In this document: positions 1-37,176 of the stretch, piece by piece
How positions within the stretch are numbered: position 1 is the first letter of the stretch
Layout: each line of letters opens with the position of its first letter
DNA from: Candidatus Methanoperedens sp. BLZ2
GTDB lineage: Archaea > Halobacteriota > Methanosarcinia > Methanosarcinales > Methanoperedenaceae
Direction: 5' to 3'
Assembly: GCF_002487355.1 (NCBI RefSeq)
Contig: NZ_NTMG01000038.1
Span: 1-37,176, forward strand
Length of the DNA: 37,176 nucleotides
Translations under genes and position numbers: made by a program
The notes under the pieces: generated by a model
Databases searched by the model: none
What the model was told of the DNA's origin: nothing
What the model saw: only the letters and a program-made list of their open reading frames with translations

Positions 1-69
1 ACGTAAGTTCCCCTCACGGGTTGCGAGGACTCGTAGGAAGCCCCAGCCCGAAAGAGTGGGGTAGTTCAC
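1..69 (+). mobile_element. Right end of an IS200/IS605-type element (partial)
   Basis: The first 69 bases contain a stem CCCCA (41-45) and TGGGG (57-61) around an 11-base loop, followed at once by TAGTTCAC (62-69). A GGAAGCCCC...GGGGTAGTTCAC block of this kind is the familiar right end of tnpB-carrying IS200/IS605 elements, where it also forms the 3' part of the omega/reRNA guide scaffold. One frame (2-61) is open and ends in TAG at 59-61, so it could be the tail of tnpB, but 20 codons are too few to prove it. Only the end is inside the window. The assignment rests on pattern recognition of the hairpin plus TTCAC and was not aligned. Confidence 0.5.
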
Positions 70-269
70 GGATTTTCTATCAAAGACGGTTTTTCCTTCG
101 TAATCTATGCTTTTGGATACAAACCAACTTTATAATCCCTAACGATATTGAAAACCTTTTTTTATTATATTGACTTTCGCATGATGTGGACCCTCATTAT
201 ATTGGAATGCTCGTTCTATAGGAGGTTACAATCACCCTTATATTCATGAAACTCATATGAACTTGCTTG

Positions 270-322
270 CTTAACTACATCATCGTGTTTAATTTCACAA
301 CTTCACTTTTGATGTAGTTAAG
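270..322. repeat. 13-bp perfect inverted repeat with 27-base loop
   Basis: CTTAACTACATCA (270-282) is matched exactly by TGATGTAGTTAAG (310-322). The rest of 70-390 is AT-rich and shows no convincing gene on either strand; its longest ORFs are under 25 codons. The repeat lies between the IS605-type end and the DUF504 stop codon. It could be a transcript-end hairpin for DUF504, which is transcribed towards it, an operator, or the end of a small non-autonomous element. Confidence 0.6.
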
Positions 323-390
323 TAATCAAAACACCTATTATTATGAAAAATTATGAATAATAATCTGCTTATTTAAATACTTTAAAGTTT

Positions 391-675
391 TTAAATTCTT
401 ATATTCTTTCGTTTGGGTAAAGGTCTAATTATTCTTTGAAATATTGTGTGATTATTAAACTCTATCCTGGTTATCCTGTGGTACGGGATATACGCATCTT
501 CCACGATCCCCTGAAGAACCAGAAATGACTTCCCAATACTCTTGATCATGCTGCCATTTACTACTTTTAGATCTCCCGGAGCACCCCTGTGGATATAATA
601 AATCATACATTTTGAAAGATCGAACCTCCATTTTATCTCATTAAATATATCCCTCGGATGTTTTGATCGGAACAT
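391..675 (-). CDS. DUF504 / MJ1316-type RNA end-recognition domain protein
   Basis: This is a small basic archaeal protein of 94 residues from ATG 675. The core reads HPRDIFNEIKW near the start, then YYIHRGAPGD, SIGKSFLVL and IPYHRITRIEF, which matches the UPF0248/DUF504 family (MJ1316 RNA cyclic group end recognition domain) over nearly its whole length. The family is thought to bind RNA ends, and no catalytic residues are known to me. An in-frame TTG at 690 has a weak AAAGAGAT upstream. ATG 675 fits the family's usual start better but lacks a clear ribosome site, so the start is open. The lysine/arginine-rich tail (RPLPKRKN) agrees with nucleic-acid binding. The gene stands alone, head-to-head with the HdrA operon about 200 bases away. 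Confidence 0.8.
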   Translation of the reverse strand: MFRSKHPRDIFNEIKWRFDLSKCMIYYIHRGAPGDLKVVNGSMIKSIGKSFLVLQGIVEDAYIPYHRITRIEFNNHTIFQRIIRPLPKRKNIRI

Positions 676-841
676 AAAATAAAATCTCAATAGAATCTCT
701 TTACATGATATTATGACAGGCGGTAAGATAAGAGTAAGTTTTGGAACTAAATGATGATAAAATTATTTACGTCATGATGGATTATACATACGAAAAGATG
801 AATAATAATAACATCATGATGAGAATTATCTTGACCAAAGC

Positions 842-876
842 TTATATATCACGAATAACCATTATGAATATGGAGA
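842..876 (+). promoter_or_regulatory. Promoter and ribosome site of the HdrA operon
   Basis: TTATATAT (842-849) is a good archaeal TATA box, about 22-27 bases before the likely transcript start near 870. GGAGA (872-876) lies five bases before the ATG at 882 and supports that start. Upstream, TCATGATG occurs at 772-779 and again at 814-821, 42 bases apart. The second copy sits inside the perfect palindrome CATCATGATG (812-821), so a regulator could bind here. Confidence 0.5.
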
Positions 877-881
877 ACTGA

Positions 882-3224
882 ATGCGAATAGGTGTTTACA
901 TCTGCCATTGCGGGTCAAATATTGCAGGGACTATAGACGTTGAAGAGGTCAGAAAACACGCCTCTATGCTAAAGGATGTGGTTGTAGCCCGTGACATACA
1001 ATTTGCATGCGGGGATTCGGGGCAGGAACAGGTAAAAAAGGATATCCTTGAAGAAAAACTTGACCGGATAGTTATGGCTGCATGCTCCCCACGCCTACAT
1101 GAGGTCACATTCAGGCGCGTGCTTGAACAATCCGGTCTCAATAAGCACTTTCTTGAAATGGTAAATATCAGGGAGCAGGGCTCCTGGGTTCATACAAACA
1201 AGAACGGGTTGGCAACGCAGAAGGTAAAGGAATTAGTGGCTATGGGGGTTGCAAGAGTAGCGCTTCTTTCCCCACTTGAAAAGAGGACAGTTCCTGCAAA
1301 TAAGGATGTCCTTGTGATAGGCGCAGGAGTGGCAGGTATCGAGGCTGCATTGACCCTTGCAAATATGGGGGTCAAAGTCCACCTCGTTGAGAGAGAACCA
1401 ACAATCGGAGGGAAAATGGCCCTTATGAATGAGGTTTTTCCCAATAATGATTGTTCCCTGTGCGTTCTTGCTCCTAAGATGTCTGATGTCCAGAACAATC
1501 CAAATATCACGCTCTACACAAATTCTGAAATAACTGGGGTAAGGGGAAGGGCAGGAAATTACCTGATAACAGGTGTGACAAAACCGCGGTATGTTGACCC
1601 CAGGAAATGCAAAGGCTGCATCGATATCTGCGCAAAAGTCTGCCCGATTGATGTTCCCAACCAGTTCGATTACGGGATAGGCGCGCGAAAATCCATATAT
1701 ATTCCCTTTGCCCAGGCTGTTCCTCTTGTAGCCTGCATTGATAAGAACTGCGTTGGCTGCGACCTGTGCAGGCTTGCATGTCCTGCTGAAGCAGTGGATT
1801 TTACCCAGAAAACCGAAGATTTCAAGTTCGATGTCGGAGCCATTATAGTTGCTACAGGATACCAGCCGTTTGATGCAGCAAGAAAGGAAGAATACGGATA
1901 CGGACGATATAAAAATGTTGTAACCAACCTTGAAGTTGAACGAATGCTAAGCGCCGCAGGCCCCACGCATGGAAGAGTGGTATCGCCATCCACAGGAGAA
2001 GATATAAAAAGTGCGGCTTTTATCCTTTGTGTGGGCTCGCGTGACGAACAGGTGGGAAACCCTTATTGCTCCAAGGTGTGCTGTATGGCTTCGATAAAAA
2101 ATGCCATGAAACTTGCTGAAAAATATCCCGATGCAAGGATATCGATACATTACATCGACATACGCGCGGGTGGAGAGATGTATGAGGAATACTACAAACG
2201 GGCACAGGAACTGGGCGTAACATTTGTTCGCGGGCGGGTTGCTGAAGTTGAGGAATCAGATGGAAAAACAATAATTCATTATGAAGATACTCTTTCTGGT
2301 GAGAAATGCAGCGACATCACAGACTTAGTCGTGCTTGCCATAGGTATGGAAGCTGATAAAGATTCCAGGCAAATAGGGAAAATGCTGAACCTCTCCACGC
2401 GTCCTGACCGGTTCTTCCAGAGCGCCCATCCAAAAATGCGCCCGGTGGAAACGCACACGAAAGGTATTTTCATTGCAGGATGCGCAAGCGGTCCCAAGGA
2501 AATACAGGTATCGATCGAACAGGGCACTGCAGCTGCTGCGAAAGCATTAAGTCTTCTTTATAAAGGAGAAATTGATATAGAACCAGCGAGTGCTTATGTT
2601 ATCCCCGACCTGTGCGACGGGTGCGGAATATGTGAAAAAATATGCGATTTCGGACGCATCAAGGTGACAGACAGGAAAGCAAGCGTTGATGAAGTAGCAT
2701 GCCGGGGATGCGGAGCATGCACAGCAGCCTGTCCGAATGGCGCTATCCAGATCAGGAATTATACGGATGAACAGATCCTGTCGCAAATAACAGAGGCAAC
2801 AAAAGAGGGCAGCGAATTCCCATTAATTGTCGGGTTCCTGTGCCATTGGTGCAGTTATGCGGCAGCTGACCTGGCAGGAAGCCTGCGAATCCAGTATCCG
2901 ACCAACATCCGGAACATCAGGGTATTATGTGCAGGAAGGATCAACCCGTCTTTTGTCCTTGAAGCCCTGCGAAGAGGAGCGGATGGTGTTCTTGTTTCAG
3001 GATGCAGGCTGGGGGAATGCCATTATACTATCGGGAACATTTGTGCAGTCCAGAGGATGAACGTACTTGGAAAGATACTTGTTGACCTTGGGTTTGATGA
3101 GCGGCGTTTCCGCGTGGCATGGATAGCAGCAAGCGAAGGTCTGAAGTTTGCCGGAATAGTGGAGGACTTCGTAAAGCAGTTAAAAGAAATAGGACCAATA
3201 GGCAGCGAGCTTAAGCAGGAGTAG
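882..3224 (+). CDS. hdrA: HdrA-MvhD fusion: heterodisulfide reductase subunit A with fused MvhD domain
   Basis: This 780-residue flavo-iron-sulfur protein is the electron-bifurcating or confurcating hub of soluble heterodisulfide reductase. The N-terminal domain starts with YICHCG (C8, C10). A Rossmann FAD site, GAGVAGIEAA, follows near residue 150. Cysteine groups CSLC (near 190), CKGCIDICAKVCP (near 243) and CVGCDLCRLACP (near 288) come next. Two C-terminal ferredoxin clusters follow: CDGCGICEKIC (from 578) and CRGCGACTAACP. From about residue 646 the protein continues into an MvhD/FlpD domain with its conserved CHWCSYAAAD, VLCAGR and GCRLGECHY cysteines, which bind a [2Fe-2S] cluster. MvhD is the subunit that passes electrons from hydrogenase, formate dehydrogenase or F420-oxidising partners to HdrA, and here it is covalently fused. 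The next gene starts 1 base after the stop. No HdrB or HdrC is in view. Confidence 0.92.
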   Translation: MRIGVYICHCGSNIAGTIDVEEVRKHASMLKDVVVARDIQFACGDSGQEQVKKDILEEKLDRIVMAACSPRLHEVTFRRVLEQSGLNKHFLEMVNIREQGSWVHTNKNGLATQKVKELVAMGVARVALLSPLEKRTVPANKDVLVIGAGVAGIEAALTLANMGVKVHLVEREPTIGGKMALMNEVFPNNDCSLCVLAPKMSDVQNNPNITLYTNSEITGVRGRAGNYLITGVTKPRYVDPRKCKGCIDICAKVCPIDVPNQFDYGIGARKSIYIPFAQAVPLVACIDKNCVGCDLCRLACPAEAVDFTQKTEDFKFDVGAIIVATGYQPFDAARKEEYGYGRYKNVVTNLEVERMLSAAGPTHGRVVSPSTGEDIKSAAFILCVGSRDEQVGNPYCSKVCCMASIKNAMKLAEKYPDARISIHYIDIRAGGEMYEEYYKRAQELGVTFVRGRVAEVEESDGKTIIHYEDTLSGEKCSDITDLVVLAIGMEADKDSRQIGKMLNLSTRPDRFFQSAHPKMRPVETHTKGIFIAGCASGPKEIQVSIEQGTAAAAKALSLLYKGEIDIEPASAYVIPDLCDGCGICEKICDFGRIKVTDRKASVDEVACRGCGACTAACPNGAIQIRNYTDEQILSQITEATKEGSEFPLIVGFLCHWCSYAAADLAGSLRIQYPTNIRNIRVLCAGRINPSFVLEALRRGADGVLVSGCRLGECHYTIGNICAVQRMNVLGKILVDLGFDERRFRVAWIAASEGLKFAGIVEDFVKQLKEIGPIGSELKQE

Positions 3225-3225
3225 C

Positions 3226-4545
3226 ATGAGCGAAGAAGAACTCAATGTTACAGTGGAAAGCGATGTCAGAGATTCGCATTTTCTCTTCACCCAGAAAACA
3301 GTGAAATCAAAAAAACTCCTTGATTATGATTACAAACGCTGCAATGGCTGCGGTTTATGTATCCAGGTATGCCCCAAAAAAGCAATTGAGCCCGGGCCGC
3401 TTATAGAAATAGCCACAGGACTGGACGCACCGCCTGTTATCATTGACCATACCAGATGTTCTTTTTGCGGTATGTGCGCCGCATTCTGCCCTGTCAGGTC
3501 GATCAGGATGAACATTAATGATAAAGACATTCTTGAGCTTGCAGAGTTTCCGCATCTTGATTCGAAAGTTGTGTTCAACGATAAATGTCTTCCCTGCCTG
3601 ATATGTGAAAAATCATGCCCGGAAGAAGCTATCAGTATTGATCTGGCATTTGCGAAAAAAGAGATACTTGCGCCATTCAAAGAGGGAAAGACCGGAGAGA
3701 TCATAGTGGACATGGAAAAATGCACATTATGCGGCGCCTGTGCGGTGTTGTGCCCTGCTTTTATTCTTGTTGAGAAAAAAGCAAAAGCAGATGACCTCAT
3801 GCCTTTTGAGGATCTTGTTGTTGATAAGGCAAAATGTGATTACTGCGGCATCTGTGTGCCCTTCTGTCCTGAAGATGCAATAAAAGTAAAGGGAGATTTT
3901 AACGACGAAGAAATTAAAAAAATTGCTCCCGAAATCACAGGTACCATCAAAGTGGATAATGATAAATGCACCCGTTGCGGCTGGTGTGAGGCGGTATGCC
4001 CGTACGATGCGGCACATGTTTCAAAACCATTTGAGGGCGAAATAGAGCTGATTGATGAAAAACTCAAAGGCTGCGACCCTGTTGGCTGCCACGGTTGTTT
4101 TAATGTCTGTCCTTCGAAAGCATGGATCATCCCGAAGGATAAGAAAATAGATGTAGTAAAGGATTTTTGCACCTACTGCGGCGCCTGTGAGAAAGCATGT
4201 CATGTTGAAGCAATAGGAGTAAAGCGAAAATTAGCAAAATATACACCTGTAACCGATACAGCCTGGTCAGAAGACTGGAAAAAAGCGATTGCAAGCCTGA
4301 CCACACAAGAGAGAGGACGTCCTGATGTATCGCGCTCGCTGCATGTGGAAAAAGAAGAAAAGAAAGTTGAACCTGCAATAGTAAAGCCTGTTATTGATCC
4401 GGTGTTAAGGAAACTTGTGGATGAAAGGATTGAAAAAATGTCATCAATTCTTGGAAACAAACAGGTAAGGCATGCATGGGAAAGAAAAGACGCTGAGACG
4501 GCATTGGCGGAAATAAAGAAACGGATGAAAAAAGATGAACAATAA
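3226..4545 (+). CDS. Polyferredoxin with eight 4Fe-4S motifs
   Basis: This 439-residue soluble protein is built almost entirely of ferredoxin-like units. Seven follow the CxxCxxCxxxC pattern: CNGCGLCIQVCP, CSFCGMCAAFCP, CLPCLICEKSCP, CTLCGACAVLCP, CDYCGICVPFCP, CTRCGWCEAVCP and CTYCGACEKACH. One is expanded to CDPVGCHGCFNVCP. That gives eight probable [4Fe-4S] clusters within residues 38-335. The last 100 residues are charged and cysteine-free (many K/E), and may dock a partner. The gene follows HdrA-MvhD with a 1-base gap, so the two are surely co-transcribed. An HdrA-polyferredoxin pair is also known from the hdrA1 cluster of Methanosarcina. The likely role is a multi-cluster electron wire between HdrA and ferredoxin- or F420-dependent enzymes. 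The precise partner is not visible here. Confidence 0.9.
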   Translation: MSEEELNVTVESDVRDSHFLFTQKTVKSKKLLDYDYKRCNGCGLCIQVCPKKAIEPGPLIEIATGLDAPPVIIDHTRCSFCGMCAAFCPVRSIRMNINDKDILELAEFPHLDSKVVFNDKCLPCLICEKSCPEEAISIDLAFAKKEILAPFKEGKTGEIIVDMEKCTLCGACAVLCPAFILVEKKAKADDLMPFEDLVVDKAKCDYCGICVPFCPEDAIKVKGDFNDEEIKKIAPEITGTIKVDNDKCTRCGWCEAVCPYDAAHVSKPFEGEIELIDEKLKGCDPVGCHGCFNVCPSKAWIIPKDKKIDVVKDFCTYCGACEKACHVEAIGVKRKLAKYTPVTDTAWSEDWKKAIASLTTQERGRPDVSRSLHVEKEEKKVEPAIVKPVIDPVLRKLVDERIEKMSSILGNKQVRHAWERKDAETALAEIKKRMKKDEQ

Positions 4546-4568
4546 TTGATTCTTTAATTGTATTGATC

Positions 4569-4590
4569 GCCTGATGATGATTCTTCAGGC
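4569..4590. terminator. Hairpin between convergent genes
   Basis: GCCTGA (4569-4574) pairs with TCAGGC (4585-4590) around a 10-base loop, in the 48-base gap between the polyferredoxin stop and the stop of the convergent methyltransferase. It may serve as a terminator for either side. There is no long T-run, so the call is weak. Confidence 0.35.
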
Positions 4591-4593
4591 TTC

Positions 4594-5163
4594 TCAAGCC
4601 GAATTTCCAAAGACCAGCAAATAGTTATATGGTCCGGCATACGATTGTTCAAGGATCTTAAATCCATTTGTAAAACATATATCGATTACCTCTTTTTCAT
4701 CAAATCGTTCTTCAAAGGGAGGGCCAATTTCCATTTCAATTTTTTCCCAGTCTATGATCATTAGCCGGCCTTTATTTGTAATAACACGTTTTACTTCTTT
4801 TAATATGGACAACTTATCTCCAAGCTCATGAAAAACATTGACCATTAAAAGTATGTCTACAGAATCATCGGGAAGCGGGATAAAAGATTCTTCTGAGAGC
4901 AGGGTTTGAATGTTTGTAATTTTTTCTTTTTTTATTTTATCCAGAAGGATGTCAAGCATTTCCTGCTGGATATCCAGTGCGAATACCTTTTTAACACGCT
5001 TTGATGCTGGAATGGAAAAAAATCCTGTGCCGCAACCCAGATCTGCAATTACCATTTCTCCTGTCAGTTCCAACTTGTCAAGAATAATTTCCGGATTTAA
5101 GATTTGATTTCTTTCAGGATCATCAAGAATACCAGCTTTTTTAACATCGAATTTATGAACCAT
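4594..5163 (-). CDS. Class I SAM-dependent methyltransferase
   Basis: The protein has 189 residues from ATG 5163. Motif I is IADLGCGTGFFSIPA, followed by the acidic loop FALDIQQEMLD and a motif IV-like VDILLMVNVFHEL, the usual Rossmann methyltransferase order. The substrate cannot be read from the sequence; relatives are annotated as small-molecule, menaquinone/ubiquinone-type or arsenite-type methyltransferases without proof. The open frame runs upstream to a TTG at 5229, but MVHKFD at 5163 matches how this group normally begins (M.HKFD..K...LD..ER), so I use that ATG. It converges on the polyferredoxin gene and diverges from DUF1699, so it appears to be a single-gene unit. Confidence 0.8.
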   Translation of the reverse strand: MVHKFDVKKAGILDDPERNQILNPEIILDKLELTGEMVIADLGCGTGFFSIPASKRVKKVFALDIQQEMLDILLDKIKKEKITNIQTLLSEESFIPLPDDSVDILLMVNVFHELGDKLSILKEVKRVITNKGRLMIIDWEKIEMEIGPPFEERFDEKEVIDICFTNGFKILEQSYAGPYNYLLVFGNSA

Positions 5164-5400
5164 ATTCTTATTAAAGATGAACGTGTATATGCTTAATGAT
5201 TTCTCTATAGGGAAACAGAACTTCTGCAACCGGATCAGAGTTGATAATTAACGATTCATTTATATGACTTATTCTAAATATCATTTAAATAACGAAGATT
5301 ATTTATAGGGTGAAAATACATTATAGATATTGTGTGATGGATCATTTTAATTGCAATATGTGAATTGATTATATATCCAGAAGCATAGAGGTAAAATAAT

Positions 5401-5811
5401 ATGAGGATTCGAGTAGTAAGTTCAAAAGAAGAAATTGAAACATTAGGGGCTGGGGAAAAAATAATTCATCTTGCTTTCAGGCCATCAAATAAAGATATTT
5501 TTGCATTGGTGCAAACATGCCCGAACGTTAAAGCAATTCATGTACCAAGCTCGTACATCAAGACCATTTCAGGTTCAACAAGGATGTTCCTGGAAATGCA
5601 GGGAATTTCCCTTCTTGAAGGAGATGTCTGGGGACACAGGAAAGACATCAATGAATATTCGGAAGTCAAACCAGCAGTATTCGAACGGATGGAAGAGCTT
5701 AAATCCGAAGGTTTGTCAGAATCAGCGGTGCTTGACAGGCTTGGAAGAGAAACACGCCTAAGTAAAGATCTATTAAAATTCCTGTTAAAAGAAAAGGGTA
5801 AAAAGAAATAA
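5401..5811 (+). CDS. DUF1699 family protein
   Basis: This 136-residue soluble protein begins MRIRVVSSKEEIE and contains HLAFRPSNKDIFALV, CPNVKAIHVPSSY and LLEGDVWGHRKDINEY. I recognise these as DUF1699, a family restricted to methanogen-type archaea, function unknown. The C-terminal 45 residues are helical and charged and look like a small helix-turn-helix (LDRLGRETRLSKDLLKFLL), so DNA or RNA binding is possible. TTATATAT (5369-5376) lies about 25 bases before the start, and GAGGT (about 5387) gives a ribosome site. The gene converges on the tatA pair with only 7 bases between stops, and a T-rich stretch follows. Confidence 0.75.
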   Translation: MRIRVVSSKEEIETLGAGEKIIHLAFRPSNKDIFALVQTCPNVKAIHVPSSYIKTISGSTRMFLEMQGISLLEGDVWGHRKDINEYSEVKPAVFERMEELKSEGLSESAVLDRLGRETRLSKDLLKFLLKEKGKKK

Positions 5812-5818
5812 AAAATCT

Positions 5819-6130
5819 TTAAACCTTTTTTTCTATTTTTATCATCTTTTTTTGTATTTCATCAAGCAATTGCTCATCGCTTTTGCCTTCGGTTGCAATT
5901 CCAAGATCTTTTGCCATAGTTTTGATCTTAGAGGATGAAATTTCAGCAGGTTTACTTTCTTTGCCGGGTTTATTGATATCACTTAATTCATTCTCGATCT
6001 CATTCTTTCCTTTTTTGAATTCACCTGTTGCCTTGCCAAGTGACCTGGCAAGCTCAGGGATCTTGCTCGCACCAAACAGTACGATTATTATTACAGCGAT
6101 TAATGCTATTTCAATTGGACTGAATGCCAT
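5819..6130 (-). CDS. tatA: TatA-family twin-arginine translocase subunit, copy 2
   Basis: This 103-residue protein is one of two adjacent TatA homologues. Residues 1-22 form one membrane helix (PIEIALIAVIIIVLFG). The conserved hinge and amphipathic helix ASKIPELARSLGKATGEFKKG follow, and then a charged tail. TatA oligomers form the pore through which folded, RR-signal proteins leave the cytoplasm. The tail ends with LGIATEGKSDEQLLDEI, clearly related to the tail of the upstream copy, so the two arose by tandem duplication. It starts 2 bases after the stop of that copy, so both lie on one transcript. tatC is not in the window. Confidence 0.9.
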   Translation of the reverse strand: MAFSPIEIALIAVIIIVLFGASKIPELARSLGKATGEFKKGKNEIENELSDINKPGKESKPAEISSSKIKTMAKDLGIATEGKSDEQLLDEIQKKMIKIEKKV

Positions 6131-6132
6131 AA

Positions 6133-6447
6133 TTATCCTGCAATATTTGAGGGGATTTTTGTTTCTTTTGATCTGACCTTTAATCGTATCTCTTCAACAA
6201 GCTGCTCGCTGGTCTTGTTTTTTACATCCAGGCCCATTTCAATTGCTAAATTGTGGATCTTTGTATCTTTCTCATCCATTGGTTCGCCAACTTTTTTAAT
6301 TTCTCGTTCGGTTTCCATTTGCGCTTTCTTGAATTCACCAGTTGCTTTTCCCAGCGATCTGGCTAATTCCGGAATTTTATCCGGTCCGAAAAAAATTATA
6401 GCTAATACTAATATCACAATCATTTCAGAAGGTCCGATTAGTCCCAT
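6133..6447 (-). CDS. tatA: TatA-family twin-arginine translocase subunit, copy 1
   Basis: This 104-residue TatA homologue is the first gene of the pair. The N-terminal helix reads GPSEMIVILVLAIIFFGP and is followed by DKIPELARSLGKATGEFKKA. The signature FGPxKIPELARSLG is intact. The amphipathic segment is nearly identical to that of copy 2, while the membrane helices differ (SEMIVILVL against PIEIALIAV). The copies may therefore divide TatA- and TatB-like tasks or form mixed oligomers. The shared C-terminal block LAIEMGLDVKNKTSEQLVEEI is not typical of bacterial TatA. Two bases separate it from copy 2. Confidence 0.9.
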   Translation of the reverse strand: MGLIGPSEMIVILVLAIIFFGPDKIPELARSLGKATGEFKKAQMETEREIKKVGEPMDEKDTKIHNLAIEMGLDVKNKTSEQLVEEIRLKVRSKETKIPSNIAG

Positions 6448-6531
6448 AAATATTAATGTTATTTGTTCAACACTTAAATCTTTGCATTAAGTGGAGTCCA
6501 TCCAAAAATGGCTATAACTACTAAATATAAG

Positions 6532-6802
6532 TTACATAACAAGTTTTGTTTCCCTGATTATAAATGGAAAACCCTGTTCTTGAGGCGACTTTGAAAGGAT
6601 ATGCTTAAGTTTTTCTATCTGCTTGCCTGTTAATCTCTTCAATCTGCCTGGCTGCTTTTTGCTGTATTTTCTTGATAGCCCTTCTGACTGAAGGCGGATA
6701 AGCCAATCAAGAACAGTTGTTAGTGGATATTTTAAGGAAGAGCCGATTTCATCAAATAAGCTGGGATTGTATTTACAATTTACGGAAATATTAGTAATAT
6801 GC
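6532..6802 (-). pseudogene. N-terminal fragment of an IS630-like transposase (helix-turn-helix part)
   Basis: Read on the minus strand, an open stretch between TAG (about 6803) and TAA (6532-6534) encodes TTVLDWLIRLQSEGLSRKYS and then QPGRLKRLTGKQIEKLKHIL, SKSPQEQGFPFI and ETKLVM. The order of a W-containing helix, a GRxxxLTxxQ motif and SPxEQGF matches the N-terminal HTH of IS630-type transposases, but there is no ATG and the DDE catalytic domain is absent. I read it as a remnant. It lies between tatA and pdxS and explains most of the 364-base gap there. A domesticated DNA-binding protein with a non-ATG start cannot be excluded. Confidence 0.4.
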
Positions 6803-6811
6803 TATAAGACT

Positions 6812-7708
6812 TTACCATCCTCTTGCCTGGAGAACTTCCTTATCAGATAAACTCCTTATATCAATACCTTTCATTACACCGCCAAGCCCCTTTGATATCC
6901 TGGCAAGCTCGGAAGCGTTATCATAATTATTGACAGCTTCGACAATTGCAGAAGCCATCTTTTCGGGATTTTCTGCCTTAAAGATCCCCGAACCTACAAA
7001 AACACCATCTGCCCCAAGCCGCATCATTAGAGCCGCGTCTGCCGGCGTAGCTATTCCGCCAGCTGCGAAGTTCACGACAGGAAGTCTCTGGAGCTGTGCA
7101 GTCTCTTTTACAAGCTCAATTGGCGCTTCTATTTTCCGGGCAACTGCTATCAATTCCTCCGAATCTTTGCCTTTTAGCTCCCGTACGGTACCCATGATGG
7201 CACGCATGTGCCGGACTGCTTCTTTCACATCGCCAGTTCCGGCTTCACCTTTTGTTCGTATCATCGCTGCGCCTTCGTTGATCCTTCGAAGTGCTTCTCC
7301 GAGGTCCCGGGCTCCGCAAACGAAAGGTATTGTGAATTTTGTTTTATCGATATGGTACATCTCATCTGCCGGTGTAAGAACCTCAGACTCATCTATCATG
7401 TCGACGCCGAGTGCTTCAATAATTTCAGCCTCAACAAAATGCCCTATCCTTGCTTTTGCCATAACAGGTATGGTCACAGCATCAATAATTGCCGCAATAA
7501 CCTGCGGGTCAGCCATCCTGGCAACTCCCCCGGATTTTCGTATGTCCGCAGGAACCTGGTGCAGCGCCATGACAGCCACAGCGCCGGCTTTTTCTGCAAT
7601 ATGTGCTTCTTCGGGTGTTGTGACATCCATAATAACGCCGCCTTTTTGCATTTTTGCAAAACCACGTTTTAAAAGTTCAGTACCGTGTCTGAGATTTTCA
7701 AGTTGCAT
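6812..7708 (-). CDS. pdxS: Pyridoxal 5'-phosphate synthase, lyase subunit PdxS
   Basis: This 298-residue enzyme makes PLP from ribose 5-phosphate, glyceraldehyde 3-phosphate and ammonia, the last supplied by the glutaminase PdxT. The (beta/alpha)8 barrel is full length. It includes [33 protein letters not shown], the catalytic-lysine segment [29 protein letters not shown], the second lysine in RTKGEAGTG, and the phosphate loop [28 protein letters not shown]. The C-terminus is complete. ATG 7708 is preceded by AGGAC. pdxT is not adjacent, which is common in archaea. Upstream the locus is the mini-gene at 7805; downstream lies only the IS630-like remnant. Confidence 0.97.
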
Positions 7709-7804
7709 AACGTCCTAACTTCTTAATTATATCAGATATACTTTGCGCCGTTTTTAAATTGCAGATATTTTCATCTCGATCACTCTCCATAAAGTGTTGC
7801 TATT

Positions 7805-7942
7805 TTATTTTTCAAACTCCTGCCAGTCTACACTTATGACATCAAGGGAATTGAGAATCACGTAAAGCATCTCTATTTGCTTACCTGTAAACCCTTTTTT
7901 GAGTAGTCTTACTCTCTCATTTCTGGATTCAAGTATTACCAT
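7805..7942 (-). CDS. 45-residue conserved-looking mini-protein (family A)
   Basis: The product begins MVILESRNERVRLLKKGF and continues TGKQIEMLYVILN. The frame is open upstream to 8056, but ATG 7942 is preceded by GAGGGAAGTGAT and gives a protein that aligns from its first residue with the 65-residue product of 30723-30920 (pattern R.ERV.LLK.G..GK.IE.LY...N). Two such proteins in one window, both beginning at this motif, argue that they are real. No known domain is recognised; the motif looks like a short helical pair. It is divergent from the RHH regulator at 8043, with 100 bases between starts. Confidence 0.55.
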   Translation of the reverse strand: MVILESRNERVRLLKKGFTGKQIEMLYVILNSLDVISVDWQEFEK

Positions 7943-7967
7943 GTAGATCACTTCCCTCAAATTGTAC

Positions 7968-8030
7968 CCCATTACGGTATTATTGGGTATAATAGGGTAA
8001 TGAATCACTAAATACTTTGCGGTATTATGG
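7968..8030. promoter_or_regulatory. Divergent promoter/operator region for the RHH gene and mini-gene
   Basis: CGGTATTAT occurs twice in direct orientation (7975-7983 and 8020-8028). TATTAT (7978-7983) and ATAATA (7989-7994) form an inverted repeat with a 5-base spacer, and CATTAC (7970-7975)/GTAATG (7997-8002) form another. A TATA-like CTAAATACTT (8008-8017) lies about 25-35 bases before the RHH start. Repeats of this size in front of a ribbon-helix-helix gene are typical autoregulatory operators; that role is inferred. Confidence 0.4.
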
Positions 8031-8042
8031 ATAACGTATAAT

Positions 8043-8276
8043 ATGGCTAAAATCAAAACGAGTATTGCTCTTGATGAGGATTTATTAAAATGGATGGATA
8101 CACAGATTGAAAAAAGGCGATTTGCAAATAGAACTCATGCTATCGAATTTGCCCTCCAGCAATTAATTGAGAATGAAAAGCCCCTTGCACGAACGGTTTA
8201 TGTTAAGCCATCCCAGGACTCAAGCCTGGCGGTGGCTGAAAGCCATGGTAAAGTATATCAAAGAAAAAATGAGTGA
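8043..8276 (+). CDS. Ribbon-helix-helix (CopG/Arc-type) DNA-binding protein
   Basis: This 77-residue protein has the full RHH fold: a basic beta-strand KIKTSIALDEDLLKWMDTQI, a first helix, the turn KRRFANRTHAIEFAL and a second helix QQLIEN. Such proteins bind DNA as dimers through the paired strands, and many are antitoxins or autoregulators. The tail of about 30 residues (LARTVYVKPSQDSSLAVAES) is extended and could bind a partner, as in antitoxins. No toxin gene follows; a degraded minus-strand ORF occupies the space before herA. The start lies directly behind the TATA region, so the transcript is probably leaderless. Confidence 0.8.
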   Translation: MAKIKTSIALDEDLLKWMDTQIEKRRFANRTHAIEFALQQLIENEKPLARTVYVKPSQDSSLAVAESHGKVYQRKNE

Positions 8277-8310
8277 ACCGTTATGTTGAGAAATGTTTTT
8301 ATCGGGGTTC

Positions 8311-8468
8311 TTATTTTTTGTAATTTCCTTCTCCAGATGCCTGAAAGCATCCAGCAAGAACTCTCAAAGATTCATTCAAAAAAATCTCACCTGATATTAT
8401 TGCATCATTATTCGTGCCAGTTTACTATCCAGGTTTAAATAAATGTCTATATCGAAAGCCTCATACAT
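8311..8468 (-). pseudogene. Frameshifted small ORF in the herA upstream region
   Basis: On the minus strand ATG 8468 starts MYEAFDIDIYLNLDSKLARI and then runs into a stop. One frame over, the sequence continues as NDAIISGEIFLNESLRVLAG and CFQASGEGNYKK to TAA (8311-8313). The two halves join smoothly if one base is added near 8405, giving a protein of about 55 residues with ordinary composition. I read it as a recently broken small gene. A 50-codon ORF on the plus strand (8283-8435) covers the same bases and looks less protein-like. No family is recognised. Confidence 0.3.
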
Positions 8469-8491
8469 AATTGAATTAATTTTGATACACA

Positions 8492-10318
8492 ATGGCGAAG
8501 GACTCAATAGGCGTAATATTCGGAAAGACAAGTTCAACAAGCTTCAGGTTTGCTGTTTCTGACAGCCTGGCAACAAGGAGAGCTGACTATATCAAGGTCT
8601 GGCATGAATCGGATGGCTGGGCGCTTGCACAGGTGTCAACGATCACAAGTTCAAGCGAAGATTTCTCAGTAGAAGAAGCTGTGGACGCTGCTGAGGGCAC
8701 ATCAAAAATAGGCGATATGGATGAACATATTATCGCTGATGCTACAGTAATAGGTGTGCGGGATAAGGACGGTGTGCTTCGCGTCCCAAAATCACCTTTC
8801 AGTCCGGGTGATAAAATCTTCAAGGCAGATGATGTCCTGATAAAACAGACGCTTGGTCTTATGCGCGGGGATGTTTATATCGGGCTTCTTGACGGGCAAA
8901 GTGTCCGGGTAAATCTTGATGCAAATAACCTTGTGCAGAAACATTGCAGCATCCTTGCAAAAACAGGGGCAGGTAAATCCTATACAGGAGGCGTAATTCT
9001 TGAAGAGCTTCTCGATAAGGGCGTTCCACTTCTGATCATCGACCCTCACGGGGAATATGCAACACTTAAACTTCCGAATGATGATAAACCTTCATCTTTT
9101 GAACGGTACGGGATAACGCCAAAAGGGTATGCGTCGCAGGTAACCGTTTATACTCCGGCGAATAATGTACTGAATCCTTCTGCGGATTCTCTTTTCAGGT
9201 TAAACGGCATTAATCTCAGTATAAAGGAATTATCGCAGTTTTTCTCTGATGAACGGTCCCAGAACGAGACCGGAATTTTGTTCGAGGCGGTCTCAAAACT
9301 AAAAGTTGAAAAACAGAATTATACTATTGATGATATAATATTTGAAGTAGGACAGAATAAGAGCAAAGCCAAATGGAATGTGATCAATAAGCTTGAAACG
9401 CTTCGGGAAACCGGGATTCTTGCAGATAAGGCAACTACCATCAACGAGCTTGTGCAGGATGGACGGGCTTCGATAATCGATATGAAAGGCGTTAATCCGG
9501 ACCTCCAGGCTATGATCGTGGCGAAATTATGTGCTGATATTTTCGATGCAAGAAAACTCAATACCGTTCCCCCGTGCATGCTTGTAATTGAAGAAGCGCA
9601 TAATTTCTGTCCTGAAAAAGGATTTGAAAGAACTGTCAGCACAGATATTCTTCGAACGATCGCTTCCGAAGGGCGAAAATTCGGGCTTGGGCTCATGGTT
9701 GTTTCGCAGCGTCCTGCCCGTGTTGACAAGAATATCCTTTCGCAATGCAATACACAGATCATAATGAAAGTGACAAACCCAAATGACTTGAAGGCCATCA
9801 GCAAAGGTCTTGAAGGTATAGGCTCGGATGTTGAAGATGATATCAAAAGCCTTTCACCTGGTGTGGCGATGATCGTAAGCACTTACATCGAGCGCCCCAT
9901 TCTTGTTGATATAAGGACGCGAAAAAGCAAACACGGTGGAGCAAGTGTTCCAGTCGTCAAAGATCCCCTTGATCAAACTCCAGGGACAAGAGTTGTATCG
10001 ACAGGAATTGATGATAAATCGAGATCGATTATGGACTCAAAAATGTCGGATATTGCAAGACCTGTTAATGACCCTCAGATTATTGGTAATCCAAAGACAA
10101 TTATTGATTCCCAAAAGATGATTGACAATGCAAGGAATATTATCGAATCTCCCAGGGCTATTATTAATAAGGCTAAAACAATTATCGAAACAAAAATAGA
10201 AACAAAAAAGACCGAACAGCCCCAGCAACATGAAGAGATCAAAGAGCAAATAGAGCGAAAGAAGGGAAAACGCGAAACAAGTATTTATCGCAAAATGTTC
10301 GGATCGAGGAAGAAATGA
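8492..10318 (+). CDS. herA: HerA-like hexameric ATPase/DNA translocase
   Basis: This 608-residue ATPase of the HerA/FtsK superfamily has an N-terminal HAS-type beta-barrel (residues about 1-130, beginning [16 protein letters not shown]). Walker A is AKTGAGKS (156-163), followed by [13 protein letters not shown], Walker [13 protein letters not shown] (about 363) and the sensor/arginine region [19 protein letters not shown]. HerA with NurA resects DNA ends during archaeal recombination repair, while related VirB4/HerA ATPases also occur in defence systems. The last 100 residues are unusual: short units such as [20 protein letters not shown] and [14 protein letters not shown] repeat before a basic tail. 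No nurA, mre11 or rad50 is next to it. TTTAAATA (8435-8442) is a possible TATA box. The stop overlaps the thiC-like start by 4 bases (ATGA). Confidence 0.85.
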
Positions 10319-11580
10319 CAACTTTAATGGAAATGGCACACTCCGGGATAGTAACAAAAGAGATAAAAAGCGTAGCGGCAAAAGAAGGGGTTGATGCCGG
10401 GACTGTAAGAAAACTTCTTGCTCAGGGGTTAATTGTCATCCCCCGGAATTTGAAGAGCAGATCAGAGGCGATTGGCATAGGTAAAATGATGCGGACAAAG
10501 ATTAACGCCAATGTGGGTACATCCAGGGATAATGTTGATATTGAAGTTGAAGTTGAAAAGGCTTTGACAGCAGAAAAATACGGTGCAGATACCATAATGG
10601 ACTTATCCACTGGAGGAGACCTTGACCTTATCCGCAGGCGTATTATGGATTCAGTGAGCGTACCTGTAGGTTCTGTCCCCATATACCAGGCTGCGGGCGA
10701 AAGTATTGAGAATATGACTTCTGATGACATGTTCAATGCAGTAAGGAAACATGCGCAAGATGGAATTGATTTTGTCACGATACATGCAGGCGTAACATTA
10801 TCCTCATTTGAGCGCCTGAAAAACAGCGACAGGATACTTGATGTAGTGAGCCGCGGGGGTGCTTTTACTATATCCTGGATGGAACATAATAACATGGAAA
10901 ACCCTTTTTATTCTGAATATGATTACCTTCTGGAAATTGCCAGGGAATACGAATTGACCATAAGCCTTGGCGATGGCATGCGCCCCGGCTGTATAAACGA
11001 TGCATCGGACAGGGCAAAATTCGAGGAATTCATAATCCTTGGTGAACTTGTAAAAAGATCACGGGCAGCGGGTGTACAGACAATTGTTGAAGGTCCGGGT
11101 CATGTTCCTGTTGATGAGATCGGACTTTCCGTAACTGCAATGAAGCACCTCACAGGAAATGCACCCATTTATCTTCTTGGTCCTCTTGTCACTGATATCG
11201 CGCCTGGATATGACCACATTACAGCCGCCATCGGCGGGACGGTCGCAGGAATGCATGGCGCGGATTTCCTGTGCATGACCACGCCTGCCGAGCATCTGGC
11301 CCTCCCCGGTGTTGAGGATATTAAAGAAGGAACCATCGTCACAAAAATTGCGGCGCATGCTGCCGATCTTACAAAGGATGGGGTCAGGGAACGGGCGCGC
11401 GCCCATGACCGCAAGATGGCGCTTTCGCGGCGCGACCTTGACTGGAACGGGCAGTTCAGGAATGCAATAGACCCGGATAAAGCAAAAGAGATACACGCAA
11501 GAAGCAAGAACGTGGATACATGCAGCATGTGCGGGGAATTGTGCTCGATCAAGATGATGAGGAAAGTGATGAAAAAATAA
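10315..11580 (+). CDS. thiC: ThiC-type radical SAM enzyme (phosphomethylpyrimidine synthase or HBI synthase)
   Basis: This 421-residue short-form ThiC converts aminoimidazole ribotide to a pyrimidine in thiamine synthesis. Visible are the opening [36 protein letters not shown], the barrel motifs [17 protein letters not shown] and [56 protein letters not shown] and the C-terminal cluster site CSMCGELC, which is CX2CX3C rather than the CX2CX4C of long bacterial ThiC. Paralogues BzaA/B/F use the same substrate to make 5-hydroxybenzimidazole for cobamides, and sequence alone does not separate them safely. No other thi or cob gene is nearby. Translation is coupled to herA by a 4-base overlap, an odd pairing. 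Confidence 0.88.
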
Positions 11581-11914
11581 CTTTTCAAAATTAAGATATC
11601 CTCCTACGGGCGATCGGTCTTGCGATAACAGGCCCTATAGGTGGTGTGTACTATTATACGAGGATAAGTATATCCGAAGAATTTAATAGTAATACCCAGA
11701 AATATATGTGTTTTTTATATGTTAGAAAAACCCTCATAAAATATAAAATAAGTAACCGTAAAACATATTAGTAAGGAAAACTTATGATACATAAGAGTTG
11801 GAGTTTGTGTTGGTTCAGGGGAATTTGTAGTACTTCACGACTCAATTTTCATGATAATTAATTCAATGCCAGCATGACATAGTTACTATAAATCGACAAG
11901 GGAGGAAATGAATT
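11581..11914. other. Intergenic region before the giant cytochrome, with a possible gene remnant
   Basis: On the plus strand a stretch following TAA (11592-11594) reads ILLRAIGLAITGPIGGVYYY and TRISISEEFNS before decaying into low-complexity sequence up to a TAG near 11770. The hydrophobic GLAITGPIGG run looks like the end of a membrane helix, so this may be a gene tail, but there is no start codon. GGGAGG (11900-11905) is the ribosome site of the cytochrome gene, and ACTATAAAT (about 11884) is TATA-like. Nothing else is recognised. Confidence 0.3.
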
Positions 11915-14900
11915 ATGGGGAATAAGGAAATTTTAATCGGAATAGGAATATTTGTAATACTTCTGGCGCTGGCGGGGCAAGGAAGCGCGCATTTTGCGTA
12001 TTCAGGCACAAATTGCAGTTTTTGCCACTCGCCGTCTCCACCCACATTAAATGCAAATGGTATTTTCTTTGAAGATAATCACAAATTTGATGGCCTGACA
12101 GAACCGATAACATCAGCTGCGAGTTGTACTAACTGCCATACAAATTTAACAACTGCTTTTCTTCCGCTAACGTCTAATGGTTCTTTTTATAACAGTACGC
12201 ACAGGTACAATGATACCACGTTAGCTTCAGCAAGGCTTGCACCACCAGCCTGTTCTAATTGTCATGTGGATGTCAATGCCGGTGATTTCACTTTTATCTC
12301 TGGCGCTCCGGCAACGTATCTGAAATCAACAACATGCGAAAACTGCCACAGGCTCAAGTTCGATAACTGGCGTGGCACAATGCACCGCGTAATGTTGACA
12401 GATAACAGCACTGCCCAGGACATGGGCCTTCCAACTCCACCGAATTTAACCTGGACGAATATGTCCTATGTGATAGTGGGAAAACAGGAAATGAGATACC
12501 TGAACGAATCCGGATATTTGTTCAAGAGATTCTTTGCTGAAAACGGGACATCTATGGATTATGGCCCCAGCCAGTATACATGCGGGCGTTGCCATACTAC
12601 AGGGTATAATGCAAGCAATGGTAATCAGAGCGGCCTTCCGGGTATAGTGGGGACATGGAGTGAGCCTGGCATTGCATGCGAGAGATGCCACGGCCCTGCA
12701 GGCAACGGACATCAGGTAGAAGCTAATGTGTCTGAACAGCTATGCCTGGAGTGCCATAACGGTTCAACGAGGCAGGGGCTATTCCTGTCAAGTGCCCATT
12801 CACCGCCGCTTAAAGCACCTGCAACATGCCTCAGGTGTCATTCTCCGTTCGATTATGCCAGGAATAGAACTGTAACAAGCACTACAGCTATAAATGTAGT
12901 ATGCGCAAATTGCCACAATTCCCATAATACAAGCGATGACAAGTATAGAGAGCTATTCTCGCCCGGAGGTTTCAATCAAACCTCATATGCCGATGTAAAG
13001 GATGCAAAGAACAGCTTATTTAATTCAACTGCCAGCAGGCTTCTTGTTACAGGCGGCCCAACAGGTACTCTGACCTCAGAAAAGGATGTCTATGATACTC
13101 TCAATACTCCAGCACTGATACCGACCGACAGAATTGATGATAGCTACCCCGGACCAATAGAAGTGACAGGTCCGATCTCAGAAGTACTCTGCTCCAATTG
13201 CCATTATGAACATGGATTGTCTCATATAGCTGAAGTGAACCTGACACATGCGAGGTTAAATTATCCAGGATTAGGACTTCAGCCTGCTACATGCACCGAC
13301 TGCCACATGTCAGGTACCCAGAAGAATCACTCCTTTAATGTAAAGGATGAAGTGAACTTCCCATCAAAGACCTGTTCGCGCGGCACAGAATGCCATGTAA
13401 CAAGTGATCAGAATTTGAACCATAGTATATTTTCACTGGTCCCTGAGGTAAATGAATGGAGGCAAAGCTTACACAATGAAAAAGCGAATGGTGGTTTTTA
13501 CATCAACAGCACCGGTGTTCCGAGGGAAAGAGAAAGCTCTTGCAGCAAATGCCACTCACCGTCCAACTGGAACCCCTTAAATGAAAGAGCAATGGTATCT
13601 GCGGATGATTTTAATGGTATTACATGTGCAGTTTGCCATAACATCCACGACATGGGCGACTGGCTTAATAAGACCGGAAAGGCCTATGCATGGTATAATA
13701 GAGACGCGATCCCGGTATATAATGCAACTAATGCCATAACCAGATACAAAGCAAACTATTCCATGATGGCAAACACAACAGAGTTATGTGGCAACTGTCA
13801 TTCGAATGATAATCCCAGAATTTACAGGGCAGGACCCGGCTGGAACAATACAAATGATACAACGCCAATACTACCGCACGGCTGGCCGGCAAAGGATATC
13901 TTTGTTGGCTCATGGAAGCAGACAAACCTGGCATTCGAATGTATTTCTTGCCACATGGCAACAAAGGTAACCGACCCGATGAATTTGACCGAGATGGTGC
14001 TGCCTGACAGCCAGAAGGTGAAAGGTCATTCTTTCAAAGTGAACGTTTCTTTATTGCAGAGCAACACTACCTGCGCAGGGTGCCACACAACCGGGATCCA
14101 ACCTGGTAATTTAAGTACCACAATCGAGAAAATACAGGCAGATACCCATGCAAAGTGGAATGCCACAAACACGACGGTAATGGATGCATTGGGAACAATT
14201 AATGCCTTTACAGGTGAGAAGAACCAGAGCCGTAATATGATCGCTGATGCGTACTGGAAGCTACAGATGGTGTCATCAGAAGGAAGCTGGGGTGTGCATA
14301 ATCCAGTGAAAGTAAACAATATGCTCAATGAATCCTCAACTGAGGCAAATGATGCCGTACAAGCTCTTGGGTTAACAGGGCCAGGAAATCTAAGCATAAC
14401 AAGCTTTTCTCCGACAACGCCAACAGTGATTGAGGTTGTTGGAGGTCCCACCAGAACATTTAACATTACGGTTAACCAGGCCGTGAACGTATCCTGGCAG
14501 ATTAATGAGACGGAAGTAACCAATGAAACAAATGTAACTGCATCGTCATATTCCAATTCCAGCGCAGCCCAGGGCACATGGAATGTGACTGCTGTTGCTC
14601 AGAATGCCAATGGAAGTGCGATGCAAAAATGGACCTGGGTTGTTAATCCGATACCTGTCCCAACTCCAGATTTCATCGCTAACCTCTCAGGCAGTGAGGA
14701 AGTACCACCAGTTGTCACACAGGCCCGGGGCCAGGCCACATTTATCCTCAACAATGACACTGTGCACTTCACTGTGGTCGTATCCAATATAATGAATGCC
14801 ACAGCATCACACATCCATCTTGCACCGGCAGGTCAGAATGGCCCGGTAGTGGCATTACTTTATCCCGGACCAACGAAAACAGACAGCTTCGACGGCGTAC

Positions 14901-16453
14901 TTGCGCAGGGCAATATCACGGCAGAAAATCTGACAGGTCCACTTGAAGGAATGCCTCTTAGCGCTCTGATAGATAATATGACGGCTGGTAATACATATGC
15001 TAATGTGCATACTGTTCAGAACCCCGGAGGCGAGATTCGGGGACAGATAAAAACAGTAGTACCAGTGACCCAGGAATTCAACATCTCAGGATTCAAGATC
15101 GATAACAATGGAACGGGTCTTGCGAACTGGAATATCATCCTGACAAGACCAGATAGCACAGTCATGAACAATATAACAGATGCGAGCGGCATGTACCAGT
15201 TCATGAATTTGTCAAACGGCACATATACTGTCGCAGAACAGATGCAGCCAGGATGGACAAATGTATCTGCGATGCCTGTGCAAGTCACTATAAACGGTGC
15301 AGATGTGATGAATCAGAACATCACTAACAGGCAGGTGCAGCCAGGAGAAACATTCAAGATTTCGGGATTCAAGCTCGATAGCAACGGAACGGGTCTTGCG
15401 AACTGGACCATCATGTTAACAAAACCAGATAGTACAGTCCAGAACAGTGTAACCGATGCCAGCGGCATGTACCAGTTCATGAATTTGCCCGGCGGCACAT
15501 ATACTGTTGCAGAACAGATGCAGCCGGGATGGACAAACGTATCTGCGATGTCTATGCAAGTCACCATCGCAGGTTCGGACATGATGAACCGGAACTTCAC
15601 AAATGCAATGATATCCCAGCAACCAAATGTAACATCCTTCGAGCTAACACCCGGTAAAACTGCTGCACTGAAAGGAAGCACCATAACCATAACAATAAAA
15701 GCTCTAAATGCTAATGTAACAGATACGACCTTTAATGGAATGGCGAATATAACTGTTAATGCAAGCAAGAATGCAAGCGCTGTAATATATCAGCCAAACG
15801 TAACATTCAGCAATGGGATAGCTATCCTGCCAGTGACTTCAAATATGGCTCAGTTCGTAACGGTTACAGCAACAAACGGCAGCATAACAGGCAGCACAGA
15901 GATCGCATTCGCAGATATGGTATTTGACCTGGATCCGGGTTGGAATTTAATATCTGTCCCGAACTTCGCAGATCCGGGCAGTGTTGGCCTGATACTGAAG
16001 AACGTGAAGAACAACGGAGTTGCCGGATACGATCCTGGAAATAAGACCTTCTCCACGCCCGCTGACCTGCAACCCCTGTATGGGTACTGGATCAATGTTA
16101 CTGCACCCAACCAGAGTATTGGATTCATTGCAGATACGAATATCAGATCCGTACCGCCAAGCAGGGACCTCTTTGAAGGCTGGAATCTTATCGGGGTCGT
16201 TGCAAGTAAGCAGGAGCAGAATAGAGAACTGGACGCAGGCCTGCTTTTCCAGCCCCTCCAGGCAGGTGGAAAACCGCTGTATTCATACCTGATATCCTAT
16301 AAGAATCCCCACAGGACTTACACTGTCGGCGATGATCTGACAGCTCGTACACCATTGAATAAGGGACAGGGATACTGGCTCTTTATGAATACATTGACCG
16401 GTACAAACAAGGACAGCCTGGTTTGGGGAGGAAAGCCATGGCTGCCTAATTAA
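11915..16453 (+). CDS. Giant secreted multihaem c-type cytochrome with CHRD, repeat and S-layer-like modules
   Basis: This is a 1512-residue exported protein. A signal peptide (1-25, IGIFVILLALAGQGSA) is followed by sixteen CXXCH haem sites, first C34 and last C720, plus an irregular CSRGTECH (C487-H494) with five residues between the cysteines. Residues about 740-830 form a helical segment with SSEGSWGVHNPVKVNNML, like the C-terminal bundle of NrfA/c552-type cytochromes. Then come a PKD-like domain (about 830-915), a CHRD domain (919-1046, SGSEEVPP, HIHLAPAGQNGPVVALL), two 92-residue SpaA/SdrD-like repeats (from about 1054 and 1146), an Ig-like unit (about 1240-1330) and a C-terminal module with DPGWNLISVP and EGWNLIGV. 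No C-terminal membrane anchor is seen. It is rich in NxS/T sites. The likely role is extracellular electron transfer while embedded in the S-layer. Confidence 0.9.
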   Translation: MGNKEILIGIGIFVILLALAGQGSAHFAYSGTNCSFCHSPSPPTLNANGIFFEDNHKFDGLTEPITSAASCTNCHTNLTTAFLPLTSNGSFYNSTHRYNDTTLASARLAPPACSNCHVDVNAGDFTFISGAPATYLKSTTCENCHRLKFDNWRGTMHRVMLTDNSTAQDMGLPTPPNLTWTNMSYVIVGKQEMRYLNESGYLFKRFFAENGTSMDYGPSQYTCGRCHTTGYNASNGNQSGLPGIVGTWSEPGIACERCHGPAGNGHQVEANVSEQLCLECHNGSTRQGLFLSSAHSPPLKAPATCLRCHSPFDYARNRTVTSTTAINVVCANCHNSHNTSDDKYRELFSPGGFNQTSYADVKDAKNSLFNSTASRLLVTGGPTGTLTSEKDVYDTLNTPALIPTDRIDDSYPGPIEVTGPISEVLCSNCHYEHGLSHIAEVNLTHARLNYPGLGLQPATCTDCHMSGTQKNHSFNVKDEVNFPSKTCSRGTECHVTSDQNLNHSIFSLVPEVNEWRQSLHNEKANGGFYINSTGVPRERESSCSKCHSPSNWNPLNERAMVSADDFNGITCAVCHNIHDMGDWLNKTGKAYAWYNRDAIPVYNATNAITRYKANYSMMANTTELCGNCHSNDNPRIYRAGPGWNNTNDTTPILPHGWPAKDIFVGSWKQTNLAFECISCHMATKVTDPMNLTEMVLPDSQKVKGHSFKVNVSLLQSNTTCAGCHTTGIQPGNLSTTIEKIQADTHAKWNATNTTVMDALGTINAFTGEKNQSRNMIADAYWKLQMVSSEGSWGVHNPVKVNNMLNESSTEANDAVQALGLTGPGNLSITSFSPTTPTVIEVVGGPTRTFNITVNQAVNVSWQINETEVTNETNVTASSYSNSSAAQGTWNVTAVAQNANGSAMQKWTWVVNPIPVPTPDFIANLSGSEEVPPVVTQARGQATFILNNDTVHFTVVVSNIMNATASHIHLAPAGQNGPVVALLYPGPTKTDSFDGVLAQGNITAENLTGPLEGMPLSALIDNMTAGNTYANVHTVQNPGGEIRGQIKTVVPVTQEFNISGFKIDNNGTGLANWNIILTRPDSTVMNNITDASGMYQFMNLSNGTYTVAEQMQPGWTNVSAMPVQVTINGADVMNQNITNRQVQPGETFKISGFKLDSNGTGLANWTIMLTKPDSTVQNSVTDASGMYQFMNLPGGTYTVAEQMQPGWTNVSAMSMQVTIAGSDMMNRNFTNAMISQQPNVTSFELTPGKTAALKGSTITITIKALNANVTDTTFNGMANITVNASKNASAVIYQPNVTFSNGIAILPVTSNMAQFVTVTATNGSITGSTEIAFADMVFDLDPGWNLISVPNFADPGSVGLILKNVKNNGVAGYDPGNKTFSTPADLQPLYGYWINVTAPNQSIGFIADTNIRSVPPSRDLFEGWNLIGVVASKQEQNRELDAGLLFQPLQAGGKPLYSYLISYKNPHRTYTVGDDLTARTPLNKGQGYWLFMNTLTGTNKDSLVWGGKPWLPN
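15074..15604 (+). repeat. Tandem 276-bp coding repeat inside the cytochrome gene
   Basis: Two adjacent units offset by exactly 276 bases (92 codons) encode ISGFK(I/L)D.NGTGLANW domains ending in the EQMQPGWTNVSAM motif. Long stretches are identical at DNA level, for example GGAACGGGTCTTGCGAACTGG and AGCGGCATGTACCAGTTCAT, so the duplication is recent or kept similar by recombination. Each unit resembles a SpaA/SdrD-type prealbumin-like stalk domain. Confidence 0.85.
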
Positions 16454-16461
16454 ATAAATAA

Positions 16462-16498
16462 AGAAAAGGGAATAATATAATCCCTTTTCTAATTTTTT
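16462..16498 (+). terminator. Hairpin terminator of the cytochrome gene
   Basis: AGAAAAGGGA (16462-16471) and TCCCTTTTCT (16481-16490) form a perfect 10-bp stem with a 9-base AT loop, followed by AATTTTTT. It begins 9 bases after the cytochrome stop codon. It could also end transcription of the opposite-strand truncated nmd3 copy, if that is expressed. Confidence 0.85.
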
Positions 16499-16531
16499 GG
16501 TGATACCGAAAATGAAAAAAAATAATCTAAG

Positions 16532-16882
16532 CTAAACCCCAGGCACCACATAAATCCCTTTTGCAGTTTTAACGATATTGACCTCATTCCCCAGCTCCAC
16601 GCTCAGAAATTCCGGCCTTTTGATAGTAACCGACTCATAAGTTTCAGGGTCCATGACCTGTATCGTGCTTTCCTCATCCGCAACCAGTACTGCGGGAATT
16701 GCATCGAGTCTCCTGCTCAATTTCTTTACGACTATCAGATCATTGAAATTTTCCATGAACCTTTTTCCGGTTTCAAGGTCGAAGGCGCTCACATGCTTTC
16801 CACAGTTTTGGATTTTAATAACTTTTTCCCCACTCTTATAATATCCCCCTTCACGAATTCCAAGAGACGAAGAGCGATGCCT
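16532..16882 (-). pseudogene. nmd3: 5'-truncated, frameshifted copy of the nmd3 3' end
   Basis: Residues from QNCGKHVSAFDLETGKRFME to NEVNIVKTAKGIYVVPGV match the end of the intact nmd3 at 17812 almost residue for residue, and by eye the DNA is roughly 85-90% identical over about 345 bases. Homology goes further upstream in another frame (ALRLLEFVKGDIIRVG), so one base is missing near 16830 and the reading frame is broken. Homology stops near 16882. The first two thirds of the gene, including both zinc motifs, are absent, so no functional Nmd3 can be made. Together with the intact gene it forms a direct repeat around the TumE-type module. Confidence 0.85.
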
Positions 16883-17082
16883 CCTGATAATGAGAGCGAT
16901 CTCTATACAACAGATGATGAACATGTTCGTCGTGGGTGGAGGAAGTATGCCTGTATCAGTACAAGTTGCTTTTGCGAGTGGTGTAACAGGTGCATTCTTT
17001 CTGCGATCATCACAGTGCCTGCAATTATTGTTTCGGCAATGCGGAGGAAGGGGAATATGGGTGGCGGGAATGGTTTATAAAA
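16883..17082 (+). pseudogene. Decayed fragment of a membrane protein
   Basis: One plus-strand frame reads MNMFVVGGGSMPVSVQVAFA and SGVTGAFFL from about 16914. A neighbouring frame continues SAIITVPAIIVSAMRRKGNM and GGGNGL to TAA (17078-17080). Joined by a single frameshift near 17000 they give a coherent hydrophobic segment with a positively charged tail, as in the last helix of a membrane protein. Neither frame alone is convincing. The fragment lies between the truncated nmd3 copy and the toxin-antitoxin-like pair. No family is recognised. Confidence 0.35.
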
Positions 17083-17118
17083 TCTCATCATTTAACTTTT
17101 AAACTAATACAAGAGAAA

Positions 17119-17126
17119 ATATATAG
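17119..17126 (+). promoter_or_regulatory. TATA box of the TumE-type module
   Basis: AATATATA (17119-17126) lies about 25-30 bases before the ATG at 17151. There is no GGAGG between it and the start, so the transcript is probably leaderless. Confidence 0.5.
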
Positions 17127-17150
17127 TTCCAAAAACAAATTTAAGTAATT

Positions 17151-17447
17151 ATGTCATATGTTAAAATCCAGCGGAGTATTTTTCAGCCAATCGAGGATAT
17201 GATCAAGATCGGATTATACAGGGATGAGCAGGAAGCCATATCTTCACTTGTTCATGATCAGGCGAAATATAAACTGGAACAATACCATAAAAAAATAGAA
17301 AATATGGAAAATAAGTATCATATGGATTTTTCCGATTTCGAAACTAAGATAAAAGCTGCCAGTGAAGAGAATTTTGAAGAATGGGATGACTATATTTTGT
17401 GGGAAAGTTATGTCAAAGCATATCAGTACTGGAGTAAACTTGCATGA
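17151..17447 (+). CDS. Putative antitoxin-like partner of TumE-type protein
   Basis: This 98-residue acidic protein begins MSYVKIQRSIFQPIEDMIKI, and then DEQEAISSLVHDQAKYKLEQYHKKIEN, a helix-rich region compatible with a short RHH or AbrB-like N-terminus and a long helix. The C-terminus is very acidic and aromatic (EENFEEWDDYILWESYVKAY), the kind of tail antitoxins use to wrap a basic toxin. Its stop overlaps the start of the next gene by 4 bases (ATGA), the usual toxin-antitoxin spacing. I do not recognise a named family. The role rests on position and composition. Confidence 0.6.
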   Translation: MSYVKIQRSIFQPIEDMIKIGLYRDEQEAISSLVHDQAKYKLEQYHKKIENMENKYHMDFSDFETKIKAASEENFEEWDDYILWESYVKAYQYWSKLA

Positions 17448-17797
17448 CAGTATCACATATAATTGTGATACTATCCGAATGCGACTTTATTGATAATTTC
17501 AAAATACTTGATATCAATATAGAACCACCGGTCCAATCGATAAAAGCCAGAGCATATTTTAAGAATGGTCAAATGCTTCAGATAACAGAAAGTATCGGAG
17601 CAGATTTCAGGAGATATTCATATCATCTGCAAGAAGGGGTCAGAATAATCAAGCGATGGGACAATGCCCCACACTGGAAAAATGTTAGGACATATCCGTT
17701 CCATGCACATGTTGATGATCAAAAAGAACCAGTAGAATCAAAAGAGATGTTTGTAAGTGATGTTATTGCAGAGATTAAGAGGATTTGTGGTTATTGA
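17444..17797 (+). CDS. TumE-family (DUF6516) toxin-like protein
   Basis: This 117-residue protein carries SIKARAYFKNGQMLQITESI, YSYHLQEGVRIIKRWDNAPHW, and the histidine-rich YPFHAHVDDQKE before a conserved acidic C-terminus. The order of RAYF.NG..L.I.E, Y.YH....... RWDNAPH and FP.H.H is what I recognise as the TumE/DUF6516 toxin family, found as the second gene of toxin-antitoxin pairs in many bacteria and archaea. The biochemical target is not established to my knowledge. Translation is coupled to the upstream gene. The module sits between two copies of the nmd3 3' end, pointing against nmd3, and ends only 14 bases from the nmd3 stop. Confidence 0.7.
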   Translation: MTVSHIIVILSECDFIDNFKILDINIEPPVQSIKARAYFKNGQMLQITESIGADFRRYSYHLQEGVRIIKRWDNAPHWKNVRTYPFHAHVDDQKEPVESKEMFVSDVIAEIKRICGY

Positions 17798-17811
17798 ACT
17801 CGAAATAAATA

Positions 17812-18852
17812 TCAAGGCACAACAAAAATCCCCTTGGCGGTTTTAACGATATTGACTTCATTCCCCGGCTCTGCACTCAGGAATTCCGGCCTTTTGATGG
17901 TAACTGACTCATAAGTTTCAGGGTCCATGACCTGTATCGTGCTTCCCTCATCCGCAACCAGTACCGCGGGAACCGCATCCAGTCTCCTGCTTAATTTCTT
18001 TACGTCTATCAGGTCATTGAAATTTTCCATGAACCTTTTTCCTGTTTCAAGGTCGAGGCCGCTCACATGCTTTCCGCAGTTCTGGACTTCAATGACTTTA
18101 TCTCCAACGCTTATAATATCCCCTTTGACGAATTCAGGAAGCCGAAGGGCGAACGTGATCCGGTAAAGGTCTACGCCGTTCTTCTGTCCCACGAGCTTGG
18201 GAAATTCCAGGAATTTTCCTCCGAAAACTTCAATGATCGCCCTGCAAATCTGCTTTCCGAGCTTCATTGAGCCCACATAAAAATCAATGCCTTCTTCAAG
18301 ATCAAGAGTTTGTGAAATGAATGCAAGCCTGTCGCCCTTTTCCCGTGAGCGTTCTGAAACATCTTTCGCGATCTGTGTGCATTTTTTAAGTTCTTCACTC
18401 GTCGGGAGGCGTTTATCCGCGCGTATCTGGACAATGCCCTCAAAATAACCCCCGGATATCCTGCTGCACGTATCGCAGGTCTCCCAGCTGATCCTCATCT
18501 CCGTATCAAGCGAAGATTCGACCGATGCATCCTTGATTTTAGCGCTTGCATCTACATGTACCCTGTATCTTGAATAATCAAGGAACTTTGGTGTTATTGT
18601 CAATTTCAGGTCATCAGCATCGTTGTCTATTTTTAGTGACTCATTTACACATTCCCGGACGGTCTTTTCCTCATCCTCCCTTGATGACCATCGACCTTTC
18701 TTGAACACGGAACCGCAAGTCCGGCATATGCGCGAATAAAGGACTGCGGGGCACTCGATCAGGGTCCTGTTTCCCGTGAAGCATTCCAGGCATATGTTTT
18801 CAAAAAAAACATCCGTATCTTTACCGCATTTTGGACAGAATAAAGTTGCCAT
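17812..18852 (-). CDS. nmd3: Archaeal NMD3-related ribosome-associated protein
   Basis: This 346-residue protein has the Nmd3 layout. An N-terminal zinc pair FCPKCGKDTD / NICLECF comes first, then a second site ICRTCGSVFKKGRW, a middle region with ETCDTCSRISGGYFEGIVQIRA, and SH3/OB-like C-terminal domains (FVKGDIISVGDKVIEVQNCG, GSTIQVMDPETYESVTI). In eukaryotes Nmd3 is the export adaptor of the 60S subunit; in archaea the role is thought to be in large-subunit handling or translation, with little direct evidence. Its start overlaps the stop of the galE-like gene (TAATG), so it is the second gene of that operon. Its last third is duplicated 1.3 kb downstream. Confidence 0.9.
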   Translation of the reverse strand: MATLFCPKCGKDTDVFFENICLECFTGNRTLIECPAVLYSRICRTCGSVFKKGRWSSREDEEKTVRECVNESLKIDNDADDLKLTITPKFLDYSRYRVHVDASAKIKDASVESSLDTEMRISWETCDTCSRISGGYFEGIVQIRADKRLPTSEELKKCTQIAKDVSERSREKGDRLAFISQTLDLEEGIDFYVGSMKLGKQICRAIIEVFGGKFLEFPKLVGQKNGVDLYRITFALRLPEFVKGDIISVGDKVIEVQNCGKHVSGLDLETGKRFMENFNDLIDVKKLSRRLDAVPAVLVADEGSTIQVMDPETYESVTIKRPEFLSAEPGNEVNIVKTAKGIFVVP

Positions 18853-19793
18853 TATATTTTTCCTAAAGTACTTCTTGTCGCAGCGCTTACGCTGCTTTTG
18901 GAATTATTGTTGGGTTTCCATCCCAGCTGCTGCAATTTTTCTATGGAAAGAAGCATTTTTGGCACATCTCCTTTCCAGCCGCGCTTCCCGCCTGTATATG
19001 TGAATTTAACATCTTTTAATCCCATTTCTTTAACGATCAACTCGCCAATTCCGGTTGAATTTATTGTATCATTTGAACCGATATTGAATATATTTGCCAT
19101 TTCATGGCTGTTCTCAACTGCAAATAAAATAGCATCCACACAATCAGAAACATGGATATAAGATTTTCGCTGCTGCCCGTCACCAAGTATCTCAAGAGTT
19201 TCCGGATTTTTCCTGAGCTTGTTAATGAAATCTATTATTATCCCGTGTGTTCCCCGCTCGCCCACGATATTTGCAAAACGGAATATCCAGGATCTCATAT
19301 CAAATGTATGGCAATATGAAGTGATGAGCGCTTCACATGCAAGTTTTGAGGCGCCGTATAATGATATCGGGACAAGAGGCCCGTAATTTTCAGGTGTGGG
19401 TATAATTGATGCCTCGCCATATACTGTTGATGTGGATGTAAAAACAATATTTTGCTGCTTATTCATCCTCATCGCTTCAAGCAGGTTATAGGTAACGATG
19501 ATATTCTGCTCAAGATGGACTTTTGTATTTTGCGCCCCAAGGCGCACATCGGGATTTGCCGCAAGATGATATATGAAATCAGCGCCTTTGATGGCGTGTG
19601 TTAGTTTTTCAAGTTCCAGCATATCGAGTTTAACGAATTTGAAATTTTTATCAGGAATATGATGTTCAAGAAACTCCATTTTCCCGGAACTCAGGTTATC
19701 AATAACTGTGACTTCATTTCCGCCTGTCAGTAATTTGTCTACTACATGGCTTCCGATGAAACCCGCTCCTCCTGTTACTATTATTTTATGCAT
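18852..19793 (-). CDS. NAD-dependent nucleotide-sugar epimerase/dehydratase (GalE-like)
   Basis: This 313-residue extended short-chain dehydrogenase carries the NAD site TGGAGFIGSH at residues 7-16, the substrate-binding DIYHLAAN-type motif (ADFIYHLAANPDVR), the catalytic serine/threonine segment FTSTSTVYG and the YxxxK pair in YGASKLACEA. The RFANIVGERGTHG and GDGQQRKSYIHVSDCVDA blocks resemble UDP-glucose 4-epimerase-like enzymes of archaeal surface-sugar pathways. Whether it is an epimerase, dehydratase or reductase on UDP- or dTDP-sugars is not decidable here. It leads the operon with nmd3 (1-base overlap). No glycosyltransferases are adjacent. The product could feed the N-glycosylation suggested by the many NxS/T sites in the cytochrome, which is speculative. 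Confidence 0.85.
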   Translation of the reverse strand: MHKIIVTGGAGFIGSHVVDKLLTGGNEVTVIDNLSSGKMEFLEHHIPDKNFKFVKLDMLELEKLTHAIKGADFIYHLAANPDVRLGAQNTKVHLEQNIIVTYNLLEAMRMNKQQNIVFTSTSTVYGEASIIPTPENYGPLVPISLYGASKLACEALITSYCHTFDMRSWIFRFANIVGERGTHGIIIDFINKLRKNPETLEILGDGQQRKSYIHVSDCVDAILFAVENSHEMANIFNIGSNDTINSTGIGELIVKEMGLKDVKFTYTGGKRGWKGDVPKMLLSIEKLQQLGWKPNNNSKSSVSAATRSTLGKI

Positions 19794-20231
19794 TATATTA
19801 TGACCTCAATTCAATTATGTGCTAAAGTTGGGGTTTGGAAGGATAAATATTTTGGGGGATAGCAAGAAGGTTTCAAATTGTGGGGTGTTTATCCCAGAAT
19901 AATAATATAATAAACTTTTTGATGGAAGTTCAATTTACATATATCTCTGATTGATATAAAATACTACACTATTAATATATAATACTCACAAAAAGTACAA
20001 AAGTGAGAAAATATGAATCAAAAAAATGAGTCTACAAATTGCCAAGACAATATTGAACATCTTTTAGAAAGTGTCTGAAAAATAGATATACAAAACAAAA
20101 TCCGGGCACTTTTTAGTAATCAGCACAACCTGAAATCTTATGCTATAATTTTTGGGAATCATTCTCATGTTTCTGATAATGTCAACGTATTTATATCGCT
20201 TAATTGCATCCATATTATGGGAGGTAAGTGA
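19794..20231. other. 438-base gap with promoter signals and a possible broken small ORF
   Basis: TTAATATATAATAC (about 19972-19985) is a strong TATA-like element, 28-40 bases before ATG 20013. That ATG opens MNQKNESTNCQDNIEHLLES V and stops at TGA (20076-20078). The same frame then stays open for another 49 codons (KIDIQNKIRALFSNQHNLKS and onwards) to TGA at 20229-20231, directly before the DUF3303 start. This is either a small gene broken by one stop or chance. TTTATATC (about 20190) and GGGAGGT (20219-20225) serve DUF3303. Confidence 0.3.
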
Positions 20232-20495
20232 ATGTTATTTGTACTATGGTTCAAGTGGAATCCGGAGACTACATCAAAACTCATGGAACTTTGGAAAGAA
20301 TTTAAATATCCAGATGAAGTGAAATTGATTAACAGGTATCTCTTGATAGGCAGGCATATCTCTGTGGCAATATTTGATGCCCCAAACGAAGAAGCAATAC
20401 TAAAGATAACCTATCCATTTAGAGAAATCGGCGTGCCCCATATAGCTCCTGCATTACCGCTTGAAGAAGCATTAGAAATTATGGACAGAATGTAG
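20232..20495 (+). CDS. DUF3303 family protein
   Basis: The product has 87 residues, a compact ferredoxin-like alpha/beta size. It begins MLFVLWFKWNPETTSKLMELWKEF in two parts, with KLINRYLLIGRHISVAIFDA and EEAILKITYPFREIGVPHIA following, and ends PLEEALEIMDRM. The MLF.V.F.W.PE start, G.....IFDAP.E and final P...EA.E... pattern match DUF3303, a small family frequent in methanogenic archaea, function unknown. A perfect GGGAGGT lies six bases before the ATG. A run TTTTTTATTTATTTCTTTTT (20501-20520) begins five bases after the stop and is a good archaeal U-tract terminator. Confidence 0.8.
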   Translation: MLFVLWFKWNPETTSKLMELWKEFKYPDEVKLINRYLLIGRHISVAIFDAPNEEAILKITYPFREIGVPHIAPALPLEEALEIMDRM

Positions 20496-20500
20496 GTAGA

Positions 20501-20521
20501 TTTTTTATTTATTTCTTTTTT
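20501..20521 (+). terminator. U-tract terminator after DUF3303
   Basis: A 21-base run containing 18 T residues follows the DUF3303 stop. Archaeal RNA polymerase, helped by the aCPSF1/FttA nuclease encoded at 31148, stops on such U-rich tracts. No hairpin is needed or seen. Confidence 0.55.
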
Positions 20522-20614
20522 ACGCCCTACATAAACTATCGCAGGCGAGCGTGTTAAGGTTTGATACAGCCTATAATCTGACTTATGAATCGAAAGCTCC
20601 GAGCCTTCATTATA

Positions 20615-21084
20615 CTACCAATCCAGAGCGCCCCCGAGTTTTTTGCGCTTGTAGCTAATGTAAAGGATTAACATTAAGATACAGTCGGCACCTTTGCGTT
20701 TTCGCTTCCCTGGCTTGATGTTCTGGTTGAGGCTAAAAAGATTCGTTGGATCATATTTGTTTTTCAGCGCAGTGAGCCGTTTGTACTTTGCTTCACCATA
20801 AGCAGCCCTGACCCGTTTCTCTCCTTCATTGCCCAGGAAGTTAACATAAACCCCGCCTGTCGAGAATGGTTCTGTGGATGCGAAGAACTCATGTGTCCAC
20901 CGGATGTGCTCATCAGATTCCAGCGGGTCTGACCACACTGCATTGATATTGATAGAGCATAGGCCATCCCGGTCTCCAAAGGCTGTCTCATCCCTGTCGA
21001 CGCGGCTCAAGGCGCCCCCAAGGTGAGATACAACCGTGCAGGACAGCGGCGATCGAGTACTCCAGGCATGGGGTAAGATAATTT
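20615..21084 (-). pseudogene. C-terminal remnant of an FAD-linked (BBE-type) oxidase
   Basis: On the minus strand the open frame from about 21084 reads SPLSCTVVSHLGGALSRV, then DETAFGDRDGLCSININAVW, EPFSTGGVYVNFLGNEGE and KYKRLTALKNKYDPTNLFSL with NQNIKP. This is the substrate domain end and berberine-bridge (BBE) segment of oxygen-dependent FAD oxidoreductases. The first 300 or so residues with the FAD site are missing, and a stop (TAA) lies just upstream. After NQNIKP the frame runs on into unrelated basic sequence instead of stopping. The ORF caller's TTG at 21010 has no ribosome site. I read it as a dead fragment, perhaps acquired from a bacterium. Confidence 0.75.
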
Positions 21085-21163
21085 AATTTCTATCTGGATC
21101 GTGCCATTTAAACAGCAATAAATTATTTATATGATGATGGCCACTAATATATTGGGGATAATT

Positions 21164-21454
21164 ATGAGAGTTAGTGAAATAATAGAAGAATTCATTCCGT
21201 GTAAAGTATGTGGAAATAGTGATCTGGAAAATTTTTATTTCCATGTTTCAGTGGATAAGGGTCAGCCATATGTAAAATGCTGTGAATGCGAAGAGGATTA
21301 CTATTCCACAAGCGCCAGGAAAATTTTAGAACGTGCCGATGAATCAAGGAAGGCAAAAACGGAATCAAGAATAACCTTTAAGGAAAGAACTGGTATCAGT
21401 TTCAACGACCAACAGCCTGTACATCCTCTTGTTAAAGTATTGGCACAGATGTAG
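21164..21454 (+). CDS. Small zinc-ribbon protein, unknown function
   Basis: The protein has 96 residues starting MRVSEIIEEFIPCKVCGN. The ATG at 21164 is preceded by GGGGATAATT and is preferred over an in-frame ATG at 21131. Two cysteine pairs, CKVCG (near residue 13) and CCEC (near 40), are spaced for one zinc. After EEDYYSTSARKILERA the C-terminal half is basic and probably helical or disordered. A zinc ribbon of this kind suggests nucleic-acid or protein binding. I do not recognise the family. It lies between the broken oxidase and the ThDP enzyme and has its own promoter region (TATTTATATG, 21124-21133). Confidence 0.6.
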   Translation: MRVSEIIEEFIPCKVCGNSDLENFYFHVSVDKGQPYVKCCECEEDYYSTSARKILERADESRKAKTESRITFKERTGISFNDQQPVHPLVKVLAQM

Positions 21455-21622
21455 AACGAAAAGTAACTATAACTCAAGACCAGTTGAATGATTGGCGATG
21501 GTGCTAATATAGAATACTGGTTTTACACTTGGGGGGAGGTTAAGGTTACTTTGGAAATACTCTTCCTATACCGATGTTGGGAGCAGGGTTTTCGGGAGTT
21601 CTTGAGCCAATCCTCTCCTCCA
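21455..21622. other. Gap between convergent genes
   Basis: This is 168 bases between the zinc-ribbon stop and the stop of the ThDP enzyme. A plus-strand stretch after TAA (21541-21543) reads GYFGNTLPIPMLGAGFSGVL and EPILSSIMSLC before a stop. It could be the tail of a lost protein but is too short to claim. No hairpin terminator is seen. Confidence 0.3.
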
Positions 21623-23275
21623 TTATGTCTTTGTGCTGATAACAGGCATTAACATTTTTGCTTTATCGATCACAACATCAACAATAGAAGGCCTTGTCGA
21701 TGAAAATGCCTGCTCAATAGCGCTATCAAGCTCTTCAGGACGCTCTACCCTGAAACCCTCTCCTCCGCATGATATTGCAAAATCAGCAAAGTCAGGGTTA
21801 ATAAATTCAATCCCGAATGCCTTATAACCGTACATCTCCTGCTCTTTTTTTATATTCTTTAACATACCATCGTTGAATATTATCACTTTAACAGGCAATT
21901 TGTTAAAAACAGCAGTCGTGAAATCCGCCATCAACATGGCAAATCCACCATCACCTGTAATGCAGATGACCTGCCTGTCAGGATAAATAAGCTGGCCTGC
22001 CATGCTTGCTGGAAAAGCAAAAGCCATGCTTCCCATATTTGAGGAGAATAACGTTTGTTCACCATCACACAGGTATCTTTTATAAAACCAGTAGGTATGA
22101 TCTCCACTGTCTACAGTTATGAGAGCATCTTTCTTTGCGTGTTTTTTTATTGCCTGGATGACATAACCAGGAGAAACTGGTACTGAGGTATCCATGGCAT
22201 CTTTTTTAATATCAGCCAACTGTTCCTCCTTTAGTTTTCCTATATGTTCAAAGTACTCTTTATCCGGGATTTTCCTGCTCACCTTTTTCTCAAGTTCTCC
22301 CAGAGCAAGCTTTGCATCCCCTTCCATACCCACTTTTACAGGGAAACTTTTACCAAGATGCACGCCGTTGATATCTATCTGGATCACAGGAATACCATGC
22401 AATAGATTCTTTTCTCTGAAACTTGAACCCGCGATAATGATTAGATCTGATTTTGTTACGGCCTGTGCAGCGCATAATGTCCCAAGAGACCCAAGAACAC
22501 CAACTGCAAGGGGATGTGTTTCAGGGATCACTCCTTTTGCGCGTGAGGTTGTGGCTATGGGGGATTTGATCTTTTCGGCTAATCTTATGGCTTCTTCCCT
22601 TGCATCCCTTGCTCCCCAACCAATAAAGAGAAGCGGTTTCTTGCTTTTATTGATCGTGATAGATGCGGAATCGATGTCTGTGTCTGACGGGACAATACCC
22701 GTTTTAAAAATATGTTCATCCGGCAGCCATATCTTATCGTCTGATTTTTCAGAAAGAATATCAGTAGGCAGGCTTAACATCGCTGCGCCCCTGTGGGAAT
22801 ATGCATTCTTAAGCGCCATGATCGTTGCCCTGATCGCCTGTTTTGGCTTTGCTATAGTCTCGTGATAAACTGTAAAAGGGGCAAATATTTCTATCTCGTC
22901 TATTTCCTGGAGATGCTCACTTCCAAGCAGCACCTGTGATATCTGGCCCACAAGCGCAAGTGCAGGAGCCCCATCTGCTGTGGCATCCACAAGGCCCGTG
23001 ATCAGGTTTGTTGCCCCCGGACCTGCGATAGATAAACAAGCAGCCACTTCCCCGGTGAGCTTTCCGTATGCTCCTGCCATAAAAGCCGCTGTCCCCTCAT
23101 GTCTTGTGAGAATGAATCTGATATTGTTCTGCTTCCTGATAGATTCCACAAGCGGGAGATTCGAGTCTCCGGGAATACCAAAAACAAATTTTACGCCTGT
23201 AGCTGCAAGTTGTTCGATTATCTTGTCAGCTACTGTTGTTATAACTTGCGCTTTTTCAATTGTATTTTCTTTCAC
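21623..23275 (-). CDS. ThDP-dependent enzyme of the acetolactate synthase / pyruvate oxidase family
   Basis: This protein of about 550 residues has the three-domain fold of the family. The ThDP-activating glutamate is in RHEGTAAFMAGAY. The FAD/nucleotide-like middle domain shows KKPLLFIGWGARDAREEA. The cofactor motif is GDGGFAMLMADFTTAVFNKL followed by VIIFND. An E-G-x pair and GPGATNLITGLVDA are intact. The substrate is probably pyruvate or another 2-keto acid, giving acetyl, acetaldehyde or acetolactate products. It is not clearly IlvB because no ilvN follows. The start is GTG at 23275, because AAAGGGGGA lies just before it; the longer TTG start at 23293 would put this ribosome site inside the coding region. 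Upstream is DUF531, 35 bases away. Confidence 0.85.
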   Translation of the reverse strand: MKENTIEKAQVITTVADKIIEQLAATGVKFVFGIPGDSNLPLVESIRKQNNIRFILTRHEGTAAFMAGAYGKLTGEVAACLSIAGPGATNLITGLVDATADGAPALALVGQISQVLLGSEHLQEIDEIEIFAPFTVYHETIAKPKQAIRATIMALKNAYSHRGAAMLSLPTDILSEKSDDKIWLPDEHIFKTGIVPSDTDIDSASITINKSKKPLLFIGWGARDAREEAIRLAEKIKSPIATTSRAKGVIPETHPLAVGVLGSLGTLCAAQAVTKSDLIIIAGSSFREKNLLHGIPVIQIDINGVHLGKSFPVKVGMEGDAKLALGELEKKVSRKIPDKEYFEHIGKLKEEQLADIKKDAMDTSVPVSPGYVIQAIKKHAKKDALITVDSGDHTYWFYKRYLCDGEQTLFSSNMGSMAFAFPASMAGQLIYPDRQVICITGDGGFAMLMADFTTAVFNKLPVKVIIFNDGMLKNIKKEQEMYGYKAFGIEFINPDFADFAISCGGEGFRVERPEELDSAIEQAFSSTRPSIVDVVIDKAKMLMPVISTKT

Positions 23276-23310
23276 TCTGTTTCCCCCTTTCAAACATTGG
23301 AAATGAAAGA

Positions 23311-23850
23311 TTATATACTTTGTCTTGATATTCCTGCCAGGCGCCCTGAAATAATGGCAGGGACAGCCCCTATCGCAGTACAGGTTTCAAGTGATACGCC
23401 TTTTGAAGTAATATCCAGATGATATTGCGCCATCTCAAACAGATCAGACGGAAGTCCTTTATGTCCTAATCCAATAAGGAAAAGAAATGATCTTTTCCTG
23501 GTTATTTGTTCAACAAGTGCAGGGAGTGCTATCTCTTTTTTCTTGTAAGGGTGTGAAGTTGTTACGACAGGAGAGCCAAACTGCGGCTGAAACCCTTTTT
23601 CAGGCAGGTCAAATACGAAAAACCTGCCAGTCCCGAATAGCTCTGCAAGATATTTTCCTGAGCCGCCGATAGTTGTTTTGTCTTTTACAAAATTCATAAG
23701 TTCTTCTGCGCTCATCTTGAAAGGGAAATCAAAAAGCGCTAGATTGAAACCGAAAGCATAAGCGATAGGCGCTGCCCTTGCAATACTGCGGTAATGAGCT
23801 TCATGTATCTTTATTTTATCATAGGTATTCACAATTCCAAGAGTTAGCAT
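23311..23850 (-). CDS. DUF531 family protein (possible SPOUT-like fold)
   Basis: This 179-residue archaeal protein begins MLTLGIVNTYDKIKIHEAHY, continues ARAAPIAYAFGFNLALFDFP and ends in SFLFLIGLGHKGLPSDLFEM with HHLDIT-like YHLDITSKGVSLETCTAIGA. The whole length matches what I know as DUF531 (COG1772). The final GLGHKGLP ... GVSLETCTAIGAVPAI block resembles the trefoil knot of SPOUT RNA methyltransferases, so an RNA-modifying role is possible; that is inference from pattern, not alignment. The gene may share a transcript with the ThDP enzyme downstream (35-base gap). It is divergent from the subtilase gene 36 bases away. Confidence 0.7.
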   Translation of the reverse strand: MLTLGIVNTYDKIKIHEAHYRSIARAAPIAYAFGFNLALFDFPFKMSAEELMNFVKDKTTIGGSGKYLAELFGTGRFFVFDLPEKGFQPQFGSPVVTTSHPYKKKEIALPALVEQITRKRSFLFLIGLGHKGLPSDLFEMAQYHLDITSKGVSLETCTAIGAVPAIISGRLAGISRQSI

Positions 23851-23886
23851 ACCTGGTTAATAGTAAAATCAAAATACTTGAAAGTT

Positions 23887-25530
23887 ATGTATAATCTAAA
23901 AATGCTCCTGAAAAATAAAATAATCCTTTTTGTAAAGATATCAGCGGCCTTGATATTATTATTGATAGCATTTTCAGTATTTGCCGGGGCTGTTAATAAT
24001 AAAATTTCTCCTCAGGTTGAATCACTCATGCTAACTCATGAGAAAGTGCCAGTGATAATAGTGCTCAAAGATAAACCTGTAATTCCAATTAAATCAAAAG
24101 AATTGACAATAAATTCAATGAAAAATCATGCTTCAAGCAGCCAGCAGCAGCTTGTTGGTTTCTTGAAAGATGAAAAGGTGAAGGGAAAGGCCGATAAAAT
24201 AAAACAATTCTGGATCGTTAATTCGATAGCGGTGAACGCATCACCAGGGGTTATCAAGGCTATTTCAATAAGGGATGATGTTGATAGTATAGAACTTGAT
24301 TCCGAAATTCATATCCTTGAAGATTCTTCTCTTTCAACCCGGGTCACACAGGGGCAGATAGACAGCGCAACAAATGCAATAAAACAGGTCAATGCAACAA
24401 ATGCCTGGGAAACCGGGATTGACGGCACGGGCATAAACGTCTCTGTTCTTGATACAGGGATATATGCGGCGCATCCTGATATCGTGGGAAGGATCATAAA
24501 AGGATACGATTTTGTCAATAATGATAACGATCCTGCGGATGACGACGGTCACGGAACACACGTTGCCGGGACAGTGGGTGGGAATGGCGCTGGCGGGACG
24601 ACGACAGGTGTGGCTCCGAATGTGAGTTTGCTCATAGCCAAGGTATGCAATAGCGGTGGATGGTGTTTTAATAGCGATATAGTAGATGCAATTCAATGGT
24701 CGGTTGAGAATGGCGCCGATATTATCAGTATGTCGCTTGGAGATACTGCACGCTCCAATACGATACATCTGGCGATCAATAATGCAATAAATATGGAAGT
24801 CGTGGTGATAGCAGCAGCAGGGAACGACGGTCCAAATCCGGGAACAATAAATTATCCGGGGGGAGAAAAAAATGTAATTGCGGCTGGAGCTGTTGATGGC
24901 TCTGATGTAATAGCTTATTTCAGCAGCAGAGGACCTATCACTGTGGATGGGGAAGTGCTGACAAAACCGGATGTAAGTGCTCCAGGTATCAATATCATTT
25001 CATTGTATTATCTTTCAAATGGATATACAATAAAGTCAGGTACCTCCATGGCAACTCCCCATGTATCCGGCGCTGCTGCTCTACTCTTGCAAGCTGCGAG
25101 ACAACTTGGAACAACTCTTTCACCTGCGCAGATAAAAAGCATACTTGAAAATACATCAGTAGATAAGGGATTGGCAGGAAAAGACAATAATTACGGTGCA
25201 GGCAGGATTGATGTATTTGCAGCGATAGAATCACTGGTCCCACCTCCTCTGGGTTTCATTAACGGTACAGTGATGGACAGTGTTGATAAAACAGGTATTG
25301 CAGAAGTGATGATCTCCACTAATACCAGCATCTCAACAATGACTGATGCAACCGGGTTCTATTCATTTGCCCTTACCCCGGGTACATATAATCTTACGGC
25401 GACATTCCTGCCGACATATTATACAAATAGAACGATCATGGTATCGCCAGTAATAAACGCTGAAGTCGTTCAGGATATTGAACTTTTGAAGAAGCCAACA
25501 GGTAACATTAGCGGAACGATAACTATTTAG
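23887..25530 (+). CDS. Secreted subtilisin-like serine protease
   Basis: The protein is about 547 residues long. An N-terminal signal or anchor (KISAALILLLIAFSVFAGAV) is followed by an I9-type propeptide (VPVIIVLKDKPVIPIK). The S8 catalytic triad is complete: Asp in VSVLDTGIYAAHPDI, His in DDDGHGTHVAGTVGG and Ser in SGTSMATPHVSGAAALLL, with the oxyanion Asn in AAAGNDGPNPG. The last 90 residues form a carboxypeptidase-regulatory-like beta domain (INGTVMDSVDKTGIAEVMIS, TDATGFYSFALTPGTYNLTA). No C-terminal membrane helix is seen, so the enzyme is probably released or cell-wall bound. An in-frame TTG at 23878 precedes ATG 23887, and neither has a clear ribosome site. It may process surface proteins such as the giant cytochrome; this is speculative. 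Confidence 0.9.
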   Translation: MYNLKMLLKNKIILFVKISAALILLLIAFSVFAGAVNNKISPQVESLMLTHEKVPVIIVLKDKPVIPIKSKELTINSMKNHASSSQQQLVGFLKDEKVKGKADKIKQFWIVNSIAVNASPGVIKAISIRDDVDSIELDSEIHILEDSSLSTRVTQGQIDSATNAIKQVNATNAWETGIDGTGINVSVLDTGIYAAHPDIVGRIIKGYDFVNNDNDPADDDGHGTHVAGTVGGNGAGGTTTGVAPNVSLLIAKVCNSGGWCFNSDIVDAIQWSVENGADIISMSLGDTARSNTIHLAINNAINMEVVVIAAAGNDGPNPGTINYPGGEKNVIAAGAVDGSDVIAYFSSRGPITVDGEVLTKPDVSAPGINIISLYYLSNGYTIKSGTSMATPHVSGAAALLLQAARQLGTTLSPAQIKSILENTSVDKGLAGKDNNYGAGRIDVFAAIESLVPPPLGFINGTVMDSVDKTGIAEVMISTNTSISTMTDATGFYSFALTPGTYNLTATFLPTYYTNRTIMVSPVINAEVVQDIELLKKPTGNISGTITI

Positions 25531-25577
25531 TGCCTTATTACTTAATCAGAATAACTAAAAAATGAGACTGTGAGAGT

Positions 25578-26471
25578 ATGAACCTTAAAGATTTTCTTTC
25601 CCGGAATAATACTGATCCTAAATTATCAGAATTGATACTTTTTTTTGCCGAAAATGGACAAACAATAAAGAGCGGATTCCTGAAAAGCCAGAATAAAGCT
25701 GGCACACATAATATATATGGCGAAGAGCAGATGGCTCTTGATAAATGGGCAGACGATGTCCTCATAAACGGATTGAAGAAAACCAGGCTGGTGCGCTATA
25801 TTGCAACAGAAGAGCAGCCCGGGATCATTGAAATCGATAATCCGAAGAACCAGTTCGGGGTTGTCATTGATCCTCTTGATGGTTCTTCACTGATCGATGT
25901 GAATCTTGCTGTCGGGACAATTATCGGCATTTATCCGGGGACTGTTCTTGATATGGGTAAAAACATGATCGCTGCTATGTATATTCTATATGGTCCCCTT
26001 ACAACGCTTACTTTTACAACAGGAAATGGTGTACATGATTTTGTAATGGATGAAAAAGGCGATTTCCACCTGACAGCAGAAAATATTAAGATGCCTGATG
26101 GGAAAATATATGCGCCAGGGGCTCTTCGCAAGGATTACCTGCCAGCGCATGCCAGATTTATCGAAATCCTTGAAAAGGATGGTTATAAACTGCGATTCAG
26201 CGGCTCTTTTGTGGCTGACATGCACCAGATACTCCACAAGGGCGGAATGTTCACATATCCCGGCATTAAAGGGAAGGAAAAAGGAAAGCTGCGGCTGCTT
26301 TTTGAAGCAAACCCGATGGGGAAGATAATAACGGAAGCAGGCGGTGCGGTAAGTAACGGGAAAATAGATATCCTGTCTATCAAGCCGGATGTAATTGATT
26401 ATATTACTCCGATCTATGCGGGCGGAAAAAAAGAGATCGGTTTGATTAACAGGTATATGAATGAAATTTAA
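25578..26471 (+). CDS. fbp: Fructose-1,6-bisphosphatase, class I
   Basis: This 297-residue enzyme hydrolyses fructose 1,6-bisphosphate to fructose 6-phosphate in gluconeogenesis. The metal and substrate motifs are in order: [25 protein letters not shown], the signature [20 protein letters not shown] (the first D, D and G bind metal and phosphate), [30 protein letters not shown], and [17 protein letters not shown]. Class I enzymes occur in Methanosarcinales, while most other archaea use the bifunctional class V aldolase/phosphatase. ATG 25578 sits 8 bases behind a weak GTGAGA. A 9-bp hairpin follows the stop by 30 bases. Confidence 0.95.
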
Positions 26472-26500
26472 CCAGAGCTGTTGTGAAAGAACATTGATGA

Positions 26501-26550
26501 CACGGATACGCACATATCACAGGTATCCGTGAGAATCCGTGTAATCCGTG
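26501..26550. repeat. Hairpin and ATCCGTG triplet repeat after fbp
   Basis: CACGGATAC (26501-26509) and GTATCCGTG (26523-26531) form a perfect 9-bp stem with a 13-base loop. The heptamer ATCCGTG occurs at 26525, 26535 and 26544, that is at nearly one helical turn each. The stretch lies between the fbp stop and the convergent DUF6448 stop. It could be a terminator, or one copy of a dispersed intergenic repeat. Confidence 0.55.
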
Positions 26551-26610
26551 TTCTATGCCCCTGCTGCCTGAAAAGGCTATAATTGCCCGGTATTGTCTTT
26601 TCGTTTCAGC

Positions 26611-27201
26611 CTAATAATGTCCTTCAGACGTTTCCGTGGCATTTTCGTAGAGCCACTCTACATAGTGCACATATTCTACATAGTGCCTTACGTAGTCCCG
26701 TCCAGCCTCTATGTCATTGACATCATAGTTCTTTCGCTCTATGACGCCATTGTATTGCTCTGTGGTACCATTCTCAATAGCATCCGTCAGGAACTTTAGC
26801 AGCGGGTTCAGCTTTTCGTCCTCGAGCGCCTTATCTGCGGCTGGAACAGCAGGGCTTTGCTCGCTCCCCGCAGGCTTGAGACCTGTATAGGGCGCACCTT
26901 CTCCAGCACGGTGAAGTCGAACCAGCGTCTCAAAGAACCAGTAGTCTGCAAGTTCTTTTGCCTCAGGGCTGAGCTGCCTGACATCACGTGTCTTATTAAA
27001 GGTGGCTATTATCTCATTTGCGTCCTTCTCCTGTACCCAGACAAGTACCAGGTTTACGTTCCCGCTCTCCAGTGCGTCCCGGGCGGCTTTAACAACAGGT
27101 CCGTCCATGGTGTCACAGTGCGCAGAAGCCACATTAGACCCTGCAACTACGAATAGGGCAGACAGTATAACTATTGAAGTTATATATCTCTTACTTTTCA
27201 T
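26611..27201 (-). CDS. DUF6448 family exported protein
   Basis: The protein has 196 residues from ATG 27201, which is preceded by GGGGGAAAT; the longer TTG start at 27240 lacks such a site. Residues 1-27 are a signal peptide (SIVILSALFVVAGSNVASA). The mature part begins HCDTMDGPVVKAARDALESG and continues VNLVLVWVQEKDANEI, ELADYWFFETLVRLHRAGEG, APYTGLKPAG and DVNDIEAGRDYVRHYVEYVH. This matches DUF6448 over its length. It is helical, rich in histidine and acidic residues, so metal binding is plausible but unproven. It follows a DUF308-like membrane gene by about 80 bases on the same strand. Confidence 0.8.
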   Translation of the reverse strand: MKSKRYITSIVILSALFVVAGSNVASAHCDTMDGPVVKAARDALESGNVNLVLVWVQEKDANEIIATFNKTRDVRQLSPEAKELADYWFFETLVRLHRAGEGAPYTGLKPAGSEQSPAVPAADKALEDEKLNPLLKFLTDAIENGTTEQYNGVIERKNYDVNDIEAGRDYVRHYVEYVHYVEWLYENATETSEGHY

Positions 27202-27282
27202 AATATTTCCCCCTGATTTACTCTCCTTATAGTGTTGCATGTTTTACGTGTTTCGTTTTTCTCTTTTCTTCGCATTCCAGTT

Positions 27283-27540
27283 TCAGGCAGTTGCTGCTCT
27301 TGCTCTTCTATGTGCTACGAGTCTATACGGCTTTCCCGATATTCCAGTTGCAAGCCGATCTATGCCTATAAAAAGCAATGAGACCGAGAAAAGTATTACC
27401 AGTGTGCGTAATGCAATTAATGGATTGATAATAGCTACAACAGCCGCTATTATTGTGATAATGCCAACGATTATAGCCAGTGCACGCATCCACCCTGGTA
27501 ACTGCACATCTTCTTCCATCTCTTCTCTCATTTCAACCAT
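27283..27540 (-). CDS. Small DUF308/HdeD-like membrane protein
   Basis: This 85-residue protein has an acidic N-terminus (MVEMREEMEEDVQLPGW) followed by two membrane helices, ALAIIVGIITIIAAVVAI and ALRTLVILFSVSLLFIGI, and a basic tail. INPLIALRTLVILF...GID resembles one repeat unit of the DUF308/HdeD family, which normally has three such hairpins, so this is a single-unit form. GGGGGTGA lies 6 bases before ATG 27540. It heads a likely two-gene unit with DUF6448. Confidence 0.65.
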   Translation of the reverse strand: MVEMREEMEEDVQLPGWMRALAIIVGIITIIAAVVAIINPLIALRTLVILFSVSLLFIGIDRLATGISGKPYRLVAHRRARAATA

Positions 27541-27596
27541 ATTAAGTCACCCCCTTTTTATGTTTATATAACATTCTATGCTCATCTGATTTATAT

Positions 27597-27870
27597 TTAA
27601 CCCCCAAGAGCAATGGTAATTCCGACGATAATCAAACCGATGAGAAACATAATTAACCCGGCCTCGAATCTGTTCTTACCTGTGTATCGCGCCCATTCAT
27701 ATCCTATTACAAACGAGAAAGAAACATGATAAAGCACCCAACATTTTATCTTTCATAATATGTACCTCTTCAGGAATAGCTCCAGACGCGCTTTTGATAA
27801 CCTCTGTGTAGATGCGTCTCCTTTCCTTTTCATCCAGCGTCCATATGATGGTTGGCTTAAGTTCAATTCG
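27597..27870 (-). pseudogene. Broken VIT1/CCC1-type transporter remnant
   Basis: On the minus strand the open stretch from 27870 encodes TIIWTLDEKERRRIYTEVIK and IPEEVHIMKDKMLGALSCF. A second frame continues VSFSFVIGYEWARYTGKNRF and EAGLIMFLIGLIIVGITIAL G G to TAA (27597-27599). The YTGKNRF..GL.MFLIGL.LVGITIALGG end is typical of VIT1/CCC1-like iron/manganese transporters, and the first part fits their cytoplasmic helix region. The membrane helices that should lie between LGAL and the final GY.W.RYTG are deleted, and the N-terminal half is absent. Nothing functional can be made. Confidence 0.65.
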
Positions 27871-28126
27871 TTAATACATACATAACCCCATCCACTATAC
27901 CCATGCAGCGTTGCATCCAAGGGCAGCGATTATCATTGTCTTGATTTTAAGATAAGCTGGCAGGGCGTGCATGCGAAACTCTACGATGGTCAAATAGTAT
28001 TAAATCATGGGTATACTCAAGCTTATAGAAAATAGCATTAAACGTGACCGTTCCAATTTTTGGTGATTATGCTTAGATATCCGTGACGGGAAGTTGCATC
28101 ATGCCTAATATTTCTCTCCCAAAATC
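27871..28126. other. Non-coding gap
   Basis: I see no credible gene, hairpin terminator or RNA in these 256 bases on either strand. They lie between the VIT1 remnant and the trm5-like stop, so they may be further decayed sequence. Confidence 0.4.
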
Positions 28127-29104
28127 CTATAAGACTTGAAGATCAATGCAAACATTATACTGGTATGGCGCATACGGCCTGACGATCCTGCGGTCAATGG
28201 AACACACAGCGAGACCTGATTTATTTGCATGTGCTTCAATTTCCCTGATCAACCCCTCAAATAGATCATCTTCATGCGAAATTGCATAAAAATGTATTAC
28301 CCCGCCTTTTTTAATTATCCCAAAAGCGCTATCAATAAACTCTAATCCGCTGTGTGGAAGGTTCATAATAACGTGGTCTGCATCCGAAATTCCTTTGACT
28401 GCATGCCTTGCATCACCTTCCCTTATCTCGATATTCTTAAGCTTATTAAGCCGGACATTTTCCCTGAGATATTTTATTGCCACAGGATTCTTATCAACAG
28501 CGATCACATGCGCTCCGGGAAATCTTTTCGCAATCAGGATGCTAAAAGGCCCGATGCCTGCGAACATATCAACAACTTTATCGCCATTTTTCACACTGTC
28601 CGCTATCCTTATCCTTTCAGTTGACAATCGTGGCGTAAAATATACCTGTGTAACATCAAGAAGGTATCTGCATCCGTTTTCCCTGTATATTGTCTCAGTC
28701 TGTTGTTCACCGGCGATAAATAAAAGCTCACGGGTTCGGTATTCTCCGCAAACGGCACTTGTTGCCTGGAATATTGTTTTTATATTCTTATGCTGCAAAA
28801 GGACTTTTGCAATTTCCGGTGCATTTTCTTCATGCTGGTCAATGATAGCAATATTCCCTATTAACTCATAAGCTCCAGGAACTTGAGTCAATGGATTTTC
28901 ATGCTGTGCAATTTCAAATACATCTTTTTCCAGAATCCCCAATCCTTCGATCGGCTTTAAAACCGGAATTAACAAGTATGCCGCATCTGATTTAATTTTT
29001 AAGTTATTGTCAAGGAGACAAAGCTCGATTAATTTCTTCCTTGACAATTCACCTTCGGTCTTTGGTACCCTGATACACAGGGATTCCATAATTTCTGGTT
29101 TCAC
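28127..29104 (-). CDS. trm5: tRNA (guanine-N1-)-methyltransferase Trm5-like (Trm5/Taw-type)
   Basis: This 325-residue protein has the Trm5 layout. An N-terminal D1-like region begins ESLCIRVPKTEGELSRKKL. A linking domain contains GAYELIGNIAIID and TIYRENGCRYLLDVTQVYFTPRLSTER. The class I methyltransferase domain follows with motif I VVDMFAGIGPFSILIAKRFP, acidic motif II VIAVDKNPVAIKYL and catalytic motif NLPHSGLEFIDSAFG. Trm5 makes m1G37 in tRNAs, which guards against frameshifting. Archaeal relatives (Trm5a, Taw2/Taw22) act in the wyosine pathway on tRNA-Phe. The full D1 domain supports Trm5b or Trm5a rather than Taw2. The start at 29104 or at the second Met (29089) is open. Confidence 0.85.
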   Translation of the reverse strand: MKPEIMESLCIRVPKTEGELSRKKLIELCLLDNNLKIKSDAAYLLIPVLKPIEGLGILEKDVFEIAQHENPLTQVPGAYELIGNIAIIDQHEENAPEIAKVLLQHKNIKTIFQATSAVCGEYRTRELLFIAGEQQTETIYRENGCRYLLDVTQVYFTPRLSTERIRIADSVKNGDKVVDMFAGIGPFSILIAKRFPGAHVIAVDKNPVAIKYLRENVRLNKLKNIEIREGDARHAVKGISDADHVIMNLPHSGLEFIDSAFGIIKKGGVIHFYAISHEDDLFEGLIREIEAHANKSGLAVCSIDRRIVRPYAPYQYNVCIDLQVL

Positions 29105-29121
29105 GAGGAATATCGTTTAAA

Positions 29122-29247
29122 TTATTTCGCCAAAAAAACTGTTTCAAGTAGCAAAATAGTCATTATGATTCCAGCAAGGATAGCAATATATCCCAGGATA
29201 CTTCCTATTGTGAGACCTATATCTTTTAGATTTTGACCTGTTTCCAT
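29122..29247 (-). CDS. 41-residue single-helix membrane protein
   Basis: ATG 29247 opens METGQNLKDIGLTIGSILGY and continues IAILAGIIMTILLLETVFLA K to TAA (29122-29124). It has one long membrane helix and a short soluble N-terminus, an ordinary composition for a small membrane peptide. The gene is upstream of trm5 on the same strand (17-base gap), so it may head that unit. No clear ribosome site is visible. It is divergent from dphB. No family is recognised. Confidence 0.5.
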   Translation of the reverse strand: METGQNLKDIGLTIGSILGYIAILAGIIMTILLLETVFLAK

Positions 29248-29324
29248 CGCTTTAATAAAGCGTACTTAATTTTTATAGTTTTCTATGGCAAGACTTACAA
29301 ATAATGGATTCCATATAAAGAATT

Positions 29325-30113
29325 ATGCTTACATTTATCGGACTTGGGCTATATGATGAAAAAGATATAACTGTAAAAGGATTTGATGCTGTAAAAAAAG
29401 CTGATGCAGTCTATGCTGAATTCTATACGTCAAATCTTATTGGTACTTCCATAGAAAAAATTGAAAAATTCTATGGAAAGAAGTTGATCATACTTTCACG
29501 GGAGGAAGTTGAGCTGGAACCCGTCTGGTTATCACGGGCAATTAAGGAAAATGTGGTATTCTTAAGCGGAGGCGATGCTATGGTTGCGACCACGCATATT
29601 GATCTTCGCTTACGTGCAAAAGATCTTGGCATCGAATCTGCGATCATCCATGCTCCCTCCATCTATTCAGCAGTTTCGGGATTAAGCGGCCTTCAAAATT
29701 ACAGGTTCGGGAAATCCACCACGATCCCATTCCCTTATACCAGGAATGAAAAGACGATCATATCCGAAGCTCCGTATGATACGATAAAAATGAACAGGAA
29801 AAATGACCTGCATACTATTGTTTTTCTTGATATTGACCGGGAAAAAGGCTTTATGGATATTAGAAAAGCTGTCTCCCTTCTTCTAGAAATGGAAGAAAGA
29901 CGGGGTGAAGGCGTGCTTGTAAATGCTCTTGCTATCGGTATTGCACGCGCCGGTTCCCCATCACCAGTGGTTCATTCGGATTATCTTGAAAAAATAAAAG
30001 AATATGACTTTGGAGGTCCGCTGCACACACTCCTGATTCCTGCCAGCCTCCACTTTATCGAGGCTGAGGCACTTGTGAAATTGTGCGGCGCTCCCCCGGA
30101 TATTTTAATATAG
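29325..30113 (+). CDS. dphB: Diphthine synthase
   Basis: This 262-residue SAM-dependent methyltransferase of the tetrapyrrole-methylase fold trimethylates the modified histidine of elongation factor 2 during diphthamide synthesis. Recognisable are MLTFIGLGLYDEKDITVKGF, ADAVYAEFYTSNLIG, VVFLSGGDAMVATTHIDLRL, HAPSIYSAVSGLSGLQNYRF with the GKSTTIPF segment, and NDLHTIVFLDIDREKGF, which together cover the full family length of about 260. ATG 29325 begins at the conserved first residues. Other diphthamide genes are not in the window. Confidence 0.95.
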   Translation: MLTFIGLGLYDEKDITVKGFDAVKKADAVYAEFYTSNLIGTSIEKIEKFYGKKLIILSREEVELEPVWLSRAIKENVVFLSGGDAMVATTHIDLRLRAKDLGIESAIIHAPSIYSAVSGLSGLQNYRFGKSTTIPFPYTRNEKTIISEAPYDTIKMNRKNDLHTIVFLDIDREKGFMDIRKAVSLLLEMEERRGEGVLVNALAIGIARAGSPSPVVHSDYLEKIKEYDFGGPLHTLLIPASLHFIEAEALVKLCGAPPDILI

Positions 30114-30115
30114 GA

Positions 30116-30253
30116 TTATTTCAATTTCCTTTTTTCTTTGGCAAGTTTCTTTTTGGCTTCACCGCTGCCGGATGCTGCCATTTTTTCAAGTTCGGTTATT
30201 TTTTCCTTGCGATCACGTTCTTTTCTTTCCATAATCTTTTTAGACATTGCCAT
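30116..30253 (-). CDS. 45-residue highly charged basic protein
   Basis: On the minus strand ATG 30253 encodes MAMSKKIMERKERDRKEKIT and then ELEKMAASGSGEAKKKLAKE before KRKLK and TAA (30116-30118). More than half the residues are charged and it should form one or two basic helices, as in small ribosome- or nucleic-acid-binding peptides. TTTATATA (30276-30283) lies 25-30 bases before the ATG, so the message is probably leaderless, which supports a real gene. It converges with dphB 2 bases beyond that stop. No family is recognised. Confidence 0.55.
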   Translation of the reverse strand: MAMSKKIMERKERDRKEKITELEKMAASGSGEAKKKLAKEKRKLK

Positions 30254-30394
30254 GGTATACATTTTCGTTGTTGAAAGTATATAAATCCATCCAAAATTTG
30301 AGTCTGTTGGACTTTTCGGAACACGTTTTCTGTTTAACCGCCCTGATAAGCTTTATTATTTTGCAGAGCATAGTTATCAACAGGGAGTATATAT

Positions 30395-30407
30395 GAGAAA
30401 TTTTCTC
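30395..30407. promoter_or_regulatory. Palindrome upstream of the wHTH gene
   Basis: GAGAAA T TTTCTC (30395-30407) is a perfect 6-bp inverted repeat around one base, 14 bases before the GTG start of the winged-helix gene. A site so placed could be an autoregulatory operator. It also lies within a 12-codon ORF starting at ATG 30393. Confidence 0.35.
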
Positions 30408-30421
30408 TTATTGGGGTTTGA

Positions 30422-30712
30422 GTGTCGTTGAATAGGCTATTTTGGCAAATGTTTGCAGGAACACGAGGTGGACATACCCGTGGATTTATCCTGAAGCACC
30501 TTATTGATAAACCGTATAATGCAAATCAATTAGCTGAGGCTTTGAATATAGATTATAAAACTATCAGGCACCATCTTGATGTCCTTGCAAAAAATGGAAT
30601 AATCACAACAAAAGGCAACAAATATGGTAAAATATATTTTCTTTCCCAAATTTTAAAGGCAAATTTGGATGATTTCAATCAAATATGGGATAAAATTAAC
30701 ATCGTTCTATGA
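30422..30712 (+). CDS. ArsR-like winged helix-turn-helix regulator
   Basis: The product has 96 residues. The HTH core is ILKHLIDKPYNANQLAEALN and the recognition helix is YKTIRHHLDVLAKNGIITTKG, followed by a beta-wing NKYGKIYFLS. The order matches ArsR/MarR-type archaeal regulators with one wHTH and a C-terminal dimerisation helix (ILKANLDDFNQIWDKINIVL). No metal-binding cysteines are present, so it is not a metal sensor of the classical ArsR type. The start is GTG 30422, behind the palindrome. It converges with the mini-gene at 30723, 10 bases beyond its stop. Its target is unknown. Confidence 0.8.
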   Translation: MSLNRLFWQMFAGTRGGHTRGFILKHLIDKPYNANQLAEALNIDYKTIRHHLDVLAKNGIITTKGNKYGKIYFLSQILKANLDDFNQIWDKINIVL

Positions 30713-30722
30713 CTTATGAGTT

Positions 30723-30920
30723 CTACAAACTTAACTCAGCGGTTGCTTCCTGGCTTATGGCGATATCCTTAATTTTCTCTGTATTAATTTCAACCAGCTC
30801 ATAAAAAATGGGATTGCCCACTATTATAAAATTATTATATGTTATGTATAGCCTCTCTATTGTTTTCCCAAAAATGCCAGCTTTTAATAATTCCACCCTT
30901 TCTTGCCGCGTTCTTAACAT
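30723..30920 (-). CDS. 65-residue mini-protein (family A)
   Basis: The product begins MLRTRQERVELLKAGIFGKT and continues IERLYITYNNFIIVGNPIFY. The first 35 residues align with the 45-residue product of 7805-7942 (R.ERV.LLK.G..GK.IE.LY...N). It has an extra 25-residue tail (ELVEINTEKIKDIAISQEAT). GGTGGATAGG lies upstream of the ATG. It converges with a wHTH regulator, while the 7805 copy diverges from an RHH regulator. Function is unknown. Confidence 0.6.
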   Translation of the reverse strand: MLRTRQERVELLKAGIFGKTIERLYITYNNFIIVGNPIFYELVEINTEKIKDIAISQEATAELSL

Positions 30921-30982
30921 AAACCCATTTCCTATCCACCAATCTTATTTCCAACCCGTTTTTCCTTATAATCTTGTTATTT

Positions 30983-31032
30983 AGTAGCACTGATAAATAG
31001 TATTGTGTGAATAAAGTAGCACTAATAAATAG
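30983..31032. repeat. Direct 18-base repeat AGTAGCACT(G/A)ATAAATAG
   Basis: Copies at 30983-31000 and 31015-31032 differ at one base and are 32 bases apart start to start, about three helical turns. Each contains a TATA-like ATAAATAG. The region holds no gene. It lies upstream of the mini-gene at 30920 and so may control it. Confidence 0.5.
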
Positions 31033-31094
31033 AAGGGTGATGAGCTGACCCTCTGGTGGTTTCTGGATTCCGGAGGGAATGCAGCACCCTTATA

Positions 31095-31108
31095 ACACAA
31101 ATTTGTGT
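31095..31108. repeat. 14-bp perfect palindrome ACACAAATTTGTGT
   Basis: The palindrome lies 40 bases beyond the aCPSF1 stop codon. It could be a binding site or a transcript-end structure. It is followed by a T-rich stretch on the plus strand only. Confidence 0.5.
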
Positions 31109-31147
31109 CGTTATTTTATTTCTACTTCAATATGGCCTTTCCAGCGA

Positions 31148-33061
31148 TTAAGCAAGCCTTATCGTTTCCAGATTCATTGGCGCCCTGGTCTCAACCTTGA
31201 ATTTCCGGTAGATTGAACTGGCAAGATCCATGCAGTTCTTTTCGTCACCATGCTGGGTAAGGACATGTTCAGGTCTTGGTCTCATTTTCCTGATATATTC
31301 CATAAGCTGCATCCTGTCAGAATGACCTGAGAATCCATCAACTGTATCAATATTCATGTTGATCTTAACGGTTTCGGTTCTTCCTCCGGCTGCGTGCATG
31401 GGAATTTCCTTCCAGCCTTTCTGGATGCGTCTGCCAAGCGTACCTTCAGCCTGGTAACCTACAAAAACAAGCTTATTCTTTTCTTCCGGTCCGAATGCCT
31501 TCAAATATTCCATGACAGGGCCGCCGTTCATCATGCCTGATGTAGCAAGAACTATACAGGGTTCGCGGTCGTCCAGGATTTTCTGCCGCTTTTCTTTTGA
31601 ATCGACCTGGACAAAACATTTTGCAAGGAATGGGTTCATACCTTTATGGAAAATCTGGTTTCTCAGTTCATTGTTCAAATATTCCGGGTGAGTTGTATGA
31701 ATTGCTGTAGCTTCATATATCATGCCGTCAAGATAGACCGGTACTTCGGGGATTATTCCTTTCCGGATTGCTTCCTCAAGCACTATCATGACTTCCTGGC
31801 TCCTTCCTACAGCGAATGTAGGTATCAGGAGATTCCCGCCATTCTCAAGGGTTTCTTTGGCTATTTCCTGCAAATGCCGTTCAGCATCTTTTCTTGAAGG
31901 CTGCATATCTCTTGACCCGCCATAAGTCGCTTCCATGACTATTGTTTCTACTCGCGGGAAATCATTGATAGCAGGATCGAACAGGCGTGTTTTCTCATAT
32001 TTGAAATCGCCTGTAAAAGCTATATTATACAGGCCATCCCCGACATGGAAATGAGCGACAGAAGAACCAAGGATGTGACCCGCGTTATGGAATGTCAATT
32101 TCATGTCCGGACCGATATCTGTGACATCCCCATAATTCAATGTTATGGTATGTTTGAGAACTTCACGGATCATAACCGATTCGTATGGGCTTTTCTTGCC
32201 CTCACGGGCCGCAACATCAATATAATCCAGCTGAAGTAAAGCCATCAGGTCTCTCGTGGGAGGTGTGCAATAAACCGGTCCTTCGAAACCATATTTATAC
32301 AATAATGGAACAAGTCCGATATGATCGAGATGTGCATGGGTAAGAACCACTGCATCTATCTGACTTATAGGATGTACCTCAGGCACATACAGGTAGGGTG
32401 AGCCATTATCGTCACCGCCAACGTTTACACCGCAGTCTATTAAGATCCTTGTTTCAGGAGTCGAAAGCAAAAAACAGCTGCGTCCTACTTCACGGCAGGC
32501 GCCCAGAGTGGTCAGTCGTACCCATTTATCCTTGGATGAAACGCCGCGGTGGATCTTTCTGCCTATGGTTTTAAGAAGGGATTTGCGCTCTTCCTTGTTG
32601 GCACGCATAAACTGGCGGATATTGTTCACGGTCGTGGATTTCATAGGAGGTGTACGGACCACCTTTGGTGTCCATCCGATCTCTTTTGTGATCTCACGAA
32701 GTGTCTCGCCATGCCTTCCTATGACAAGTCCGGGTTTCTCCGCTTCAATTACAACCTCACCAGTGTCCACATCAAAAAAATGATTTGAAATTCCGGATTC
32801 TGCTGAAACGATCTTTGCAATTGCAGTGATCGCTTCTTCAGGCTGTGCAAGGACTTTCGGATCAGGCCTTACAACAAGACGTTTTCTCAGTTCCTTGGCA
32901 AGACCCTTGATAAGATCTCCGTCATCAGCGAATTTTCGTGGCTCTTCAGTATAAATAACAAGTTCAGGCCCCTCAAAATCCACATCAGAGATCGTGATAT
33001 CCTTGGGAAGCTGCGCTTTTATTTTCTTTTTCAAATCATTTAATACTTCTTCAACTGTCAT
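31148..33061 (-). CDS. KH-domain/beta-CASP ribonuclease aCPSF1 (FttA)
   Basis: This 637-residue archaeal CPSF73-like nuclease triggers transcription termination and trims RNA 3' ends. Two N-terminal KH domains (to about residue 150, with [18 protein letters not shown]) precede a metallo-beta-lactamase fold. The zinc ligands are in [14 protein letters not shown], and further signature elements are [19 protein letters not shown] and the beta-CASP insert with [10 protein letters not shown] and [14 protein letters not shown]. The final motifs are [23 protein letters not shown] and [10 protein letters not shown]. Length and order are typical of the archaeal ortholog. It follows psmB by 59 bases on the same strand, an arrangement I know from many euryarchaea. 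Confidence 0.95.
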
Positions 33062-33120
33062 TATTGTTTTCCTTCTAAAAAACCCTAAATATCCTAAGTA
33101 TGTTAAAAATAAAATATAAA

Positions 33121-33753
33121 TTATGTTGTAAGTGTGTCACGTATTTTCTTAACTACGCTATCTTCCACTTGCATAAATCCATTTTTAGTAATCTTTACGA
33201 CATTAATGCCATCACCGGATGCTGAATCACGCTTCATGGCATTATGCAGCGCACGCACTGCGAGTTCAACTCCATCATCAATGGGCATATTGTCTGCATA
33301 CCTGTCTTCAAGAACACCGTATGCCATTGGTGAACCTGAACCTGTTGAAACAGCTTTTCTTTCTTCAATAATTCCGCCTACAGCGTCAAGGGAATAGATA
33401 CTGGGACCATTTTTATCGACCCCGCCAACAAGAAGCTGGACATAATAAGGGTAATATCTATTACCGCTCAAAATATTTGCCAGTAAACTTACTATACCCT
33501 TTACAGTCATGGGTTCTTCTCTTCGCATTTTGTAGAGTTTTGACTCAACCTGCATCCATTTTACAAGTCTTTGAGCATCCCCTACAGAGCCTGCTGTGGT
33601 CATTGCCACGAAATCATCAATCTGATAGACTTTCTTTGCATCCTTACTTGCAATAAAATGTCCCATCGTAGCTCTTTTCTCAGTGGCAAATACTACACCC
33701 TCATCGCAAACCAACCCTATCGTGGTAGTTCCTTTATATTCCATATTATCCAT
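33121..33753 (-). CDS. psmB: Proteasome beta subunit
   Basis: This is the 210-residue catalytic subunit of the 20S proteasome. A short propeptide (MDNMEYKG) is cleaved before the N-terminal nucleophile threonine of [15 protein letters not shown]. The other active-site residues are visible: the Lys of ATEKRATMG (Lys33 equivalent) and Asp/Ser in the [16 protein letters not shown] and DGINVV segments. [18 protein letters not shown] is the conserved glycine-rich region. TTATATAA near 33805 on the complementary strand could be its TATA box. The alpha subunit is not in view. Confidence 0.95.
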
Positions 33754-34001
33754 TTTAAATACCTCTTAAACCTCATCACAAAAAATGAGAAAATTAGCAT
33801 TATATAATCTGTTTAGGGGTATAAAAAGGTTATTGCCCGAAATGGCCAAATCCCAGGAAAAAATCAAATTAATTATAAATACTTTTTAAATAAATTAAAA
33901 TCAAAATTGAAAATTGTCTGGAACCAGGTTTTGCATATAATTGAAAAAAAAGATATATATAGAATGACAGAAGAATGGAATACAAGGAATGGAGGAATAT
34001 T

Positions 34002-34286
34002 GTGTCTAAATATGTAATAATATCAAACCTTACAGACGAAGGGGCAAGGACTTTAAAGAAGAATCCTGGCAGGATAAAAGAAGTAAATAAGGAACTTAAA
34101 GATATGGGGGTGAATGTAACAGATCAATACGCTGTCCTGGGTAATTTTGATTTCATATCCATAGTTGAAGCAGAAAATGATGACAATGTCATGAAGGCTG
34201 TAATCGAAATTGCTTCCCGCGGCAGCATAAAGACAGCAACTTACAAAGTAATTCCCATTGACGAGTTAATAGAATCGTTCAAATAA
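34002..34286 (+). CDS. GYD domain protein
   Basis: The product has 94 residues. GTG 34002 is preceded by GGAGG (33991-33995) and gives the normal family beginning SKYVIISNLTDEGARTLKKN. An in-frame ATG at 33975 would add nine residues and bury the ribosome site. PGRIKEVNKELKDMGVNVTD, YAVLGNFDFISIVEAENDDN and IEIASRGSIKTATYKVIPID complete the small alpha/beta barrel-like GYD family (PF08734). The family is widespread in archaea and bacteria, function unknown, and resembles small dimeric ferredoxin-like proteins. GATATATATAG (33950-33960) is a TATA box. Confidence 0.85.
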   Translation: MSKYVIISNLTDEGARTLKKNPGRIKEVNKELKDMGVNVTDQYAVLGNFDFISIVEAENDDNVMKAVIEIASRGSIKTATYKVIPIDELIESFK

Positions 34287-34304
34287 ATTGAAGAATCGTC
34301 TTAT

Positions 34305-34955
34305 TCAGATTAATTCTTTAATTTTTTCCAGAACGAGAATGGCATCCTGATATTTTATATCAATTTCATTCAGTTTAATAAAGTCAAGTAATTTTTTCTT
34401 TTCAATTCCTGAGATAATTCCATTTTTCTCACTTTCGAATACGACATTCTGGTAATTCCTGTCAGGATAGAATAACTTCCGGGCGACCCCAATGATAGCA
34501 GCTGCCTGTACCGGGTCTATAACTCCCGCATTTTTTGCAGCCTCAACTGTCATCCTGATATTAACAAGCGGAACAGAAAGCGCTTCATTTGATCCTGCAT
34601 CAAAAGTCACAGCAACCTCATCGTCCGATTCAATGACCCCGTTCCTGTACATCTCAAAAACTTTTCCTACACCGATCATGCCATAGGTTTCAAGCTCAGA
34701 AGCTCTAAGTGCTCCCATACTTCCCCCTCCGACAACGATTATTCCACTTTTTAAGGCTTCAATTATTTCCCGGTGAGCTACTGCCGCATTATCAAAAAAA
34801 ACACCGTCAATTATCCCGATTATTTCCGGGGGTGATGCAAGAGTAACAATACGCCTGAGATCATGACGCCTCACAGGCGCACGATAATCCGCATCCAGTA
34901 TTTTTCTTGCATCGCTGTGGCTTATGCTCGTTCCTGTATACACCACAGGCTTCAT
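34305..34955 (-). CDS. TfuA-like protein
   Basis: This 216-residue partner of YcaO has TfuA motifs VYTGTSISHSDARKIL, PVRRHDLRRIV, IIGIIDGVFFD, GGGSMGALRASELETYGMIG and KVFEMYRNGVIESDDEVAV. TfuA helps the YcaO enzyme take sulfur in thioamide formation; in methanogens the pair installs the thioglycine in McrA, the key subunit of methyl-coenzyme M reductase. Its ATG overlaps the ycaO stop by 4 bases (ATGA), so the two are made together. The C-terminal 60 residues are charged and helical. Confidence 0.88.
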   Translation of the reverse strand: MKPVVYTGTSISHSDARKILDADYRAPVRRHDLRRIVTLASPPEIIGIIDGVFFDNAAVAHREIIEALKSGIIVVGGGSMGALRASELETYGMIGVGKVFEMYRNGVIESDDEVAVTFDAGSNEALSVPLVNIRMTVEAAKNAGVIDPVQAAAIIGVARKLFYPDRNYQNVVFESEKNGIISGIEKKKLLDFIKLNEIDIKYQDAILVLEKIKELI

Positions 34956-36190
34956 TTAGACACTCTCTTTTTCTTTTTCTTGATACGGTCCCCTTTTCTT
35001 TCACGGTCAAGCGTATAAAGTTCAAACATCGGGATTATCGCCCTTACTACCGGGATATCAACGCCTCTTGAAAGATTTACGATTATTGCGCCATCAGCTA
35101 TTGTATCAAGCCGCTCTAAAACTGTTTTTATGTTGGCAGCAGGCGTATTATTTGAGATGTCCTCCAGCTCATCCATATGGACTTTATCAAGATCTTCATA
35201 CCAGTAGCTGTTCATCCGTTTCATATGATCATAGCCAAAGGTTCTTACCACCTGTTCCCTGTCAGTATCCTCGCGCGCTCCGTGTATCTGTACGACCCGG
35301 CTTTGCGCAGCTTCTGTCAGCGCCCTTGTGACCGCAATTTCGGGTGTCAGATGCGAACCAGCTCCCATAACAAGAAGAGCCGGGTCTTTAAGGACTACAT
35401 CATCAAGCGCTGTTACGACAGTTGGGATGTCAATATCAGAATCAAGCAGCCAGATCTTTACATTAATGCCAGCAGCTTCCAGTTTTCTTTTAAGTGTGTA
35501 ATTCAACCCGTCTTTTTCGGTAAGCACTATTTCTTTTCCGGGATTCCGGGTGTATTCAGATATACTTAGTGAATCCCTTTCTATAACTTCAAGCAATCCA
35601 TGAAGTATCGCTTCCTCTATTGTATTTCCTGAAGCAAGGCCGTTGGTATTGCTCCGGAACAGCTTGTTCCCGCCCCGGGGCTCATAGGGATGGAAAACCG
35701 CATTTGCGGGAACGAAGACTTCAACATCGTTTAAAATGTCATCCCCCATGATCCATTCAAGTTTTGTGAATTCAGCAACACGCTGAGGAAGAAGAAGAGC
35801 ATCAGGGTATAGTGTGGGATAGCTCTCGCATAGTGACTCGTATGTATCTGTAACCGTCTCTGTTTGCAGCTTGACGCCACTGAGATTTACGCTTACCTCA
35901 GGCTGCTCAGCAAGGCAGCGCTCAAAACTTTCCATTATCGCAGATATCCTTGCATTTGTTTCTGTTGAGCCTTTTCCGGAGTATATGGATATTGCGCCTG
36001 CGGCTGCGCTTGGCCTGATAGCCGAGAAAACGGGTATACCAACGCGGTCAAGATCAGTGATATTTGCAATTCGGGTCACGCCTATCTTCGGGAGAAGCTT
36101 CATAGTATTTGCCAGTGTGGTTTCAGGGTCAAATACGCGCTGTGTGCCTTCAAGATATTTGATATTCGGATCTATTTTTATAGCGCTCAT
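34952..36190 (-). CDS. ycaO: YcaO-type ATP-dependent cyclodehydratase/thioamidase
   Basis: This 412-residue YcaO-fold enzyme activates a backbone amide with ATP. Recognisable segments are AAGAISIYSGKGSTETNARI, SAIMESFERCLAEQPE (the conserved S..E..E nucleotide/Mg region), EAILHGLLEVIERDSLSISE and ALTEAAQSRVVQIHGARED, with PEIAVTRAL. The family's frequent proline-rich C-terminus is replaced by a lysine-rich tail (RKGDRIKKKKKRVSK). Together with TfuA the likely substrate is the glycine of McrA, giving thioglycine; this follows from the known methanogen pair, not from anything in this window. It diverges from the membrane protein at 36260. Confidence 0.9.
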   Translation of the reverse strand: MSAIKIDPNIKYLEGTQRVFDPETTLANTMKLLPKIGVTRIANITDLDRVGIPVFSAIRPSAAAGAISIYSGKGSTETNARISAIMESFERCLAEQPEVSVNLSGVKLQTETVTDTYESLCESYPTLYPDALLLPQRVAEFTKLEWIMGDDILNDVEVFVPANAVFHPYEPRGGNKLFRSNTNGLASGNTIEEAILHGLLEVIERDSLSISEYTRNPGKEIVLTEKDGLNYTLKRKLEAAGINVKIWLLDSDIDIPTVVTALDDVVLKDPALLVMGAGSHLTPEIAVTRALTEAAQSRVVQIHGAREDTDREQVVRTFGYDHMKRMNSYWYEDLDKVHMDELEDISNNTPAANIKTVLERLDTIADGAIIVNLSRGVDIPVVRAIIPMFELYTLDRERKGDRIKKKKKRVSK

Positions 36191-36259
36191 TTTTTCATTC
36201 TGATTTGATAAGGGTTACGTAAATCCTCAGTACGTTTTCGTAATATAAAAAAGTAGGGC

Positions 36260-37176
36260 ATGGATTTCTTCAATGTAAATCAGATTTCAAACCATAAACC
36301 TTATCCCTATTTCAGTTCCTCTGCGAAGACTGGCATGCATCTAAAAAACAACACCAGGACCGCGAAAACCCGTTTCCTCCGCGATGACTCAGCCCGTGTT
36401 CCCTTCGTTGTTATCGGCATATTCCTCGTGATCCTGTCCACCATCATCTCACTCAACCTCACACGCATGGATATAAAAATGGCAAAGACCATGTCATCAA
36501 ATATTGAAATATCAGCACCGGACCAGGTGCTGGCATATGCAAAGGCAGACCTGAAACGTGCTTTAAACTATGCGGCTATGGAAGCACTCAAGAAACTTGG
36601 AGAAACACCTGTTATCAACCCTGATAACACAAGCCAGTACTACAACGGCACAAACGATGACACTTATAAATTCAACATTAATTGGGCGCGAGCCATGACA
36701 AATTCCACATTTGATGAGTATATGGTATCAAACTACATGTACGATACTTTCACATACGGCGGATACTCGGTGAACGTGGAACATCCTGATTCATGGGAAA
36801 AAATAACCATTACCCCGATAAGAACAAAACTCAACAGGACTATACGTCCGCCGCTATTTGAACCTGGAAAGAATGGAAATGGTTATGAAACATACTGGAA
36901 AGTATCCATACCCGTAAGGATTCATCTTAATGATCTTGATATGAAATCAGAACTTTTAAGCGAGAACGCAATTGTGGAAACACTTATCACATCGCGATAT
37001 CCGCTTTTGCATGATCTCACCGAGGAATACGAAATAAGAGTTAACGGGACAAATGCAGTGATGACAGAGACAACTGCGTTTGCAATGGCATACACATGGG
37101 GCCGCGGGTATATGCAATATGGAAAAGAAACACCCCTTAACATCGTTAACAACTCGCACCTTTCCCTGATCCTTAA
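36260..37176 (+). CDS. Membrane-anchored archaeal protein, partial at right edge
   Basis: The frame stays open to the window end (305 codons seen). From ATG 36335 it reads MHLKNNTRTAKTRFLRDDSA, then RVPFVVIGIFLVILSTIISL as one membrane helix, and a long outside domain with NGTNDDTYKF, VEHPDSWEKITITPIRTKLN and NGTNAVMTETTAFAMAYTWG. R.DD.ARVPF..IG..L...S followed by a helix is the start of several archaeal pilin- or adhesin-like membrane proteins (for example the halophile DUF7286 type). A TATA-like AATATAAAA (36242-36250) lies upstream. ATG 36260 is also in frame, so the true start is uncertain. Many NxS/T sites fit an exported domain. Function is unknown. Confidence 0.65.
   Translation, partial: MDFFNVNQISNHKPYPYFSSSAKTGMHLKNNTRTAKTRFLRDDSARVPFVVIGIFLVILSTIISLNLTRMDIKMAKTMSSNIEISAPDQVLAYAKADLKRALNYAAMEALKKLGETPVINPDNTSQYYNGTNDDTYKFNINWARAMTNSTFDEYMVSNYMYDTFTYGGYSVNVEHPDSWEKITITPIRTKLNRTIRPPLFEPGKNGNGYETYWKVSIPVRIHLNDLDMKSELLSENAIVETLITSRYPLLHDLTEEYEIRVNGTNAVMTETTAFAMAYTWGRGYMQYGKETPLNIVNNSHLSLIL

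Follow-up and report, generated by a model that had tools for sequence, protein, structure and literature searches.

An HdrA2-polyferredoxin gene pair in Candidatus Methanoperedens BLZ2 and its probable HdrC2B2 partner encoded on another contig

With what does an HdrA protein work when neither hdrB nor hdrC lies beside its gene? This question is raised by contig C6 of the Candidatus Methanoperedens BLZ2 genome (85 contigs, 3.74 Mb), the whole of which, at 37,176 bases, constitutes the window analysed here. An ORF at 882-3224 (+) encodes a 780 aa HdrA with a fused C-terminal MvhD domain, and is followed after a single base, on the same strand, by an ORF at 3226-4545 (+) encoding a 439 aa polyferredoxin, a layout consistent with co-transcription. 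A sequence-only reading had recognised this pairing of an HdrA-MvhD fusion with an eight-cluster polyferredoxin, and both ORFs, the MvhD domain and the 32 cysteines of the polyferredoxin bear it out. It had further proposed that the operon, having no hdrBC, might use another disulfide or a different electron partner. A small ORF between the contig end and hdrA2 (391-690, -), with an MJ1316 domain (PF04457, 37.8 bits), lies outside the unit, and a tRNA scan of the window found no tRNA. Promoter-like sites (10, against 7.8 in shuffles) and terminator-like sites (6, against 3.3) were not used, because the scan applied bacterial patterns to an archaeon.

By its sequence, the product of the first gene is assigned to HdrA2, a type Ia HdrA, scoring 1267.5 bits against the cut-off of 1100 of the curated model NF040770, and it shares 59-64% identity with the four Methanosarcinaceae sequences in the alignment. 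The FlpD/MvhD domain (PF02662, 160.2 bits against a cut-off of 22.3) occupies residues 649-771, encoded at 2826-3194 (+), and its cysteines 654, 657, 683, 708 and 713 are invariant across 22 aligned sequences, this one included. Across the aligned stretch, 26 of the 31 cysteines of the HdrA in PDB 5odc are kept, including Cys197, the other five lying by eye outside CxxC-type motifs, and on the FAD side K409 and E356 of that structure are matched by K406 and E353. A structure model of HdrA2 (pLDDT 63, pTM 0.41) was too weak, and was dropped from the fold searches. Because the MvhD domain is fused to HdrA2, a separate delta subunit is not required, and in this respect both the domain match and the literature on Methanosarcina acetivorans HdrA2 agree with the earlier reading. 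Separate mvhD genes, which that reading had considered as possible substitutes for the domain, do exist in the genome, but they belong to two other Hdr clusters, on C27 and C51, that also contain FrhB-like genes. Two mvhD-fused hdrA genes had already been reported in the BLZ2 genome paper.

The absence of hdrB and hdrC held within the window, but not in the rest of the genome. Three HdrB queries gave no tblastn match in the window at E <= 0.01, and the HdrC and FrhB queries matched there only the ferredoxin parts within the hdrA2 and polyferredoxin genes. As the window is the whole contig, only 881 bases lie upstream of hdrA2, such that hdrBC might have been hidden directly past the assembly break; however, no hdrB or hdrC ORF was found in any of the six relatives with approximately 10-13 kb upstream of hdrA2 (ORFs of at least 80 aa, blastp E <= 1e-8), this being the DNA of relatives rather than that of BLZ2 itself. 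Elsewhere in the genome, the CCG domain of HdrB has 22 matches spread over several clusters. Contig C53 carries hdrC and hdrB as a free-standing pair, each scoring above its equivalog cut-off (HdrB, TIGR03288, 431 bits against 345; HdrC, TIGR03290, 182 bits against 160). The idea of an orphan operon was rejected on the CCG matches and the NCBIfam naming of this pair.

Such a split layout is already published for the same HdrA type. In M. acetivorans, hdrA2-polyferredoxin (MA2867-2868) and hdrC2B2 (MA4236-4237) are described as two operons (PMC9963511), hdrA-pfd is reported to be expressed coordinately with the unlinked hdrCB (PMC2838876), and HdrA2B2C2 activity has been reported in a study that also notes HdrA2 and HdrB2 homologues in Ca. 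Methanoperedens nitroreducens (PMC5296606). These descriptions share with BLZ2 an MvhD-fused HdrA, a polyferredoxin gene and an hdrCB pair elsewhere, although BLZ2 oxidises methane and has additional Hdr clusters. The pair is therefore largely ordinary, being of a kind already known from M. acetivorans. Given the C53 genes and this precedent, another disulfide is unnecessary to explain the layout. The absence of hdrB and hdrC from the window and from the upstream DNA of the relatives is what such a reading, or that of a quite different electron partner, has in its favour; yet it is highly improbable, as hdrB and hdrC genes over the equivalog cut-offs are present in the genome, the split layout has a published counterpart, and all four genes stand together in Methanothrix/Methanosaeta loci. 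Rather, the hdrA2-pfd operon is quite likely to be part of a soluble, flavin-based bifurcating or confurcating heterodisulfide reductase of the HdrA2B2C2 type, partnered by the C53 HdrC2B2, with the polyferredoxin as an FwdF-type wire.

The distribution of the C53-type genes across relatives is consistent with this partnership. A free-standing hdrC-hdrB pair, with no full hdrA within 12 kb (7.9 kb in one case), was found at all five Methanosarcinaceae places and likewise in all three relatives, and with flanks of approximately 1.5 kb the pair is free-standing in genomes of Methanoperedens, Methanosarcina, Methanococcoides, Methanohalophilus, Methanolobus and Methanohalobium. Every one of the 28 hdrA2-bearing genomes in the window's family encodes a C53-type hdrB (at least 75% identity), and a match is present in 45/45 Methanosarcinaceae; the wider hdrB count of 115/119 at E <= 1e-60 includes weak, non-orthologue-like matches. 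In the HdrB tree, the C53 protein clusters with the free-standing Methanosarcinaceae type (97/98). Against the partnership, C53-type hdrB also occurs in genomes without hdrA2 (e.g. G013, 63%), and some members of its clade adjoin another HdrA (L098/L216, L113, L204 and L209). Likewise against it, in ANME other than ANME-3, HdrB2C2 is described as pairing with HdrA1 (Chadwick 2022, PMC9012536).

A second candidate partner is the hdrC-hdrB pair on contig C42, which would make one HdrBC module common to two HdrA proteins. In all four Methanothrix/Methanosaeta loci with full context (L096, L097, L102 and L104), the order is HdrA2+MvhD, polyferredoxin, hdrC, hdrB; the first two genes and their order are those of BLZ2, whereas the attached hdrB belongs to the C42/C27 clade and not to that of C53, and it is this that brings C42 into consideration. 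No close C53-type hdrB was found in the three such genomes searched (30-32%). Nevertheless the C42 hdrBC already adjoins its own HdrA gene in BLZ2, another, weakly MvhD-fused one, while Methanosarcinaceae that keep hdrA2-pfd have no C42-type hdrB above 34% (10/10 searched), the C53-type match being the one found throughout that family. As an orthologue of HdrC2B2, C42 was considered the weaker fit, C53 being closer to the free-standing Methanosarcinaceae type; it is retained as a rival partner for the HdrA2-pfd pair, albeit an unlikely one.

The polyferredoxin gene adjoins hdrA2 in most genomes of the window's family (27 of 34) and in 45/45 Methanosarcinaceae searched, using coordinates from searches at E <= 1e-200 and E <= 1e-25 with the best candidates per genome scored; these counts omit second, weaker HdrA matches (G006, G055, G067 and G109), an N-terminal fragment in G027 and an additional, small fragment of the polyferredoxin in G047. 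In G022 the two genes lie near the ends of different contigs, and the sole HdrA match of G011, 46% identical with an internal stop, is probably not HdrA2. The adjacency recurs in three Archaeoglobi loci (L108, L114 and L116), but not in L109, L110 or L115. The 32 cysteines, which form eight [4Fe-4S] motifs, are all invariant across 23 aligned sequences, this one included.

The closest known proteins are the FwdF/FmdF subunits of formylmethanofuran dehydrogenase (PDB 5t5i, 5t61, 7bkb and 7bkc), chains of which are the best PDB sequence matches. The best of five structure models (pLDDT 84.4, the other four ranging from 70.5 to 34.8) has a predicted FwdF fold, matching FwdF 5t61_L (Z 27.6 by VIA, Foldseek E 2.9e-32) and FmdF 7bkc_K (Z 23.7), the common fold covering residues ~4-361. 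Eight [4Fe-4S] motifs are likewise readable in the aligned row of FwdF 5t5i, although a review gives each monomer six clusters (PMC11656701). The protein differs in being encoded beside hdrA2 rather than fwd/fmd, in a C-terminal tail of ~80 residues, and in scoring 261-262 bits with its best curated match, the FwdF model NF042909, under the cut-off of 375; no match exceeded that cut-off in 119 genomes of the order, with the best 16 candidates per genome scored. Like MvhB it is linked to Hdr complexes, but MvhB is a worse match (90 against 202 bits) and is described with 12 clusters (PMC12350162).

The polyferredoxin may wire HdrA2 to formylmethanofuran dehydrogenase. In Methanosarcinaceae, taking each genome's best fwdB match at E <= 1e-40, the gene lies within 10 kb of hdrA2-polyferredoxin in 31/45, a raw count over related genomes that are not independent events. 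BLZ2's own fwd genes are on contigs C77 and C30, not alongside the polyferredoxin; in the window's family, judged by eye, the best fwdB match is never close to hdrA2, and the two share a contig only in G007, ~27 kb apart. Alternatively, the polyferredoxin could be a mere soluble electron buffer, or serve Rnf or another donor, with HdrA2 using an ordinary 2[4Fe-4S] ferredoxin; this concerns the polyferredoxin alone, and is compatible with the HdrA2B2C2 assignment. It is a substantial possibility, though short of an even chance. M. acetivorans HdrA2B2C2 is reported to work with ferredoxin and no polyferredoxin, and the recombinant polyferredoxin, its clusters incomplete, neither replaced ferredoxin nor stimulated the reaction (PMC5296606), which also speaks against a wire; furthermore, Rnf has been proposed as a partner (PMC2838876). 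Against a mere buffer stand the adjacency kept over families and in Archaeoglobi, the predicted FwdF-type fold, and the finding of no second FwdF-type protein in the BLZ2 genome.

Within the favoured HdrA2B2C2-type enzyme, HdrA2 would carry FAD and ferredoxin-type clusters, and would itself meet the mid-potential carrier F420, via the fused MvhD domain or a site near FAD. M. acetivorans HdrA2 is reported to interact itself with F420 and ferredoxin (PMC5296606), while type Ia HdrA is elsewhere described as having no recognisable F420 site, with the F420 mechanism called unclear (PMC12054007). C53 HdrC2B2, from its separate hdrCB pair, would provide the CoM-S-S-CoB site, and the polyferredoxin would carry low-potential electrons. 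In a methane oxidiser, the enzyme would on balance oxidise CoM-SH, CoB-SH and reduced ferredoxin, or take up formylmethanofuran electrons, and reduce F420. More tentatively, and rather doubtfully, the polyferredoxin might dock HdrA2B2C2 onto formylmethanofuran dehydrogenase, such that formylmethanofuran electrons enter a confurcating Fwd-Pfd-HdrA2B2C2 assembly directly, bypassing free ferredoxin, as an F420-linked counterpart, run in reverse, of the Fmd-Hdr supercomplex of hydrogenotrophic methanogens. Once correctly placed, the pair no longer stands as a false 'orphan HdrA', and a candidate hdrBC can be named for it. Were the polyferredoxin truly the link between HdrA2 and formylmethanofuran dehydrogenase, it would provide a concrete protein route by which the electrons of CO2 formation reach confurcation in nitrate-dependent methane oxidation.

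The sequence-only reading described an HdrA protein with a fused MvhD domain, followed by an eight-cluster polyferredoxin, and this description holds because of the domain and model scores of the former, its retained residues, and the 32 cysteines of the latter. The hdrA2 gene (882-3224, plus strand) encodes a 780 amino acid protein scoring 1267.5 bits against the curated HdrA2 model NF040770, relative to a cut-off of 1100, with the MvhD domain (PF02662) at C-terminal residues 649-771 (160 bits). When aligned to the HdrA chain 5odc_A, 26 of the 31 aligned cysteines of that chain were retained, including Cys197, the significance of which comes from the available text of PMC9012536. The FAD-side residues K409 and E356, highlighted in the accessible sections of PMC12054007 (which count 308 HdrA2-1 sequences), are present as K406 and E353. 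A single base separates hdrA2 from the polyferredoxin gene (3226-4545, plus strand), the 439 amino acid product of which has 32 cysteines in total, grouped into eight motifs of four, every cysteine being invariant across 23 aligned sequences.

The same reading had observed that neither hdrB nor hdrC is in the window, and proposed that the pair may use another disulfide or a different electron partner. The absence itself stands, as a search for the HdrB CCG domain across the genome (3,735,583 bases in 85 contigs) found 22 matches, none of which were on the window's contig. However, the surprise disappears once the genome is read as a whole: of three HdrB/HdrC sets included in an NCBIfam scan, on contigs C53, C42 and C27, only the free-standing C53 pair exceeded the curated cut-offs (HdrB at 431 bits against 345; HdrC at 182 against 160). 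Nor were the genes found beyond an assembly break, with no hdrB or hdrC reading frame in about 10-13 kb upstream of hdrA2 in any of the six relatives fetched. The hdrA2-polyferredoxin pair is genuine, but belongs to a type already known. According to the available text of PMC9963511, HdrA2B2C2 of M. acetivorans is encoded in two distinct operons, with HdrA2 and its polyferredoxin in MA2867-2868 and HdrC2B2 in MA4236-4237; the parts seen of PMC2838876, in which the numbers 1 and 2 are swapped, describe hdrA-polyferredoxin as an operon expressed coordinately with the unlinked hdrCB. Excerpts of PMC3160891 cite MA2868, MA4236 and MA4237 as up-regulated on acetate, and those of PMC5296606 characterise the recombinant enzyme, and name HdrA2 and HdrB2 homologues in Candidatus Methanoperedens nitroreducens.

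Among 119 genomes of the order, the polyferredoxin gene directly follows hdrA2 in 27 of the 34 from the window's family, and in all 45 of f5, the family taken as Methanosarcinaceae because its members G107 and G108 agree in coordinates and scores with the named Methanohalobium and Methanococcoides genomes. The seven exceptions in the window's family comprise one pair split over contig ends, three genomes with the polyferredoxin only, and three with neither. Both genes are present, on separate contigs, in 11/17 genomes of family f2 and 14/17 of f3, the remainder having one or neither, while neither was detected in the six f4 genomes at the thresholds used. In its available text, PMC9012536 (Chadwick 2022) names this gene HdrA14, and describes ANME-2 and ANME-3 as largely without clear gene clustering, the polyferredoxin being located elsewhere in most of their genomes. 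The arrangement in f2 and f3 resembles this description, whereas that in the window's family does not.

The C53 HdrB matched 115 of the 119 genomes (E <= 1e-60), and hdrB of this type was present at a minimum of 75% identity in every hdrA2-bearing genome of the window's family (28 of 28). It adjoins hdrC, with no full hdrA nearby, at 5/5 f5 places and in 3/3 relatives fetched; at two of the f5 places, hdrB has a MinD-type neighbour, the ferredoxin part of which gives a weak HdrA match of about 55-60 bits. Across 14 genomes reached through named loci, inspected with short flanks, hdrCB was free-standing in Methanoperedens, Methanosarcina, Methanococcoides, Methanohalophilus, Methanohalobium and one of two Methanolobus copies, and adjoined HdrA in the other Methanolobus copy, Methanosarcinales SMBSF02 and Methanolliviera. 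Genomes of Methanothrix/Methanosaeta and Archaeoglobi gave matches to the C53 protein of only 30-46% identity. In a tree of 22 HdrB proteins, with 7/19 inner forks unresolved and one long bacterial row, C53 clustered with the free-standing f5 proteins (support 97/98), in a clade shared with two Methanolobus proteins whose gene clusters contain another HdrA.

A rival partner for HdrA2 and its polyferredoxin is the HdrBC encoded on C42, a pair adjoining its own HdrA. All four Methanothrix/Methanosaeta loci with full context (L096, L097, L102 and L104) have the order HdrA2 with MvhD, polyferredoxin, hdrC, hdrB, which links the pair to hdrBC directly; C42 stays a rival because the HdrB of these loci falls in the clade of C42 and C27. 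Among the 80 top matches to named genomes, out of more than 590, the polyferredoxin directly follows the MvhD-fused HdrA at 17 of 21 loci, judged by eye (the exceptions being L105, L109, L110 and L115), leaving out the truncated L095 and L120, and the Asgard L170, where the fused HdrA is in a larger cluster; most other loci in these 80 have HdrA without the fusion. Within BLZ2, the genome paper (PMC5690323) reported four hdrA copies, two fused with mvhD. We also found two fusions, in the window and, more weakly, on C42 (42 bits, cut-off 22.3), but six HdrA-type reading frames: one each on C6 (the window) and C42, and two each on C27 and C51. The latter contigs carry two similar Hdr clusters (C27:50-62 kb and C51:2.5-14 kb), with a double HdrA (1019 aa), another HdrA, two stand-alone mvhD genes, a gene resembling FrhB that scores under its cut-offs, and one reading frame judged by eye to be of molybdopterin type.

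Elsewhere in the window, a 1512 amino acid protein (11915-16453, plus strand), with 16 CxxCH motifs and MtrC/MtrF-like, CHRD and SpaA/prealbumin-like domains, is a candidate extracellular electron-transfer cytochrome. On the minus strand are an NMD3-family gene (17812-18852); a 130 amino acid reading frame (16532-16924) partially copying the C-terminal part of that neighbour (89% identity over 97 residues), with small reading frames in between; adjoining TfuA and YcaO genes (34305-36190); and two adjoining TatA-like genes (5819-6447), the first with a TatA_B_E domain and the second sharing 43% identity with the first over 99 residues.

Several observations together suggest that the polyferredoxin may act as a wire between HdrA2 and formylmethanofuran dehydrogenase. 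Firstly, its best matches among PDB sequences were FwdF/FmdF-type chains (202 to 166 bits), followed by MvhB (90 bits), and its predicted fold (pLDDT 84 for the best of five models, 70 to 35 for the rest) resembles FwdF chains 5t61_L (Z 27.6, rmsd 13.7, 326 aligned) and 5t5m_F (Z 27.1, rmsd 4.2, 272 aligned), and FmdF chain 7bkc_K (Z 23.7, rmsd 3.6, 275 aligned), with the next different family at Z 8.9. Secondly, it is the sole FwdF-type protein found in BLZ2, at 262 bits against 41 for the next best of all 106 candidates scored; it is under the FwdF model cut-off, which none of the best candidates scored per genome reached across the 119. Thirdly, neither the C77 set of fwd genes (C, A, B, D) nor the C30 set (B, D) has an F subunit alongside. 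A relative, G052, has an fmd-type cluster (L093:5926-11936), in part assigned by eye, that includes an F-type polyferredoxin of its own (219 bits). Fourthly, in 31/45 f5 genomes C30-type fwdB lies on the strand opposite hdrA2 and less than 10 kb away from it, being farther along the same contig in eight and on another contig in six; the distance to the pair is 1.2-9.3 kb in those 31 and at locus L092. This proximity, of which a limited search of partly available literature found no mention, makes a functional link possible, although the lack of any best fwdB match near hdrA2 in the window's own family, judged by eye, counts against it. Finally, the available text of PMC12350162 describes M. 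hungatei FmdF as bound to the inserted ferredoxin domain of HdrA, and that of PMC11493965 describes FwdF as needed for large Fwd complexes. Rnf was proposed as a possible polyferredoxin partner in the parts seen of PMC2838876.

Gene content, gene order, conservation and cofactor residues form the observed basis of a mechanism from which we infer the assembly, direction and partners of the HdrA2 complex. The entry point for F420 electrons would be either the MvhD domain or a site close to the FAD; PMC12054007, as far as its text was available, recognises no F420 site in HdrA2, and suggests there is room near the FAD. HdrA2 itself would most likely exchange electrons at the level of F420, with high-potential electrons most likely passing between it and HdrC2B2, and low-potential electrons most likely passing between it and ferredoxin or the polyferredoxin.
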